Origin: an uncultured Methylococcaceae bacterium
GTDB taxonomy: Bacteria > Pseudomonadota > Gammaproteobacteria > Methylococcales > Methylomonadaceae
Length of the DNA: 64,000 nucleotides
NCBI GenBank assembly: GCA_903928685.1
Contig: CAIYRS010000055.1
Coordinates: forward strand, 1 to 64,000
Direction of reading: 5' to 3'
Below are positions 1 through 64,000 of the stretch, piece by piece. The position numbers and the translations under genes are program-made. How positions within the stretch are numbered: position 1 is the first letter of the stretch; every line of letters begins with the position of its first letter. The notes beneath the pieces are model-generated. The model worked only from the letters and a program-made list of their open reading frames with translations. It was not told the origin of the DNA and did not search any database.

Positions 1-61
1 TGCCGGGTAAAAAATCTTTTATACGTTCCCATTGGTCATCCCTTAAAACAGTTCGATCCAT
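1..61 (-). mobile_element. IS5-family transposase, N-terminal fragment at window edge
   Basis: The reverse strand from 61 encodes MDRTVLRDDQWERIKDFLPG and runs off the left edge. This opening (short Met-x-R, then D-Q-W-x-R-I-x-x-x-L-P-G) is the usual N-terminus of IS5-superfamily transposases. Only 20 residues are visible, so completeness, subgroup and inverted repeats cannot be judged. The element would end somewhere between 62 and the transglycosylase promoter region. Confidence 0.7.
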
Positions 62-220
62 GATTTTTCCAAGGCAAATGGATATTAGAACACATCAATA
101 GGGCTTATTTGTTTAGAATTGGTTGAGAACGCTCCCTAGTTGATAACAGTGGCGATAACAATGAATTCAATTAATTTTACTTAGCCTGTGGGCATAAAGA
201 ATCCGAATAGAGGAAATGCA

Positions 221-1249
221 ATGAACCCGTTAAGATTGAAATTTTGGCCTTTACTAGCGATAACTTGGTTATCGGTGGCTTGCACTAGTTCGCAGCCGCC
301 TGTTAATCCCGGTATCGCCGTGCGTCCTGCTACGCCGCCACAGCTGCCGCCGCCGCAAAATTATAATCCGCCAGCAACTACCTATTCTGGGATGTTTATT
401 AAACCCGGCGAACTGCATCCGGCGGTAGATTTTTGGCGTAAGACTTACGTTGAATGGCGGCGTTCGCAAGTGGCGATTCATGACCAGCGTTACATGGATA
501 TTATCTATGAAGTGATGGTGTTGCCTGGTTATGTCGGTGAAAGTTTGACTAGCGAGCAAAAAGAAATGGTGAGTCAGCGGCGGGAATTGTGGAAGGCTCA
601 GCTTGCCGCTTTGGAAGGGAAGTTGCGTTATAACGGTACGTTAACGAATAACGACAGACAAATCATCGCCAAGCTACAAACTAATGGCAGGTCGCTGAAC
701 AGCGTTTTGTTTGGTGCTGCCGAGCGGGTACGCTCACAACGCGGCACCCGCGAACGCTTTATGAAAGGCTTGGAAATCAGCCGTCAATATGACCACCAAT
801 TTCGGCAAATTTTCCGCGAAGCCGGTCTGCCAGAAGATTTGGCGTTGTTGCCGCATGTGGAGTCATCATTCCAACCTTCAGCCCGTTCATCCGCTGGGGC
901 AATCGGTATGTGGCAATTTACCAAAGGCGCAGCGAAAACGTTTATGCCGGGTGGTAGGGTAGATTTATGTCTTGATCCGGTTGCGTCAACCAAAGGTGCT
1001 GCTAATTATTTAAGCCATGCTTACCGCAAATTGGGTGACTGGCCTACCGCGATAACCTCATACAATCACGGTATTGGCGGGATGCGACGCGCGCAAAATA
1101 CCGTCGGAAGGGATTTTGCGCGTATCGTCAATAACTATAACGGTCCAGCATTTGGTTTTGCTTCCCGTAATTATTATGCGCAATTTTTGGCGGCACGGGA
1201 AATTGTTAATAATCCCGCGGTTTATTCGTTGAATACGCCTAATCAGTAG
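221..1249 (+). CDS. Lipoprotein lytic transglycosylase (SLT/MltD-like)
   Basis: Predicted outer-membrane lipoprotein that cleaves peptidoglycan glycan strands, 342 aa. I prefer ATG 221 over GTG 188 because AGAGGAA sits just upstream of it and the protein then begins with a lipoprotein signal ending LSVAC. A Pro-rich linker follows, then an all-helical region. The C-terminal SLT domain contains PHVESSF (catalytic Glu), GAIGMWQFT and a late SYNHG motif, the family signature of MltD-type transglycosylases. There is no LysM repeat, so it is shorter than classical MltD. It stands alone, and a hairpin terminator follows at 1269. Family assignment is firm; the exact paralogue is not. Confidence 0.88.
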   Translation: MNPLRLKFWPLLAITWLSVACTSSQPPVNPGIAVRPATPPQLPPPQNYNPPATTYSGMFIKPGELHPAVDFWRKTYVEWRRSQVAIHDQRYMDIIYEVMVLPGYVGESLTSEQKEMVSQRRELWKAQLAALEGKLRYNGTLTNNDRQIIAKLQTNGRSLNSVLFGAAERVRSQRGTRERFMKGLEISRQYDHQFRQIFREAGLPEDLALLPHVESSFQPSARSSAGAIGMWQFTKGAAKTFMPGGRVDLCLDPVASTKGAANYLSHAYRKLGDWPTAITSYNHGIGGMRRAQNTVGRDFARIVNNYNGPAFGFASRNYYAQFLAAREIVNNPAVYSLNTPNQ

Positions 1250-1268
1250 TGGGGTTTAGATAAGAAAA

Positions 1269-1309
1269 GCTCAGCAACGCATAAATCTGCACGTTGCTGA
1301 GCTGGTTTT
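1269..1309. terminator. Bidirectional rho-independent terminator
   Basis: An 11-bp perfect stem (GCTCAGCAACG at 1269-1279 with CGTTGCTGAGC at 1292-1302) is followed by TGGTTTTGG on the plus strand and by TTTTCTT on the minus strand. It lies between the convergent transglycosylase and hydrogenase operon and could end both transcripts. Confidence 0.75.
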
Positions 1310-1321
1310 GGTATGTTTCAG

Positions 1322-1397
1322 AGAAGCTCTAGAGCTTAGAGAGTGATAGGGAAGCAAGAGCTTCCTAAATTGCATTCCCAACTGACTTTGGAACGAG
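1322..1397. repeat. Intergenic repeat, 'agaagctctag...ggaacgag' family, copy 1
   Basis: This block shares AGAAGCTCTAG, AGAGCTTCCTA, TGCATTCCCA and GGAACGAG in the same order with 25657-25732. The internal AAGCTCT/AGAGCTT arms are complementary. It lies between the terminator and the hoxW stop codon and is non-coding. Confidence 0.6.
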
Positions 1398-1430
1398 TAT
1401 AAGCAAGCGTTAGAGTAACCAATACTACCC

Positions 1431-1937
1431 TTACAAAAGCCGCCGCCAAGCCAACACATCCAAATCCGCCAACAGCTTGCCAGTAAATCCAATCGCCGCT
1501 TGCAAATGCTGCACCGCCGCTGCGCTCAAATCTTCACCCAATTCAAACGATTCACCTTTAATGCTTAACAAAAAACTCGGCGGTGGTGTTTGTTTTTTGA
1601 TGCTTTCATAAACCGCCAACACCGCAGCTGGACTCATGGCGTGGGTGGTGTAGCTGTTGTCTTTAGCGGGGATCAGTTCGGCAAAATCGAACGCATTGGC
1701 GCAATTCATAGAAGCATCGACAAACAACACCAAATCACGGTTTTCCAAATCCAGCGCGTGTTCAATTTGCAATTGAAAATCGGTGATTATTTCTATTGAG
1801 TCCAAAATCTGTTTTGGGCTGCGTTCTATAGCTTCCAACAACAACGGCCCCAAAGCATCATCGCCACGGCTTAAGTTGCCGTAGCCAAAAACCAACACGG
1901 GTTTTTGTAGGTTGGGGTGAGGAACGAACCCCAACAT
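1431..1937 (-). CDS. hoxW: Hydrogenase maturation endopeptidase HoxW
   Basis: Endopeptidase that removes the C-terminal extension of HoxH after Ni-Fe insertion. The N-terminal motif VFGYGNLSRGDDALG, the later DFQLQIEH, VDAS and THAMSP segments match the HyaD/HoxW family, including the Asp and His positions expected to probe the nickel site. I place the start at ATG 1937 (168 aa, GGAGAA 12 nt upstream). A TTG at 1988 would add 17 residues, overlapping the hoxH end by 14 nt. It is the last gene of the hox operon, directly behind its substrate gene, as usual for dedicated proteases. The hypA-F accessory genes are not in this window. Confidence 0.9.
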   Translation of the reverse strand: MLGFVPHPNLQKPVLVFGYGNLSRGDDALGPLLLEAIERSPKQILDSIEIITDFQLQIEHALDLENRDLVLFVDASMNCANAFDFAELIPAKDNSYTTHAMSPAAVLAVYESIKKQTPPPSFLLSIKGESFELGEDLSAAAVQHLQAAIGFTGKLLADLDVLAWRRLL

Positions 1938-1974
1938 TGGTGGACTGGATTCTCCAATAGTATCGACAGTTTTC

Positions 1975-3468
1975 TCAAACACGCTCAATATCGCCAGTGT
2001 CGTGTTTAATCAATTTATCAATCAACACACCGTCCACATCGCGTAATTCCAATTGCAAAGGCATTTTGCCGACCGCGTGGGTGGCGCAGGACAAGCACGG
2101 GTCATAAGCGCGTATCGCCACTTCCAAATTGTTAAGCAGCGGTTCGGTCAATTCGCGGCCTGACAAATATTCCGCAGCCACTTGCCGCACCGATTCATTC
2201 ATCGCTTGGTTATTGCTGGTCGTGGATACAATCAGATTGGCTTTGGTGACGATGTCGTTGTCATCGACTTGATAATGGTGGAACAGCGTACCGCGTGGGG
2301 CTTCAATCACGCCGATGCCTTCGTAACGTTTCTCGCCTTGCGCGACCAGCTCGCCGACTAGCAAATCAGCATCGTGCAACAGCTCTTTGATGCTTTCGGC
2401 GCAGTGCAGCACTTCAATTAAACGCGCCCAATGGAAGGCTAAAGTGCTGTGAACCATAGCCTCAGGGCTGTGCGCTTTGAATTCGACCCGCGCCGCTTCC
2501 GCCAAAGGCGTGTTGATGAAATCGCAGTTATTCACCCGCGCCAATGGCCCGACGCGATACCAGCCGTCTTCCTTGCCTTGCGAGAGCAAATAAGGGAATT
2601 TCATATACGTCCACGAACGCACTTCTTCGTGGATCAAGTCATTGTAATTGCAGTAATCAAAATGGTCGGTGATGGTTTCGCCCGCCGCCGTCTTAGCGCG
2701 GATGCCGCCGTGATAGAGTTCCAACGCGCCGTCTGGCTTCACCAAACCCAGATAATTGCTGCGGATGGTGGCAAAGTCATCGTAATAAGGCAGATTGGCG
2801 CAATGGACTTTTTTGATTAAAGCCACCGACGCAGCAGACCATTCGAGAATTTGGTCAATATCAGCCAGCAAAGTGTCACGCTCTTCTTTGCTCAGATGCT
2901 TGTTCATACCGCCAGCAATCGCGCCCGTGCCGTGAATGCGCTTGCCGGACACCATGCGAATCACTTCTTGCCCGTATTTACGCAACTTAACGCCTTGTAA
3001 TCCAATATCAGGAAAATCCTGCAACACCGCGATGATATTGCGTTTGCCGATGTCGCTTTCAAAACCGAACAATAAATCGGGGCTGGAAAGATGGAAAAAA
3101 TGCAACGCGTGCGATTGCAGCACTTGCCCAAAATGCAGCAGGCGGCGCAGCTTGTCGGCAGACACTGGCAGATTTTCCGGATCAACCCCCACCAATTGGT
3201 CAATCGCCTTCGCCGCCGCCAAATGATGGCTAACCGGACAAATCCCGCACAACCGCTGCACCAACACCGGCAATTCCCAATACGGACGGCCTTGAATGAA
3301 ACGCTCAAAACCTCGGAATTCAACGATGTGCAAACGCGCTTGTTGGACTTTATTGTTTTCGTCCAATAACAACGTTACTTTGCCGTGGCCTTCGACGCGC
3401 GAGACCGGATCGACAACAACGCGTTTTAAAGTGTCACGGTTTTCGGCGGTTTCTAAATGTTCGTACAT
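1975..3468 (-). CDS. hoxH: NAD-reducing hydrogenase large subunit HoxH
   Basis: Carries the Ni-Fe active site of the bidirectional NAD-reducing (group 3d) hydrogenase, 497 aa. The N-terminal ligand motif RLCGICPVSHH gives Cys74 and Cys77; the C-terminal motif DPCLSCATH gives Cys458 and Cys461. The protein continues 33 residues past His464, the propeptide expected to be clipped by HoxW. An early VDPVSRVEGHG motif is also diagnostic. In usual operons hoxH follows hoxY immediately; here about 2.1 kb with two unrelated genes separates them. No strong Shine-Dalgarno is seen before the ATG. Identity is very secure. Confidence 0.97.
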   Translation of the reverse strand: MYEHLETAENRDTLKRVVVDPVSRVEGHGKVTLLLDENNKVQQARLHIVEFRGFERFIQGRPYWELPVLVQRLCGICPVSHHLAAAKAIDQLVGVDPENLPVSADKLRRLLHFGQVLQSHALHFFHLSSPDLLFGFESDIGKRNIIAVLQDFPDIGLQGVKLRKYGQEVIRMVSGKRIHGTGAIAGGMNKHLSKEERDTLLADIDQILEWSAASVALIKKVHCANLPYYDDFATIRSNYLGLVKPDGALELYHGGIRAKTAAGETITDHFDYCNYNDLIHEEVRSWTYMKFPYLLSQGKEDGWYRVGPLARVNNCDFINTPLAEAARVEFKAHSPEAMVHSTLAFHWARLIEVLHCAESIKELLHDADLLVGELVAQGEKRYEGIGVIEAPRGTLFHHYQVDDNDIVTKANLIVSTTSNNQAMNESVRQVAAEYLSGRELTEPLLNNLEVAIRAYDPCLSCATHAVGKMPLQLELRDVDGVLIDKLIKHDTGDIERV

Positions 3469-3506
3469 GGCGGTTCTCGGTTGTGGCTATGTAACAGGGA
3501 TCAATT

Positions 3507-3584
3507 GTAGGATGGGCTGAACGTAGGGAAGCCCATCGTTTGCTTGGATTGATTGATGGGCTTCCTATCGTCAGCCCATCCTAC
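3507..3584. repeat. Long hairpin repeat (GTAGGATGGGCTGA family) overlapping the KAP gene stop
   Basis: The 14-nt arm GTAGGATGGGCTGA (3507-3520) is exactly complementary to TCAGCCCATCCTAC (3571-3584). Inner arms around GGGAAGCCCATCG and GATGGGCTTCCTATCG extend the stem. The stop codon of the upstream minus-strand ATPase gene (3581-3583) lies inside the outer arm. A second copy is at 49468-49545 and a half copy near 56203-56228. Confidence 0.85.
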
Positions 3585-5245
3585 GGGGTCAGTTTCTCGG
3601 TTAAATTATTATTTTCAAAGAATCTACGAATAATTTTAGAAAGGCGGCTATTGGGTTCATCAGAGCAAATTTTGGAACATGCGGCGATAAAGTTACTCGC
3701 TCCTTTTCCAAAGTTGTCGTCATGGGGATTTATTATCCATTTCTTATGTTGAGTCATGAAATCGCTTAGTGGATAACCTTCCATATGTTTGAGTGTCTCT
3801 TCGTATTGATAAATTGTTGAATTACCTAATGCAAACCTTTCCAGCTCCCCCCAACCTGAATTAATAATAATTCGTTCGACAGTTTCAATAAGAGTAAGCT
3901 TTGGATTTATTAAGCTTTCTATTTCATTTAATTTTGAACGAATTGCTGGATGATATTCATCACCATAGGCGATAATTTTTAGCATCTTATGTTTACTGTT
4001 AACGCTGATTGAATTTATGCAGTTATCAAGAAATTGTTGGGCAAGAGCCATATCCCCAAGCTCCTTTTCAATCGTAGAAATTATGGTGGTTACCGTCTGG
4101 TAATTTAGCTTGCCAATTATTGGAAGTAGTTCTTTAGCCATGTCAAGCAGTTCATCATTGCTTTTGTGCGGATTCCAATAAACGTTTTCAAAAAAACACT
4201 GGAGTTGATTGCTAATAAGACCGCTATAGTCGTTAGTTTTATATTCTTCGAATTGAGCTTTTAATTCGGTTGCATTGAGTAAGCCAGACTGTAAGTATTC
4301 ATACAGAATATTTTCAAACTCATCTGGATTATTTATACCTAAATTCCTTAGTAACTCATTCCAACCTAACTCATTTTGATTTGGTTGCTCTTTTTTTATT
4401 TCTATATCGATAAGTTTGCCAAGAGAATTATAAGATTTTATGTATTCAAACGGTGGAGGATTGTTTATGGCTCGATAATGGGATGCTGTCAATAATACGG
4501 TGCTTGGTATCCAATTTGAAGTTGGCACATCCTCAACGCCACTTTCTTTTAGAATATAAGTTATCGTATTAATTATCTTCCTGATAACTCGGATGTTGTT
4601 GATTTTTAATATTTCAACTGCAGTTTTTGTCTCGGTGAGATAAGCCTCGGTATTACCATTAGCAGCAATATCAAAAGATTCAGAAGGTAAGGGGTCTAAA
4701 GTCAGCTCTACATCAACAACTTTTTCATGCAGTGCAGCCCAAAGGTCACCATCGCTTAACTTATCGGTATTTAGAAGAATCAAAAATCGGACGTTATGGT
4801 TTTCTGAATATTCATCAAGCATCCCCATAAGCTCATCAATTTCGAGAGACTTGTGTTTTCTTTCGATGTCATCAACGACTATCAACTTATTTTTCACAAT
4901 ATCTGATAACCATAGTAAGACACTATCTTCTGCTGAATATCCGAAAAACCGTTTTAAAACTTGATTTGCAGCACCAACACCAGTTTTTAAAAGTTTTTGT
5001 ACAGATGAGGCGTCATTCAAATACGCATTTTGAAGGATTCGTATTTTCAATTCATTTATTGTTTTCGCGCCAAACAATGAGACGTAAATTGATTTTTTAT
5101 AGTCCTGAGGAAATTCTTTTTTAACATCATCCCAGAGCTTAGTCTTTCCAGTCCCCCATTTACCTTTTAGTACAATCACTCTGTAATTTTGGTTTTTGAG
5201 CAATTCGATTAATCGCTGTTTAGTACTGATGTATGTATTCGACAT
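3581..5245 (-). CDS. KAP-like P-loop NTPase inserted in the hox operon
   Basis: A 554-aa predicted ATPase of unknown role. Walker A is GKWGTGKT (residues 28-35) and Walker B is LIVVDDIER (121-129), the G-x-W-G-x-G-K-T and hydrophobic-DD-x-x-R pattern of KAP/STAND-type NTPases, a family that includes the plasmid phage-exclusion protein PifA. I see no clear membrane segment. The C-terminal two thirds are helical and unfamiliar. The gene is visibly more AT-rich than hoxH and hoxY on either side, and its stop codon falls in a dispersed hairpin repeat, both suggesting acquisition. A defence role is inference; no partner effector is evident besides the small antitoxin-like gene upstream. Confidence 0.75.
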   Translation of the reverse strand: MSNTYISTKQRLIELLKNQNYRVIVLKGKWGTGKTKLWDDVKKEFPQDYKKSIYVSLFGAKTINELKIRILQNAYLNDASSVQKLLKTGVGAANQVLKRFFGYSAEDSVLLWLSDIVKNKLIVVDDIERKHKSLEIDELMGMLDEYSENHNVRFLILLNTDKLSDGDLWAALHEKVVDVELTLDPLPSESFDIAANGNTEAYLTETKTAVEILKINNIRVIRKIINTITYILKESGVEDVPTSNWIPSTVLLTASHYRAINNPPPFEYIKSYNSLGKLIDIEIKKEQPNQNELGWNELLRNLGINNPDEFENILYEYLQSGLLNATELKAQFEEYKTNDYSGLISNQLQCFFENVYWNPHKSNDELLDMAKELLPIIGKLNYQTVTTIISTIEKELGDMALAQQFLDNCINSISVNSKHKMLKIIAYGDEYHPAIRSKLNEIESLINPKLTLIETVERIIINSGWGELERFALGNSTIYQYEETLKHMEGYPLSDFMTQHKKWIINPHDDNFGKGASNFIAACSKICSDEPNSRLSKIIRRFFENNNLTEKLTP

Positions 5246-5318
5246 AAAAATTAACGGTGGATTTTAGGGTAAGTGGCTACTGATTTCGTAAACATTCCTG
5301 CCAGGTAAATATTCAGCT

Positions 5319-5549
5319 TTACGCCAACGGCTCAAAATCCATTTCATATGCATCAATCAAATCACCCACGACTGAAACCAGCGAATACAAAGGATGGCTG
5401 GCATAGTCCAACACAATATCTAACAAACTATTTAGCAAATTAGTAGCTTGTGCGTAATCGCTTTCGGATTCGATGTGTGCCACGGGAGCAACCGCTCTGA
5501 GCATTTGCCAAGCCGGAATGAGTTTTTCAACATTGAGGGCTGTGTTCAT
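5319..5549 (-). CDS. HigA-like antitoxin, N-terminal domain only (truncated)
   Basis: A 76-aa product beginning at ATG 5549 (AAGGGT upstream), 16 nt after the hoxY stop. The pattern of an acidic YAQATNLLNSLLD helix, then HPLYSLVSVVGDLIDAYE, resembles the N-terminal domain of HigA-type antitoxins of the COG5499 group. Those proteins normally continue into a helix-turn-helix domain of about 50 residues. Here the reading frame stops right after EPLA, and no HTH sequence is visible in the 70 nt before the ATPase gene. It is probably a remnant or an HTH-less variant. No HigB toxin is adjacent. Confidence 0.6.
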   Translation of the reverse strand: MNTALNVEKLIPAWQMLRAVAPVAHIESESDYAQATNLLNSLLDIVLDYASHPLYSLVSVVGDLIDAYEMDFEPLA

Positions 5550-5565
5550 TTTTTTACCCTTAATC

Positions 5566-6105
5566 TCAATCATAATGCACCAACCCATAATCCAATTCCG
5601 GTTCCCTTCCTTCCAACAAATCCGTCAAAAACTTCCAAAAAACATCGGCTGATGGCGGGCAGCCGGGCAGGTAGTAATCAATTTTCACCACTTCATGGAT
5701 CGGGCGGACTTTGTCTAGCAATAAGGGCAATTCGATGTCACTGGGGATTTGTGGATTTTCCACGCCGATGCCGTCCAGATAAGCTTCACTTAAGCATTCT
5801 TCCAGCGGGATGAAATTACGCATCGCGGGCAAGCCGCCGTTGATGGCACACGCGCCGACGGCGACTAAGATTTTGCAGTTTTTGCGAAATTCGCGCAGGG
5901 TGTGAACGTTTTCGGAATTGCACACGCCGCCTTCTATCAGGCCGATGTCGCAGTTGCTGGCGTGTTCGATGTCGGTGATGGGCGAGCGGTCGAATTCGAC
6001 GTGTTCGGCGAGGGCGACCAGGCGTTCGTCCAAGTCTAAAAACGACATGTGGCAACCGAAGCAGCCTGCTAGTGAGGTGGTGGCTACGCGGACTTTATTC
6101 GCCAT
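5566..6105 (-). CDS. hoxY: NAD-reducing hydrogenase small subunit HoxY
   Basis: Electron-transfer small subunit of the hydrogenase module, 179 aa. Cluster ligands are visible as GCFGCHMS (Cys15, Cys18), VAVGACA (Cys86) and PGCPPSAD (Cys149), the four-cysteine set for the single proximal [4Fe-4S] cluster found in group 3 small subunits. It has no Tat signal, agreeing with a cytoplasmic enzyme. Its start overlaps the hoxU end by 11 nt, indicating translational coupling. Downstream the expected hoxH is displaced by the antitoxin-like and ATPase genes. Confidence 0.96.
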   Translation of the reverse strand: MANKVRVATTSLAGCFGCHMSFLDLDERLVALAEHVEFDRSPITDIEHASNCDIGLIEGGVCNSENVHTLREFRKNCKILVAVGACAINGGLPAMRNFIPLEECLSEAYLDGIGVENPQIPSDIELPLLLDKVRPIHEVVKIDYYLPGCPPSADVFWKFLTDLLEGREPELDYGLVHYD

Positions 6106-6811
6106 GATGATTCTCGGAAAGTAAGGTGACTTCGTTAATTTCGTGATGATCGTAAATGCGCTGGCCTATCGGCACTTGGTAGCCCGTGCGTTTGATTAAA
6201 ATCGCTCCGGTCGGGCAGATGTGTGCGGCTTTGTCATTTTTGTCCAAATCGGTGTCCTTGAGTTTTCCGCTAGCCGAGTTGACAGCTAAATTCTTGTTGA
6301 TGCCACGTCCGACAATGCCAAACACGTCTTTGCCGTCCTGTTCTCGGCTAGCGCGTACGCACAAGGTGCAGAAAATGCAACGGTTGTGGTCGATCAGCAC
6401 GTCAGGATGGGAAGCGTCCATTTCCCGATGTGGGTAAAACAATGGGAAATGGTCGTCAAGCATGTTCAAATAATAAGCCACCGCCTGCAATTGGCAGTTG
6501 CCAGTTTTTTCGCAAGACGGGCAAAAATGGTTGCCTTCCACAAACAGCATTTGGGTGATTTTTTTGCGGTCGTCGGTCAGCTCTTGGCTGTTATTGATGA
6601 CATCTTGGCCTTCGGCAGCGGGAAAGGTGCAGGCGGAACAGTTGCGCCCGTTGACTTTCACCGTGCACAGTTTGCAACTGCCGTGCGGTGTAAATTCGGG
6701 GTGATGGCATAAATGCGGAATGTATTCTCCCGCCGCCGTCGCCGCTTGCATGATGGTTTGTCCGTCGGTAAACGGGATGGTTTTGCCATCTAGGGTGATG
6801 GTTTTAGTCAT
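6095..6811 (-). CDS. hoxU: NAD-reducing hydrogenase diaphorase subunit HoxU
   Basis: Fe-S subunit linking HoxF to HoxY, homologous to the N-terminal part of NuoG, 238 aa. The start is ATG 6811 with GGAGAAG upstream; a longer frame to 6898 would lie inside hoxF. In order it has a ferredoxin-like [2Fe-2S] domain (CHH and GSCKLCTV cysteines), a His/Cys segment HFCPSCEKTGNC, then CIFCTLC and HICPTGAI cysteines for [4Fe-4S] binding. It overlaps the hoxF end by 8 nt. The length fits the family. Confidence 0.96.
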   Translation of the reverse strand: MTKTITLDGKTIPFTDGQTIMQAATAAGEYIPHLCHHPEFTPHGSCKLCTVKVNGRNCSACTFPAAEGQDVINNSQELTDDRKKITQMLFVEGNHFCPSCEKTGNCQLQAVAYYLNMLDDHFPLFYPHREMDASHPDVLIDHNRCIFCTLCVRASREQDGKDVFGIVGRGINKNLAVNSASGKLKDTDLDKNDKAAHICPTGAILIKRTGYQVPIGQRIYDHHEINEVTLLSENHHGE

Positions 6812-8591
6812 GATCTTCTCCAATTTGTGCCAAATGCGCCCCCGCATCATTCCGGTTCGCCATCCTTCGCGCAGTTTCCAAAGCCGCGTCCAAATCAAAC
6901 CCTGGCTCGTAGCTGATTTTTTTCAATTGTGCTTGATACAATTCAGGATAACGTTCTAGGGTTGAAAGTATCGGGTTGGCGGCGGTTTGGCCTAGGCCGC
7001 AGTGGCTGTAGTTTTTCACCAGTTGGCAGAGTTCTTCCAAGGCGACGACATCGCCTGCCGAGCCGTGGCCTTCGATGATTTTGTCCAATTGTTTTTTCAA
7101 CAACGACGTGCCGACGCGGCAAGGTGTGCAAAAGCCACAGCTTTCGTGGGCGAAGAAGTGGGTGAAGTTGTTGACGATGTCCAAAATATTGCGCGATTCA
7201 TTAAAGACGATGAACGAGCCGCCTGTTGCCAAATCTTCAAACGCCAGTTTGCGCTGCAATTCGTCATTGGCGATAAATGTGCCGGATGGGCCGCCGATTT
7301 GTACGCCCAGCACATCGTCCGCGCCACAAACATCCAAAACGCTTTGCACGGTGCTGCCAAACGGCACTTCGTAAATGCCAGGACGGGCGCAATCGCCGCT
7401 GATACTGAGGATTTTTGTGCCTTTGGATTTGTCCGTACCTATTTCCGCAAACCAGTCGCCGCCGTGGACGGCAATCGCCGCCGCTGCCAAAAAAGTTTCC
7501 ACGTTATTGACCACAGTCGGTTTGCCCAAATAGCCTTGCGTAACCGGATACGGCGGGCGGTTGCGTGGGATGCCCATTTTGCCTTCCAGCGATTCAATCA
7601 AAGCCGATTCTTCGCCGCAGATGTAAGCACCTGCGCCTAGGCAAATTTCAATATCGAAATCAACGACTTGACCTAAGATGTTGTTACCCAATAAACCTGC
7701 ATTGCGGCGATTTTGCAGAACGGCTTGCAAGGGTTCGAACAAAAACAGATATTCGCCACGCAAGTAGATGAAGCCTTGCTTCGCGCCGATGATTGCCGCC
7801 GCGACGGTCATGCCTTCAAACACTTGATCGGCATAGCTATTCAATAACACGCGGTCTTTAAACGTGCCTGGCTCGCCTTCGTCGGCATTGCAGACGACAT
7901 AGCGCGTGGTTTCTGCTTCTTCTGAACAGAAGCGCCATTTCATCGCGGTTTTAAAGCCCGCACCGCCGCGTCCGCGCAGGCCGGATTGGTCGATTTCCGC
8001 CAGCGTGGCTGATGTTCCTAGGGCGAAAGTCGCTTGCAAAGCTTCGCCCTTAGTAATCGGCTGGTTAAGCAACAAACCTGTTTGTTGGATATTGTCTCTG
8101 ACGGCGAACAGCTCGCTAGGCCAATCAACAAGCGGCGTTTGCGTATTGACCAAGCCTGCAATCTGGTCAATTTTGCTGTTGTCGAGCTGCGTCAACGGCA
8201 AACCATTGACCAAACCCGCCGGGCCTTGGTCGCATAAACCTGTACACGAGGTGTTGTCCAAACTCACCACACCATCCGCCCGCACCGCACCCACAGCCAC
8301 CTGCAAGCGTTCCGCCAGATACGCCATGATGGCGTGCTTGCCGAGCATGTGGTCGGTGATGGAATCGCTGATGAGGATGTCGTAGTGGCCTCTGGGTTGC
8401 AAATGCAAGAAGCTGTAAAACTCCACCACGCCGAGGATTTGGGTGCGAGGGATGCTGAGTAAGTCGGCTAGTTGTTCTATTGCCGCTTCTGGAATATGCA
8501 GGTAGCGGGCTTGCACGGCGCGGAGGATGGCGAGAAGGTGATTGGTTTGGAAATGATGTTGTTGGCAAAGATGTTGTACAAAATGTTCCAT
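6804..8591 (-). CDS. hoxF: NAD-reducing hydrogenase diaphorase subunit HoxF
   Basis: FMN- and NAD-binding subunit, 595 aa, a NuoE-like domain (about residues 1-150) fused to a NuoF-like domain. NuoF features are CNADEGEPGTFKDR (FMN region), GAGAYICGEESALIESLEG (nucleotide site) and ESCGFCTPCRVG for the [4Fe-4S] cluster. In the NuoE-like part only the C-x3-C pair in TSCTGLCDQGPA is present; the first cysteine pair of NuoE is replaced by a stretch with SDSITD. I believe this is shared with other fused HoxF proteins, so activity need not be lost. It is the first gene of the operon, with a sigma-70-like promoter upstream. Confidence 0.96.
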   Translation of the reverse strand: MEHFVQHLCQQHHFQTNHLLAILRAVQARYLHIPEAAIEQLADLLSIPRTQILGVVEFYSFLHLQPRGHYDILISDSITDHMLGKHAIMAYLAERLQVAVGAVRADGVVSLDNTSCTGLCDQGPAGLVNGLPLTQLDNSKIDQIAGLVNTQTPLVDWPSELFAVRDNIQQTGLLLNQPITKGEALQATFALGTSATLAEIDQSGLRGRGGAGFKTAMKWRFCSEEAETTRYVVCNADEGEPGTFKDRVLLNSYADQVFEGMTVAAAIIGAKQGFIYLRGEYLFLFEPLQAVLQNRRNAGLLGNNILGQVVDFDIEICLGAGAYICGEESALIESLEGKMGIPRNRPPYPVTQGYLGKPTVVNNVETFLAAAAIAVHGGDWFAEIGTDKSKGTKILSISGDCARPGIYEVPFGSTVQSVLDVCGADDVLGVQIGGPSGTFIANDELQRKLAFEDLATGGSFIVFNESRNILDIVNNFTHFFAHESCGFCTPCRVGTSLLKKQLDKIIEGHGSAGDVVALEELCQLVKNYSHCGLGQTAANPILSTLERYPELYQAQLKKISYEPGFDLDAALETARRMANRNDAGAHLAQIGEDHD

Positions 8592-8639
8592 AAAAACCGC
8601 CTTGGCTTATTTGAAATAATAAGGGTTATTCCCCCACAT

Positions 8640-8668
8640 TTTATACGTTAAAGCATTCAACCAAGCAA
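8640..8668 (-). promoter_or_regulatory. Putative sigma-70 promoter of the hox operon
   Basis: On the minus strand TTGCTT (8663-8668) and TATAAA (8640-8645) are separated by exactly 17 nt, and lie about 50-75 nt upstream of the hoxF ATG at 8591. The match is by eye to the consensus; no activator site was recognised nearby. Confidence 0.45.
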
Positions 8669-8793
8669 GTTTAGAGGCGTTTGAATAAAGTATTTAGATA
8701 TATTGGTTTTTGATGTTAACGATAATCAAATTGCATAAAGATTTTTTCGGGGGAAAACCGTTACTGTGTAATGCCAGATCATAATTGCTAAAT

Positions 8794-9738
8794 TTACCAA
8801 AACAACCCTGCTGGTAATTCGCCAGCATCGCCTGTTAATTGTGGGCTGATGCCATGCAACAATTTATAGACGCGGGCGATGGCTTGCTGTTCGTGGTCTG
8901 TCCATTGGTTTATACCGCCATCGCAATAACCTGTACGAAGCTTGGTTTGGGTTGCGGTATCGTCGGCTTTGGTTAATGGGATGATTTTTTGCCAAGCGCT
9001 GTCGTCAGTACATAAACGATTTTTTGCTTGTTTACTGTCGGCTAAAAATTGGTTTACGGCGGTTTTATGCTCAGTCGCCCAGCTTTGTTTGAAAACATAA
9101 CCTATCGCTGGGATGTTTTCTTTAATCCCTAAGCCTTGCAAAATAGCTTTGCCATCTAGCAGTTGTTTGAAACCTTGGGCTTGCAATCGGGCGGCGAAAT
9201 GCCAGTAGGTGAGGGCGGCATCAACGTGTTTTTGCTTGAGTTGTTCGCTGATTAATGGTGGCGCGGCAAAGGTTTTTTCGACGTTTGTAGCTAAGTCAAA
9301 CCCTTGTTGTTTTGCCAGTGCTTGCAGTAATAACCAGTTTTTGTCTAGTTCACCACCGCCAATTCCTAGGCGTTTACCCTTAAGGTCGGCGAGGGTTTTG
9401 ATCGGGCTGTCATCGGGAATTACGACTGCACCGGATGTGGTTGAGTAGGGGTAAAAATTGAAATCATTGCCGCTGGCGCGCAGTTTGGCAACCCAGACCC
9501 AGTCGGCGACAATCATATCTACCGCGCCTGATTGCAGGGCAATTTTTCCAGCTTCGGCGTTGGCGACGTGGGTAATTTCCAGTTGATAGCTGGCGTCGGC
9601 GGCGGGTGCAATGGCGGTTAATTCCCAGTCCACTGTGCCGAAGGTTTGTACCCCAATTCGGATTAGGTCTTTTTCTGCGGCAACGCTGTAGTGCGTGGTT
9701 AATAAGCAGGCGATGAGGAAAAGTGTTTTGAATTTCAT
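8794..9738 (-). CDS. NitT/TauT-type ABC transporter substrate-binding protein (orphan)
   Basis: A 314-aa periplasmic binding protein with a signal peptide ending near SVAA. The IGVQTFGTVDWE opening, a Val-Asp-Met-Ile-Val-Ala-Asp segment, ADLKGKRLGIGGG hinge motif and a DAALTYWHFAA segment are typical of the SsuA/TauA/NMT1 fold that binds nitrate, sulfonates or thiamine-precursor-like ligands. The ligand cannot be told. No permease or ATPase gene is adjacent. It lies 30 nt downstream of the GH17 gene on the same strand and is probably co-transcribed with it. Confidence 0.8.
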   Translation of the reverse strand: MKFKTLFLIACLLTTHYSVAAEKDLIRIGVQTFGTVDWELTAIAPAADASYQLEITHVANAEAGKIALQSGAVDMIVADWVWVAKLRASGNDFNFYPYSTTSGAVVIPDDSPIKTLADLKGKRLGIGGGELDKNWLLLQALAKQQGFDLATNVEKTFAAPPLISEQLKQKHVDAALTYWHFAARLQAQGFKQLLDGKAILQGLGIKENIPAIGYVFKQSWATEHKTAVNQFLADSKQAKNRLCTDDSAWQKIIPLTKADDTATQTKLRTGYCDGGINQWTDHEQQAIARVYKLLHGISPQLTGDAGELPAGLFW

Positions 9739-9768
9739 GGAATAAATTATCAGGTAATGTTGCTGGGG

Positions 9769-11454
9769 TTAAGCTTGGGCTTGTTCATAACCCGCTTTCA
9801 ACGGCAAAGCCAAGACCGCTAAACATGCCATCCAGATTAATAATTGTTGATTTCCAAAGGTAAAGCCCAATGAAACCAGTAGGCGATTGCCGATTTGCGG
9901 ATACGCGGAAATTAAATCGGTGCTGATGAAAAAAACTACGGTTTCGCCGACTAATAACGCCAAGGCACTGTAAGCCAGTAATTTAGCCATCAGAGCAAAT
10001 TTTACTGGCTGAATGCCATTGAAATTGGTCAATTTATTCAGGTTAAAAGACCAGGATTTTTCCGCCCAGTAACGGAACAGCGACAAACTGAGCAAGCCTA
10101 TCACCGGAATATACACGGCGACGATGGGGAAGCTGATGTATCGTCCGTTAATGGATATGCAAGCGGTTGCAAATGTCGCGTAGGCTATCGTAATCAATAA
10201 TAATTTATACAGCCATTCGCTATATTTAGGATTACCTGCTTGCTGGCGCAACACGTTAATGCTGCGATCAATCAGTAAACCGAGAATGGCGGCATTGACG
10301 GTGACCAGTAAGATTGTCCATAGCCGTTGCAAGTGGCTGTAGCTGGTATACCAAAGCAAGCTAATCTCATTAATCCACAATACCGACAGCACTTGCATTA
10401 ACACCAAAACCACGGTTGCTTGCCCAAGTGGCAGGGCTTTTAAAGGCCGCCAAAATACGGAGACCATCAGCAAAAACGTGGCGATAGAAAATTCTAAGTG
10501 CATCAGCCAATTGGTGTTTTCATACACTTTTCCGGTCAGCGGGTACACTTCTTCACGGTTTACCGAAAACAAGCCCCAGTTAGCGCCAACTACGCCTTCC
10601 TGAAAGCTTTTCCACGATTGGTTGGTGGCTTCAACGATGTTGTAGTCAAAATGATTGGCGTTGGCGACTTTAATCAGGCTGCGAATAAATTTGGCAGCAT
10701 TGACCACGCTGGGGATGGCATCGCCACGTTGCCGACCTTCGCTGGGCCAGCCGGATTCGCCAATTAAGATCGCCTTGCCAGGGGAAATGCTATCGACAAG
10801 GCTTTGGATTTGTTTATAAATGCGTTCAATATGCGCGGGTGCGACTTCTACCGGAATCGGCTCGTCTTCCCAATAAGGCAAGATATGGATGGTTACAAAA
10901 TCCACTTCTTTTATAAGTTCAGGATGTTGCAAATAAATCGACCAAACATCAGCATAAGACACAGGTTGTTTTACCGCCTTCTTAACTTCGCGGATGTAGG
11001 TGATAAGCTCTTCGGCAGATAAGTCTTTACGCAACAGCACTTCATTGCCGACCATCACCCGTTTCACCACATCTGGATTGGCATTTGCTGAACGGATTAG
11101 CTCATCAATTTCTATCTTATTTTTTTTGGCAACCGCACTTAACCAAGCGCCTTGGATCATTTTTAGACCGTACTTTCTCGCCAGTTCTGGAATTGCAGGC
11201 AAGGTGCCTTCGGCGCTGGCGTAAGTGCGGATGGAATGGGTTTTTTCTCCCAACAATTGTAAGTCGCTATCCATTTGTGCAACCGTAGGAAAAATCTCAT
11301 CCATTGGCCCTTGGCCTTCCCAAAATGGCGCAAAAGACAGGCTGTTGAGCTTGCCTTGCGGGATGTCGTCACCTACCTCATGCGGTTGGTTGCTTAGCCA
11401 GCTATAGGCGTAGGTCAGCAATAAAATCAGGATAATACTCGGGACAATTTTCAT
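9769..11454 (-). CDS. Membrane-bound glycoside hydrolase family 17 protein
   Basis: A 561-aa protein with an N-terminal membrane anchor, a catalytic domain (about 35-320) and a C-terminal region with several transmembrane segments. The acid/base Glu is in VGNEVL (Glu138) and the nucleophile in LIGESGWPSEG (Glu233), the two family 17 signatures. Family members act on beta-1,3-glucans as hydrolases or transglycosylases; bacterial membrane-linked forms have been tied to glucan synthesis or branching. No GT2 glucan synthase is next to it here, so the role is open. It appears to be first in a two-gene unit with the binding protein. Confidence 0.8.
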   Translation of the reverse strand: MKIVPSIILILLLTYAYSWLSNQPHEVGDDIPQGKLNSLSFAPFWEGQGPMDEIFPTVAQMDSDLQLLGEKTHSIRTYASAEGTLPAIPELARKYGLKMIQGAWLSAVAKKNKIEIDELIRSANANPDVVKRVMVGNEVLLRKDLSAEELITYIREVKKAVKQPVSYADVWSIYLQHPELIKEVDFVTIHILPYWEDEPIPVEVAPAHIERIYKQIQSLVDSISPGKAILIGESGWPSEGRQRGDAIPSVVNAAKFIRSLIKVANANHFDYNIVEATNQSWKSFQEGVVGANWGLFSVNREEVYPLTGKVYENTNWLMHLEFSIATFLLMVSVFWRPLKALPLGQATVVLVLMQVLSVLWINEISLLWYTSYSHLQRLWTILLVTVNAAILGLLIDRSINVLRQQAGNPKYSEWLYKLLLITIAYATFATACISINGRYISFPIVAVYIPVIGLLSLSLFRYWAEKSWSFNLNKLTNFNGIQPVKFALMAKLLAYSALALLVGETVVFFISTDLISAYPQIGNRLLVSLGFTFGNQQLLIWMACLAVLALPLKAGYEQAQA

Positions 11455-11756
11455 AATGATGTGTACTTAAGGAAGGTTAAGGCGGGGGAATATGGCTGCC
11501 ATTGGCGCTTATTCTAACAAAGCTAGGCTTGTGGTGATATGGGGCGTTTGGCAAGGCTTATAAAGCGTATGATTGATTCGATTGTTTTGGTGGGCGTTAC
11601 TATGAATACTTGTGTAAATAACGCTTCAAAGTTTTTAACAAAGTTGATGGTTGTTGGCTTGAATTTAGGAGTCCAAAACAGGGTTTGGACTCCAGCACAA
11701 ATGAGGTAAATAGAGGGAGGGGGTAAATTCTAAGCTAGGTTAATACAATGTTTGCC
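11455..11756. other. Intergenic region with one palindromic repeat
   Basis: About 300 nt between the GH17 gene and tfpZ, both on the minus strand. The only structure I see is the palindrome at 11668-11693, plus an AT-rich stretch that may hold the GH17 promoter. No open frame here looks real. Confidence 0.6.
11668..11693. repeat. GGAGTCCAAAAC palindrome, copy 1 (imperfect)
   Basis: GGAGTCCAAAAC pairs with GGTTTGGACTCC across a short centre. Other copies at 18660-18685 and 35226-35251 are perfect 26-bp palindromes. Non-coding; it could act as a terminator-like hairpin or be a miniature element. Confidence 0.75.
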
Positions 11757-12464
11757 TTATTCCTCAACAATTCCTAATGGTAAAACCGTCTCTGCGGAGA
11801 CCACAACCACTGCTTTGTGTTCGCGGGCGTTCAGCGTAAACAACAATACCTTATCCGCCGACAATTGGTGTTCTTGTAGCCAATCATTCACTTGGTTTTT
11901 AAACGTTATTTTTTCTAATGATGTTGCTTTTATGCCAATAGTTTTAGCATCCACGGTAGATAATAAACGGTAATATTGTGGTAGGGCTTCAACAGGGGGT
12001 GTGCCTTTTAGCATACTATCAAGTACCGCTGATTCAGGGGCATCAACAAATACCCATCGGCGATCAGCATCTGCTTCAGGCAATGATTTTAGTGCTGCAT
12101 CAATATCAATTTCTGATGCGGCAACAACATTAAATTCCCCTGCGAATAAGGCATAAAATGCGGGTCGTTCGCTGTATATCGTCCATGCACCATAGCCAAA
12201 AGCCATTAATTGGAATATAACAATGATTGACATATCGGTAATCAACATACGTCGGCTTTTTTCTGGCTTAAATACCATAAGGGTAAAAATTGGTCCGAGG
12301 ATGACATCAATGGTCACCATCATTAATAGTATTTTAGTGCCGCCTTGGGCATCCAATATAGGCCACGGCGTATACCAAACAAATAACACCAAGCTTGCAA
12401 AAACACTTACTAGCAATGCACTTGCCAATAAATGCACACCAAATGCGTTTAAACGTGATTTCAT
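11757..12464 (-). CDS. tfpZ: Type IV pilin accessory protein TfpZ-like
   Basis: A 235-aa inner-membrane protein with about three N-terminal transmembrane segments (roughly residues 12-100, including the FVWYTPWPILDAQGG loop and a DVILGPIFTLMVF segment) and a soluble C-terminal domain. This layout and the YTPWP/GP motifs match the TfpZ/FimB-like accessory proteins that accompany some type IV pilin alleles in Pseudomonas and relatives. GGAGG precedes the start. It is the last gene of a minus-strand run beginning with two pilin genes. How it acts on pilin is not deducible here. Confidence 0.75.
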   Translation of the reverse strand: MKSRLNAFGVHLLASALLVSVFASLVLFVWYTPWPILDAQGGTKILLMMVTIDVILGPIFTLMVFKPEKSRRMLITDMSIIVIFQLMAFGYGAWTIYSERPAFYALFAGEFNVVAASEIDIDAALKSLPEADADRRWVFVDAPESAVLDSMLKGTPPVEALPQYYRLLSTVDAKTIGIKATSLEKITFKNQVNDWLQEHQLSADKVLLFTLNAREHKAVVVVSAETVLPLGIVEE

Positions 12465-12495
12465 AAAAACCTCCAGTTAATTTATCGGATAAAAA

Positions 12496-14004
12496 TTATT
12501 TTTCTTCGTGATAGTCATCATCAACATTCACATTCCATACTTTCTGCTTATCTAAATTGCCGCTGACAATACAATCAACCGCAAAACGTGCCGTCAACAT
12601 AGAATGGTCTTGATTGTTGTATTTGTGCATACCATTGCGGCCAACAAGAAACAAATTACTGATGGTGTCAGTAAACTCGCGGATGATATGAAATTTTTGG
12701 TATGAGCCGAAATAAGCCGGATAAGCTTTAGGGACACGGATAGCAATTTGATCCAAAACATCGTCTTTATTAGCCAGCAAATCCAACTTGACCATTTCGG
12801 CAATTGCCAAATTGATAAGGTCATCATCAGAAAGTGCCCACAGTGCGTCACCTTCTTGGCAGAAATATTCCAAACCCAGCCAGATTTTGTCAGGGTCAAC
12901 CACCAAATAAGGGCTCCAGTTGTTAAATATTTGCAAACGCCCGATTTTTACATCGTTTTCCTGAATATAAATCCAATTATCTGGCGGCATGTTGTTCTCA
13001 TGCGCTGATTGCGATTGGGCATTTTTCTTAAACTTATTTACTAATAGGCCGACAGTAATAAAATCCCGATACGGTAAATCGGCAGCAATTGCCTTAACCT
13101 CCGTAGGTGGCGTATCACCCATTGCCGCAATCAAATTTTTTACAGGCATAGTCGATATAAAATAATCGCCATAGACATCTTTTTCTTCAAGGGTTTGTAG
13201 ATTCAAAACCGTGATGCCAACCAGTTTTTCTTGCTCAAACAAAAAAGATTTTACCCGATGCTGAAAGCTTAATTCGCCACTACGCTCTAGCACTTCATCG
13301 GTAACTCGCTCCCATAATTGCCCTGGGCCGTATTTAGGATACAAAAAACGCTCAATTAAACTGGTTTGTGTTTTCTTTTGGTTTTCCAGCGATTGTTTGG
13401 TGAAGGTTTTTTTTACCGCATGAATAATGGCTTTACTTATTGATAAGCCTTTTATGCGTTGTGCGCCCCATTCTGGGCTGATGTCTACACAAGGAACACC
13501 CCATACTTTTTCGGTGTAATCCTTAAAAAAAGTTAAATAGAGGGTTTTACCAAAACGATTGATAAAAAAATCTTCCAAGTTTTTTTCCGGTTTACGTGGA
13601 AAATACGAAGTCCAAACATAGCTGATGCCAATTCTAAACATCCGCACAAATCCCAAATTGAAAACCGTATGGCGATTTAAACTGATTGGGTAATCAAAAA
13701 ACTTCCGCAAAAAATAAATACGCGATAGCCTGGAGCGGGTCAACATACAATTTTCAGTTTCTTCAGATATGTCAGGCGGCAAAATTTGTTGCCACCATTG
13801 CATCACCCAATCGGATTTGGAAAAAAACCGATGACCGCCAATATCAATACGGTTGCCATTATGGCGAATAGTTCTGGAAATGCCGCCAACTTGGTCAAGC
13901 TCTTCAAAAATTATCGGTTTTATGCCTGATTGCCGTTGTAATTCCAAAGCAGCTGTTAAGCCCGCAGGACCTGCACCGATAATAATTGCGGTTTTATAAG
14001 TCAT
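12496..14004 (-). CDS. FAD-dependent amine oxidoreductase, UDP-galactopyranose mutase-like
   Basis: A 502-aa flavoprotein. The N-terminus [17 protein letters not shown] is the dinucleotide-binding loop, followed by an [13 protein letters not shown] segment and [11 protein letters not shown], the arrangement of the UDP-galactopyranose mutase/protoporphyrinogen oxidase superfamily. A KVWGVPC segment and a late [15 protein letters not shown] motif are also typical of bacterial proteins often found next to GtrA and cell-surface glycan genes. A sugar-nucleotide or lipid-linked sugar substrate is inference. It lies 19 nt after gtrA-like and 31 nt before tfpZ. Confidence 0.75.
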
Positions 14005-14023
14005 ACTAAAATAGGATGGGTAG

Positions 14024-14452
14024 TTAAGCGGGTTGGGTAAATAGGTAAATTTTTCTTACCCCGAAGTTAAAAATAAAAATAACCACAGTGGCAATTATTT
14101 TTGAATACAGATAGTAGATATGTATTTCTTCGGTAAGCTCGTACAAAATGGCTAAATTTAGGCAAATGCCCATAAGGCCAATTATCACAAATAACAAAAA
14201 TTCCAAGTAATGGTTTTTTACCCGACGGGCAGGAAAAACCCAATGAATGGATAATTGGTAATTAATGAAAACGCCAATGACGAATCCTAAACAGGCTGAA
14301 TACAGATAATTTATTTGCCCCCATTCTGTGAAGCCGTACAGCGCCATAAAATCGCCTAAAAAAGCGATACCGCCGACAATTAACGCGCGAAAAAATTGGG
14401 TTTTTATACAAGAAGATTTATGACATAACAGGCTTTTTAGTGATCTCACCAC
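14024..14452 (-). CDS. GtrA family membrane protein
   Basis: A 142-aa protein with four predicted transmembrane helices, a charged N-terminus and the [12 protein letters not shown]-like first helix typical of the GtrA family (here [17 protein letters not shown]). GtrA proteins are thought to move polyprenyl-phosphate sugars across the inner membrane. The gene begins 1 nt after the upstream polytopic protein stop, so they are almost certainly co-translated. Its presence supports a lipid-linked sugar being used by this locus, perhaps for pilin or surface polysaccharide. Confidence 0.8.
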
Positions 14453-14453
14453 G

Positions 14454-16319
14454 CTATCCTTGGCGCAACTTAGCGCAATCGTAAAGATAGATGCCTTTTT
14501 TAAGTTTCGCTACTTCAACTGCACCTTTAATTTGCCAAGCAAAAACTACAAAATCCAACACGGGGTCTTGGCATACTTTTGTTAGATCATTTAAATTAGT
14601 ACTCAATTTTGGATTAGGAATAAATTCACTGTTCATGTCCAATACCGTGGCATGTTCATGGGGACTTAACGGCAAAATATTTTCAGTGCGCCTTAAAGCT
14701 TCAATAGCGGTTTCTCGATTAAAGACGATGCCAGCGGTTTGTGTTTCGGATATATAACTAGCACGCCCCAGAAGCATCCAGACAGATAAGGCGTTATTGC
14801 CTTCCCAATAGACAATGGCATGTTCAGGAATCAACTGACGAAACTCACTATATTCTTCAAGCCTCTTCTCCGAAGCGGGAAATCCACCTTTCTTGATGTC
14901 ATTCTGCCAATTAAGCAACACCAATAATAAACAAGCAACGTTTAACAAAACCAACCATGGATAAGCCGATAAGAGTTTTTTTGTAATATTTAAATTTGCC
15001 ACCAAAAATAAAGGCAGTAGTAATACGCCCATACCGACATTCCTAAAAGCATGAAACCAATTATTACCTTCATAATAGGCATTAGTAATTTGTACATAAA
15101 AAACAATATCAAATACAAACCAAACTAGCGTTTGTAGTACAAGTAAGCCAAGGCCTATCCATGCCATTCTAGGCAATGCTTGCTTATAGTCAGTTTTAAT
15201 CACCCAAAACCAAACGACGACGGCAACAGGTGCAGTTAATGCACCCGCATGGACACGCATGAACCACGCGCAAACCACAACAATAATTACCGCTTTTGCG
15301 GCTTGTGAATGTTGCCAGTAACTTCCTAAAAACCACGCAAAACTCGCATAAGTAAACCATTGCAATATCCAAAACCATCGCCAAGGCTGTGCTTGTATAA
15401 TTAAAACATTATGAAAAAAATCGCCACCAATAATACTGATAGCTGCACCAGTAATACTGGTAACTATAACAGCCAAAATTAGCCTTTTTAATGGTATAGG
15501 AGCAGATTGCCAGGCAATTAATAACACGCTTAGATTAACTACAATTGGCATCAAAAAAAAAGTATCCCATTTTGTTATAAACGTAAACGGTGTTCGTCTC
15601 AATACCAATTGAAACCATTGTTCATCCATTATTTGCAAAATACGACTGAAAGGCTCAATTTGTAAAAGTATTGCCGATAGCAACAGGCAAATAGCAATTA
15701 GTATCACTAGCCGTTGTTTTAACCATTGCCAGTACGATGAACCATAATAAACAAGTAATAAAAAAACGACGCCGGAAGCCATCAATGGATGGATTGCTAA
15801 GGTCAGTAATAGTAAAAAAGGTGTTTTCCAATTGAATGTCGTTGGATTATTAATGGCATAAGCTACTGCTAATAAGGCGAATGACTCTGCATAAATACGT
15901 GGTGTTAAAAATGGTTCTCCATATGATAATAACAAGACTGAGCTATAAAACCCCGGCAACAGTACGATCAACCATAACGCTAACCAATAACTAAACCCCT
16001 TTAATAACCGCGTCAAAAGAAACGCCGTACAGCTAAACCAAAGCATCTGCCCAACAAAAGTTAACGCTAAAACTGCGTTATTTAGTCCAAGATAGTCAAT
16101 GGCGGCGGCGTAAAAACTGCTAAAAATTGAAAATTTATCTTGCGAGCCATAGGCTAAAAATAAATCACGTTTATAGATTTCAGGGTATAAATGTGACAAT
16201 GCCTGCAGGTTATAAAGCCTTGCATCATGATACAAACCGGGATAAGGATGGCCAAATAACCATAGCGCAAACATACCAAGCATTTTTAAAGAAAAATCTA
16301 GTCTTTTAAAAAAATTCAT
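14454..16319 (-). CDS. Large polytopic membrane protein, possible GT-C glycosyltransferase
   Basis: A 621-aa protein with about a dozen transmembrane segments. The first periplasmic loop carries HDARLYN and an acidic/aromatic stretch, and a soluble domain of about 130 residues closes the protein (VYWEGNNALSVW and later). This topology and loop motif resemble GT-C-type enzymes or related uncharacterised membrane families that use polyprenyl-linked sugars. I do not recognise the family with certainty. Position between the pilins and gtrA suggests a role in glycan transfer; that is inference from context. Confidence 0.55.
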   Translation of the reverse strand: MNFFKRLDFSLKMLGMFALWLFGHPYPGLYHDARLYNLQALSHLYPEIYKRDLFLAYGSQDKFSIFSSFYAAAIDYLGLNNAVLALTFVGQMLWFSCTAFLLTRLLKGFSYWLALWLIVLLPGFYSSVLLLSYGEPFLTPRIYAESFALLAVAYAINNPTTFNWKTPFLLLLTLAIHPLMASGVVFLLLVYYGSSYWQWLKQRLVILIAICLLLSAILLQIEPFSRILQIMDEQWFQLVLRRTPFTFITKWDTFFLMPIVVNLSVLLIAWQSAPIPLKRLILAVIVTSITGAAISIIGGDFFHNVLIIQAQPWRWFWILQWFTYASFAWFLGSYWQHSQAAKAVIIVVVCAWFMRVHAGALTAPVAVVVWFWVIKTDYKQALPRMAWIGLGLLVLQTLVWFVFDIVFYVQITNAYYEGNNWFHAFRNVGMGVLLLPLFLVANLNITKKLLSAYPWLVLLNVACLLLVLLNWQNDIKKGGFPASEKRLEEYSEFRQLIPEHAIVYWEGNNALSVWMLLGRASYISETQTAGIVFNRETAIEALRRTENILPLSPHEHATVLDMNSEFIPNPKLSTNLNDLTKVCQDPVLDFVVFAWQIKGAVEVAKLKKGIYLYDCAKLRQG

Positions 16320-16323
16320 AGCG

Positions 16324-16906
16324 TTATTGTTTTAATAATTTGTAGCGCAGCGCACGAATTTCTAAGTATTTCCGTACGATTCGCATCAGCGGAAATTCAA
16401 TTAATTTAGATGCTAGTATCCCAAATAGCAGTGTTGCAATCACAAAAATGGCTGCACGCCATAAACCTGGTATTACCCAATACTTATCTAAACACCCAAG
16501 CAAAACGATGCTGTATGGCTGGAACAAATAAATGGAAAATGATTTTTCCCTAAGTAAACCAGCCAAGTAGGCCAAGTAAATAATGCAAAACGATCAACAG
16601 TCACCACTTTACCGACATAACGCCTAGCCCTCCGCAGAAAACCAGTCTTAAAAAAACCTTGTGGCTTATCAGAAAGCACTTGGTTATGTTCGGCAAGTTG
16701 CTGGGTAAAAAACACCTGAATAAAAAGTAGTAAGGCGGCAATAGTCGCCAAAATAAAGGTTTGTCGAGTGAAATGGGCTTGGGCTTTAAAAATCAGAATG
16801 CCACAGACAAACTCTAAGGTTAGCAGATGAAATAAAAAATTGGGGAGGTAGTAAGCTTGGGTATAAAACAGGCCAACGATTACACAACCTAGGCTCAACG
16901 AGGCTA
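16324..16906 (-). pseudogene. Acyltransferase-3 family pseudogene (5' truncated, frameshifted)
   Basis: Starting right after the second pilin stop, the minus strand encodes membrane segments ending in EFVCGILIF, followed in a different frame by FLRLVFCGGLG, then in a third by LREKSFSIYLFQPYSI, the order and motifs of the C-terminal half of OafA/YrhL-type O-acyltransferases. At least two frameshifts and a stop break it, and the N-terminal half, with its catalytic His region, is missing. The intact part would have been about 350 aa. The pilin gene sits where the 5' half should be. Confidence 0.75.
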
Positions 16907-17332
16907 ACGACAATTTGCCGTATATTGAGCTGGTGCGGTTGAGCTGCAATGCCATAAACCACTAGATGTGCGGTCTAATGTTACTACTGCGCCATTAATT
17001 GCTGATGCCCCAGTAATGGTGCATTGAATCCGCCCTGTACCCGCGGCTAAATTATTAACGGCAGTGATACTTGAACAAACTTTGCTGGCGTTTTGTAAAT
17101 TGACTTCATCAGGCGTGGTAACAGTTAATTCTTGATAAAAAGATATTTCCATCGATGTTTTGCCAGCCATGATTTCTTCTATGGCACTGGCATGTTGGGC
17201 TTTGATGAAATAACTCTGGATTAACGGGAGAACTATGGCAACGATGATGCTAATAATCGCTAGGGCGATCATTAACTCAATTAAGGTAAAACCAGGGGCT
17301 CTAACAATGTTTAACTGCCTGATCTGATTCAT
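16904..17332 (-). CDS. Type IV major-pilin-like protein (second copy)
   Basis: A 142-aa prepilin. The leader ends RAPG, followed by mature [12 protein letters not shown], with Glu5 for assembly and a Phe N-terminus to be methylated. A C-terminal disulfide loop is formed by HCSSTAPAQYTANC. It differs considerably from the neighbouring pilin at 17484 but shares layout (CSSITAV/CSAITAS segment, GTG-IxCTI, W-x-C), so the two are diverged paralogues. The stop abuts remnants of an acyltransferase gene. It lacks an obvious promoter of its own and a terminator separates it from the first pilin. Confidence 0.88.
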   Translation of the reverse strand: MNQIRQLNIVRAPGFTLIELMIALAIISIIVAIVLPLIQSYFIKAQHASAIEEIMAGKTSMEISFYQELTVTTPDEVNLQNASKVCSSITAVNNLAAGTGRIQCTITGASAINGAVVTLDRTSSGLWHCSSTAPAQYTANCR

Positions 17333-17434
17333 AAATAGCCCAAGTTGTAGAAGCGCACAAAACCTTAAGCGGTCATTGAGTTTTAAAATTGGGTAATAGT
17401 AGGGATTTATACGAGGGAAGTGGTTTTTTAAAAA

Positions 17435-17459
17435 CCTCCCAGCAAAGTACGCTGGGAGG
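17435..17459 (-). terminator. Rho-independent terminator after the first pilin gene
   Basis: On the minus strand CCTCCCAGC pairs with GCTGGGAGG around an 7-nt loop, followed by TTTTTAAAAAA. It lies 25 nt beyond the pilin stop at 17484 and before the second pilin, so most transcripts should end here, giving abundant single-gene pilin mRNA. Confidence 0.8.
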
Positions 17460-17483
17460 CAAAAACACTAAGCTAAGCCAATA

Positions 17484-17903
17484 TTAAGAACAGCTGCCTT
17501 TGTATTTAACGTCAGCAGTTGAACCACAAGACCATATGCCAGTAGCCGCTCTAGTCCATGTAATGACTTTAGTAGCAATAGCTTTGTTGCCAGCCAATGT
17601 GCAAGTAATAGTGCCAGTACCTGCAGATCCGGTAGCGCTTGCAGTAATTGCTGAACAGTTTTTAGTAGGGGATTGCAAGCCGATATCCGCATAGGTCGCT
17701 ACGTCTTTGCCTTCATTCAAGAAAGTTTCAGTCATAGTTTTGCCTGGGGTGATTTCAGCCAAACCAGCTGAATGCTGTGCTTTAGCAACATAATCTTGGT
17801 AAGCAGGTAATGCGATAGCAGCCAAAATACCGATAATGGCAACTACAATCATTAATTCGATCAAGGTAAAACCTTGTTGTACTTTTTGCATTTGATTTTT
17901 CAT
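17484..17903 (-). CDS. pilA: Type IV major pilin PilA
   Basis: A 139-aa prepilin with a short leader ending QQG, then [20 protein letters not shown], the canonical type IVa N-terminal helix with Glu5. The globular part carries KNCSAITAS and TITCTL cysteines and a C-terminal disulfide-bonded region [15 protein letters not shown]. The matching group III-like pilin with TfpZ nearby suggests these form a set. A sigma-54-type promoter lies 56-71 nt upstream and a terminator directly downstream, the usual arrangement for a highly expressed pilA. Confidence 0.92.
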
Positions 17904-17958
17904 AAATAGACCTTTTGGTTTTAGGGGGGGAATTAAAGGGTAATACGCAAATAAATAA

Positions 17959-17974
17959 AGCAGCTACTGTGCCA
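17959..17974 (-). promoter_or_regulatory. Sigma-54 promoter of pilA
   Basis: The minus strand reads TGGCACAGTAGCTGCT. The -24 GG and -12 GC are separated by the required 10 nt, and the -24 box is a perfect TGGCAC. The transcription start would be about 45 nt before the pilA ATG. pilA genes are classically RpoN-dependent through PilR, which fits. Confidence 0.8.
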
Positions 17975-18122
17975 GTTTTTTATAATCACCTATAAAAATC
18001 TAGATAAATCGAAACAATTATCTGATTATTAATAATTATTTTTATAAAATAATTTATTTTGGTAGCTAAAGCCTTTTTAAGGTTTTGCTCAAAAGCTCAA
18101 AAATGTTACTTTTTATTGGTAT

Positions 18123-18628
18123 ACGAATACCTTAGACGGTCAATTTGTGACAATTATTGTCAGCGGGTGTGATGAGCTTGGTATTCGTCTGGAAATCGTC
18201 AGTTGTCTCCCGATTTGGGAGGCGCAACCGCTTTACCGTCACCAAAAGCATATTGAGCGTATTGTTCAGGGCATAAGTACACAAACCAATGGGGAGGGTG
18301 CTTGTATTCGTGTAATGGATGTTTATGTGCAGTTCCTTATTGTCTTAAAATATCTGGATATTCCCATGTTTTGCTGAGAACCTACTTAGGAAGAACACAA
18401 TTTGACTCTGACCATTATCCGGAAGCTCTGATTGATGTGTTCAGCAAAGGTTATAGGGCAAAGGATTTGGCAATTGAGCTACCGTTTTATTTATCGCAAT
18501 GCGTTAAAGATGTAGTGGTTTTGATCCGCTGACATTATTGGTTCTACATGTACTCAAAGACCGGACAACACGTCAAGTTTCACCTGTTGTTATCGAGTTG
18601 GAATGTAGTTGTCAGGTTTTGGTTTGAT
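18123..18628 (+). pseudogene. Uma2-family (DUF820) endonuclease pseudogene
   Basis: Across shifting frames the plus strand encodes SGCDELGIRLEIV, LPIWEAQPLYRHQKHIERI, DVYVQF, KYLDIPMFC, then PEALIDVFSKGYRAKDLAI, LPFYLSQCVKDVVV and DPLTLLVLHVLKD with a C-terminal ELECSCQV. Together these cover a near full-length Uma2-type PD-(D/E)XK protein. It is broken by in-frame stops at 18375-18377 (a likely CGA to TGA change) and 18387-18389 and by at least two frameshifts. Intact Uma2 genes are common in cyanobacteria and often linked to mobile DNA. Confidence 0.8.
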
Positions 18629-18659
18629 TTGATGCTTGGCGGTTGTGATGTTGCAAGTG

Positions 18660-18685
18660 GGAATCCAAAACATGTTTTGGATTCC
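18660..18685. repeat. GGAATCCAAAAC palindrome, copy 2 (perfect)
   Basis: A perfect 26-bp palindrome, GGAATCCAAAACA joined to its complement. Relative to the copy at 35226 both the fourth base and its partner have changed (G-C to A-T), keeping full pairing. It lies between the Uma2 pseudogene and the gpsA stop. Confidence 0.85.
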
Positions 18686-18748
18686 TGAAAATTGTGGTGT
18701 TTGTGGAAAGTCATTGCCAACCGAATCTTTAGTGGTGCGAAACCATTA

Positions 18749-19747
18749 TTATTCCGACTTCAATCCGCGTGCCAATAAATTCTCTACCGCCACTTGCGGG
18801 GCGAGGCCTTCGTAGAGCACTTTGTAGGTCTGTTCGGTAATGGGCATGTCGATGCCGAATTTTTTGGCTAACAAATAGGTTTCTTTGGCGGCAAAAATGC
18901 CTTCGATTTCTTGACCGATGGTTTTGATTGCCATTGCCCGGTCTTGGCCTTGGCCTAAGGCTAAGCCAAAACGGCGGTTTCTGGATTGGTTGTCGGTGCA
19001 GGTTAAGATTAAATCGCCCAAGCCTGCCAAGCCCATAAAGGTTTCTTGTTTGCCACCGAGGCAGACGCCTAAGCGGATGATTTCATTTAAGCCACGGGTG
19101 ATTAAGGCGGCGCGGGTGTTGGCACCAAAGCCAAGGCCGTCGGCGATACCTGCGGCAATCGCCAATACATTTTTTACTGCGCCGCCGACTTCTACGCCAA
19201 TTAAGTCGCTACTGGTATAGGTACGGAAGCGTGGGCTGTGTAGTAATTCTGCTAGTTGTCCGGCAAAATCGTCATGGCTGGCGGCGATGGTGATGGCGGT
19301 TGGTAAGTCGGCAGCGACTTCTCGCGCAAACGATGGCCCGGAGATGTTGGCGACTGGGGTTTGCGGGGAAAACAAGCTGGCGACGATTTCATGCAATAGC
19401 AAGCCGCCATCCGCGCTAAAGCCTTTTGTGGCCCAGGCGATTTTTACGTCGTCTTGTAGATAGGGTTTGAGTTTGCTGAGCGTATATTCAAAGGCATGGC
19501 TAGGTACGCAAACCAGTAGCGGGCTATTAAATTCGGCAATTTCGGGTAACTCTGCGGTTACTCGGAGTAGTTCGGGGAATGGGCAGTCAGGAAGATAGCG
19601 GCGGTTTTCACGGTGTTGGGACAAGTCGTTAACGTGGTCGCTTGAGTGTCCCCATAATAAAGTTTGGCAGCCATTTCTGGCTGCCAAAATTGCCAACGCC
19701 GTACCCCAGGAGCCTGCGCCCAGAATAGCGATTTTTTTGTTCATCAA
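18749..19747 (-). CDS. gpsA: Glycerol-3-phosphate dehydrogenase [NAD(P)+]
   Basis: Makes sn-glycerol 3-phosphate from dihydroxyacetone phosphate for phospholipid synthesis, 332 aa and cytoplasmic. The N-terminal Rossmann loop is ILGAGSWGTALA. ATKGF, NISGPSFAREVA and GVEVGGAVKNVLAIAAG motifs, the latter holding the catalytic Lys, are all present, as is GLAGLGDLILTCT. It is the last gene of the rhodanese-secB-gpsA run, 3 nt behind secB, an order also known in enterobacteria. Confidence 0.97.
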   Translation of the reverse strand: MMNKKIAILGAGSWGTALAILAARNGCQTLLWGHSSDHVNDLSQHRENRRYLPDCPFPELLRVTAELPEIAEFNSPLLVCVPSHAFEYTLSKLKPYLQDDVKIAWATKGFSADGGLLLHEIVASLFSPQTPVANISGPSFAREVAADLPTAITIAASHDDFAGQLAELLHSPRFRTYTSSDLIGVEVGGAVKNVLAIAAGIADGLGFGANTRAALITRGLNEIIRLGVCLGGKQETFMGLAGLGDLILTCTDNQSRNRRFGLALGQGQDRAMAIKTIGQEIEGIFAAKETYLLAKKFGIDMPITEQTYKVLYEGLAPQVAVENLLARGLKSE

Positions 19748-19750
19748 GTA

Positions 19751-20221
19751 TCAGTTGATGGTTTCGTTGGCAGGGGCTTGTTGCTGTTGCAATTGTTGTA
19801 TGTGTTGGGCATACAAGGCATCAAAGTTGACTGGTGCCAATAACAATTGCGGGAAGCCACCTTTGGTGACTAAATCGGAAATAACTTCACGCGCATAAGG
19901 GAACAGGATGTTCGGGCAGAAGCTGCCAACCATGGGGCCCATTTCTTCATCGCTAAAGCCAGATAAGGTAAATACGCCGGATTGGTTTACTTCAACCAAA
20001 TAAGCAATGGCTTCGGCAATTTTTACGGTGATTGTGACGGTTAGCGATACTTCAAACAAGTCGTTTTGTAATGGCGCAACATTGGTGCCTAGGTTGAAAT
20101 CAACGGTCGGTTCCCATTTTTCGGTAAAAATGGCTGGCGAATTCGGGGTTTCAAAAGACAAATCTTTGGTATAAATTTTTTGGATAACGAATTGTTTTTC
20201 TACTGCGTTTTGTTCGGCCAT
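19751..20221 (-). CDS. secB: Protein-export chaperone SecB
   Basis: Cytosolic tetrameric chaperone that keeps preproteins unfolded and hands them to SecA, 156 aa. The FVIQKIYTKDLSFETPNSP opening, EVSLTVTIT strand, and C-terminal CPNILFPYAREVISDLVTKGGFPQLLLAPVNF-type region (CPNILFPYARE and GGFPQLLLAPVNF visible) are diagnostic. It is followed 3 nt later by gpsA and preceded by the rhodanese gene. Confidence 0.97.
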   Translation of the reverse strand: MAEQNAVEKQFVIQKIYTKDLSFETPNSPAIFTEKWEPTVDFNLGTNVAPLQNDLFEVSLTVTITVKIAEAIAYLVEVNQSGVFTLSGFSDEEMGPMVGSFCPNILFPYAREVISDLVTKGGFPQLLLAPVNFDALYAQHIQQLQQQQAPANETIN

Positions 20222-20255
20222 GAGTTAGCTCTGTTTGGTTGGTGAAAGGAAGTTA

Positions 20256-20717
20256 TTATTTTTTTAAATTGGTTTTTGCTTTGTTTTTACCGTTGGTTTT
20301 AATCGGTAATTTGTAATCGTTTTCCCAAGCTTGCATACCGCCTGTGATGACGAATACTTGTTCAAATCCGGCTTTAGTCAGCACTTTTCCTGCGGATGCG
20401 GCGCGTGTACCGCTTTGGCAAACTAACACCACGGGGGTGGTTTTGCTGGCTTCTAATTTGGGCAATTGTTCTGCCAGTGAGCCTAGTGGGATATTTTGGG
20501 CATCTTCAATATGGCTTTGGGTAAATTCCAAGGGTTCGCGGACATCGATAATCACTGCATTGACTTGGTTCATTTTAGCCACTGCCGCTTGCGGGGTAAT
20601 GTGGGTGAATTTTTTAAATGCGGTGTCGAATAGCTCTTGTATTAAAAGGTAAGTGACTACCAACAAAGCTAAGGTTAAGAGGTAATGGTTTAAAAAAAAT
20701 TCTATATAACGATCCAT
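20256..20717 (-). CDS. Membrane-anchored rhodanese-like sulfurtransferase (YibN-like)
   Basis: A 153-aa protein with one N-terminal transmembrane helix (about residues 8-28) and a single rhodanese domain. The active-site loop VCQSGTRA supplies the persulfide-carrying Cys, and IDVREPLEF is the CH2A motif. It corresponds in position to yibN of enterobacteria, upstream of secB. The adjacent upstream ArsR regulator has cysteines spaced as in persulfide sensors, so sulfane-sulfur handling is a reasonable inference. Confidence 0.88.
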   Translation of the reverse strand: MDRYIEFFLNHYLLTLALLVVTYLLIQELFDTAFKKFTHITPQAAVAKMNQVNAVIIDVREPLEFTQSHIEDAQNIPLGSLAEQLPKLEASKTTPVVLVCQSGTRAASAGKVLTKAGFEQVFVITGGMQAWENDYKLPIKTNGKNKAKTNLKK

Positions 20718-20746
20718 ACGATTTTTATTTATTGGTGATTTAGAAG

Positions 20747-21061
20747 TTAATATCTGGAACAGAAAACATCGCGCATCATTTCAATGAGCTTGAGCATTCT
20801 TACATCATCTATGTAATAAAACACTTTATTGGCTTCTTTTTTGTAACCTAAAATGTTTTTGTCCCTAAGAATGGAAAGATGCTGGGAGATATTACTTTGA
20901 CTTGTGCCTACTTGCTCAACAATATCTTGCACACTAACCGCATTATTTCCCAACACACATAAAATCTTCAGGCGTAATGGATGCGACATGGCTTTTAGCG
21001 ATCGCGCTGCTTTGGTTATGTCAGAATCATTATGTAGAATGTGCGGGTTATTCATATCCAT
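20747..21061 (-). CDS. ArsR/SmtB regulator, SqrR/BigR-like (two-cysteine)
   Basis: A 104-aa winged-helix repressor. MSHPLRLKILCVLG, the recognition helix TSQSNISQHLSILRD and the wing NKVFYYI define the ArsR family. No metal-binding CxC motif is visible. Instead there are just two cysteines, Cys35 in KILCVL and Cys101 near the C-terminus. The separation of 66 residues equals that of the SqrR persulfide sensor (Cys41/Cys107), pointing to control by sulfane sulfur. It is first in the strand run ahead of the rhodanese (29-nt gap) and probably autoregulates through a dyad at 21147-21176. Confidence 0.82.
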   Translation of the reverse strand: MDMNNPHILHNDSDITKAARSLKAMSHPLRLKILCVLGNNAVSVQDIVEQVGTSQSNISQHLSILRDKNILGYKKEANKVFYYIDDVRMLKLIEMMRDVFCSRY

Positions 21062-21146
21062 AGAACGGCTTTATTCCTGTGTTTGTGGACGCGTTTCCTA
21101 GTACCGGAAATCCACGGGGATTTATTAATACCAACCGAAAATAACG

Positions 21147-21176
21147 CGTATTACTATATAATAGTTGATAAATACG
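21147..21176. promoter_or_regulatory. Dyad upstream of the ArsR gene, possible operator
   Basis: Nested inverted repeats CGTATT (21147-21152)/AATACG (21171-21176) and ACTAT (21153-21157)/ATAGT (21161-21165) centre on a TATATAATAG stretch that could be a promoter -10. It is 86-115 nt upstream of the ArsR start in the 326-nt gap before envC. AT-rich dyads of this size are typical ArsR operators, but the assignment is inference. Confidence 0.4.
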
Positions 21177-21387
21177 GTAGGACATTGTACCCGAGTTTAA
21201 AAAAACTGTAAGTGCAAAAATAGCGGCATGACAGCAAAGAGGGACTTTAGCAGCTAATTATTTTCAGCGCCGATTTGTCCTTATACCAGTCAGTAAATAA
21301 AGCTTCCGCCAATATCAGCGGTTTTTTATATCCGGTGGTTAGTAAGCTTGTTAAAAATCCCCAAATATTACGCATGACTAAGCGCCA

Positions 21388-22572
21388 ATGAATTTAACTT
21401 TTCCTAAGTACATGCAACGTTCACCACGGGTAAAACGGATTAAAGGTCTGGGCTATTTGCTGGCATTGTCACTCACCGTTGCGACCGCCAATGATGAATC
21501 TGTTGATATTGTTCCGCCAACAGAGCCAGTGCTTGATGCGCCTGTCCCAAACCAGCACCAACAATTACGTTTACATCAACGGTCTATCGAAAAAATGCTT
21601 GCTGATGTTGATCGCCGTTATGGCGAAACCGCAGCGCAATTGCATTCGCTGAAAATAAAGATTGAACAAAAACGTCAACAATTGGACAAAATCCACTTCG
21701 ATATACAACAAGAAGAAAACAAGATCGACCGCGAAAAAAACGGCTTAGCGCAACAAATAAAAGCCGCTTACAAAATGGGCAGACAAGAGCAATTACAATT
21801 ATTGCTCAACCAACAAGACCCCGCATTAACAGGACGGATGTTACTGTATTACAAACATATCAACGACAAACGCCTGAACCAGATAAAGGATATTGAAAAT
21901 AATATTGCCCAATTGGAGCAGTTGAACCAACAAGATATGGAAATCACCACAGCTTTAGAAAGCACTTTGCAGGAAAAACAAAACGAACAATCTGCCTTAA
22001 ACGCGGCAAAACAACAGCGTAATGAATTATTGGCGCGTATTGCCAAACAAACCACGCCAGAGCAACAACTCAGTTTCCTGCAAGATAGCGAAGCGGCTTT
22101 ACAGCAATTAATCAACAACTTGCCAGATGCCAATGTGATTAATGACAATGCTGTAAACACTACTGGCATCACTGACACCGAAAACTTTTCCAAACTTAAA
22201 GGCCAGTTACCTTGGCCTGTTAAAGGGCGATTAGCCCAGCAGTTTGGCAATCCCCGTGCGGAAACCGTTTGGGACGGTGTGGTGATTGAAGCCCCCGAAG
22301 GCCAAGATGTGCAAGCGATTGCCCCTGGCAAAGTCACTTTTGCCGAATGGCTAAAAAGCTATGGTTATCTGATGATAATTGAACATGAAAAAGGCTATAT
22401 GTCCTTATATGCGTTTAACCAAAGCCTTTATAAGCATAAAAATGATACAGTAAAAGCAGGCGATATTATTGCCGCCGTGGGCCAAAGTGGCGGTAACAGC
22501 AAACCAGGCTTGTATTTTGGTATCCGTAAGCAAGGAATGGCAATCAATCCCCAGCAATGGTGCAGAAAATAA
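21388..22572 (+). CDS. envC: Murein hydrolase activator EnvC-like
   Basis: A 394-aa periplasmic protein that activates cell-division amidases. A signal-like N-terminus is followed by a long Gln/Lys-rich coiled coil (about 50-255) and a C-terminal LytM (M23) domain. The metal-binding His residues of active LytM enzymes are missing: the usual H-L-H-F is GLYFGI, and the first His-x3-Asp is also absent. The terminal AINPQQW and the VKAGDIIAAVGQSGGNSKPGLYF region closely parallel E. coli EnvC, which is likewise non-catalytic. ctpA follows, a common gammaproteobacterial pair. Confidence 0.9.
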   Translation: MNLTFPKYMQRSPRVKRIKGLGYLLALSLTVATANDESVDIVPPTEPVLDAPVPNQHQQLRLHQRSIEKMLADVDRRYGETAAQLHSLKIKIEQKRQQLDKIHFDIQQEENKIDREKNGLAQQIKAAYKMGRQEQLQLLLNQQDPALTGRMLLYYKHINDKRLNQIKDIENNIAQLEQLNQQDMEITTALESTLQEKQNEQSALNAAKQQRNELLARIAKQTTPEQQLSFLQDSEAALQQLINNLPDANVINDNAVNTTGITDTENFSKLKGQLPWPVKGRLAQQFGNPRAETVWDGVVIEAPEGQDVQAIAPGKVTFAEWLKSYGYLMIIEHEKGYMSLYAFNQSLYKHKNDTVKAGDIIAAVGQSGGNSKPGLYFGIRKQGMAINPQQWCRK

Positions 22573-22716
22573 AGGCATGGCTGGTGCTAGACGTATTTAA
22601 TCGTGCAGTCTCCCAGACGAACAACACAGCCGTGTTTAAAATGGGATTTATGTGTGACAGAACAACATCCGTTGTTAAAATGAATTGAGATAATTGAGGA
22701 CTTGGAGCTTAAAGGC

Positions 22717-24045
22717 ATGCACAACAAAAAAACGATGTTGATTTTAGCCCTAGGGTTTGTACTAGGTGTTTTTATGGGGACTTGTGGCAGTGTCTTTGCT
22801 GATCGGGACAACGCCGATACAGCAACCGATTCTGACGCTTTGCCTTTCGAAGAATTACGGGCATTTACCGAAATTTTTGGTCGCATCAAACGCGATTATG
22901 TGGAATCAGTATCGGACAAAAAACTCTTTGAAGATGCCATCCGTGGCATGTTAAGCGGCTTGGATCCCCATTCTGCTTACTTAGTCGCAGACGAGTTCCA
23001 AGAACTGAAAGAAAGCACTACTGGCCAATTTGGCGGCTTAGGCATAGAAGTCACCATGGAAAATGGCTTCATTAAAATTGTCTCGCCAATTGACGATACC
23101 CCCGCGCAAAAAGCGGGTATGCGAACAGGCGATTTAATCATCAAGCTAGATGAAAAACCCGTAAAAGGCATGAGCCTTAACGATGCCGTGAAAATGATGC
23201 GCGGCGAACCCGGCAGTAAAATTGTCTTAACCATCGTCCGTGAAGGCGAGGAAAAGCCATTAAAAATCAGCCTTGTCCGCGCCATTATTAAAGTTAAGAG
23301 CGTTAAAAACCGCATGCTGGATAAAGGCTATGGTTATGTGCGTATCAGCAGCTTCCAATCAGGTACTGCCGATAATCTTGAAGAAGCCTTAACCGCCTTG
23401 AAAAAAGAAAATGGCGGCAACCTTAAAGGCTTGGTGCTGGATTTGCGTAACAATCCAGGTGGTGTTTTGGAAGCGGCTGTTAAAGTCAGCGACGCGTTCT
23501 TGCGTAGCGGTTTAATTGTTTATACCGAAGGCCGTATCGAAAATTCGGAAATGCGTTTTAACGCCGCTGCCGATGATTTAATCAACGATGCGCCAATCGT
23601 GGTATTGATAAACGCTGGCTCTGCTTCAGCGTCTGAAATTGTTGCGGGTGCTTTGCAAGACCAAAAACGCGCCATCATCATGGGTGAAAAATCCTTTGGT
23701 AAAGGCTCGGTGCAAACCATCTTACCAACCAGCAACGGCGCGGCGATTAAACTGACAACGGCAAGATATTTCACGCCATCAGGCCGCTCCATTCAGGCAG
23801 AAGGTATCGAACCTGATATTGCTTTAAGCCCGGTAAAACTGGAATCTGTCGAAAAATCAGACTATACCCCAGTAAAAGAAGCGGATTTGTCTGGGCATTT
23901 ACAAAATGCCAAAGCCACCACCGCTGCCACTGATGCAACTGCGGTATCGGCGGCTGATAAAGAAAAGGACAGCTTGCTAAAAGATTACGCCTTATATGAA
24001 GCGTTGAATTTGTTAAAAGGTATTAGTATCACCAAAACCAAATAA
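22717..24045 (+). CDS. ctpA: C-terminal processing peptidase, S41 family
   Basis: A 442-aa exported serine protease. ATG 22717 is favoured over TTG 22702 because GGAG precedes it by 9 nt. A signal/anchor sequence (LILALGFVLGVFMG) leads to a helical region, a PDZ domain (about 95-175, GGLGIEV and GDLIIKLDEKPV) and the S41 core with the catalytic Ser in AGSASASEIVAG and the Lys in GEKSFGKGSVQT. A variable Thr/Ala-rich tail follows. It probably trims periplasmic proteins. A strong terminator follows at 24063. Confidence 0.93.
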   Translation: MHNKKTMLILALGFVLGVFMGTCGSVFADRDNADTATDSDALPFEELRAFTEIFGRIKRDYVESVSDKKLFEDAIRGMLSGLDPHSAYLVADEFQELKESTTGQFGGLGIEVTMENGFIKIVSPIDDTPAQKAGMRTGDLIIKLDEKPVKGMSLNDAVKMMRGEPGSKIVLTIVREGEEKPLKISLVRAIIKVKSVKNRMLDKGYGYVRISSFQSGTADNLEEALTALKKENGGNLKGLVLDLRNNPGGVLEAAVKVSDAFLRSGLIVYTEGRIENSEMRFNAAADDLINDAPIVVLINAGSASASEIVAGALQDQKRAIIMGEKSFGKGSVQTILPTSNGAAIKLTTARYFTPSGRSIQAEGIEPDIALSPVKLESVEKSDYTPVKEADLSGHLQNAKATTAATDATAVSAADKEKDSLLKDYALYEALNLLKGISITKTK

Positions 24046-24062
24046 ACGCCGATAAACACTAA

Positions 24063-24099
24063 AAGCCGAACCTTGAGCCATTGAGGTTCGGCTTTTTTT
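24063..24099 (+). terminator. Rho-independent terminator after ctpA
   Basis: AAGCCGAACCT pairs with AGGTTCGGCTT around a TGAGCCATTG loop, followed by a run of seven T. It closes the envC-ctpA unit. Confidence 0.9.
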
Positions 24100-24161
24100 A
24101 TGCCAAAAACACTTTGGTATTACGTTGATAACCACTAACTTCTAAACCAATCATTTTTGCT

Positions 24162-24470
24162 ATGGACATTAACCCCGACGCCATAGGTTATGTAGCCGCC
24201 ACATTAACTACCGCCTCCTTCCTGCCGCAAGCCATCTTGACGATTAAAACCAGAGATACCGAATCCTTATCGCTTAGCATGTATAGCCTGTTTACCTTAG
24301 GGGTTTTTTGCTGGCTAATTTATGGCATTTACCTTAATAACAACGCCATCGTTATCGCCAACAGCATCACCTTCTTGCTGGCGCTATCAATTTTGAGCTT
24401 TAAAATTTACAACAGCTTTTTTAAAAAGGCTGGACAACCATCCAAACCAAGCAAAAAAAACCGGAGATAA
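24162..24470 (+). CDS. SemiSWEET-type PQ-loop transporter
   Basis: A 102-aa membrane protein with three transmembrane helices. The first helix carries TTASFLPQAI, the PQ motif, and a KTRDTESLSLSMY loop follows, both typical of bacterial SemiSWEET sugar carriers, which work as dimers. The tail is lysine-rich (KAGQPSKPSKKNRR). The gene ends 9 nt before fbp, suggesting co-transcription; a link to sugar metabolism through fbp is inference. Confidence 0.85.
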   Translation: MDINPDAIGYVAATLTTASFLPQAILTIKTRDTESLSLSMYSLFTLGVFCWLIYGIYLNNNAIVIANSITFLLALSILSFKIYNSFFKKAGQPSKPSKKNRR

Positions 24471-24479
24471 TGACCGACC

Positions 24480-25484
24480 ATGAGTACCAATAAAGTCACC
24501 CTGACCCAATTTATTATTGAACAACAACGCGGTTTGCCAGACGCTTCCGGCACATTCACCATTTTGTTGAACAATATCGTCACCGCCTGCAAACAAATTT
24601 CCCACAAAGTTAACCGTGGGCAATTAATTGACGTTTTGGGCAGTGCGGAATCAGAAAACGTGCAAGGTGAAGTACAAAAGAAATTGGACATCATCACCAA
24701 TGACATTATGGTCAACGCATTAAATTGGACCGGGCATTTGGCAGGCATGGCCTCAGAAGAAATCGACGGACTAATCCCCATTCCACCGGAATATCCGAAA
24801 GGCAAATATTTGGCCTTATTCGATCCCCTAGATGGCTCATCCAACATCGATATTAACCTTGCTGTCGGCACTATTTTTTCCATACTCCGTTGCCGTGAAG
24901 GCATAGAGCCGGATATAGAGGATTTTTTGCGTAAAGGTGCTGAGCAAGTGTGCGCCGGATTTGTGCTTTACGGGCCATCGACCATGATGGTATTAACCAC
25001 AGGCCACGGCGTAAACGGCTTTACCTTAGATCAAGACATTGGCGAATTCATCCTCACCCATGCCAATATGAAAATCCCAGAAGAAACCAGCGAATTTGCC
25101 ATCAACATGTCAAACCAACGCTTTTGGGAACCGCCAGTACAGCGCTATATTGACGAATGCCTACAAGGCAAAGAAGGCATCCGAGGCAAAGATTTCAACA
25201 TGCGTTGGGTTGCCTCGTTGGTTGCCGACGTTTATCGCATCCTCACACGCGGCGGGGTGTTTTTGTATCCATTAGATAATAAAGACCCAAAGAAACCCGC
25301 AAAACTCCGCATTATGTATGAAGCCAACCCGATGGCTTTTATCATTGAGCAAGCAGGCGGCGCATGTTCCACCGGACGTGAACGGGTTTTAGACATAAAG
25401 CCTAGCGGTATCCATCAACGCATACCGTTAATTTTAGGCTCTAAAAATGAAGTGGAAAGGATTGTTAGTTATCATGTTGAATAA
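24480..25484 (+). CDS. fbp: Fructose-1,6-bisphosphatase class 1
   Basis: Hydrolyses fructose 1,6-bisphosphate to fructose 6-phosphate in gluconeogenesis and one-carbon sugar cycles, 334 aa. The catalytic metal site is [22 protein letters not shown] (split here as FDPLDGSSN and VGTIFSI), and the C-terminal [19 protein letters not shown] motif is diagnostic of class I. In a ribulose monophosphate methanotroph it would serve hexose phosphate balancing. It follows a SemiSWEET gene closely. Confidence 0.97.
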
Positions 25485-25530
25485 AGTCTAAGGGCGAGGA
25501 TAACTATCGTTACCACGCTGGAGCGTCATT

Positions 25531-25610
25531 GTAGGGTGCAATAGGCGATAGCCGTATTGCACCGCATGATGGATTTCAAACATTCGGCGTATTACGCTGT
25601 CGAGACTGTG
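25531..25610. repeat. GTAGGGTGCAATA palindromic repeat, copy 1
   Basis: GGTGCAATA and TATTGCACC arms around GGCGATAGCCG form a hairpin, followed by a CATTCGGCGTATTACGCTGTCG arm. The sequence is nearly the same as 30008-30093, where the outer CGCCCTAC arm is retained. Confidence 0.8.
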
Positions 25611-25656
25611 AAAGTATGCGCTGGTTGCCAAGCTCCGGCTTGGTAACCCACGTTTC

Positions 25657-25732
25657 AGAAGCTCTAGCTTCGACAATGATTGGAAGCTAGAGCTTCCTAT
25701 CCTGCATTCCCAAGCCGCAGCTTGGGAACGAG
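25657..25732. repeat. 'agaagctctag...ggaacgag' repeat, copy 2
   Basis: Shares its ordered sub-motifs with 1322-1397. Internal hairpins GGAAGCTAGAGCTTCC and CCCAAGCCGCAGCTTGGG are perfect or nearly so. Confidence 0.65.
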
Positions 25733-26008
25733 CGTTAATCTAATATTCTGAATATTAATGCTTTTTCCTTAACTTAATGGCAGTGATGCTCCGGGGTGGT
25801 AACGCTCCAGCGTTGGAACTATAAAGTTAAGCAACACCAGTCGTTCGTGCTCGACTGCATGGATGCAGGAGGTAGACAGAAAACCGCTCCTGCGTTTTCT
25901 GCATTCGCCACGTCCTTGTGGCTTAGCAGCGCAGGAGCGGTTGCCGAGAGCTTGTCGAAACATGAACGGCTGATGTGCGGGCGCATTCATAACAGCAACA
26001 AATCACCG

Positions 26009-26224
26009 CTACTGCCCAGTTTCATCCATAAACGCCTTACGCTGCGCCTCATTTGATTGCAGCACCTCTTCGACCTCATGGGCTTTTTCCAACGGTTTCT
26101 GCTGTTTTTTAATGATTGCCTCAGCCGCGTGATTTTGTTCCCGAGGTTTATCATCACAAGCCTGTAAACAACAGACCGAGAAAAGCATAAGCGTAACGAT
26201 TAACTTGGATTTTATTATTTTCAT
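26009..26224 (-). CDS. Small lipoprotein of unknown function
   Basis: A 71-aa product with a charged N-terminus, a hydrophobic stretch and the lipobox LQAC, so the mature lipoprotein would be about 48 residues. The rest is very charged (KKQQKPLEKAHEVEEVLQ) and probably helical. Such short lipoproteins are frequent in gammaproteobacteria and no function can be given. It stands alone, divergent from the alcohol dehydrogenase gene 70 nt away. Confidence 0.65.
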   Translation of the reverse strand: MKIIKSKLIVTLMLFSVCCLQACDDKPREQNHAAEAIIKKQQKPLEKAHEVEEVLQSNEAQRKAFMDETGQ

Positions 26225-26295
26225 TGTTGTATCCTCCGTTAGTAAAACCGTAGTTTAACGCACATCTCCCTTTAACGCCCATTTCGGAGCTTACC

Positions 26296-27345
26296 ATGCA
26301 AGCAACCCTAGGCTATGCCGCACTAGACCACCAATCCCCGCTAGTCCCGTTTACCTTTAACAGACGCAACCCCAACCCCAACGATGTACAAATCGACATT
26401 TTATATTGCGGCGTTTGCCATTCTGATATTCACCAAACCCGCGACGAATGGGGCAACGCCAGTTTCCCCATGGTGCCTGGGCATGAAATTATCGGCAAAG
26501 TTATCGCCATTGGCAGCAACGTCACCGAATTTAGCATCGGCGAAACCGTTGGCGTCGGTTGCTTGGTAGACTCCTGCCGGACTTGCAGCGATTGCGAAGA
26601 ACATCTGGAACAATACTGCAACAACGCCACCTTTACCTACAACTGCCCCGACAAACAATCCGGCGGTAGCACCTACGGCGGCTATGCCACACAAATTGTT
26701 GTCAACAAAGATTTCGTACTACACGTTTCCGATAAGCTCGACCCAGCCGCCGCCGCACCCTTACTTTGTGCAGGCATCACCACTTACTCGCCTTTAACAC
26801 ATTGGCAAATAGGCCCCGGCGATAAAGTCGGCATTGTCGGCTTAGGTGGATTAGGCCACATGGGCGTTAAATTTGCCCATGCGATGGGAGCGGAAGTGGT
26901 GTTATTTACCACCTCCGTCGATAAAGTTGCCGATGGTTTGCGTTTGGGTGCCAGTGAAGTGGTAATCTCCAAAGACGAAGCCGCCATGGGCAAACACCTC
27001 GCCAGTTTTGACTTCATCTTAAACACCGTCGCAGCCGCCCATAATCTGGATGCTTACACCGCCTTATTAAAACGCGACGGCGTACTCTGTTTAGTCGGCG
27101 TACCCGACCAACCGCACCCATCACCCGCAATCGGACAATTGATTTTTAAACGCCGCAGCATTGTCGGCTCATTAATCGGCGGCATCAAAGAAACCCAAGA
27201 AATGCTGGATTTTTGCGCCGAACACCACATCACCTCCGATATTGAAATAATCCCCATGCAAGTCATCAACCAAGCCTATTCACGCATGTTAAAAAGCGAT
27301 GTTAAATATCGGTTTGTTATTGATATGGCGAGTTTGAAAAGTTAA
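26296..27345 (+). CDS. Zinc-dependent NAD(P) alcohol dehydrogenase (YahK/cinnamyl type)
   Basis: A 349-aa medium-chain dehydrogenase. The catalytic zinc ligands are in GVCHSD and GHEIIG, and the structural zinc is held by four cysteines in CRTCSDCEEHLEQYC. The nucleotide-binding loop is GLGGLGHMGVKFA. This motif set matches the YahK/CAD group, which is usually NADPH-dependent and reduces a range of aldehydes. It is a single-gene unit divergent from the small lipoprotein gene; the substrate cannot be told from sequence. Confidence 0.92.
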   Translation: MQATLGYAALDHQSPLVPFTFNRRNPNPNDVQIDILYCGVCHSDIHQTRDEWGNASFPMVPGHEIIGKVIAIGSNVTEFSIGETVGVGCLVDSCRTCSDCEEHLEQYCNNATFTYNCPDKQSGGSTYGGYATQIVVNKDFVLHVSDKLDPAAAAPLLCAGITTYSPLTHWQIGPGDKVGIVGLGGLGHMGVKFAHAMGAEVVLFTTSVDKVADGLRLGASEVVISKDEAAMGKHLASFDFILNTVAAAHNLDAYTALLKRDGVLCLVGVPDQPHPSPAIGQLIFKRRSIVGSLIGGIKETQEMLDFCAEHHITSDIEIIPMQVINQAYSRMLKSDVKYRFVIDMASLKS

Positions 27346-27487
27346 GCGGTAAACCGCAATAACCAACAGGAATTGCGCCATTTGGATACCTTCGATCATT
27401 CGGTGTAATAGACTGTCGTTCTTACGTCGTGCTTTTTGACGGTTATGGTAGATTGGTTAGTGCGTAGTCACCATCTACATGCGGAAC

Positions 27488-28771
27488 CTAAGAAAATCTC
27501 ACTAATAAATAAGCACTTTTTCGTTTCCCTCCTAACCACATTGAATGGATCTCAGAAAATGAAATATTATTTATAAAATTAGTTTCAAATTTTTTCATTA
27601 AAGGTGAATTAATATCCTCAATCGGTCTTTTTAAATTTAAATTTAAACGACGTTCATAGAAGGTATCTGAAATATTATTGACGGAATAGTCGGCCAACAT
27701 TGGGTCTGAGTAAGTCACTTTTTTGACTATATCCAATAATTCATGGCGAATACTTTGGCATGCAAGCTTCAAATGTAAAGTTAAAAAGCCGCTGTCTTCA
27801 ATAAATGGTGTGGGGGGATAATTACAATAGTGATGACCTGGATTGTAATGTATGGGTACCCGAGCTAAATGTGGTTTGCATAATGCCATGTTTGGTATAG
27901 CGTAATGACGTTGTTCTAATACGGGTAAATCAAAATTAAAATCGGGGTCGCCTTTCATCTGTACAATATCTAAACCCCGTGTAAAAACAACGTTATTTTT
28001 TTCACATTCTAACATTTCAAAAAAACTTAGGTTTGCATTCGGATGTGGTACTACGATTTCATCTACATCACAAACTAATGACCATTGATAATAAGCCTGT
28101 AAACCATTTGCCATGCCACTGATCAATTGTGCTCTGGCTTGGTCGTCATATTTAAGATCACTGCAACTAACTAAACCGCCTAAGTCGTATTGGTTAAAAG
28201 CTTTAGGCTTGGGTGTGATTACATAAATAGCTTTCGAGCCGACCAATTCAGAATAATAACGGTAAAAGTAAGGAAACCATGCACCGGAATCATTTGCGTA
28301 GGTAATAACACATAATTTAGCGGTGGGAGGGGTTTTTCTTTTTTGTGGGGAAATCATTTCAGGTTTAGGTTTTATGGCGGCCAATTGGTTTGGACTTAAT
28401 ATGTTACTGATGTACTTCCTTTTTTGATTTTCATTTAGCGTAAAAAATGCAAAGAAAAGATTTACGGGATTAGATGTTTTTAGTTTAAATTCAATTTCTT
28501 GGTAATTTGCGGTCACTGATAAAGTTGCCTTGCCTTCGGTAAGTGATAACGTCGTAACATCCACCAACGTGTTAAAAGAAAAGCTAAAAAATATGGTATT
28601 TTCTGGCTGTTCTTTTGGGGGCGATGTAAAACCTTGAGCAATAACTATGTTGCCAACACAAATAGTAACTACAGGGTATGACGCCTTTTCATCAATATTG
28701 CCATTAATTTTTATCCAACCTTTGGCCGTTTTTCCCGTTAAATTGGACAATAAGCCTCTTAATTTCAACAT
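27488..28771 (-). CDS. Glycosyltransferase, GT2/GT92-like with N-terminal beta domain
   Basis: A 427-aa protein. The first 130 residues look like a beta-rich accessory domain (alternating hydrophobic strands, e.g. YPVVTICVGNIVIAQGF). The catalytic part begins at KLCVITYANDSGAWFPYFYRYY, reminiscent of DUF23/GT92-type transferases, and contains a DxD-like WSLVCDVDEIVV motif. It is AT-rich relative to neighbours and stands alone, divergent from the hotdog protein. The transferred sugar and acceptor are unknown; surface polysaccharide is a guess. Confidence 0.6.
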   Translation of the reverse strand: MLKLRGLLSNLTGKTAKGWIKINGNIDEKASYPVVTICVGNIVIAQGFTSPPKEQPENTIFFSFSFNTLVDVTTLSLTEGKATLSVTANYQEIEFKLKTSNPVNLFFAFFTLNENQKRKYISNILSPNQLAAIKPKPEMISPQKRKTPPTAKLCVITYANDSGAWFPYFYRYYSELVGSKAIYVITPKPKAFNQYDLGGLVSCSDLKYDDQARAQLISGMANGLQAYYQWSLVCDVDEIVVPHPNANLSFFEMLECEKNNVVFTRGLDIVQMKGDPDFNFDLPVLEQRHYAIPNMALCKPHLARVPIHYNPGHHYCNYPPTPFIEDSGFLTLHLKLACQSIRHELLDIVKKVTYSDPMLADYSVNNISDTFYERRLNLNLKRPIEDINSPLMKKFETNFINNISFSEIHSMWLGGKRKSAYLLVRFS

Positions 28772-28952
28772 ACTTGAATATTCAATTGTGTAAGTAGTAA
28801 GTAGTGTTTTTAAATTTTTGCCAAAATTGTTACAGTCTCGATTAGTATAGCTATTATTTAAAGTACATGCTTTTGCTATCGATGTACTTAATATTAATTC
28901 TGTTGGATGACACTTAAATTACATAAATCGGACTTAACAGGGTCATTATACA

Positions 28953-29885
28953 TTGAAAGAACGTCTCTTTACCTTTGAACAAATTCACATTGAAGTGGCG
29001 CGCAATGCGTCGGATGACTTCAACTTATTTCATGACAAACACAAATGGTTGGAAATTACCCATAACCCGTTTAAGGGGCCGATTGTGTTGGGTTTTCAGT
29101 TAAATACCTTAATTGAATACCAAATGCGTTTGTATCGTGAGGCTAATCATGAAGACCGCATCATCGCCGACAAGCAATTGCGCTTTAGTAATTACCAGAC
29201 GATTTTTGTTAACGCCTTAAGGCCGCGCCAAGAATTGTCTTTGGATATTAAAAAAACCCTGATTAATACCATCCCTGATCTGACCTTGACCAATCGGGTG
29301 ACGATAAAATCGCAAGGCAAAACGGTTTTGCTGGGGTACAAGAAAGAATCAACCAAACCCTTGTTTTTGGCGGATACCGATTTAAGTGGCGTACCCGATT
29401 TGGAAACCTTGCCCGATAAAAGCATCGTGCCGAATACCGATTATTTCTTAAAAAGAAAATGGATGCACAATGGCAATGTGAAGAATTTCTTGTCAGGCTC
29501 TTTAGCCGAGCAATCGGATTATTTTGACGATCTGGCGCATATCGCCAATTATCCAGAAATCTTCCCATGCAGTCTGACATCAGGCGTGTTGCTGGAAAAA
29601 GCCCAGTTGGAAAACCATAATTTCAAAATGAACCCGATGGTGTATACCTCGCACGATATTTCCATCGACCGTTTTTTGCTCAAGCAAATTAAAAACAGCG
29701 ATAAGGTTTATATTCTGGTGAAGCAACTGCCAGAAAATAAAAACAACACCTTAAATAACAGCGCTGTTTTGTTACGCACCTACGAATGCTATGGATTGTT
29801 GGCAAATAAAGAAGTGTTGTTTCGGATAAAACTCAACTTAGCACCGCTGGAAGAGATTTTAAAAAACGTCCGCAGCGCTGTTTAG
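28953..29885 (+). CDS. MaoC-like/hotdog fold protein
   Basis: A 310-aa protein whose N-terminus has NASDDFNLFHDKHKW and FKGPIVLGFQL, the hydratase-2 style Asp-x4-His and downstream Gly-Pro-Ile-Val pattern of MaoC-domain proteins. Its length suggests a double hotdog. The start is a TTG with only a weak ribosome site; no better start is seen. Substrate unknown: enoyl-CoA or acyl-ACP hydration or thioesterase-like binding is plausible. It is alone in its transcription unit. Confidence 0.55.
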   Translation: MKERLFTFEQIHIEVARNASDDFNLFHDKHKWLEITHNPFKGPIVLGFQLNTLIEYQMRLYREANHEDRIIADKQLRFSNYQTIFVNALRPRQELSLDIKKTLINTIPDLTLTNRVTIKSQGKTVLLGYKKESTKPLFLADTDLSGVPDLETLPDKSIVPNTDYFLKRKWMHNGNVKNFLSGSLAEQSDYFDDLAHIANYPEIFPCSLTSGVLLEKAQLENHNFKMNPMVYTSHDISIDRFLLKQIKNSDKVYILVKQLPENKNNTLNNSAVLLRTYECYGLLANKEVLFRIKLNLAPLEEILKNVRSAV

Positions 29886-30292
29886 GTTAGTATGGCTGCA
29901 ATATCATTTGAAGTTGGTATTTAAAACCGATTTTGATTGTTGTTGTCGTGAAGTTGGTTTAATTACTTTTAAAATCAAATTTTTAAAAAACTCATAAAAC
30001 ACCTGTTGTAGGGTGCAATAGGCGATAGCCGTATTGCACCGCATGTTGGCTTTCAAGCATCCGGCGCATTACGCTATCGCTAATACGCCCTACGGTATTT
30101 TTATCTTTTTGAAATTAAAGGTATAAGTCCTTAACTTAATGGCAGTGATGCCGGAGTAAGGGAGCGATAGAAATAAAATAAGATTCTCCTGATTTCCCCA
30201 AGATAGCCTCATCGGCCTGTATTGCGCTTTTCTCAAGTGTTGTGCCTTTCGATCAGATATTCCTGATAGCAAACACCACACAGAGCCGCATT
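29886..30292. other. Intergenic region with GTAGGGTGCAATA repeat
   Basis: Four hundred nucleotides with one recognisable element (30008-30093), then AT-rich sequence leading to the methyltransferase start. No gene is apparent. Confidence 0.6.
30008..30093. repeat. GTAGGGTGCAATA palindromic repeat, copy 2
   Basis: The outer arms GTAGGG.. and ..CGCCCTAC and inner arms GGTGCAATA/TATTGCACC make a nested hairpin. It matches 25531-25610 over most of its length. Confidence 0.8.
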
Positions 30293-30946
30293 ATGCTAGG
30301 TTATAGCGTCAAATTTGAAACCGTCACCGTCGGCGGTTTTCCTTACCAAATCCGTTCCTTAGCGGATCTTCAACAATACGCCGACCCTTTTGGGGAAGCG
30401 GCAAAAATGGGTATTTCTTCTGCCAGTTGGCCGTTGTTTGGGCATTTATGGCCTTCGGCGCGGATATTGGCGCAAACCATGCACAGCTTTGATATTGCCG
30501 GAAAACGTATCTTAGAAATTGGTGCGGGTTTGGCCTTAGCTAGTTTGGTGGTGCAGCGGCGGGAAGGCAATATGACAGTGACGGATTGGCATCCGTTAAG
30601 CCATACGTTTTTAAAAGCCAATGCGTTATTAAATGCTTTGCCGCCGATGAATTACCAAGCGGGTAATTGGGCGGCGGAGAATCCTGCTTTAGGCGAGTTT
30701 GATTTGATTATCGGCAGCGACATCCTCTACGAACGCCAACATCCCGAACAACTGGCGATGTTTATTGACCGTCATGCGGCGGCTTCTGCTGAAATTATGA
30801 TTGTTGATCCGGATCGTGGTAATCGCGTGGGCTTTTGTAAGGCGATGGCGAAATTAGGTTACGATTTTACCTCGCGTACCGCCGACCGTTTTGTTGAAAA
30901 TGGTGATGCGTATAAAGGGCGGTTTTTGTTGTTTAGCCAAGCTTAG
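30293..30946 (+). CDS. Class I SAM-dependent methyltransferase (lysine-methyltransferase-like)
   Basis: A 217-aa protein starting at ATG 30293; a GTG at 30242 is less likely. Motif I is ILEIGAGLALASLVV and is followed by VTDWHPL, and FDLIIGSDILYE forms the motif IV region. The combination of a Trp-Pro segment (SASWPLFGHLWP) before motif I and D-I-L-Y-E resembles the METTL21/Nnt1-type protein-lysine methyltransferase family. The target is unknown. It is a single-gene unit. Confidence 0.75.
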   Translation: MLGYSVKFETVTVGGFPYQIRSLADLQQYADPFGEAAKMGISSASWPLFGHLWPSARILAQTMHSFDIAGKRILEIGAGLALASLVVQRREGNMTVTDWHPLSHTFLKANALLNALPPMNYQAGNWAAENPALGEFDLIIGSDILYERQHPEQLAMFIDRHAAASAEIMIVDPDRGNRVGFCKAMAKLGYDFTSRTADRFVENGDAYKGRFLLFSQA

Positions 30947-31049
30947 GATTTTTAAATAACTGATGTTACGCACTCACTTTTTGCGAGACGAAAATAAATA
31001 ATAATGAATCGCTATCGCGATGTTTATTAAATCGGGTTCTCGCACCCGA

Positions 31050-31225
31050 AGGCGAGTTACTTTCTTTTGCGCCGCCAAAAGCAAGTAACCAAAGAAAAGG
31101 CGGCCCGATTACCGCTCATGTCTTGCGCTCCTCACATTTGTCGGGGGACGGCAGAATGGGCTTCCTGCCCATCTGCCGCCGTGCGGCTTCCCTGCCGCAC
31201 CCCTTCGGGCTATTCCCGACAAATG
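31050..31225. repeat. Composite multi-hairpin dispersed repeat
   Basis: A GAGTTACTTTCTTTTGCG block, then AAGGCGGCCCG, then a long-range CATTTGTCGGG/CCCGACAAATG stem enclosing two strong hairpins. I recall similar TTACTTTCTTTTGCGCCGCC blocks as dispersed repeats in other proteobacterial genomes; that recollection is not verified here. Confidence 0.6.
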
Positions 31226-31350
31226 CTGCGGTGCTCGACGCGGCAAACGGGAGAAAAACACGTTACGGCGTAACGTCAGTAAATTACCAAATGCCAGACC
31301 TTTCATGTCTCGTAGGTACATAGTTGCATGACATTTTTTGTGGCGCAGGG

Positions 31351-31371
31351 CGGGCAAGATGCCCGCGCTCC
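31351..31371. repeat. CGGGCAnGATGCCCGCGCTCC element, copy 1
   Basis: Small hairpin with arms CGGGCA/TGCCCG followed by CGCTCC. The second copy lies at 35191-35211 with one base difference in the loop. Confidence 0.7.
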
Positions 31372-31458
31372 TTTAGCATACCTAAACTTAACGGCATTGA
31401 TTCCAAACCCCATCCCGCCAGTTTTTCGTGTTTTTTCGTGTCGTTCGTGGACAAAAAG

Positions 31459-34400
31459 CTATTTATCAACCCTACCAACGTGCCAACGGGCAAACCGCAC
31501 CAGCAACAAAGGCATCAACAGTAAGTTTAAAATGGTTGATGATGCCAAGCCGCCGATAATAATCGCCGCCATCGGTCCCATAATTTCCCGCCCTGGGTTA
31601 TCGCTATCAAACGCAATCGGTAGCATCGCCAATGCAGTCACTAAGGCCGTCATTAAAATCGACGGTAAACGTTGTTGTGCACCTGCCAACGCGGTTTCTA
31701 AATGCCAAAGTTTGCCTTCGCTTTCTAGCAAATGCTGATAATGCGATAGCAACATGATGCTATTGCGGACGGTAATGCCGAACAAGGTAATAAAGCCCAC
31801 CACCGAACCTACCGATAAGCTGGCATCGGTGATTAATACCGCTGCCACGCCGCCGATTAAGGCGAAGGGTAAATTCACCAAAGTCAGCAACACATGCCGG
31901 AAATTGCCGATGGCTATAAAAATCAGCAACAACACGCCAGCACCCGCCAATAAGGCGTGTAAGATCAAGTCATCGCGGGCTTTGGCTTGTTCTAATGCGG
32001 CACCGGTATATTCGGGGTAAGTGTCTTTGGGGAATTGCACTTTGCTGTCCACCTTGGCTTTCAGCTCTGCCATAAAACTGCCAAAGTCACGGCCTTCGAT
32101 ATTACAGGTGACGGTTTGTCGGCGTTGTCCGCCTTGGTGCAGAATGTTGTAGCGGCTGCTATCAAAGCGGACTTCCGCTACTTGTTGCAAACTGATTAAG
32201 CCGCCGTTGTTGGTGCGGATGGGTAATTGGCCGATAAACTCAGGCAGTTGCCGATATTTGCTGTCGATGGTGACGGCAATATCTAAAGTTTTGCCCGCAT
32301 AAATTTGCTTGCCGACTACTTTGGTTTCATAAGCGCTTTGCAATAAATCGGTGATTTGCTGCGGTTGTACGCCGTATAAACTCAATTGCGGCAAATGCAG
32401 TTGCACATGCAGCATCGGTGCAGCAGGGGATGAGCGTAATTGCACATTGTCTGCGCCTGCTATATCTGCCATCACTTCGGCTACATCGCTAGCGGCATTA
32501 TCCAATTCGCTTAAATCCGTGCCGTAGATATTGACTACGACTGGCGAGGTGTAGCCGGAGATAGTTTCATCAACCCGTTCGGTTAAAAACGTGTTGGCTT
32601 CGGAATTGATGCCCGGAAACTGCTCTAACAGCTCGCGCAGGGCATCCAAAAGAGTTTGCTGTTGTTTGCCGGATAAGGGTTGTAGGCGCACTTCGTATTC
32701 ACTGTAATGGCTGCCGTAAGTGTCCGCACCACGTTCCGCGCGGCCTGCCCATTGCGATACCGTTTGCACGCCGGGTATTTTCAGGATTTCGTTGGTGAGT
32801 AATGTGCCAATCCGTAGTGATTCCGCTAACGATGTGCCAGGAATGCTGCTGGTATGGACAATAAAATGGCCTTCGCGCAATTCGGGTAAGAATTTGCTGG
32901 GTTGTTGCATGAGCGCAGCTATACCCAAGCCGCAAACCACTAAGCTGGCGACAACGGCGGTTTTAAAATGGCGGTTGGTGGCGAGCGCTAAGCGGCGGTA
33001 AATCGGTAACAAAAAATTGATGACTGGCGGTTGCTGTTGGCTTTCATCCGTCTTGCCCAGCAGCATATAGCACAGGGCAGGGGTTAAGGTGAGGGCGACC
33101 AGCAATGAGGTTAAGATCGCCAAGATATAGGAACAACCTAAGGGCGCGAATAAGCGTCCGGCAACGCCGCTTAAGGTCAGCAGCGGTACAAACACCAAAG
33201 CGACGATAAAACTGGCGTAAACCACCGAGCTACGCACTTCCAAAGAGGCTTTGTAAACCACGTCGGCGACGGGCAACGGGGTTGGCAAACGGCGGTTTTC
33301 GCGCAAGCGCCGAAAAATGTTTTCGGTATCGATAATGGCATCATCCACCACTTCGCCCAAGGCAATCGCCAAACCGCCCAGCACCATAATGTTGAGGTTA
33401 ACGCCCGTTGCCAATAACACCATTACCGCACCAATCAGCGACACCGGAATGGCGATGGCGGAAATAAACGCGGTGCGGACATTAAATAAAAATACATATA
33501 AAACGATCAGCACAAACAAGCCGCCCAGTAACAAATGACCGGATAAGATGCTGTGCGAGCGTTCGATATAATCGGCAGGGCGGAATAAATGCGGGTAAAA
33601 ATTTAGCCCAGAGCGTTTAAAAACGGGCTCTAGTTCTTGTAAGGCTTGTTCGACTTGTTTGGAAACCGTTAAGGTGTTGGCGTCGTATTGGCCTATCACC
33701 ATCATGACAATGCCGGGTTTGCCCATGATTTGCGCCGCGCCAATGGCGGGTTCTGGGGCATATTGCACGCTGGCGATGTCGCCGATTTTGATGCGCCGAT
33801 CGGGATTGGGCAAATTCAACAGCATTTCTTTGAATTCATCCGGCGTGTGTGCTTGCCCGCTAATTTGCAAGCTAAAACGTTGGTTGTCGTTTTCAAGAAA
33901 ACCGCCGCCGTGGGTGTTGGTTTGTGCGCTGACTGAGGCAAGCACTTCATCCATCGACACCTCAAACAAGCGCAGTTTGATGGGATCAACTTGTATTTGT
34001 AGCTGGCGGATGTCACCACCAAAGACATTCACATCGGCAACCCCAGGCACTGCCATTAAACGCGGCACTACTAGCCAATCCACCAAGCTGCGTAATGCCA
34101 GTTGGTCTTGGTTGTTATCGCTTAAGCCAATGGTCATCACGGTGGCGGATGACGATGATAACGGCACGACAACTGGGGTGATGAACGGCGGCAATTGGGC
34201 GGAGATACCTGCTAAGCGTTCGCTGATTAATTGGCGGTTGAGGTAAATGTCGCTGTGTTCCACAAAGGTGGCGGTGATAATCGATAAGCCTTGGATGGAT
34301 TCGGAGCGGACGGTTTCTAAGCCAATCAAGCCGCTGATAGCGGTTTCTATCGGGCGGGTAACCAAAACTTCAACTTGTTCAGTAGATAATCCGGGCGATT

Positions 34401-34554
34401 CGGTTTGGATTATCACCCGTTTGGGGGAAAATTCGGGGAAGATGTCTAGCCCCGCCTGGCTGAAGCGGTAGCTGCCATACAGCAAAATCAACACCGCCAG
34501 CGCGACGATGATATGACAAAAGCGGATAGAAAAGCGGACTAAACCAGCAAGCAT
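31459..34554 (-). CDS. RND efflux transporter, CzcA/CusA (heavy-metal) type, orphan
   Basis: A 1031-aa inner-membrane pump protein when started at ATG 34554; an upstream extension to 34686 would run into a dispersed repeat. The opening FPEFSPKRVIIQTESPGLSTEQVE, GLIGLETVRSES, the TM4 region GEVVDDAIIDTENIFRRL and the FLPELREGHFIVHT segment after TM7 are HME-RND signatures. Two large periplasmic loops and about 12 helices fit the family length. Unusually, no membrane-fusion protein or outer-membrane partner is adjacent. Metal specificity cannot be read by eye. Confidence 0.88.
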   Translation of the reverse strand: MLAGLVRFSIRFCHIIVALAVLILLYGSYRFSQAGLDIFPEFSPKRVIIQTESPGLSTEQVEVLVTRPIETAISGLIGLETVRSESIQGLSIITATFVEHSDIYLNRQLISERLAGISAQLPPFITPVVVPLSSSSATVMTIGLSDNNQDQLALRSLVDWLVVPRLMAVPGVADVNVFGGDIRQLQIQVDPIKLRLFEVSMDEVLASVSAQTNTHGGGFLENDNQRFSLQISGQAHTPDEFKEMLLNLPNPDRRIKIGDIASVQYAPEPAIGAAQIMGKPGIVMMVIGQYDANTLTVSKQVEQALQELEPVFKRSGLNFYPHLFRPADYIERSHSILSGHLLLGGLFVLIVLYVFLFNVRTAFISAIAIPVSLIGAVMVLLATGVNLNIMVLGGLAIALGEVVDDAIIDTENIFRRLRENRRLPTPLPVADVVYKASLEVRSSVVYASFIVALVFVPLLTLSGVAGRLFAPLGCSYILAILTSLLVALTLTPALCYMLLGKTDESQQQPPVINFLLPIYRRLALATNRHFKTAVVASLVVCGLGIAALMQQPSKFLPELREGHFIVHTSSIPGTSLAESLRIGTLLTNEILKIPGVQTVSQWAGRAERGADTYGSHYSEYEVRLQPLSGKQQQTLLDALRELLEQFPGINSEANTFLTERVDETISGYTSPVVVNIYGTDLSELDNAASDVAEVMADIAGADNVQLRSSPAAPMLHVQLHLPQLSLYGVQPQQITDLLQSAYETKVVGKQIYAGKTLDIAVTIDSKYRQLPEFIGQLPIRTNNGGLISLQQVAEVRFDSSRYNILHQGGQRRQTVTCNIEGRDFGSFMAELKAKVDSKVQFPKDTYPEYTGAALEQAKARDDLILHALLAGAGVLLLIFIAIGNFRHVLLTLVNLPFALIGGVAAVLITDASLSVGSVVGFITLFGITVRNSIMLLSHYQHLLESEGKLWHLETALAGAQQRLPSILMTALVTALAMLPIAFDSDNPGREIMGPMAAIIIGGLASSTILNLLLMPLLLVRFARWHVGRVDK

Positions 34555-34643
34555 TGGGATTTTTTGGGTTGGTGGCGGTGAGTTGTAGGGTACGCTGTGC
34601 GTACCTTTGTTTATTGATTTTTTTGTCGAGTCAATCAGATTCC

Positions 34644-34671
34644 GTAGGGGCGGGCGGCTGTCCGCCTTTTT
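34644..34671. repeat. GTAGGGGCGGGCGGCTGTCCGCC element, copy 1
   Basis: Hairpin with GGCGGG(C)GG and CCGCC arms, ending in T5, between the RND gene start and the ASCH-like gene. Related copies are at 58390-58469 and 63947-63975. Confidence 0.75.
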
Positions 34672-34741
34672 TAGAGTTCGTACCAAATCCTACCGCTCGC
34701 CGCTACGAAAATAATACTGACAATTCAACATTGACCGAGTA

Positions 34742-35098
34742 CTAAGCTTGTATTCCAGAACTAGACAGTTGGCTTTCTGGGGCAAAACTATGCACCCATA
34801 CCAAACTATCTTCATCCCAATCCATCCCTGTGTGCATCCGTAAAATGATGTCTTTATACAAGGCCAAGTTTGGATAGCCTTCGGCTTGTGCTTCGGTATC
34901 GCCCATGTCACCTAGGCGTTCGCGGTGCAAATCGGTGATAACAAACGATTGGTTTTCCAAAACAAAGCTTTCGCCTGGATAACCATAAACGCCATTCCGG
35001 CGTTGTTGGTTTTTTTGTCCATTAATGACGGCAGCCACTAATTTAGGGTGGGTGACTAAGCGGTCTATGGAGCAGGTTTTATCAGGGAAATCGGTCAT
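34742..35098 (-). CDS. ASCH-domain-like small protein
   Basis: A 118-aa protein (ATG 35098; 122 aa if the ATG at 35110 is used). The sequence around KLVAAVINGQKNQQRRNGVYGYPGE and VITDLHRERLGDM resembles ASCH/PUA-like RNA-binding small proteins, many of which handle modified nucleosides. There is no signal peptide or membrane segment. It lies alone between two repeats, same strand as the RND pump but separated from it. Function unproved. Confidence 0.55.
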   Translation of the reverse strand: MTDFPDKTCSIDRLVTHPKLVAAVINGQKNQQRRNGVYGYPGESFVLENQSFVITDLHRERLGDMGDTEAQAEGYPNLALYKDIILRMHTGMDWDEDSLVWVHSFAPESQLSSSGIQA

Positions 35099-35190
35099 TG
35101 CTAAGTCCATGCAGAGTGAATTCCGGCATTATATACGTTGGGCGGTTTGGTTTTCGGTTTTTGGGGTTTGGTTAGCTTGATTGTATTTGG

Positions 35191-35211
35191 CGGGCAGGAT
35201 GCCCGCGCTCC
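35191..35211. repeat. CGGGCAnGATGCCCGCGCTCC element, copy 2
   Basis: Matches 31351-31371 with a single base change in the loop. Next to it lies the perfect palindrome at 35226. Confidence 0.7.
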
Positions 35212-35225
35212 AAAGTAGGCGTGTT

Positions 35226-35251
35226 GGAGTCCAAAACATGTTTTGGACTCC
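35226..35251. repeat. GGAGTCCAAAAC palindrome, copy 3 (perfect)
   Basis: A perfect 26-bp palindrome, GGAGTCCAAAACA joined to its complement. It lies 29 nt beyond the stop of the last Mla-operon gene and could serve as its terminator-like hairpin. Confidence 0.85.
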
Positions 35252-35279
35252 TAAATCTGGCTTTGGGTGGCATAAGGCT

Positions 35280-35810
35280 TTATTTGTTGAGTTTTTCCAG
35301 CCAGCTATTGAGCTGTTGCACGGCTTGTTTGCTTAATTCGGCAAAGGCGGTTACTGCGCCATCGGCGTTGGCGCTGGTGGTGTTCAGTTGTAAGGCGAAT
35401 TGTTTGTTGGCGAGCACTTGGCTTTGGTTGTTGTCGTAAGCATGGGCGTTAAAGCGCATGACGGCGCGGGCAGTGTTTGGGCTGGTGAATTGTTGTTCAA
35501 ATTCCAGTATTTCAATCGTCACAGGATAAGGGGTGTTGATGCCCGCTGCGGTTAAGCGTTGTTGCAATAGCGCAGGTGGTGGGGCTAGCCATTTGTCCAA
35601 ATTGTAATAACGGACTTGGGTGGGGTTTTGGTATAGCAAGCGGTAATGGATGCGGTTATCGCGTAACCATTCTGGGGCGGTGACGGTAATGGTGCTGGCG
35701 GTTAGCTGGGCGTTGCTGTCTGCCAAGCCCAAATCGTGCAAGTTTGTCGGGCTAATAGTTTGACTACAAGCGCTTAATAATACGCTGAAGACGAGAAGCA
35801 GGGTTTTCAT
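35280..35810 (-). CDS. ABC transport auxiliary lipoprotein (PqiC/LptE-like fold)
   Basis: A 176-aa lipoprotein with the lipobox LLSAC and a domain containing LHDLGLADSN, TAPEWLRDNRIHYRLLY and YYNLDKWLAPPPALLQQRL, the pattern of the ABC-type auxiliary component (PqiC-like) family. These outer-membrane lipoproteins pair with MCE proteins. It overlaps the MlaD-like gene by 4 nt and completes the operon, in place of MlaC/MlaB. Confidence 0.8.
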   Translation of the reverse strand: MKTLLLVFSVLLSACSQTISPTNLHDLGLADSNAQLTASTITVTAPEWLRDNRIHYRLLYQNPTQVRYYNLDKWLAPPPALLQQRLTAAGINTPYPVTIEILEFEQQFTSPNTARAVMRFNAHAYDNNQSQVLANKQFALQLNTTSANADGAVTAFAELSKQAVQQLNSWLEKLNK

Positions 35811-36724
35811 TTGGGCTCCTGATAGTTGGGTTCGCCGGGGGCAGGGGCTTCCTGAGGTTTTGGTCCCATTAGCAGGGATTGGGGTTGCGATTCCAGTAAA
35901 TCGGCGGCGCGTTTAATTTGCCCGCTGGTGGCTTGCAAGTCGGTCAGCAATTGGTTGAGTTTGGGCAAGGTAGTGCTGTTAATTTGTGCGCCCGCTGCGG
36001 TGCCGGTATCGGCAAGTCGGCTGGCTTTTAAGCTAAGGTCTTGCGCGGTTTTCGATAAGCCTGCCAAATCTTTGGTTAAGCTATTGATATTCTGTAAAGT
36101 TTGGTGGGCATCTTTACTTAAGCTGGGCACTTCCATTAAAGCTTTGTCGACGCTGTGCTCTAAGGATTCCAGTTTTTCGGTCAAGTTTTTTAAATCATTG
36201 AGAATGCTGTTGATGTTTTTTTCATTTTCGTCACTCAGTAAGGCACTCAAACGCACCATTAAATGGTCGGTTTTACGCAAGATTTCTTCACCAGAGTTCA
36301 GCAGTTTGTCGGTAAGCGATGGTTGGATGGGAATCCTAAATTTAGGGTTATCGCCAGGCGGGATGGGTTTGCTGATTTTGCCGGAATCTTCCATTTCCAA
36401 TTGGGTAAGCCCGGTTACGCCTTTGAATTGTAGGATGGCGTACACGCCTTCCGTCAGGATGATGTCTTTATCGACTTCAATGGGGATCAGGATGGTGCTG
36501 GTGTCGTTAGGGTCAAATTGGATGTTGATGACTTTGCCGACAGCAATGCCTCGGAAAAACACGATGGATTCGGGGTTAAGCCCGGATACCGTCGCATGGG
36601 TTGCAACCACATAACGGTTGCGTTCTTTTTGAAAATGCCCCAGCCACAACACGACGATAATGGTTGCAGTTACCAATCCCGTCAAAAATAGGCCGGTGAC
36701 AAGGGCGTGGTGGTTTTTAGCCAT
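35807..36724 (-). CDS. mlaD: MCE/MlaD-like lipid transport protein
   Basis: A 305-aa protein anchored by one N-terminal transmembrane helix (LVTGLFLTGLVTATIIVVLW). A single MCE domain follows (about 35-120, with FFRGIAVGKVINIQFDPND and FKGVTGLTQLEMED), then a long predicted coiled-coil of heptad Leu and Ser/Lys residues and a Pro-rich C-terminus. Members form hexameric rings carrying phospholipids between the membranes. Start overlaps the MlaF-like gene end by 8 nt. Confidence 0.88.
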   Translation of the reverse strand: MAKNHHALVTGLFLTGLVTATIIVVLWLGHFQKERNRYVVATHATVSGLNPESIVFFRGIAVGKVINIQFDPNDTSTILIPIEVDKDIILTEGVYAILQFKGVTGLTQLEMEDSGKISKPIPPGDNPKFRIPIQPSLTDKLLNSGEEILRKTDHLMVRLSALLSDENEKNINSILNDLKNLTEKLESLEHSVDKALMEVPSLSKDAHQTLQNINSLTKDLAGLSKTAQDLSLKASRLADTGTAAGAQINSTTLPKLNQLLTDLQATSGQIKRAADLLESQPQSLLMGPKPQEAPAPGEPNYQEPK

Positions 36725-37514
36725 GTTGATGCTCTTGGTATTGGAAGACGCGGGTGGCGCGCGGATTATGGAAAAATTGTTGGATGAACGGGTGCGGCAT
36801 GGCTAATACGGCGGCTAAGCTATCGTAAGCAATCAGTTGCTGCTCTGCCAATACCGCCACTTTGGTGCATAAATCCCTCAGCACATCCAAATCATGAGTG
36901 ACCATGACCACGGTGTAATTAAGCTGCTGGTGTAAGTCTGCCAACAGATCGACAAATTCTTGGCTGGCAATGGGGTCCAAGCCAGCAGTGGGTTCATCTA
37001 GCAATAATAAGCTGGGTTCTAGGATTAACGCCCTTGCCAAGGCAACGCGTTTTATCATGCCGCCAGAAAGTGCGGCGGGTTTTAGATGGGCATCTGCTGC
37101 CGTCAAGCCGACTAAGGTCAGTTTCATCAGCACTAAGCGCACGATAATATTTTCATCGGTAATGCCCAATTGCCGTAACGGGAAGGCAATGTTATCAAAG
37201 ACATCCATGGCGCTAAATAACGCGCCTTTTTGGAACAGTACCCCGCAACGTAACGCGGTGTTCTTTGGGTTTTTAACCAGACTTTCATCAAGGCGTTGTC
37301 CCATGATGGTGATTTGGCCTTCGCTGGGGGATTGCAAGCCAATCATTTCCCTGAGTAAGGTGGTTTTTCCGCAACCGGATGCGCCGACTAATCCAACAAT
37401 TTCGCCATTATTTATGCTGAGGTTGATGTTTTTATGGATGAGTTTGCTGCCGCCAAAGTCGTCATCAAAGCGTGTCCATAGGTTTTCAATTTGGATCGCG
37501 CAAAGCTTGTTCAT
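36717..37514 (-). CDS. mlaF: ABC transporter ATP-binding protein MlaF-like
   Basis: A 265-aa ATPase. Walker A is GASGCGKTTLL, the signature is LSGGMIKRVALARAL, Walker B is LLLDEPTAGLDP and the switch is VTHD. The variant signature LSGGMxKR and the Gly-Leu-Asp-Pro element are typical of Mla-type importers. A short C-terminal tail follows. It is overlapped by the MCE gene at its 3' end and by the permease at its 5' end (4 nt). Confidence 0.92.
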   Translation of the reverse strand: MNKLCAIQIENLWTRFDDDFGGSKLIHKNINLSINNGEIVGLVGASGCGKTTLLREMIGLQSPSEGQITIMGQRLDESLVKNPKNTALRCGVLFQKGALFSAMDVFDNIAFPLRQLGITDENIIVRLVLMKLTLVGLTAADAHLKPAALSGGMIKRVALARALILEPSLLLLDEPTAGLDPIASQEFVDLLADLHQQLNYTVVMVTHDLDVLRDLCTKVAVLAEQQLIAYDSLAAVLAMPHPFIQQFFHNPRATRVFQYQEHQHG

Positions 37515-38650
37515 GGCATACCCACATTCATAAACAGGATGGCGAATATGGCATCAACCATAATAACGACGGTGATGGCGGCAACCACAGAATTGGTGGT
37601 TTCATTACCTAAGCTTTCGGTATTGGGTTTGATTTTAAAGCCAAAATGGCAGGCGAGCAGGGCGATTAATAAGCCGAATACCGCGCTTTTTCCTAAGCTG
37701 ATGTAAAGGTTGGCTAAAGGGACGGTGTCTGGCATTTTGAGCAAAAACTGCCGATAACTGATGTCCAAAATGCTTTGCGCCGATAAGATGCCGCCGAACA
37801 TGGCGGCGGCGTTCGTCCAAACACTCAGTAACGGCATCACCACAATCAGTGCGGCGACTTTAGGCAGAACCAAGCGCATAGAATGGGAGATGCCTAGGGC
37901 AGACAAAGCATCTAGCTCTTCGGTGACCCGCATGATGCCGATTTGTGCGGTCATGGCGGAACCTGAGCGTCCGGCGACTAAGATGGCGGCGAGTAACGGG
38001 CCTAGTTCGCGGATGACACTCAGCCCTAAAATATTGATGATGTATATTTCCGCACCAAACATTTTTAATTGCAGCGCGGATAAATAACTCAGCACGATGC
38101 CGATCAAAAAACCCACTAGGGCGGTGATGCCTAAAGCTTTTACGCCTGCATCGTAAATCGTGTCGCTAATTTCCGCCCACGGTATTGAACGGGGATGGGT
38201 GCTGAGATAGGCGGTGTCTAGTAGTAGTTGGCCTAGCAATACTAGCAACACCGTGGCCTCGAGGCGGCAAGCGGTATAAAAACGTTTGCCTTCGCTACGC
38301 AGGTGTTGGAAAAATGGCGGCGGTATTTCGGGTGCAGGGATGACTTGTTGCTGCCAACGAGTAAACAGCTTGGTTTGCTCAGGTGTGCTGGTCAGGTTTG
38401 CGGGGAATTGTTCTTGCCACGCTTGCCAAATCAATAACGCGGCAAAACTATCTAAAACTTGGATTGCGCTGGTATCCCAATGGGAATTTTTGGCGGTTTT
38501 TGGCAATTGTTTAAGTTGTTTGCCCAGCGCAGGGTTTGCCTGTAATTGCCGTAATGTCCAGTCGCCGGAGAGCCGGATTACCGTGGTGTGGTCTTCCGTC
38601 TGAATCAGCAGTTGTGGTGTTTGGTCTTGTGCGTCAGGCTCAGCCATCAA
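37511..38650 (-). CDS. mlaE: MlaE-like ABC permease with N-terminal STAS domain
   Basis: A 379-aa protein. The first 130 residues are a soluble STAS-like domain (TVIRLSGDWTLRQL and HWDTSAIQVLDSF), and the remainder is an MlaE permease with five or six helices, including LVGFLIGIVLSYLSALQLKMFGAE and RELGPLLAAILVAGRSGSAMTAQIG. The STAS part replaces the separate MlaB subunit found in E. coli. It overlaps AI-2E protein by 4 nt. Confidence 0.9.
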   Translation of the reverse strand: MMAEPDAQDQTPQLLIQTEDHTTVIRLSGDWTLRQLQANPALGKQLKQLPKTAKNSHWDTSAIQVLDSFAALLIWQAWQEQFPANLTSTPEQTKLFTRWQQQVIPAPEIPPPFFQHLRSEGKRFYTACRLEATVLLVLLGQLLLDTAYLSTHPRSIPWAEISDTIYDAGVKALGITALVGFLIGIVLSYLSALQLKMFGAEIYIINILGLSVIRELGPLLAAILVAGRSGSAMTAQIGIMRVTEELDALSALGISHSMRLVLPKVAALIVVMPLLSVWTNAAAMFGGILSAQSILDISYRQFLLKMPDTVPLANLYISLGKSAVFGLLIALLACHFGFKIKPNTESLGNETTNSVVAAITVVIMVDAIFAILFMNVGMP

Positions 38651-39759
38651 GGGGTATTTTCATTAGAGAGATTGTCAATTTTAGGCCATGCGGTTAACAC
38701 GGCTTTTACCACGGTTGCCAGAGGGATGGCGAAAAATATCCCCCAAAAACCCCATAGGCCGCCAAAGAACAGGATTGCAATAATAATGGCGACGGCGTGT
38801 AAATTAACGGCTTCGGAAAATAACACGGGAATCAGCAGAACGGCATCTAAAGCTTGGATGACTGAATAGGCAATCACTACGTACATAAATTCATCGGCAT
38901 TTAAATCCCACTGAAAATAGGCCACTAAGATAACGGGGATAGTTACTAAAGTTGCGCCGATATAAGGGATGATGACCGATAAGCCCATGAGTACCGATAA
39001 CAGCATGGCATAGTTTAAGTTGATGCTAACAAAGGTGATGTAACTGACCAGCCAAAGTACCACCACTTCTGAGACTTTGCCACGCACATAATTGCCAATT
39101 TGCATGTCGACTTCTTGCCAGACCTTGATGGTTAAATTGCGTTCCTTGGGCATGAACTTTAAAAACCAATTGATGAATAACACTTTGTCTTTTAAAAAGA
39201 AAAATACCATCATTGGCACTAAAAATAAGTACGTTAGCGTACTGACCAAGCCCATGACCGATGCGGCGGATAGCGACAAAATGGTTTGCCCGTAGGTTAA
39301 AATTTCCCGTTGTGCGGCTAAAGTAATTTGCTGGATACGGTTTTCAGAAATCAATTTTGGGTAAATTTTAGGTAGCCGTAAAATTTCGTGTTGGGCGCGG
39401 TTGAAGATGTCGGGGAAGTTTTGGATAAGGTCGACAGTTTGCTGGGAGACGATGGGGATTAAGTAAAACAGTAAAAAACCCAAGCCCGTCATAAACCCAG
39501 AAAATACCAAGCAGACCGCAAAAAATCGCGGCATTCCCAGTTTTTCTATTTTATTAACTACACTCTCTAAGAGGTATGCTATAACGATAGAGGCAAAAAC
39601 AGGCATTAAGGAATCGGATAGATAGTAAATTAATCCGAAGCAGGCGATTAAGATGGATGCCAAAGAGACTGCTTGGGTATTAGGCAGAAATCGCCGGAAA
39701 GCATCCTTAAAATAATCTAAATGTGTGCTGCTGTTTGGATTTGTCATCATCGTTTGCAT
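38647..39759 (-). CDS. AI-2E family transporter (PerM/TqsA-like)
   Basis: A 370-aa membrane protein with about eight helices, the polytopic AI-2E exporter fold (formerly UPF0118). The helix LMGLSVIIPYIGATLVTIPVILVAYFQW and FFGGLWGFWGIFFAIPLATVVKAVL are the standard C-terminal family motifs. Despite the family name most members have unknown substrates. It is the promoter-proximal gene of the Mla-type operon, overlapping the permease by 4 nt, which suggests a role in the envelope. Confidence 0.85.
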   Translation of the reverse strand: MQTMMTNPNSSTHLDYFKDAFRRFLPNTQAVSLASILIACFGLIYYLSDSLMPVFASIVIAYLLESVVNKIEKLGMPRFFAVCLVFSGFMTGLGFLLFYLIPIVSQQTVDLIQNFPDIFNRAQHEILRLPKIYPKLISENRIQQITLAAQREILTYGQTILSLSAASVMGLVSTLTYLFLVPMMVFFFLKDKVLFINWFLKFMPKERNLTIKVWQEVDMQIGNYVRGKVSEVVVLWLVSYITFVSINLNYAMLLSVLMGLSVIIPYIGATLVTIPVILVAYFQWDLNADEFMYVVIAYSVIQALDAVLLIPVLFSEAVNLHAVAIIIAILFFGGLWGFWGIFFAIPLATVVKAVLTAWPKIDNLSNENTP

Positions 39760-39873
39760 ATTTTTGTGGTTGTATAAGCTATTCTACAACCAACATCGCT
39801 GTTCTAGGGGATGATTTTGAATTGCCAAAACCATCCCTTACAATACCCTTAACCCCACAATCTGGAATTAGAC

Positions 39874-40830
39874 ATGAGAATTGATGTATTTAACGGTGAT
39901 GCGGATGGTATTTGCGCTTTAGTCCAATTGCATTTGGCTGAACCACGGCAAGCAAAATTGGTGACGGGTATTAAACGGGATATTCAACTTCTGCAACAAA
40001 TCACCGTAGAAAGCGGCGATGAGGTGACGGTGTTGGATATTTCTATGGATAAAAACCGCACCGCTTTAGATCAAATACTGGCGAAAGGCGCTAAGGTTTT
40101 ATATGTCGATCACCATCAAGCGGGCGACATTCCAAGCCATCCAAACCTGCATGCGATTATTGATACCGATGCTAATGTTTGTACGAGCTTATTGGTGAAT
40201 AACTATTTGCAAGGCAAATTCAGTGAATGGGCAATCACCGCCGCATTTGGCGATAACCTGATAGATAGTGCCAATAAAACCGCGCAACCTTTGGGATTGT
40301 CTGAAGTTGAGCTTAAAAAACTCAATGATTTAGGGGTTTGCATCAATTACAACGGCTATGGCGGCAGTCTTGCTGATTTGCATTTTGCCCCTGACGCCTT
40401 GTTTAAGGAATTGGTGCCATTTGCATCGCCGTTTCAGTTTATGCAAGAAAATGCTGACATCTATAATAAATTGCTGGCAGGTTATGATGATGATATGGCA
40501 CAGGCATTGCATACGCCAACTGAGTATGAAAGCGATGCAGTTGCCGTGTATATATTGCCTGATGAAGCCTGGGCTAGACGTATCAGCGGCGTTTTTGGCA
40601 ATGAATTAGCCAATCAAAAACCGGATCGCGCCCATGCGGTATTCAGTTTTACTGAAAAAGGCGATTATCAAATCAGTGTCCGCGCACCCTTAACCAATAA
40701 AACGGGTGCTGATGAATTATGTTCACAATTTCCAACAGGAGGTGGCCGGAAAAGTGCCGCAGGAATTAATCACCTACCTTTAGATCAATTAGCTGTGTTT
40801 ATAACCGCGTTTGAGGAAAAATACCGTTAA
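39874..40830 (+). CDS. DHH/DHHA1 family phosphoesterase
   Basis: A 318-aa metal-dependent phosphoesterase of the DHH superfamily. Motifs FNGDADGICALV, VLDIS, VDHHQAGD and the C-terminal DHHA1 GGGRKSAAGIN box are visible. Family members include nanoRNases and cyclic-dinucleotide phosphodiesterases; the RecJ-like length is absent. No GGDEF or membrane segment is fused. It lies divergent from the Mla operon and 90 nt before cysC. Substrate cannot be set by eye. Confidence 0.82.
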   Translation: MRIDVFNGDADGICALVQLHLAEPRQAKLVTGIKRDIQLLQQITVESGDEVTVLDISMDKNRTALDQILAKGAKVLYVDHHQAGDIPSHPNLHAIIDTDANVCTSLLVNNYLQGKFSEWAITAAFGDNLIDSANKTAQPLGLSEVELKKLNDLGVCINYNGYGGSLADLHFAPDALFKELVPFASPFQFMQENADIYNKLLAGYDDDMAQALHTPTEYESDAVAVYILPDEAWARRISGVFGNELANQKPDRAHAVFSFTEKGDYQISVRAPLTNKTGADELCSQFPTGGGRKSAAGINHLPLDQLAVFITAFEEKYR

Positions 40831-40919
40831 TTAACTGTAATTTAAAGTAGCTCTATTGTTGGTTATCGCTCATTAAAGTTACCAACTGTTTGTTTAAATT
40901 TCTTATCTGAATTTGACTC

Positions 40920-41540
40920 ATGAATACACCCACTAAAAGCACCAACACCGTTTGGCATCATGCCACTGTAACCCGCGCTGACAGAGAAAGACTCCACAAA
41001 CATAAAAGCGTCATTATTTGGTTTACTGGCTTGTCTGGATCAGGCAAATCCACGTTGGCGCATGCGGTTGAAGATTATTTACATGACCATGGTATTTCTA
41101 CGTTTGTATTGGATGGTGACAATGTCCGCCATGGTTTGTGCAGTGATTTAACTTTTAACGATCTTGATCGGGTGGAAAATATCCGCCGTATTGGTGAAGT
41201 GGCTAAGTTAATTATTGAGTCTGGCGTCATCACTTTGACAGCGTTTATATCGCCGTTCAAATCAGATCGTAATGCGGCAAGATGCTTGGTACCGCACGGT
41301 GATTTTATAGAAATTCACTGCCAATGCCCTATTGAAACCTGTGAACAGCGTGATGTAAAAGGCTTGTATAAAAAAGCCCGTGCTGGTGAAATTCCTTTCT
41401 TTACGGGCATTGATTCTCCTTATGAAGCTCCTGAAAAACCAGAGCTAGTTGTTAATACCCATGACCAGTCTTTGGCAGAAAGCGTCCAATGCGTTATCAA
41501 TTTATTGAAAGAACGCGGCATTATCAACGCTTCAAACTAA
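40920..41540 (+). CDS. cysC: Adenylylsulfate kinase
   Basis: Phosphorylates APS to PAPS in sulfate assimilation, 206 aa. It has the P-loop [12 protein letters not shown], the [10 protein letters not shown] and [11 protein letters not shown] motifs, ISPFKSDR and [12 protein letters not shown], all family landmarks. It is monofunctional (no ATP sulfurylase domain). No cysD, cysN or cysH lies nearby, so it is an isolated copy here. A hairpin follows the stop. Confidence 0.96.
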
Positions 41541-41549
41541 AGGATAAAT

Positions 41550-41574
41550 GCCCGGTAGCGACTGCTTACCGGGC
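41550..41574 (+). terminator. Terminator-like hairpin after cysC
   Basis: GCCCGGTA (41550-41557) pairs with TACCGGGC (41567-41574) around an AGCGACTGC loop, 9 nt after the cysC stop. The trailing sequence (GTATTCCCC) lacks a convincing U-tract, so efficiency is uncertain. Confidence 0.5.
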
Positions 41575-41755
41575 GTATTCCCCGCCCAAAAACCCTCTTT
41601 AGCCGTTCCAGCTTAGTCTTAGATGCGTTCTGCAAAATAACAACAGCAACCGACGCGTTCCGCAAATCTGTTACAATACCCGCCTATCAAACAAATTGAT
41701 GGTTTTATTACCTATCAATAGCCGCTTAGCCTAAACCTCATCAGTAGAAAAATCA

Positions 41756-43555
41756 GTGGATTTAAAACATATCAGAAACTTCTCCATCATTGCCCATATC
41801 GATCACGGAAAATCGACATTGGCTGACCGATTTATCCAAATTTGTGGCGGATTGAGTGACCGCGAAATGTCTGCCCAAGTTTTGGATTCCATGGATTTAG
41901 AACGCGAACGCGGCATTACCATTAAGGCGCAAAGCGTTACCTTGGACTATAAAGCGCAAGATGGCGAGATTTACCAACTCAATTTCATTGATACGCCAGG
42001 CCATGTGGATTTTTCTTATGAAGTATCCCGCTCGTTAGCCGCTTGTGAAGGTGCGTTGCTGGTGGTTGATGCGGCCCAAGGTGTCGAAGCGCAAAGTGTC
42101 GCCAATTGTTACACCGCGATAGAACAAGGTTTGGAAGTTGTGCCCGTGCTAAATAAAATCGATTTGCCGTCAGCCGAACCTGAACGGGTGCAAGCGGAAA
42201 TCGAAGAAGTCATTGGCATCCCAGCTGATGAAGCGTTAATGATAAGTGCCAAAACGGGTATCGGCGTTAAAGATGTATTGGAACAATTGGTACTAAAAGT
42301 ACCGCCGCCACAAGGCGAAATTGATGGCCCGCTGCAAGCGCTGATTATCGACTCTTGGTTCGATAGCTATCTTGGTGTTGTGTCGCTGGTACGGATTGTC
42401 CACGGCAGTATCCGCCGCAAACAAAAAATCACCATCATGTCCACGGGCAAGTCTTTTCTTGCCGAAAAAGTGGGCGTATTCACTCCTAAGCGCTTAGAAA
42501 AAGAGCTGCTAAATACGGGCGAAGTCGGTTTTTTGGTGGCAGGCATTAAAGATATTTTTGGCGCGCCAGTCGGCGATACCATCACTTGGACAGATAAGCC
42601 TGCCCAAGAGCCGCTCACTGGTTTCCAACGGGTACAGCCACGGGTTTTCGCAGGCCTATATCCGGTTAGTTCCGATGATTACGAAGAATTACGCGAAGCC
42701 CTAAACAAGCTCAACCTTAATGATGCTGCCTTGCAATTTGAGCCAGAAACCTCCCAAGCTTTAGGTTTCGGTTTCCGCTGCGGCTTTTTGGGCATGCTGC
42801 ATATGGAAATCGTGCAAGAACGCTTGGAACGCGAATACAACGTTGACTTAATCACCACCGCACCAACCGTAGTTTATGAAGTCATTACTCACAATGGCGA
42901 AGTGTTGATGGTTGATAACCCCGCTAAGTTGCCGGATATGGGCACGATTAAAGACATCCGCGAGCCGATTATCCGCGCCAATGTTCTCGTACCGGAAACC
43001 TATCTAGGCAGTGTGATGACCTTGTGTATCGAAAAACGCGGTGTGCAAAAAGATATGCAATTTGCTGGACGACAAGTCTCCCTACACTATGAAATGCCCT
43101 TGAGCGAAGTGGTATTGGACTTTTTTGATCGACTAAAATCGGTTAGCCGTGGCTTCGCTTCCTTTGATTACGAATTCTTGCGTTTCCAAGAAGCTGATTT
43201 GGTAAAGTTGGACGTACTGATTAACGGCGATAAAGTCGATGCCTTATCTACTATTGTGCATCGGGAAATGAGCCAAAATCGCGGGCGTGATTTGGTGGAA
43301 AAAATGAAAGATTTGATTCCACGGCAAATGTACGAAGTCGCCATCCAAGCAGCCATCGGCTCAAAAGTAATTGCCCGCTCCACCGTTAAGGCCATGCGTA
43401 AAAACGTTATTGCCAAATGTTACGGTGGTGATATTAGCCGTAAGAAAAAGTTGCTGGAAAAACAAAAAGCCGGAAAAAAACGCATGAAACAAGTGGGCAA
43501 TATCGAAATCCCCCAAGAAGCCTTTTTAGCGGTATTGCAGCTTAATAAGGAATAG
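41756..43555 (+). CDS. lepA: Elongation factor 4 (LepA)
   Basis: Back-translocating ribosomal GTPase, 599 aa, starting with GTG 41756. G1 is [10 protein letters not shown]3 is DTPGHVD, G4 is NKID, and the C-terminal [32 protein letters not shown] tail ([16 protein letters not shown] and IEIPQEAF visible) is diagnostic. It is first in the lepA-lepB-DUF4845-rnc-era-recO-pdxJ run, whose order is conserved among gammaproteobacteria. Confidence 0.98.
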
Positions 43556-43603
43556 TTTTCCCCATAAACACATTCTTAACTTTAACCCCTTACCAAATAG
43601 ATT

Positions 43604-44380
43604 ATGGACTACGATTTTTCTTTTTTTTTGCTGTTGGGTACGGTAGTCACCGGTATTGTTTGGGGTGGTTATCTGTTAATGCTGAAATCCAAAGGCGAAA
43701 CCTTCAGTGAAGACAACGAGCCAGTATTAGTCGAATACGCCCGCTCATTTTTCCCCGTTTTACTAATAGTATTGCTGCTTCGGTCATTTATTGCCGAGCC
43801 ATTCCGCATCCCCTCTGGATCAATGATGCCGACCTTATTGGTGGGCGATTTTATTTTGGTCAACAAGTTTACCTACGGCATCCGTTTGCCTGTTATCAAC
43901 ACCAAAATAATTGCCCTCAATGAACCTAAACATGGCGATATTGTGGTGTTCCGTTATCCTAAAGACCCAACTGTTGATTACATCAAACGGGTAATTGGTC
44001 TGCCAGGCGATAAAGTGGTTTATGAAAATAAACGCTTAACCATTAATGGCAAGGCAATTAATGAAATTGCCTTAGGGCAATACCAAGGCTTTGGTCAAGG
44101 CGCAGATATGACGGGCGCGGAACATTTTTCCGAAGATTTGCTGGGTATTGAACACAGCATCCTCAACCGTCCAGGGGCAATGTCAGCAGAAGGCGTTTAT
44201 ATCGTGCCGGAAGGCCAATATTTAGTGATGGGCGATAATCGCGACAACAGCAATGATGGCCGCTATTGGGGCTTTGTTCCTGAGCAGAATTTAGTCGGTA
44301 AAGCCTTTTTCATTTGGATGAGCTGGGATTGGCAGCATAAAGGCATAGGCTTTGACCGTATTGGCACAATCCTTAAATAA
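43604..44380 (+). CDS. lepB: Signal peptidase I
   Basis: Cleaves Sec and Tat signal peptides at the outer face of the inner membrane, 258 aa. Two N-terminal transmembrane helices are followed by the catalytic Ser in RIPSGSMMPTLLVGD and the general-base Lys in DYIKRVIGLPGD, plus the GDNRDNSNDGRYWGFV box. The gene follows lepA by 48 nt, as in most gammaproteobacteria. Confidence 0.97.
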   Translation: MDYDFSFFLLLGTVVTGIVWGGYLLMLKSKGETFSEDNEPVLVEYARSFFPVLLIVLLLRSFIAEPFRIPSGSMMPTLLVGDFILVNKFTYGIRLPVINTKIIALNEPKHGDIVVFRYPKDPTVDYIKRVIGLPGDKVVYENKRLTINGKAINEIALGQYQGFGQGADMTGAEHFSEDLLGIEHSILNRPGAMSAEGVYIVPEGQYLVMGDNRDNSNDGRYWGFVPEQNLVGKAFFIWMSWDWQHKGIGFDRIGTILK

Positions 44381-44398
44381 TTCAGTTGGGAGATATAC

Positions 44399-44773
44399 AT
44401 GCAAACATTAAGCAAACAACAAGGTTTAACTTTGATTTCGATGATTGTCGTTTTGGCTGTATGCGGTTTTTTACTGATGTTGGTTTTGAAAATTGGTCCA
44501 ATTTATTTGGATCATAGTAAAGTAATCAATGCCTTGGAAGGTATAAAAGAAAGTACCGACATTGCTACCAAAACACCTACAGAAATAAAAGAAATGTTAA
44601 GAAAACGTTTTGATGCCAGTTATGTATACGATGCAACTGAAAATGAAGTGAATATCGTTAAAGACGGCGCATATTTGAAAATTGAGATGGATTATCAGGT
44701 TGTCAAGCCAATTGTAGGTAATTTAAGCGTTGTAGTAGATTTTGACGATGTCATTGAGGTTGGCCAACAGTGA
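44399..44773 (+). CDS. DUF4845 family membrane protein
   Basis: A 124-aa protein with one N-terminal pilin-like hydrophobic helix (KQQGLTLISMIVVLAVCGFLLM) and a small soluble domain. DUF4845 proteins regularly sit between lepB and rnc and have no known function. The stop overlaps the rnc start by 4 nt, implying translational coupling. The GLTLISM segment superficially resembles a prepilin peptidase site but lacks Glu5. Confidence 0.85.
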   Translation: MQTLSKQQGLTLISMIVVLAVCGFLLMLVLKIGPIYLDHSKVINALEGIKESTDIATKTPTEIKEMLRKRFDASYVYDATENEVNIVKDGAYLKIEMDYQVVKPIVGNLSVVVDFDDVIEVGQQ

Positions 44774-45453
44774 TAAAAGCCCCGGAAATTTTGTGCCAAC
44801 AGTTGGGGTTGCATTTTAACCAACCAGAGCTTTTTATTAAGGCGATTACCCATCGTAGTGCTGGCGCAAAAAATAATGAACGCCTAGAATTTTTAGGTGA
44901 TGCCATTTTAGGCTTTGTTGTTGCCCAAAAATTGTATGAACTTTTCCCCGATGCCAGCGAAGGCAGCTTAAGCCGTTTACGTGCAAGTTTAGTGAATGAA
45001 ACCTCATTAGCAGAACTGGCAAGGCAACATAAACTGGGCGAGTACTTACGCTTAGGGCAGGGCGAGCTAAAAAGTGGTGGCTTCCGGCGTGACTCCATTT
45101 TATCGGATGCAATGGAAGCCATCATGGGTGCTTTGTATAAAGATCAAGGCATTGCCGTGTGCCAACAATGGATTGAAAACTTGTTTGCGGAAAAATTTCA
45201 AAGCCTGTCATTAAGCAGTGGACAAAAAGACCCCAAAACCCGATTGCAAGAACTGATGCAAGCCAAGCGCTTGGAGCTGCCCGAATACACCATGTTGACC
45301 ATGACCGGGCCCTCGCATGAACAAACCTTCAAAGTCAAATGCACCATCTCGTTACTCAGCGACGCCACTATCGGTGTCGGCATCTCCAGAAGAAAAGCTG
45401 AACAAGCCTCAGCAGAACAAATGCTGGAATTATTAGACAAGGCAAATCAATGA
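44770..45453 (+). CDS. rnc: Ribonuclease III
   Basis: Double-strand RNA endonuclease for rRNA and mRNA processing, 227 aa, starting at a GTG inside the preceding stop. The signature NERLEFLGDAILG, the second metal site SDAMEAIMGALY and a C-terminal double-stranded RNA-binding domain (DPKTRLQELMQ through GISRRKAEQASAEQML) are complete. It overlaps era by 4 nt. Confidence 0.98.
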   Translation: MIKAPEILCQQLGLHFNQPELFIKAITHRSAGAKNNERLEFLGDAILGFVVAQKLYELFPDASEGSLSRLRASLVNETSLAELARQHKLGEYLRLGQGELKSGGFRRDSILSDAMEAIMGALYKDQGIAVCQQWIENLFAEKFQSLSLSSGQKDPKTRLQELMQAKRLELPEYTMLTMTGPSHEQTFKVKCTISLLSDATIGVGISRRKAEQASAEQMLELLDKANQ

Positions 45454-46334
45454 AATGCGGTTTCGTAGCCCTCATCGGGCGACCTAATGTAGGCAAATCT
45501 ACATTAATGAATCATCTGCTGAAACAAAAAATCAGCATCACCTCGCGCAAACCGCAAACCACCCGCCATCGGATTTTGGGGATAAACACCACCGACGCAG
45601 GTCAAGCCATCTACCTGGATACCCCAGGGATGCACAATGACGAATCCAAAGCCCTCAACCGCTACTTAAACCGTACCGCCGATGCCACTTTATTGGGTGT
45701 CGATGTGGTGGTGTGGCTATTAGATGGCATGTTTTGGCAAGAATATGACGACATTATTTTTAAAAAAATCGAACAAGCGGGGTTGCCGGTTATTTTAGCG
45801 GTTAATAAAGTCGATAAAATCCAAGAAAAAGACGACATGCTGGTGTTTTTAGCCGACGCCGCAAAACGCTTTCCCTTTGCTGAATTAATTCCTATTTCTG
45901 CACTAAAAAATATTAACTTAGATAAGCTGGAAAGCTTGGTCATGCAGTTATTGCCAGAAAGCGACCACATTTATCCTGAAGATCAAGTCACCGACCGACC
46001 TGAGCGCTTCTTGGCGGCAGAAATTATCCGCGAAAAACTTACCCGTCGCTTAGGTGCAGAACTGCCTTATATCTTAACGGTGGAAATTGAGCGTTACGAA
46101 GAACACCCCAATTTGGCAAAAATTTACGCCATCATTTGGGTAGAAAAAAGCTCACAGAAAAATATCGTCATTGGCAAAGATGGCGAAATGCTGAAAAAAG
46201 TCGGCACTGACGCCCGTCTGGATATAGAGCGGTTGTTAGACCATAAAGTGTATTTGCAATTATGGGTTAAAGTGAAATCCGGTTGGTCTGATAGCGAACG
46301 CGCCTTGCATAGCTTAGGGTTTAATGACGGTTGA
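45450..46334 (+). CDS. era: GTPase Era
   Basis: Ribosome assembly GTPase binding 16S rRNA, 294 aa. G1 GRPNVGKSTLMN, switch region KPQTTRHRI, G3 DTPGMH, G4 NKVDK and the C-terminal KH domain with IIWVEKSSQKNIVIGKDG (VEKSSQKNIVIGKDG visible) are present. Overlaps rnc by 4 nt and recO by 11 nt, so the four genes are tightly coupled. Confidence 0.98.
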   Translation: MKCGFVALIGRPNVGKSTLMNHLLKQKISITSRKPQTTRHRILGINTTDAGQAIYLDTPGMHNDESKALNRYLNRTADATLLGVDVVVWLLDGMFWQEYDDIIFKKIEQAGLPVILAVNKVDKIQEKDDMLVFLADAAKRFPFAELIPISALKNINLDKLESLVMQLLPESDHIYPEDQVTDRPERFLAAEIIREKLTRRLGAELPYILTVEIERYEEHPNLAKIYAIIWVEKSSQKNIVIGKDGEMLKKVGTDARLDIERLLDHKVYLQLWVKVKSGWSDSERALHSLGFNDG

Positions 46335-47028
46335 GACGGTCTATTTACAAGCAGCCTACATTTTGCGGCAGCAGCATTACCGCGAAACCAGCCTGCTTTT
46401 AGACGTATTTACCTATGAACACGGCAAGATCGCCTTATTAGCGAAGGGTGTCCGCAAAACCAAATCAAAAACAGCCGGATTGCTGCAACCGTTTATGCCT
46501 TTACGGTTGTCTTATTTGGGTAAAAGTGGCTTAAAAATCGTCACCCATGTCGAGATTGTGCCGCCAGTCATACCGCTACAAGGGCTTGCTTTATATTGCG
46601 GTTTTTATATAAACGAATTGATCGGCTGTTTTCTGCATGAACACGATCCCCATCCAGAATTGTTCGACAGTTATCGCCGCTGTTTACTCAAGTTGGCGCA
46701 AACCAAGCATCTGGAAGCGGCATTGCGGCAGTTTGAATTAGAGCTGCTTGAACACACAGGTTACGGCCTGCAATTGGATGGCGATGCTGACGGCCTAGCC
46801 ATTGCAGCCGATAAATGTTACCGATTTGCCAAAGGCGATGGCTTTGTCGCCGATATAAAAGGCGTTATTTCCGGAACAGCCTTGCTTGCCCTTAGCAACC
46901 AAGATTTTTCCGAGCCACAAACTTTAACGGAAGCCAAACTATTAATGCGGATGGTTATCGACAGCCATTTACAAGGCAAGCCATTGAAAAGCCGCGCAGT
47001 TATCAACCAAATCATCAAACAGTTATAA
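46324..47028 (+). CDS. recO: DNA repair protein RecO
   Basis: Recombination mediator working with RecR to load RecA, 234 aa. An N-terminal OB fold ([23 protein letters not shown] and [16 protein letters not shown]) is followed by a helical domain. The zinc cysteines of some RecO proteins are largely absent, as in many gammaproteobacteria. It overlaps era by 11 nt and precedes pdxJ by 1 nt. Confidence 0.93.
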
Positions 47029-47029
47029 A

Positions 47030-47776
47030 ATGAGCAATCCAGCAATCCTTCTAGGTGTCAATATCGATCACGTCGCCACACTGCGCCAAGCTCGCGGCAC
47101 GCGTTATCCAGAACCTATCCAAGCCGCGTTAATAGCCGAACAGGCTGGCGCTGATGGCATCACCGCGCATTTGCGTGAAGATCGCCGCCATATACAAGAC
47201 CGTGACATTTATCTGTTGAAGTCCATGTTGCATACCCGCTTGAACCTAGAAATGGCGGTCACCGAAGAAATGCTCACCATTGCCAGCCAAGTCAAACCCT
47301 ATGCGTGTTGCTTAGTGCCAGAAAAGCGCCAAGAATTGACTACCGAAGGCGGCTTGGATGTTTTGGGTAATCTGGCTGCTATCACCGACGCTTGCGCTAG
47401 ATTGGCGGCTGCCGATATTGAAGTGTCGCTATTTATTGATCCAGAAATCGCCCAAATAGATGCCGCGATTGCCGCAGGTGCGCCAGTAATAGAGCTACAT
47501 ACAGGCTGTTATGCGGAAGCAGAAACTCGTAGTAAACAAGCCGAAGAATTGCTACGCATCCAAAACGCCGCCAACTACGCTCACCGTGCAGGCCTGCAAG
47601 TCAATGCCGGACATGGCCTTAATTACCATAATGTCCAAGCCATTTGTGCCATACCAGAAATAACCGAACTAAATATAGGTCATGCCATTATTGCCCAAGC
47701 GATATTTTCAGGGCTGGCAACAGCAGTCGCCGATTTAAAGCAGATTATGCAGCAAGTTAGGGCGCAAGCACTGTAA
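47030..47776 (+). CDS. pdxJ: Pyridoxine 5'-phosphate synthase
   Basis: Last step of the DXP-dependent pyridoxal phosphate pathway, condensing 1-deoxyxylulose 5-phosphate and aminoacetone phosphate, 248 aa. [22 protein letters not shown] and [13 protein letters not shown] carry active-site His and Arg residues; [16 protein letters not shown] and [14 protein letters not shown] close the barrel. It ends the lepA cluster. Confidence 0.97.
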
Positions 47777-47907
47777 TTGGGTGGCGTGTGGTGGTTTTTC
47801 CATGGATGCCAGCCTAACAAGCCCTTCATTATTCTTTTTCAAAACAAGCCGATAGCCCCAATAGCAAAACCCAAACAATCGCCCCATAACCCCAACCCCA
47901 AAAACTT

Positions 47908-49419
47908 ATGAACAAATACCTTTTAAACAGTATTTATCGGGACATTTTTGCATTACTGGCAGGCGGCCTATTCACCTTAGCTTTCGCACCATTTAACTAT
48001 AGCCTGCTCGCCTTGGTGGCATTAACGGTGTTATTTGCCACTTGGCAACATTGCAGCCCCGCCCGCGCCCTGTTACGCGGCTATTTGTTTGGCTTAGGCT
48101 CATTTGGCCTAGGAATCTCTTGGGTATATATCAGTGTGCATGACTACGGCGGCGCGGCAGTATTCGGCTCCGTTGCCATTACGGTTTTATGCGTAGCATT
48201 TTGGGCGATATTTCCAGCAATTACCGCTTGGTTATCAGTAAAACTCCAAGGCCACAAATCCATTGAACCATTAACACTGCCATTGATTTGGGTATTGGTG
48301 GAATACTTTCGCGGCGATTTATTACTAAACGGATTCCCCTGGTTTGTTAGCTCGTATTCGCAGCTATCTACCACCTTAGCAGGCTATGTGCCATTAATAG
48401 GCGCGTATGGCAGCAGTTTTTTATTGGTACTGAGCGCATCATTGGCGATGCACATGCTCCGTAACAAACCGCAACGGTTATTAATGGCAGCCATCATTGG
48501 CTTAATTTGGTCGGTTGGCGGCCTATTAAAGTTGACCAATTGGACCGATGTTATCGGCAAACCCATCCACACGGTATTAGTCCAAGGCAATGTCACCCAA
48601 GACCAAAAATGGCGACCAGAAAACCGTCTCAATACCCTATTGATGTACAAAAAAATGACCGAGGAAAACTGGGGAGCCGATGTCATTGTTTGGCCAGAAA
48701 CCGCTATCCCCGCCTATTTATCGCAAGTTGATGAGTTTTTCTTGCAACCATTAAAACAAAAGGCCTTACAGCACAATACCGATTTAATCGTCAGCCTGCC
48801 CACCGAAGGCGAAACAGAAAATGAAATCTACAACGCCGTCATCACCTTAGGCAAACATACGGGCATGTACCGCAAAAACCACTTATTGCCTTTTGGCGAA
48901 TACATGCCGCTGCAACCGCTGTCGGGATTGGTTTTAAAAGGCCTTAATATCCGTATGGGCGACTTCACCCCCGGCGGCGATAGCCAAGACTTACTGAAAG
49001 CTGGTGGCTACCCGTTCATCACCACCATTTGTTACGAAGACGCTTTTGGCGATGCCGGACTCTATAAGCTAGAGGATGCCGCCTATTTAGTAAACGTCAC
49101 CAATGATGGCTGGTTTGGCGACTCATTTGAACCGCACCAACATCTACAAATTGCCCGAATGCGCGCAATAGAAACCGGACGCTACATGCTAAGGGCAACC
49201 AATACCGGCGCAACCGCAGTCATCAACCCAAAAGGCGAAATAATTGCACTAGCCCCGTTATTTACCACCACCACCTTAAAAGCCGAAATCCTACCAATGG
49301 GCGGCATTACCCCGTACGCCCAATTGGGTGATGGTAAAGTGATGCTTTTATTGTTAGCTACCTTATTGGCGTTGTTAATTTATAAGTACTATAAAGCGCA
49401 GCTGTTTAAAGCTGATTAG
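47908..49419 (+). CDS. lnt: Apolipoprotein N-acyltransferase
   Basis: Inner-membrane enzyme that adds the third acyl chain to lipoproteins, 503 aa. Several N-terminal transmembrane helices precede a nitrilase-like domain with the Glu in WPETAIPAY, the Lys in YRKNHLLPFGEYMP and the nucleophile Cys in TICYEDAFG. The NDGWFGDSFEPHQHLQIARMRA stretch (NDGWFGDSFEPHQH) is also typical. It follows pdxJ by 130 nt and is a separate unit. Confidence 0.96.
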   Translation: MNKYLLNSIYRDIFALLAGGLFTLAFAPFNYSLLALVALTVLFATWQHCSPARALLRGYLFGLGSFGLGISWVYISVHDYGGAAVFGSVAITVLCVAFWAIFPAITAWLSVKLQGHKSIEPLTLPLIWVLVEYFRGDLLLNGFPWFVSSYSQLSTTLAGYVPLIGAYGSSFLLVLSASLAMHMLRNKPQRLLMAAIIGLIWSVGGLLKLTNWTDVIGKPIHTVLVQGNVTQDQKWRPENRLNTLLMYKKMTEENWGADVIVWPETAIPAYLSQVDEFFLQPLKQKALQHNTDLIVSLPTEGETENEIYNAVITLGKHTGMYRKNHLLPFGEYMPLQPLSGLVLKGLNIRMGDFTPGGDSQDLLKAGGYPFITTICYEDAFGDAGLYKLEDAAYLVNVTNDGWFGDSFEPHQHLQIARMRAIETGRYMLRATNTGATAVINPKGEIIALAPLFTTTTLKAEILPMGGITPYAQLGDGKVMLLLLATLLALLIYKYYKAQLFKAD

Positions 49420-49467
49420 ATTGATTGGCTCAAAACGTTAAGAACGATCGCTTATTCAGTTGAGATT

Positions 49468-49545
49468 GTAGGATGGGCTGAGTTACGAAGCCCATCAATG
49501 GTGAAGGCTTGATTTGATGGGCTTCACTTTGTTCAGCCCATCCTA
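49468..49545. repeat. GTAGGATGGGCTGA hairpin repeat, copy 2
   Basis: GTAGGATGGGCTGA and TCAGCCCATCCTAT arms with inner GAAGCCCATCAA/TTTGATGGGCTTC. Same family as 3507-3584. It lies between the convergent lnt and fic genes. Confidence 0.85.
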
Positions 49546-49641
49546 TGCGCTAGCCACATTATTCAAACCTAATTAGTGGCTTGGTCAAACGTTCGATATA
49601 TTGTTAGTTTTTCCCATAAAGACTACTTGCTTCAACATATC

Positions 49642-50778
49642 TTAAGAATCAAACAACCTCATATACTCAACAAAATCAAATACCCTGTTACGTTGGTATC
49701 CCGTTTTTTCTACTAAAATTTTTTGCTCGACAAAAGCCTGTACTAAATCATTTGCGGCTTTGTTTGAAAGTCCGGTCATATCTTGCACATCCTTTATCGT
49801 CACCCTGGGTTTTTTAAACAGATGGTCAAATAATACATGGCCTGTTTTTCCCCGTTTGCCAAGAAGTGTGAGTTTCTCCCTTTCGATACTGACTTTTAAG
49901 GCAACGATTTTCTCCAAGGTTAACACTGCATTGTCAGCGGTTTGTATAACCCCCGTCAGAAAAAACCGCAGCCATTGTCCCAAATCATTTTTATTACGGA
50001 CTACCGTCAAATTATCGTAGTACAGCGATTTATTTTTCTCAAAAAAATCAGACAAATACAATAATGGTTTAGTCAGAAATCCACTAGAAACAAGATACAA
50101 GGTAATCAGAAGTCTTCCTACCCTGCCATTGCCGTCCAAAAATGGGTGGATGGTTTCAAATTGATAATGGGCAATAGCAATGCGGATAAGGTGCGGAATT
50201 CTTATCTCATCATTATGTAAAAACTTTTCTAAATCAGACAATAAGTCAGCGAGTTCAGCGTGGCTGGGCGGTATAAAAACTGCATCGGCAAGGCTAGCCC
50301 CGCCAATCCAGTTTTGCGATTGCCTAAATTCGCCGGGACTTTTATGTTCTCCCCTGACGCTAGATAATAGGATTTTGTGGGTATTTTTAATTAAGCGATT
50401 GGATAATGGCAGGGTTTCAAGCTCGGCAATCGCTTGGTTCATCGCGGCTATGTAGTTTTTAACTTCCTGTTGGTCGTCGCGTTTTTCAGGCGCAAGGTCT
50501 TTTTCAGCCATCAAAGCTTCTTCAATCGTGGTTTGAGTACCTTCAATCCTACTGGAATCAACAGCCTCTTTCACAATATGCATTTCAATGAACATGTCAA
50601 TATTAGGCACGAATTGGGAAAATGAATCCAACCTGCCTAGTTTATTAGCCGCTTTCTCCAGTAATTCATTGATCGTTTCATCTGCCCAATGGAAACCATG
50701 ATTTATTTGGCAAGGAAAGAAGTATTTGTACTGATAGCCTTCTTGGTAAGAACCTGCGACAAAATCAGTAATGTTCAT
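49642..50778 (-). CDS. Fic family protein (AMPylase) with C-terminal winged helix
   Basis: A 378-aa enzyme predicted to transfer AMP onto a target hydroxyl. The catalytic motif HPFLDGNGRVGR (residues 211-222) is complete, with the His and the phosphate-binding Arg. An inhibitory helix motif SSRIEG (75-80) marks a class II, self-inhibited Fic. The last 70 residues form a winged-helix domain (VTIKDVQDMTGLSNKAANDLVQAF), so it may bind DNA. ATG 50778 is preferred; TTG 50790 would add four residues. A ten-unit 40-bp tandem array starts 23 nt upstream. It sits downstream of an FtsX-type permease on the same strand. Confidence 0.9.
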   Translation of the reverse strand: MNITDFVAGSYQEGYQYKYFFPCQINHGFHWADETINELLEKAANKLGRLDSFSQFVPNIDMFIEMHIVKEAVDSSRIEGTQTTIEEALMAEKDLAPEKRDDQQEVKNYIAAMNQAIAELETLPLSNRLIKNTHKILLSSVRGEHKSPGEFRQSQNWIGGASLADAVFIPPSHAELADLLSDLEKFLHNDEIRIPHLIRIAIAHYQFETIHPFLDGNGRVGRLLITLYLVSSGFLTKPLLYLSDFFEKNKSLYYDNLTVVRNKNDLGQWLRFFLTGVIQTADNAVLTLEKIVALKVSIEREKLTLLGKRGKTGHVLFDHLFKKPRVTIKDVQDMTGLSNKAANDLVQAFVEQKILVEKTGYQRNRVFDFVEYMRLFDS

Positions 50779-50800
50779 AGCGTATTCCAAAAGTAAAACT

Positions 50801-51200
50801 CATAACTTGCTGAAAATAAATCTAGTGGGAAAGAATCTTACTTTGCCTGCTGAAAGTAAAATTAGGAGAAGAGTATCTTACTTTGCCTGCTGAAAGTAAA
50901 ACTAGGAGAAGAGTATCTTACTTTGCCTGCTGAAAGTAAAACTAGGAGAAGAGTATCTTACTTTGCCTGCTGAAAGTAAAACTAGGAGAAGAGTATCTTA
51001 CTTTGCCTGCTGAAAGTAAAACTTGGGGAAGAGTATCTTACTTTGCCTACTGAAAGTAAAACTTGGGGAAGAGTATCTTACTTTGCCTGCTGAAAGTAAA
51101 ACTAGGAGGAGAGTACCTTACTTTACTTGCTGAAAGTAAAACTAGGAGAAGAGCATCTTACTTTATCTGCTGAAAGTAAAAGTTGGAGATATGTACATTT
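50801..51200. repeat. 40-bp tandem array of about ten copies upstream of fic
   Basis: The unit, read on the plus strand, is CTTTGCCTGCTGAAAGTAAA followed by ACTAGGAGAAGAGTATCTTA. Unit starts are at 50801 (degenerate), 50841, 50881, 50921, 50961, 51001, 51041, 51081, 51121 and 51161 (partly degenerate). Central copies are nearly identical; the end copies diverge. Each junction contains the dyad TTACTTT-N8-AAAGTAA. A further partial unit (AAAGTAAAACT) reaches to about 50789 at the fic start. Confidence 0.95.
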
Positions 51201-51254
51201 CTCTAGAAAGTTTGGTCGAGTAAAAGCACTAATCTTTCGTGCCATAAAGCCAAC

Positions 51255-53828
51255 TCAATAACTCAATCCTGCTCTGACAGCAATTCTAGTTGCCTTCCTG
51301 GCTGGTAAATAAGCCGCCAACACCGCCAAAACTAAAACCACCGCCAACCAAATCCCCACCGAAACCCAAGCAAAAACAAAATCCAAATGAATGCCCAGCA
51401 TAGTAATGCCCAGTTGTTTGGCGAGCGGTTCGGCGAGCAGATAAGCCAAGGGAATACTCAACAACCAAGCCAGCAAACCGTGAAACAAGCCTTCGAGCAT
51501 AAACAGTTTAAAAATGGCGGATGAGTTAGCGCCGATGGCGCGGAGTACGCCGATTTCGCGGGTACGTTGCAACACGCCGATGGCGAGTGTGCCAGACAAA
51601 CCAATTGCCCCGACAGCGGCGATCATGCTGGCTAAGCCGAGCAACATACTGGTCAGCGGGCGGAATTGGTTTTGTGCGAACTGGCGTTGTTCGAGTTTGG
51701 CGAGGGTGGTGTAGATGTCGAGTTTGATTTGCTGCTCGGCAAAAGCGGTTTTTAGGCTGTCGGTGTAGGTTTTTTCTTCGTCTAGGTTGTTGATGTTAGC
51801 GGCGAGCAGAGCGAAGGAATGGTGATTATCGGTTTGTATACTGCTGAGCGGTGCGTAAACGGGTTCGACGGCGTAGCCTGAGCCTGCGAACCAGCGATAG
51901 AGGCCGATGACTTGCCAATCGGTGGTGGGAATTTGAGTTATATTTTGGGGCAAATTTGACGTGAGGTTAAGCCGTTCGTGGTGAGCCTGTCGAACCATGG
52001 ACGGCTTAACCGCCCGCCCTTCGACGACCAATGGAAGTCCCTGTTGGGCAGGCTCAAAGCCTTGCTCGTCTTTATGTTTAATGGAAGATTGCTGAAAAAC
52101 CTTCACTTGCAAAGTATCGCCAACCTCAATCCCATTCAACTCAGCCGTCGCGGCATTCAACACCAAATGCTGTTGCCCTTCGTCAGATTGATCAAACCAA
52201 CGCCCCGCAACTATCAAAGGTTGGTACATTTTCGTTTCAACAGGCAAGGCGATCATCTGCACACCTAAACTACCGGATTGCTTAATCAATTGCCCGTTTT
52301 GCGAAAGTTCGGAGGGCAGGCGGTTCCAAAATTCCACTGAGGTAGTCGGCGCAATGCTTTGCACGATAGGCGAGACCGTATCGGCGGCTTGATCTTGGCT
52401 GAACCCTAAACGTACGGCATAACTGCTACGCGCCAGTTCGTTGTCCAGCGTCAATTTGACGGATGAAATCAAGCTCATAATGATGATGAACAACACGCCA
52501 GCGATGATTAACACGCTTTGCGTCCAAAACAACCGCGCTTTGCGGCGCAGCAAATTGCCCAACGCAACGGCGTAAATGGTCGGTAACAAACTGGTGGCGC
52601 GACGTTCCAGCCAGCGATCAAAACCGCTGCTGGCAAAATCCGCACCCAAGCCATAACTGGCAAGCGCTTGCCGCACTGACATTGCCGCACCTTTCCAGAT
52701 AGGCCACAGTGCTGCCAACAAAGGCGCGGTCAGGCCGCCTACGATCATGAAAACCAATGCGCGGGGCGAATAGGCAAAATCCGCCAATTCGATATTGAAT
52801 AAACCCAACAACCAACGGCTGCTAAAGAACGCCCCCGCCCAACTTAACGGTACGGCGATTATCAATGCAACCAGCGACAAAATCAGTACTTCGCTCAAAT
52901 AAATGCTGGAAATCGTCCAACGGCTTGCGCCCACTGATTTCATGATGCCGATTTGGTCGGTTTGCTGGGTAATCAACGCGGCGACGGTGTTCAAAATCAA
53001 CACCGAACTTAAAGCCAGCGATGCCCACGCCATCACCGTCAGCACCAAATGGATGCCGGAAAAAATCGCTCGTCCCCAATGTTCTTCGGGGTTTTGCAAT
53101 AGAGTGGCGTTGACTGCAATACCAGATTTCGCTAACTCGGCACGGAGTTTTCCGGCGATGTCGCGGGCTTTATCGGCGGAGTAGGGCGGTTGGATTTGCA
53201 CCAAGACTTGCCGGAAGCTGTGTTCAGGAATACCGAAAGCGGGCGCCAATTCAGGCGCAATGAAAAAATGCAATTGCCCACCAAAAGCAGGTGGTTTGAC
53301 GAAAGGGTGGCGGATGATGCCGTTTAAACTGACAATTTCAGAACCTTTAGCAGTTGCGAATTCGATGCTGTCGCCAATATTAAGTTTGGCGGATTGCGCT
53401 GATAAACGTTCGGCGGCGATGTGCTGGTCTTTGGGGAAATCACCGGACACCAAGCTCATCAAGTCATAACGTTGGCTTTGGTAATCAGGCCGGAAAATCA
53501 CCGTTCCCGTCTGCCATTGTGTCGATTGGGGTGTTTTGTATTGTGCGGTGAATTGCGTTAGCAGGTCGATATTGGCAACGCCGTCGATAGTTTTTAGTGT
53601 GTCGGCGATGGTTATATCGGCATCTTGGCGCAAAATCAGGCTGATGTGTGAGGGTTGAGATTCTCGATGCGCGTTGTCCATGCTGCCTAATTGCAAATCC
53701 ATCATGCCTAATAAAGTGCCGATAACGAATAGGCCGATGGCCATGCTGGAAATGGCGAGGGCGGTGCGGGATTTGTGCGTCAGTAAATCAGATGCAATCT
53801 TGTATTTAAGGGCGGAGTTAAAAAACAT
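51255..53828 (-). CDS. FtsX-like ABC transporter permease
   Basis: An 857-aa inner-membrane protein with two FtsX domains: an N-terminal helix, a large periplasmic loop, helices around residue 280-390, a second such unit and a terminal ring of helices (GVLRAIGANSSAIFKLFMLEG). The ATP-binding partner gene is directly upstream (6-nt gap). Such pairs (LolCDE/MacB/DevC relatives) extract lipids or lipoproteins or export peptides. A 45-bp in-frame insertion of a dispersed palindrome (51966-52010) adds 15 residues, VKPSMVRQAHHERLN, in the second periplasmic region without breaking the frame. Confidence 0.85.
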   Translation of the reverse strand: MFFNSALKYKIASDLLTHKSRTALAISSMAIGLFVIGTLLGMMDLQLGSMDNAHRESQPSHISLILRQDADITIADTLKTIDGVANIDLLTQFTAQYKTPQSTQWQTGTVIFRPDYQSQRYDLMSLVSGDFPKDQHIAAERLSAQSAKLNIGDSIEFATAKGSEIVSLNGIIRHPFVKPPAFGGQLHFFIAPELAPAFGIPEHSFRQVLVQIQPPYSADKARDIAGKLRAELAKSGIAVNATLLQNPEEHWGRAIFSGIHLVLTVMAWASLALSSVLILNTVAALITQQTDQIGIMKSVGASRWTISSIYLSEVLILSLVALIIAVPLSWAGAFFSSRWLLGLFNIELADFAYSPRALVFMIVGGLTAPLLAALWPIWKGAAMSVRQALASYGLGADFASSGFDRWLERRATSLLPTIYAVALGNLLRRKARLFWTQSVLIIAGVLFIIIMSLISSVKLTLDNELARSSYAVRLGFSQDQAADTVSPIVQSIAPTTSVEFWNRLPSELSQNGQLIKQSGSLGVQMIALPVETKMYQPLIVAGRWFDQSDEGQQHLVLNAATAELNGIEVGDTLQVKVFQQSSIKHKDEQGFEPAQQGLPLVVEGRAVKPSMVRQAHHERLNLTSNLPQNITQIPTTDWQVIGLYRWFAGSGYAVEPVYAPLSSIQTDNHHSFALLAANINNLDEEKTYTDSLKTAFAEQQIKLDIYTTLAKLEQRQFAQNQFRPLTSMLLGLASMIAAVGAIGLSGTLAIGVLQRTREIGVLRAIGANSSAIFKLFMLEGLFHGLLAWLLSIPLAYLLAEPLAKQLGITMLGIHLDFVFAWVSVGIWLAVVLVLAVLAAYLPARKATRIAVRAGLSY
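51966..52010. repeat. In-frame palindromic element inside the permease gene
   Basis: GTTAAGCCGT (51966-51975) and ACGGCTTAAC (52001-52010) are exact complements flanking TTCGTGGTGAGCCTGTCGAA. Total 45 bp, a multiple of three. The GTGAGCCTGTCGAAC core belongs to a dispersed repeat family; a decayed relative may lie near 25945. Confidence 0.75.
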
Positions 53829-53834
53829 GTTTTT

Positions 53835-54527
53835 TTACTCCGAATGCAGGCTATCGTGATGAATCCTCCCCGCATGAATGGCAATGCGCCGCGAGGCCGA
53901 TTGCGCCAGTTCCTCGTTATGCGTCACCATCACTAGGGTTTTGCCTTGTTGTTGTAAGGTGCTGAACAAAGCAAACACGGCATCAGCGGTTGCGGTGTCG
54001 AGGTTGCCGGTGGGTTCGTCGGCGACAATCAATGCTGGATCATTCGCCAACGCACGGGCAATCGCCGCACGTTGTTGCTGACCACCTGAAACCTGCCCCG
54101 GCAATTGCTTGGCTTGCGCGTCCAATCCGACCAAATTCAGCAAATACCGCGCCCGTTCCAGTCGCTCACGTTTCGGTAATTTGCCGACAAAATCCATCGG
54201 CAACTGGATGTTTTGCAAAAGATTTAGCGATGGTAATAATTGGAAAAATTGGAAGACAATGCCGACATTCGCACCCCGCCATTTCGATAATTGTTCTTCT
54301 TTCAACTTATGCAAGGCCGCGCCGTTGACCTGCACTTGGCCTTGGCAGGGGCGGTCGATGCCCGTCAATAAATTCAATAAAGTCGATTTGCCATTGCCCG
54401 ACGGCCCGACGATGGCGACAAATTCGCCAGCGGTGATGGTCAGGTTGATGTCGTGCAGCACAGGCGTGGTGATTGGCCCCAGCGTGTAAGCTTTGTGGAC
54501 GTTGTCGAGTTGGATGATAGTGGGCAT
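53835..54527 (-). CDS. ABC transporter ATP-binding protein, LolD/MacB-type
   Basis: A 230-aa ATPase. Walker A GPSGNGKSTLLN, the Q loop FQFFQLLPSL, signature VSGGQQQRAAIARAL, Walker B LIVADEPTGNLD and the VTHNEELA switch are complete. The GNLD-T and Gln-rich signature are those of the LolD/MacB/FtsE clan. It lies 6 nt upstream of the FtsX-like permease; the two form one transporter. Confidence 0.93.
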   Translation of the reverse strand: MPTIIQLDNVHKAYTLGPITTPVLHDINLTITAGEFVAIVGPSGNGKSTLLNLLTGIDRPCQGQVQVNGAALHKLKEEQLSKWRGANVGIVFQFFQLLPSLNLLQNIQLPMDFVGKLPKRERLERARYLLNLVGLDAQAKQLPGQVSGGQQQRAAIARALANDPALIVADEPTGNLDTATADAVFALFSTLQQQGKTLVMVTHNEELAQSASRRIAIHAGRIHHDSLHSE

Positions 54528-54590
54528 GGCGGGATTTTGGCTGGTATTATTAGGAAATGCTGGTAGATTCTAGCATGTGGCACAATTTGC

Positions 54591-54669
54591 GTAGGGTGGG
54601 CAAACAGCTTTTTCGTTTGCCCACCTTCAATCGGATAGAACGGTGGGCAGAACCGCTTGCCCACCCTAC
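54591..54669. repeat. GTAGGGTGGGCAAACAG hairpin repeat
   Basis: GTAGGGTGG arm at 54591 and CCACCCTAC at 54661-54669 are exact complements; inner arms GGGCAAACAG/CGTTTGCCCACC and CGGTGGGCAG/CGCTTGCCCACC pair as well. It separates the divergent ABC and ICMT-like genes. Confidence 0.8.
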
Positions 54670-54681
54670 AAATGAAACGGT

Positions 54682-55251
54682 ATGAACCCAACACAAATCC
54701 TCTGGCTAATCCTCGCCAGCCTCTGGGCGGTAGCCGAAATCGCCATCGTCATAAAAACCCGCACTGCCAATGAAGCCAAGCCCGCCGCATTCCGTTCAGC
54801 TAAATGGATTTGGTGGGCGATTATCGCCGCGTTGCTGATGGCCTTGGCTTTTAAACGCTGGCAATTAGTGCCGATTCCGCTAGATTACCAAGTACGGCAA
54901 ATCATCGCGTTATTGATATTTAGTTTTGGTTTAGCATTGCGCTTTTACGCCATCGCCAGTCTGGGGCGGTTTTTTACCACCACGGCAATGGTGCAAGACC
55001 AGCACCAACTCATCAACCACGGCCCGTACCGACTCATCCGCCATCCGGCTTATTCAGGCTTGTTAATCAGTTTTTTCGCGGCGGGTTTGGCGATGGGCGA
55101 TTGGCTGGCGTTGGTTAGTTTATGCGCTCCACTCGCATACGCCTTGGCAAAACGTATCCAGTATGAAGAATCGCTGTTGGTAGGATATTTCGGGCAAGTC
55201 TATTATGATTACTGCCAACTTACTAAGAAATTGATTCCTTGGGTTTATTAA
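54682..55251 (+). CDS. Isoprenylcysteine carboxyl methyltransferase-like membrane protein
   Basis: A 189-aa protein with about four or five transmembrane helices. The C-terminal half carries HQLINHGPYRLIRHPAYSGLLI and the late EESLLVGYFGQVYYDYCQLTKK, the ICMT/PEMT-type SAM-binding region (NHGPYRLIRHPAYSG and GFGQVYxxY are common to this clan). Bacterial members methylate unknown small or lipid substrates. It is alone on its strand, 12 nt after a hairpin repeat. Confidence 0.82.
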   Translation: MNPTQILWLILASLWAVAEIAIVIKTRTANEAKPAAFRSAKWIWWAIIAALLMALAFKRWQLVPIPLDYQVRQIIALLIFSFGLALRFYAIASLGRFFTTTAMVQDQHQLINHGPYRLIRHPAYSGLLISFFAAGLAMGDWLALVSLCAPLAYALAKRIQYEESLLVGYFGQVYYDYCQLTKKLIPWVY

Positions 55252-55325
55252 TATTTATTCGATAAATTTACGATCCATAATATTCATTACATTTTTTACA
55301 CCCCACATAACCAAAAATATTCCCA

Positions 55326-55961
55326 ATGCATACCATTCATATAATAGATAAATTAGACTCTACTCATGAAGGCCCCAAAGCGATAGAAACCGATGAACAT
55401 GTATTTTTAAATCAAGGTTCATTGGATGGTGCTTGTGGTCATTATTGTGTTTTTATGTCACTTATAATAAACGGAGTTTTGAAAAAGTCAGAAGCTGTGG
55501 AAGCTCTTGGATATAAACAGGATGGGCGAACACATATTGGCAAGCTCGCTGCTAGAATTAAAGATCATCGGTTTTTTGAAGGAACATTAGATTCTGATAT
55601 TGAAAATATTTTTGATGGAATTTATGGAAATCAGATTGAAGTTGATAGATTTTCAAAGCATGGGAATTTAAGAGAATTTGTTGTAAGCAACATAAAACAA
55701 AATAATCCTGTCATGCTTGGTATTTCCTTTCAAGGTGGCGGACATTGGGTTTTAGTTGTTGGTCTGGATTATGCTGGGGATGATGAGGATAAAGAACTGT
55801 GCCGTTTTTTAGTTATTGATCCAGGTGGTAGTAATATGGAATTCTGTTCATGGAATGGTGTTATAGAGGCCAAAGGTGCAGGTGGGCCTTATCCTTACGA
55901 ATGGTGGGGCGAAAACAGAAAAGTAAAGCTAAAGGATGCAATTGCAATAAAAGCCATTTAA
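55326..55961 (+). CDS. Papain-fold (C39-like) cysteine protease, stand-alone
   Basis: A 211-aa protein with the catalytic set of a C39/papain-like domain: GSLDGACGHYC (nucleophile probably Cys37), GGGHWVLVVGLDY (His140) and VIDPGGSN (Asp165). No signal peptide or transporter fusion is visible. It is strongly AT-rich compared with its neighbours, suggesting horizontal acquisition. Similar stand-alone peptidases occur as effectors or toxin-like enzymes, but there is no clear immunity gene apart from a small antitoxin-like ORF 40 nt downstream. Function unknown. Confidence 0.6.
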   Translation: MHTIHIIDKLDSTHEGPKAIETDEHVFLNQGSLDGACGHYCVFMSLIINGVLKKSEAVEALGYKQDGRTHIGKLAARIKDHRFFEGTLDSDIENIFDGIYGNQIEVDRFSKHGNLREFVVSNIKQNNPVMLGISFQGGGHWVLVVGLDYAGDDEDKELCRFLVIDPGGSNMEFCSWNGVIEAKGAGGPYPYEWWGENRKVKLKDAIAIKAI

Positions 55962-56001
55962 TTCATTACACTTATAAATTTTCTTACTAAAAAGTATTGT
56001 C

Positions 56002-56169
56002 ATGCTATCAGACGGAAACACTACCGCCTACCTTCCAGCCGATGCCAATATGGAAGAGATTATGTATCGGCTTTATGTGTTGCAAAATATCCGGCGCGGA
56101 CAAGAAGATGCCGCCCAAGGTAAAAGCCAAACGGTTGAAGAGATCCTGTCAGATATTCAAAGATGGTGA
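56002..56169 (+). CDS. Small antitoxin-like protein
   Basis: A 55-aa ORF, MLSDGNTTAYLP.., with a C-terminal MEEIMYRLYVLQNIRRGQED and SQTVEEILSDIQRW. The combination of a basic LQNIRRGQED helix followed by a short VEEILSD segment resembles the C-terminus of antitoxins of the RelB/DUF2281-like groups (L-x-K-I-R-x-G-x-E-D). A second short frame (56171-56248) follows at once and ends in a half copy of a hairpin repeat, so a downstream toxin gene may have been cut. Assignment is tentative. Confidence 0.45.
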   Translation: MLSDGNTTAYLPADANMEEIMYRLYVLQNIRRGQEDAAQGKSQTVEEILSDIQRW

Positions 56170-56202
56170 AATGCACAAAACTTATAAAACCCGCGAACGA
56201 TG

Positions 56203-56228
56203 CGCTTCCTATCGTCAGCACATCCTAC
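56203..56228. repeat. Half copy of the GTAGGATGGGCTGA repeat
   Basis: GCTTCCTATCGTCAGCACATCCTAC matches the right arm of the 3507-3584 repeat with one mismatch. It overlaps the 3' end of the short frame starting at 56171. Confidence 0.6.
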
Positions 56229-56287
56229 AAACCTATAATTATCAATAATCCCCAAAATTCCCTTTAACCCGTAACCCTACCCAATCC

Positions 56288-57793
56288 ATGCCCGAAAAAA
56301 AACACATCGTAATTATTGGCGCAGGCCCTGGCGGCTTGTGCGCTGGAATGCTGCTTTCCAAACGCGGCTTTAAAGTTTCTATTTTTGATAAAAACAGCGA
56401 AGTGGGTGGACGTAACCGACCCATTCGCTTAGGAAAATTTGTCTTCGACACCGGCCCTACGTTTTTGCTGATGAAGCATGTGCTGGATGATATGTTCGCT
56501 TTATGCGGACGGCGTAGCGAGGATTATCTGGATTTTATCAAGCTCGATCCCATGTACCGCTTGCTGTTTTCTGACCGTGCCGTGCAGGTGTATTCCGACC
56601 GCGAGAAAATGCGCGAACAACTGAGCGATGCGTTTCCTGAAGGCAGCGCGGGCTATGATGCTTATCTAAAAAAAGAAGGTGAGCGCTTTGAGAAATTGTA
56701 CCCTTGCATCAAACGCGATTATTCCAGCCTAAAAGCGTTTTTCTCGTGGGATTTGATTCGTGCCGTGCCTAGTTTGGCGCTCAACCACAGCGTGTTCACT
56801 AATTTAGGCAAGTATTTTAAGGAAGAGAAAATGCGTTTGGTGTTTTCTTTCCAATCCAAATACTTAGGCATGTCGCCGTGGGATTGTCCGGCCTTGTTTA
56901 CCATGCTGTCGTATTTGGAACACGAGTACGGCATTTATCATGTCAAAGGCGGTTTGAACCAAATCGCGGCGGCGATGGCGAAAGTGATTATTGAACAGGG
57001 CGGGGAAATTTTTACCGATACGGCGGTGAAGTCGCTCATCGTTGAGAATAAAACCGTCAAAGGTGTGCGTCTGCAAGACGGTAGCGAAGTGTTGGCGGAT
57101 GAGGTGATCGTCAACGCCGATTTTGCTTACGCGATGACCAATCTGGTCGAGCCGGACGCGCTGCAACAATACAGCCCTGAGAAAGTCGCAAAGCTGGAAT
57201 ACTCTTGCTCGACTTTCATGCTTTATCTGGGTTTAAACACCCGTTACGATTTGCCGCACCACACCATCGCCTTTGCCGAGGATTACGTCACTAACGTCAG
57301 CAATATTTTTCACAATAAAATCCTTAGCAAAGACTTTTCATTTTATGTGCAAAACGCCTGTGTCAGCGATGACACGCTCGCGCCAGAAGGTAAATCGGCT
57401 TTGTATGTGTTAGTCCCCATGCCCAATAACGAAAGTGGCTTGGATTGGGAAACCTTGTGTGCGGAAAAACGCGAACAAGTGTTGGATATTATGGAATCGC
57501 GGATGGGTTTGACAGGTATCCGTGAGCACATCGAATGCGAGAAAATCATCACCCCGCAAACTTGGGAAACCGAGGAAAATGTGTATCGGGGCGCAACGTT
57601 TAGCTTATCGCACAAATTCAGCCAGTTGCTTTACTGGCGACCACACAACCAGTTTCAAGAATTACGCCAGTGTTATTTGGTTGGCGGCGGTACGCATCCG
57701 GGTAGCGGTTTGCCGACGATTTATGAATCAGCGCATATTTCAGCGAAGCTGATTTGTAAAAAGCATGGTGTGGATTTTGCCGTGGTGAAGTAA
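56288..57793 (+). CDS. Phytoene/diapophytoene desaturase-like carotenoid enzyme
   Basis: A 501-aa flavoprotein. The FAD loop is IIGAGPGGLCAGMLLSKRG, followed by VGGRNRPIRLG and GPTFLLM, and the C-terminus has CYLVGGGTHPGSGLPTIYESA, the pattern of CrtI/CrtN dehydrogenases. The single FAD domain and Gly-Gly-x-H-Pro-Gly-x-Gly end are diagnostic of the superfamily. C30 (CrtN) versus C40 use cannot be settled. No phytoene synthase is adjacent, so partner genes lie elsewhere. Confidence 0.88.
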   Translation: MPEKKHIVIIGAGPGGLCAGMLLSKRGFKVSIFDKNSEVGGRNRPIRLGKFVFDTGPTFLLMKHVLDDMFALCGRRSEDYLDFIKLDPMYRLLFSDRAVQVYSDREKMREQLSDAFPEGSAGYDAYLKKEGERFEKLYPCIKRDYSSLKAFFSWDLIRAVPSLALNHSVFTNLGKYFKEEKMRLVFSFQSKYLGMSPWDCPALFTMLSYLEHEYGIYHVKGGLNQIAAAMAKVIIEQGGEIFTDTAVKSLIVENKTVKGVRLQDGSEVLADEVIVNADFAYAMTNLVEPDALQQYSPEKVAKLEYSCSTFMLYLGLNTRYDLPHHTIAFAEDYVTNVSNIFHNKILSKDFSFYVQNACVSDDTLAPEGKSALYVLVPMPNNESGLDWETLCAEKREQVLDIMESRMGLTGIREHIECEKIITPQTWETEENVYRGATFSLSHKFSQLLYWRPHNQFQELRQCYLVGGGTHPGSGLPTIYESAHISAKLICKKHGVDFAVVK

Positions 57794-57798
57794 TTTAG

Positions 57799-57827
57799 GT
57801 AGAGACGTTGCATTGCAACGTCCCTAC
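57799..57827. repeat. GTAGAGACGTTGCA palindrome
   Basis: GTAG(A)GACGTTGCA and TGCAACGTCCCTAC form a near-perfect 29-bp palindrome right after the desaturase stop. It could terminate that transcript. Elements of this type are dispersed in many bacterial genomes. Confidence 0.65.
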
Positions 57828-57940
57828 ATTATTTGCCTGATAACGGTAAAGAAGCATAAGCAACATAAATAGTCTTATTCAATCGTTAGAATAAAAACAA
57901 TCAATTTTTCTTATTGATAGTTCGCTCGTATAGTGTTTAC

Positions 57941-57992
57941 CAAGCCAGACGAGAAGCCTTTTCAGCTACTTAGCCCGAAAAGGACTGGCTTG
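57941..57992 (+). promoter_or_regulatory. Structured 5' leader of the small exported-protein gene
   Basis: CAAGCCAG (57941-57948) pairs with CTGGCTTG (57985-57992) and an inner CCTTTTC pairs with GAAAAGG around TTAGCCC. The two stems lie 28 nt before the start codon, close to a strong GAGGAGA ribosome site. It matches no riboswitch I recognise. Confidence 0.5.
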
Positions 57993-58020
57993 AAACCAAA
58001 CATTAACGAGGAGAATTATC

Positions 58021-58344
58021 ATGAAAACACATACCAAAACTATCATCGCCATGATTGCGGCGATGACTATCACCAGTATTGCCAATGCTGATACTGCCGC
58101 TTCAGGCACAATTGTTTACGACAGCAACGCGGCGATATACAGCATCCACAATTCACCCAACCCTGTGCAAGCGCAAGTGGTTGAAAATGCGGAGATGGTG
58201 TATGTGAGCCAAGCCAACGGGCCAGCGATTTATAGTTACCCTAGCCAAGTTGAGCAAACGCCAGTGAAGGTACAGATGATTTATGTCGACCAGGCTTTTG
58301 GGCCGGCGATTTACAGTTATCCGCATAACCATAAATCGCAATGA
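58021..58344 (+). CDS. Small exported protein with tandem GPAIYSYP repeats
   Basis: A 107-aa product with a signal peptide (cleavage after ANA, about residue 23). The mature chain of 84 residues contains MVYVSQANGPAIYSYPS (59-75) and MIYVDQAFGPAIYSYPH (86-102), a 27-residue period, and a weaker IVYDSNAAIYS unit at 31-41. The spacing and Tyr/Pro content suggest a repeated beta strand or binding motif. GAGGAGA gives strong translation. I do not recognise a family. It stands alone between the desaturase and a repeat. Confidence 0.65.
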   Translation: MKTHTKTIIAMIAAMTITSIANADTAASGTIVYDSNAAIYSIHNSPNPVQAQVVENAEMVYVSQANGPAIYSYPSQVEQTPVKVQMIYVDQAFGPAIYSYPHNHKSQ

Positions 58345-58389
58345 TAGGGATGATAGCCAAGGCGGTGTTGAATTGCCGGTGTTATTCTC

Positions 58390-58469
58390 GTAGGGGCGAG
58401 CGGCTGCTCGCCTTGTCGGGGCAGGATTTTGTAAGCGTTTTAAAAGGCGGACAGCCGTCCGCCCCTACG
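58390..58469. repeat. Inverted pair of GTAGGGGCG elements
   Basis: GTAGGGGCGAGCGGCTGCTCGCC on one side and AAGGCGGACAGCCGTCCGCCCCTAC on the other form two hairpins and a long inverted repeat, between convergent genes. Same family as 34644-34671 and 63947-63975. Confidence 0.75.
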
Positions 58470-58545
58470 ATGCTAGATAGACTCTGAGGATTATGCTAAT
58501 AGTAAAGTAAACAAATTCTTCAGATTAATCCTTGGAAATCAATCT

Positions 58546-61500
58546 TTACAACGGCTCAAACAAAGCCGCTAAATCGTCGGCGGTTAATTTTAATGTGCCT
58601 TCGACGGCATCTTCTTTATAAATCCCAGCCGCTAAGTTGCGTTTGCGCTCTTGCATGGCGAGGATTTTTTCTTCCACGGTATTCTCGGTAATCAATTTAT
58701 AAACGAATACCGCTTTGTCTTGACCGATACGGTGGGCGCGGTCGGCGGCTTGGCTTTCGGCGGCGGGATTCCACCACGGATCGTAAATGATGACGGTATC
58801 GGCTTCGGTCAGGTTAAGTCCCACGCCGCCTGCTTTCAGGCTGATTAAAAACACATTGGCGGCACCGCTTTTGAACATTTCGATGGCGTCGTCACGGCGT
58901 TTGGTTTGCCCGGTGAGTTTGGCGTAAGCGATGTTACGGTTGGTAAGTTCGGTTTCTATCAAGGCAATCATGCGGGTGAATTGCGAAAACACCAGTATGC
59001 GGCGGCCTTCTTCCAATTGCTCCGGCAAGATGTCCATCAACAAATCCAGCTTGGCGGATTCATGGAAGCGTTTGGCTTCATGCAGGGATAAGGTGCGCGG
59101 GTCGCAACAGGTTTGCCGCAATTTTAGCAAGGCATCTAAGATGGTAATTTGGCTACGCGCTAAGCCTTTTTGGGCGATGGCTTCGCGGACTTTTTTCTCC
59201 ATCGTCAAGCGGATGCTTTCGTATAAGGCCGCTTGTTGGGGATGTAATGGCACTGAGCGGATGATTTCAGTTTTATCGGGCAGTTCGCTGACCACTTCTT
59301 GTTTGGTGCGGCGCAACATAAACGGGGCAATGCGGCGAATTAAATGCTGGCGTTGTTGATGGTCGCCGTGGTTTTCGATAGGGGTGCGGTACAGGCGTTT
59401 AAAGTTGCTGCTGTCGCCGAGAAAACCGGGCATTAAGAAATCAAATTGCGCCCATAATTCGCCCAAATGGTTTTCCATGGGCGTGCCTGTTAAGCACAAA
59501 CGATGGCTGGTTTTAATCTGCCGGACTAATTGCGCGGCTTTGCTTAAGGGGTTTTTGATGGTTTGGGCTTCATCCAAAATCAAGTAGTGATAATGGTGTT
59601 CCAACAAGGTGTCTTCGTCGCGCGACAGCAGGGGATAGGTGGTCAGCACCAAGTCGTAGTCTTGGATTTTATCGAACAATTGTTTGCGGTCTATGCCTTG
59701 CAAGATCAGTATTTTTAATTCTGGGGCAAAGCGTTCGGTTTCCCGTCGCCAATTGCTCATCAAGCTGGTTGGGGCAATGATTAGGCACGGTGTTGTCATT
59801 CTGCCGCTGTGTTTTTCTACCAAAAGATGGCTAATGGTTTGTACGGTTTTGCCTAAGCCCATGTCGTCGGCAAGTATGCCGCCAAATTGGTATTCGCGGA
59901 GAAATTGCAGCCAATTTAAGCCTTGTTGTTGGTAAGGCCGCAGTTGTGCTTGTAGGGTGGCTGGTACGGGCACGTCTTCTATGCCGTTGAAGTTTTTCAG
60001 TTTTTGCGCCAGTTCGCGCAGGGCTTTGCCGCCACTTAAAGAAAATAGCCCGTAATTGTGTTCTTCTAAAAATGCCAAGCTGGCGACATTAAAGCGCGAT
60101 AGCCGCAAGCTGTCTTCATGCGCTAAGGCGTTGTTGTTAAAAAGTTCGTAGAGGATTTTTAAGATCGGCTTGAGCTGTTCGCTGGGTAAATTTAAAAAGC
60201 TGTGGTTGCCTAAGGGAATGCTGAGCATATCTGGCAAATTATCAACATCGTAATGCTCCAAAATCGGCGTAATCAGTGGCAATAATGGATAAGATTCGCC
60301 GTTGATCTGCAAATTAAAGCGCATATCAAACCAGTCATTTTGGCTGTCACCAATTTCAGCATCGATTTGCTGAGCGGTTTGGAAATTAAGCCGGAAGCTT
60401 TCGTCGATTTCTACTAACCAGCCTTGTTCTTTGAGGGTCGGCAAATAGTCTTGTAAAAAAATGCTCCAACGGGTGGCGGCTTCAATCACCGAGGGCATGG
60501 CAAAATGCAGCAGATAACTGTTGATGCTGACCAATTTAACCGGAAGCATACTCAAGCCCAGCTCCGCCAGCGTTTCTAATGCTTGTTGTTCGGCTTCGGT
60601 ATCACGGCTGATGCGGTAAAGCTGGTGCTCATCCTGTAATAGGCTATGGCTTTCGGGTTTGTTGACCGTTAAGGTGAAGTCGCCATAACGGAAGGCCACG
60701 CCAATTAGATGTCCATATAAGTTATCGACTTGTTGACCAAATAAACGCAGCACTGGCACGGGTGTTAAGCCATCAACCTGGCTGAGGGCGACGGATTTTG
60801 GTGTTGGTAAGCTGAGTTGCGGATGCTCGGTGACTAAGCGGCGGCTAAATTCGTCCGCCATTTCTTCGGGGACAGCGGGGATGCTAAGGACTTTTTTAAG
60901 TTGCTCAGCGGTTAAGCTTAAGCCTTTAAATTCACCAACTGTGGCGATTTGGGTATCAATATATAAAGGTGGTTCAGTGAGTACCAGCAAGGTGGTATCT
61001 GGAATCGCCAGTTTGAGTTGATAGTTATTGTCTTCATGTTGCCAGCTAAATGGCAATTCTTTGCTCGCCCCTGCGGTTAACGGCGGGTTATCGCCATTCA
61101 GCCAATACAGCCGCCCGGTTTGTAATAATTTTAATAGCGCCAAGTGGCCTATATTGCCGGAGATAATCGGCAGGCTGGCTTGGGTGTTGAGTGCCGCCAG
61201 TAGTTTGGTGATTTCTTCATCGCCGTATTGGATATAGCCCAAATACGAATAGCTGTAGCGCAAATTGCTTAAAGTGGTTTTGCGTCCCTTTGCCAAACCG
61301 CCAGTTTTTTTGGCTTTGGTAATTAAAAAATCAACGGTGATGTCATGCGGGTTTTTGCCGGGTTTTAGCAAATAGGCAAGGAATTCTTGATTTTGTTCGG
61401 GCGGTTCTGGGCTGTCGTTAAGGCTGTTTAGCCAATCAAAACAATGGTTGCGGTTGGTTTGTGGTTGCGTGGCTTGTTCGATGCCTGCTTGGTACATCAA

Positions 61501-61788
61501 GCAAGCGGCGGCGACGTGTTTGCAGTTGTAACCCACTGGGCAAGAGCAATCGCCGTCAATATCAGCGGCACTGTAATCGGATCGCCAAACAATGCGGATG
61601 TTTTGTTTGTAAGGGTTATTCGCCGTACCTTTTACAGTGCTGTTTAATTGCACAAACAACGCGCCTTCGCTTTTGACATTGGCTTCCAGCACCATGCCTT
61701 TTTCAAAATAACTTAAGCCACGCTGGTAAGAATCGTCCTCGCATTGATAACGGATATCAGAACGCAACAATTTTTTCAGTATCGTCAT
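58546..61788 (-). CDS. SNF2-family helicase with SWIM zinc finger
   Basis: A 1080-aa DNA-dependent ATPase starting at ATG 61788. The SWIM motif CSCPVGYNCKH (Cys81, Cys83, Cys89, His91) is near the N-terminus. A long middle region of unknown fold follows. The C-terminal SNF2 domains carry ILADDMGLGKTVQTI (Walker A), ILDEAQTIKN (DEAQ box), LTGTPMENHLGELW, then helicase C motifs LTGQT, LISLKAGGVGLNLTEAD and RAHRIGQ. Bacterial SWIM-SNF2 proteins are related to HepA/RapA-like remodelers, and some lie in defence islands, but no partner gene is visible here. Confidence 0.92.
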   Translation of the reverse strand: MTILKKLLRSDIRYQCEDDSYQRGLSYFEKGMVLEANVKSEGALFVQLNSTVKGTANNPYKQNIRIVWRSDYSAADIDGDCSCPVGYNCKHVAAACLMYQAGIEQATQPQTNRNHCFDWLNSLNDSPEPPEQNQEFLAYLLKPGKNPHDITVDFLITKAKKTGGLAKGRKTTLSNLRYSYSYLGYIQYGDEEITKLLAALNTQASLPIISGNIGHLALLKLLQTGRLYWLNGDNPPLTAGASKELPFSWQHEDNNYQLKLAIPDTTLLVLTEPPLYIDTQIATVGEFKGLSLTAEQLKKVLSIPAVPEEMADEFSRRLVTEHPQLSLPTPKSVALSQVDGLTPVPVLRLFGQQVDNLYGHLIGVAFRYGDFTLTVNKPESHSLLQDEHQLYRISRDTEAEQQALETLAELGLSMLPVKLVSINSYLLHFAMPSVIEAATRWSIFLQDYLPTLKEQGWLVEIDESFRLNFQTAQQIDAEIGDSQNDWFDMRFNLQINGESYPLLPLITPILEHYDVDNLPDMLSIPLGNHSFLNLPSEQLKPILKILYELFNNNALAHEDSLRLSRFNVASLAFLEEHNYGLFSLSGGKALRELAQKLKNFNGIEDVPVPATLQAQLRPYQQQGLNWLQFLREYQFGGILADDMGLGKTVQTISHLLVEKHSGRMTTPCLIIAPTSLMSNWRRETERFAPELKILILQGIDRKQLFDKIQDYDLVLTTYPLLSRDEDTLLEHHYHYLILDEAQTIKNPLSKAAQLVRQIKTSHRLCLTGTPMENHLGELWAQFDFLMPGFLGDSSNFKRLYRTPIENHGDHQQRQHLIRRIAPFMLRRTKQEVVSELPDKTEIIRSVPLHPQQAALYESIRLTMEKKVREAIAQKGLARSQITILDALLKLRQTCCDPRTLSLHEAKRFHESAKLDLLMDILPEQLEEGRRILVFSQFTRMIALIETELTNRNIAYAKLTGQTKRRDDAIEMFKSGAANVFLISLKAGGVGLNLTEADTVIIYDPWWNPAAESQAADRAHRIGQDKAVFVYKLITENTVEEKILAMQERKRNLAAGIYKEDAVEGTLKLTADDLAALFEPL

Positions 61789-61833
61789 AGTCTCAGCAGC
61801 AACAAGCAAATCAAACCGGGCATTGTATATCAA

Positions 61834-62081
61834 TTGGCGATAAATGGACGGTTTGGATTTGTTCGATTGGGTTAAATATTGGTTGATTTGTTGGCTGGGT
61901 ATAGATTAATTGGATGATGATTTTTGAATAATCGTTGTGTAGGAAAGCCTTTGCTTGGGCATAATAAAAAGTCAGACCAAACCAACAACATTTATAAAAG
62001 CGCGGTGTTGCGCCAACTTAAGCCCTTTGGTGTACGTATTACGTACCTTTTAAGGCCTCGTTTCATAGCTAATAGAATTTT
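61834..62081. other. Divergent promoter region
   Basis: About 250 nt between the SNF2 gene and the small membrane protein gene. A GTACGTATTACGTAC palindrome occurs at 62030-62044. No gene or known repeat is evident. Confidence 0.5.
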
Positions 62082-62480
62082 ATGATTTCAATGTCAGCCA
62101 CCCAAAAACCAAGGCTTTTGCTTACAAGCCTATGCGCCGTTTTTATGCTACCCCCGACAGCGGCTATAGCTTCGATTCATGCCGATATTGGCCCAATGTT
62201 TGTGTTGGTGCTGATTTGGCAAGGCTTTGTTGAACTCGGCAGCCTTGCACTACTGATCGCCGCCTATATTTTCTGGAAAAAACAACAATTCGCCTGGCTT
62301 TTTGCCTGTGTGCTATTAGCAAAACCCTGCCGGGTGCTGATGCGTCTTGCTGCTTTTTCACGTCTGTATGATGCAGTTGGAACACCTTTTGAATTCATGA
62401 CAGCCTTATCACTAGCGGATTCTATCCTTTATTGGATTACTTTACTGGTCGCAATTTTTATAAACCGTAAAGCTCAGTAG
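62082..62480 (+). CDS. Small membrane protein, unknown
   Basis: A 132-aa protein with a hydrophobic N-terminus and about four transmembrane helices (FVLVLIWQGFVELGSLALLIAAYIFW split at charged KKQQ; then LFACVLLAKPCRVLM; then a last helix ILYWITLLVAIF). No motif is recognised. It lies between an SNF2 gene and lysC without close linkage to either. Confidence 0.6.
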   Translation: MISMSATQKPRLLLTSLCAVFMLPPTAAIASIHADIGPMFVLVLIWQGFVELGSLALLIAAYIFWKKQQFAWLFACVLLAKPCRVLMRLAAFSRLYDAVGTPFEFMTALSLADSILYWITLLVAIFINRKAQ

Positions 62481-62703
62481 GGTAGGTATTGCGTAACTTT
62501 TTGAGATTAAGTGAAGCGGGAAAGGTTGTAGGGCGGATTCGTTGATAGGCAATCCACAATTTCGAGATTACCTACACTATGTTTTACACTTAAATACAAT
62601 CTTGCCTTCATAAAAGTTTAATAAAACCCAAAAACCTTTTACCATAGCGGGTTCGGAGTCAGTATTCGATTTCTTCGCAAAAAAATTACATTAAGGTTTA
62701 ACA

Positions 62704-63921
62704 ATGGCACTTTATGTCTATAAATTTGGCGGCACGTCGGTAGGTACGGTTGAACGTATTAAGGCGGTTGCAGAAAAAGTAAAAACAGCGCACGGCGCGG
62801 GCGATCAAATTGTCGTGGTGGTGTCGGCAATGAGCGGCGAAACCAACCGCTTGATTGGTTTGGCAAAAGATATGCAATCCCAGCCGACCGAGCGGGAATT
62901 GGATGTGTTGATTTCCACGGGCGAACAAGTCACCGTCGCCTTGCTGAGCATGGCGCTGCATGATTTGGGTTGCGATGCCTGCTCTTATACGGGCGGACAG
63001 GTGAAAATCCTCACCGATAGCAGCCACACCAAAGCCCGCATCCGCCACATTGATGACGCACCTATCCGCGCCCATCTGAATGAAGGCAAAGTTGTGGTGG
63101 TGGCAGGTTTTCAAGGTGTTGATGAACAAGGCAATATCACCACCTTAGGTCGCGGCGGCTCAGATACCACAGCAGTGGCGTTGGCGGCGGCATTAAAGGC
63201 CGATGAATGTTTGATTTTTACCGATGTCGATGGTGTTTACACCACCGACCCGCGTGTTGAACCGAAAGCGCGGCGTTTGGATCGCATCACGTTTGAAGAA
63301 ATGTTAGAAATGGCCAGTTTAGGCTCAAAAGTTTTACAAATCCGCTCGGTTGAATTTGCTGGCAAATATAACGTTGCCTTGCGGGTTTTATCATCATTTA
63401 CAGAAGGGTGTGGCACACTCATTACCTACGAGGAATCAGCTGTGGAAAGTGCGTTAATATCGGGTATTGCGTTTAATCGTGATGAGGCAAAATTGACTAT
63501 AACAGGCGTGCCAGATTTACCAGGCATCGCTTTCAAAATTTTAGGGCCAATTGCTGATGCCAATATTGAAGTGGATATGATTGTGCAAAATATTGCCGAC
63601 GATGCCACCACCGATTTTACTTTTACCGTGCACCGCAACGATTACCAACGCGCCAAAGCCATCTTGGAACAAACCTGTGCCGATTTAGGTGCGCGAAAAG
63701 TTACGGGCGATGATTCTATTGTTAAAGTCTCTATCGTCGGTGTCGGTATGCGTTCCCATGCGGGTATCGCCAGCACCATGTTTAAAACCCTTGCGGCTGA
63801 AAATATCAATATCCGCATGATCGCTACCTCAGAAATTAAAATCTCTGTGGTTGTCGATGAAAAATATATGGAATTGGCTGTTAGAGCTTTACATGCAGCG
63901 TTTGGTTTGGATAAAGCCTGA
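62704..63921 (+). CDS. lysC: Aspartate kinase (monofunctional)
   Basis: Phosphorylates aspartate as the first step to lysine, threonine and methionine, 405 aa. The KFGGTSVGTVERIKAVA opening, VVVVSAMSGETN, FTDVDGVYTTDPR and two C-terminal ACT domains (ISGIAFNRDEAKLTITGVPDLPG and VSIVGVGMRSHAGIASTMF) are characteristic of the lysine/threonine-sensitive LysC class. The 223-nt leader shows no recognisable lysine riboswitch. It may be followed outside the window by csrA in many relatives. Confidence 0.97.
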   Translation: MALYVYKFGGTSVGTVERIKAVAEKVKTAHGAGDQIVVVVSAMSGETNRLIGLAKDMQSQPTERELDVLISTGEQVTVALLSMALHDLGCDACSYTGGQVKILTDSSHTKARIRHIDDAPIRAHLNEGKVVVVAGFQGVDEQGNITTLGRGGSDTTAVALAAALKADECLIFTDVDGVYTTDPRVEPKARRLDRITFEEMLEMASLGSKVLQIRSVEFAGKYNVALRVLSSFTEGCGTLITYEESAVESALISGIAFNRDEAKLTITGVPDLPGIAFKILGPIADANIEVDMIVQNIADDATTDFTFTVHRNDYQRAKAILEQTCADLGARKVTGDDSIVKVSIVGVGMRSHAGIASTMFKTLAAENINIRMIATSEIKISVVVDEKYMELAVRALHAAFGLDKA

Positions 63922-63946
63922 TCGTATCAGGTTGCTTAGCGGGTTT

Positions 63947-63975
63947 TAAAAAGGCGGACAGCCGTCCGCCTCTAC
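63947..63975. repeat. AAGGCGGACAGCCGTCCGCC element, copy at window end
   Basis: AAGGCGGACAGCCGTCCGCCTCTACG, 26 nt after the lysC stop; it can fold as GGCGGAC/GTCCGCC, with an A-tract before the stem on the plus strand. Member of the GTAGGGGCG family. Confidence 0.7.
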
Positions 63976-64000
63976 GCATAAAGATGCTGAAAGAATTCAT

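Follow-up and report, generated by a model that had tools for sequence, protein, structure and literature searches.

The 40-bp tandem array that precedes a fic gene in the window (the whole stretch of 64,000 nucleotides analysed here, from an uncultured Methylococcaceae bacterium) is in all likelihood an expanded form of a conserved autoregulatory operator, on which a dimer of the encoded Fic protein would repress its own gene. Comparison of sequences lends good support to autoregulation through a predicted operator for the protein's own winged helix. The expanded operator is what is new here, self-repressing Fic-HTH proteins being of a kind already known. Class II enzymes are said to represent about 80% of Fic proteins, and their role and control are nearly unknown (PMC9755527).

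The fic gene and its product

The gene lies between lnt, with which it is convergent, and an upstream ABC-type permease gene (51255-53828, minus strand), both of which are unrelated to fic. The relevant features are as follows.

49642..50778, minus strand: fic, encoding a predicted class II Fic AMP-transferase of 378 aa with a C-terminal winged helix; ATG at 50778 (Pfam and SoFic)
50539..50556, minus strand: N-terminal inhibitory-helix motif SSRIEG of class II Fic proteins, residues 75-80 (sequence)
50113..50148, minus strand: catalytic FIC motif HPFLDGNGRVGR, residues 211-222 (sequence)
49645..49872, minus strand: C-terminal winged-helix domain, residues about 303-378 (AlphaFold2 secondary structure, pLDDT 81-95)
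49726..49764, minus strand: recognition helix NKAANDLVQAFVE, residues 339-351, with K340, which tracks the half-site sequence, at its N-terminus (AlphaFold2)
50808..51189, minus strand: putative 40-bp tandem operator array of 9.6 copies, the only such array among 128 fic loci (TRF)
50838..51179, minus strand: nine exact dyads TTACTTT-N8-AAAGTAA, hence 18 exact half-sites (pattern search and unit alignment)
50813..50844, minus strand: fic-proximal module AAAGTAA-N18-TTATTTT, decayed, 1 mismatch
51173..51204, minus strand: distal module AGAGAAA-N18-TTACTTT, decayed, 2 mismatches
50790..50796, minus strand: additional TTACTTT half-site that stops 11 nt short of the ATG, in the place of the last half-site of most relatives (sequence)

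By its motifs and domains, which include Pfam matches to Fic_N (4.6e-26) and Fic (1.6e-18), the protein is a class II Fic AMP-transferase for which AMPylation is predicted. Its catalytic motif is intact, conforming to HPFx(D/E)GNGRxxR, and all positions of the motif except L214 and V220 are invariant across 44 homologues. The sequence S75-SRI-E79-G80 agrees with the class II inhibitory motif (S/T)xxxE(G/N), as defined in PMC9755527, and precedes the Fic motif on the same polypeptide; S75, E79 and G80 are invariant in 44 homologues. A C-terminal winged helix had been proposed from the letters alone, and the AlphaFold2 model (pLDDT 92) bears this out, as does structural alignment of almost the entire protein with SoFic, 7xux and CbFic2. 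In structure comparison the top hits are SoFic (Z 40), the mycobacterial Fic protein 7cb8, 7xux and CbFic2 (8cil).

Both fic (GC 0.40) and the array (0.37) are richer in AT than the window as a whole (GC 0.45) or the permease gene (0.51), and the closest homologues of the protein lie in other phyla (73% identity in a Lentisphaerae genome, 70% in an Ignavibacteriales one), which together suggest that fic and the array were acquired by horizontal transfer. A comparison with empty sites found no synteny in the flank of relatives beyond lnt, within the 1.5 kb read. Two further features were observed in the window. Within the permease gene, at 51960-52090, a palindrome-like segment GTTCGTGGTGAGCCTGTCGAACCATGG that codes for VRQAHHERL has the look of a REP-type repeat that entered the coding sequence in frame, and at 55326-55961 a 211-aa open frame without a Pfam match occupies an AT-rich stretch (GC 0.37).

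The array and its expansion

TRF describes the array, which lies between the end of the permease gene and fic, as having period 40, 9.6 copies, 92% matches and a score of 615; no other repeat in the window scores above 56. Read as AAAGTAA-N18-TTACTTT, the array comprises ten modules, of which eight are exact, one has 1 mismatch and one has 2. The sequence-only reading had announced a ten-copy array directly upstream of fic, with highly identical central copies and decay at the ends; that copy number is a fair count, the position is right for a gene on the minus strand, and comparison of the units finds those at the centre identical or nearly so and the ends decayed. The close placement also stands, with the distance to the ATG corrected from about 25 nt to 29 nt.

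Substitutions in the nine intact units affect none of the 126 half-site positions and 13 of the 216 spacer positions (Fisher p=0.003, an optimistic value because tandem copies share ancestry through few duplications). Invariant half-sites amid drifting spacers are suggestive, rather than firm, evidence that the extra units have been retained as putative binding sites since the expansion.

The window carries 18 half-sites, or about 20 if the decayed ends are included, compared with 2-7 and mostly four in 56 operator-bearing relatives (two counting rules), and its period-40 run score is 264, the next among 128 loci being 48. This expansion, about five-fold over the usual two modules, is a genuine outlier, with a copy number that rests on one assembly and may be some units off. 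The operator next in extent, with seven ATAATTACA-type half-sites between 145 and 16 nt before fic, belongs to a member of the Armatimonadetes (L039), so that a different half-site has also been modestly expanded in another lineage. A self-inhibited AMPylase with an expandable operator array, it had been suggested, would be an unusual switch; "unusual" is apt for the expansion but not for the repeated operator itself, since two modules are the family norm.

Elsewhere in the 3.38-Mb genome three one-mismatch matches to the dyad occur, which we ascribe to chance as a reversed control pattern gives ten. A wider regulon was rejected, there being no operator site above control level in the rest of the genome. 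A survey of 398 genomes from the phylum found the two-module TTACTTT pattern (at most 3 mismatches) in the window's own genome alone, so that these half-sites do not represent a common motif. An iteron or CRISPR was likewise rejected, given the ordinary chromosomal neighbours (lnt and the ABC permease gene), the near-identical "spacers" and the association of the array with fic, and so was a viral origin, because viral contigs lack an exact two-dyad match.

Conservation of the operator upstream of fic homologues

We compared the upstream DNA of some 125 fic homologues, drawn from genomes of bacteria and from viral contigs, and many of them have TTACTTT and AAAGTAA half-sites that alternate in direction. 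Many phyla exhibit the same operator grammar: the half-site TATTTTACTTT recurs, each copy inverted relative to the last, at steps of 25 and 15 bp that add up to a period of 40; the typical relative has four half-sites, that is, two modules. The same half-site and spacing are found before homologues of 55-73% identity in Lentisphaerae, Ignavibacteria, Bacteroidota, Nitrosomonas and others, and the final half-site of relatives mostly stops close to the ribosome-binding region. In a sequence-blind search, any 11-mer was allowed as half-site and four of them had to follow one another as < > < > at 25, 15 and 25 bp; the real DNA outscored all 40 of its dinucleotide shuffles in 73 of 126 fic upstream regions (mean score 27.5 versus 17.9). 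Direct repeats with period 40 are present in 47 of 82 loci, the runner-up period, 41, occurring in 18. Closer to the window, a genome of its own family (G034/L086) has a fic upstream region that, as far as it was compared, matches the one in L027, labelled Methylobacter sp., without a difference, so that the host is probably a gammaproteobacterial methanotroph. Our literature search, which missed most subscription papers, found no earlier report of this operator family.

The operator is absent from 42 loci, in 11 of which fic overlaps the upstream open frame, whereas operator-bearing loci have a gap of at least 57 nt to the upstream gene; some loci that lack it nevertheless have long upstream gaps. 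Retention of the operator where fic needs its own promoter is as expected of a site that acts in cis on fic. Loss of the dyads among relatives that keep the gene had been put forward as the observation that would speak against autoregulation; this comparison was made and leaves the proposal intact, the clearest losses being those in which fic overlaps the gene upstream.

The neighbours of some relatives are of interest in their own right. In four close relatives fic lies directly behind type I restriction-modification genes (hsdM in L006 and L007, hsdS in L032 and L067), with Pfam matches to N6_Mtase and Methylase_S in these upstream neighbours, and similar-looking neighbours are found in L029, L033, L068 and L083. 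In some cases fic overlaps the type I restriction gene by 4 nt. This arrangement hints at a link of these Fic relatives with DNA defence loci. An odd partner is seen in L058 (Hydrogenophilales), where fic overlaps a glutamate-cysteine ligase (GshA) gene, again by 4 nt.

The arrangement of half-sites also bears on which pair a dimer would occupy. Chains of the form < > < > are the most frequent (27 of 56 relatives; > < > < in 5). A < > step measures 25 in 85 of the 93 cases and a > < step 15 in 55 of 67; spacer rigidity, taken alone as a test of the register, is not significant (p=0.09). From chain order and step counts the putative dimer site is more probably AAAGTAA-N18-TTACTTT, with N8 as the gap between dimers, than TTACTTT-N8-AAAGTAA. 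The latter dyad, singled out in the sequence-only reading and present in nine exact copies, is less likely to be the functional one.

Covariation of half-site and recognition helix

Half-sites vary with Fic lineage and include TTTTACTTT, TATTTGCAG, TAGTCAAG, TTTTAGTTT and others. Even within the window's own family, fic genes with other half-sites (TTTGCAG in L087 and TTTTAATT in L088) encode other helices. With protein distance held constant, residues 337-346, which comprise the turn and the N-terminus of the recognition helix, are the best 10-residue window for half-site distance in three data sets (partial r 0.35, 0.41 and 0.45), and a partial Mantel test of residues 337-356 given residues 1-302 yields p=0.002. 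Distance over the whole winged helix adds no signal beyond the rest of the protein (Mantel, partial r -0.02); only the turn and the recognition helix carry the covariation signal. Some lineage signal remains, since the single residues 41, 239 and 288, outside the winged helix, also rank high against half-site distance.

Residue 340 tracks the half-site sequence. ACTTT half-sites accompany 33 of 39 proteins with K/R340 and none of the 19 without, S340 is mostly found with TGCAG-like sites, P340 with sites containing TTAA or TAAA, and Q340 with TAGTCAA. An independent-contrast test on a tree built from the Fic part points in the right direction but is underpowered: the half-site changes independently only 5-6 times, and K/R340 is concordant in 2-3 of these changes and never opposite (sign test not significant).

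Proposed mechanism and alternative explanations

Binding by the window Fic, repression, the dimer register and the effect of expansion are what we infer in the following scheme. Each 40-bp unit would provide one inverted pair of TTTTACTTT-type half-sites. A Fic dimer, held together through the N-terminal part as CccR and SoFic are, may bind one such pair with its two winged helices, AAAGTAA-N18-TTACTTT being the most probable pair, and the bound dimers would repress transcription of fic. As adjacent dimers would lie 40 bp apart, about four helical turns, and so on nearly the same face of the DNA, co-operative filling is plausible. The usual two modules would have grown to about ten by tandem duplication in the window's strain, and the expansion may give tighter or steeper repression, or allow one locus to hold many Fic dimers. 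Self-repression on a repeated operator had been suggested at the outset. The part that concerns an operator for the protein's own winged helix is favoured by conservation, recognition-helix covariation, half-site constraint and the parallel with CccR, and repression of its own gene by the window Fic through the array is, by analogy, the most likely outcome. Counting against this explanation, no sigma70-like promoter with at least 9/12 matches was found upstream of fic for the operator to overlap.

Weaker promoter-like sequences do occur within the units, and it is conceivable that the array is a series of promoters, each unit containing TTTACT-N17-GATACT, so that expansion would add promoters together with operators. 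Six units match at 8/12 with 17-bp spacing and the operator between the hexamers, but this falls short of the 9/12 threshold and AT-rich repeats easily yield such matches; enrichment in relatives is modest (36 of 52 loci versus 26 for shuffled DNA at 9/12, and 7 versus 4.7 at 10/12), and we consider such an arrangement unlikely. A passive VNTR, in which a two-module operator was amplified by slippage and the extra copies have no effect, is a serious contender, though we place it somewhat short of an even chance: at most seven half-sites suffice in all 56 operator-bearing relatives, and identical central units with decayed ends fit recent slippage, against which stands the contrast between invariant half-sites and drifting spacers, few as the independent substitutions are.

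That a host regulator other than Fic reads the array is very unlikely. DNA-binding data are lacking for SoFic (PMC10628234), and binding by the window Fic is a prediction, but the operator follows fic across phyla, its half-sites vary with Fic lineage and recognition helix, also between fic-bearing genomes of the same family, and the rest of the genome contains no sites above chance. An RNA element in the fic leader, such as hairpins or an attenuator, was rejected as extremely improbable. Each dyad could fold, but folding is no better than that of shuffles (z -0.58), no Rfam match was obtained, and pairing alone would not require the same half-site in all copies and in both orientations.

Beyond the expanded autoregulatory operator that we favour, the array may be an evolvable dial, on which copy number, changed from strain to strain by slippage, determines the threshold of self-repression, and at the same time a scaffold that stores or activates many Fic dimers at one locus; the latter idea derives from the activation of CbFic2 by DNA binding, and we regard the combination as rather doubtful. 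If true, it would couple enzyme activity to occupancy of the enzyme's own operator. Because the operator grammar accompanies fic in many phyla and changes together with the recognition helix, it offers a general, testable handle on Fic control. It supplies numerous natural pairs of protein and operator between which specificity could be swapped, as well as one natural ten-unit operator for studies of co-operativity and titration.

Comparison with known systems

Tandem arrays that are coated by a DNA-binding protein beside its own promoter, with repression as the result, are familiar from ParR/parC of R1 and the omega repeats of pSM19035. These partition autorepressors are unrelated to the window Fic, have much shorter units and a role in segregation, and contain no enzyme in the repressor.

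The closest solved structure is that of SoFic (PDB 3eqx and 3zcn; 351 aligned residues, rmsd 2.4, 26% identity), for which DNA binding has not been demonstrated (PMC10628234). The window Fic is not SoFic proper, as it scores 177.5 bits against the cut-off of 550 for the SoFic equivalog NF046030.

The nearest functional parallel is CccR of Yersinia pseudotuberculosis, a class II Fic-HTH autorepressor that acts on an inverted repeat near its own -35/-10 elements (PMC9755527). Self-repression was established by lacZ fusion, EMSA and footprint, requires dimerisation, and is reflected in promoter activity 3.3-fold higher in the mutant (PMC9755527). The window Fic shares with CccR its class, the N-terminal inhibitory motif, the C-terminal HTH and the order of domains, and it likewise combines a winged helix with an upstream inverted-repeat operator, predicted here, that is conserved and matched to the HTH. 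For an overlap of the operator with -35/-10 elements, the candidates are the weak 8/12 sites within the units, no site reaching 9/12. The two proteins are only distantly related, with 19% structural identity between the window Fic and 7xux, a Fic structure that is probably CccR as it was released in the same month as the CccR paper. The CccR operator is a single pair of 10-mers, AGATAATCAT-N26-ATGATAATCT, whereas the window has TTTTACTTT half-sites in closer pairs, about ten of them in tandem.

CbFic2 of Coxiella burnetii (PDB 8cil) resembles the window Fic in combining a Fic domain with a winged helix, and it binds DNA (PMC10628234). AMPylation by its E66G variant is raised over 22-fold by a 20-bp DNA (PMC10628234). 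The DNA used with CbFic2 was random and no specific operator was reported (PMC10628234); in contrast, the window Fic is accompanied by a specific predicted operator.
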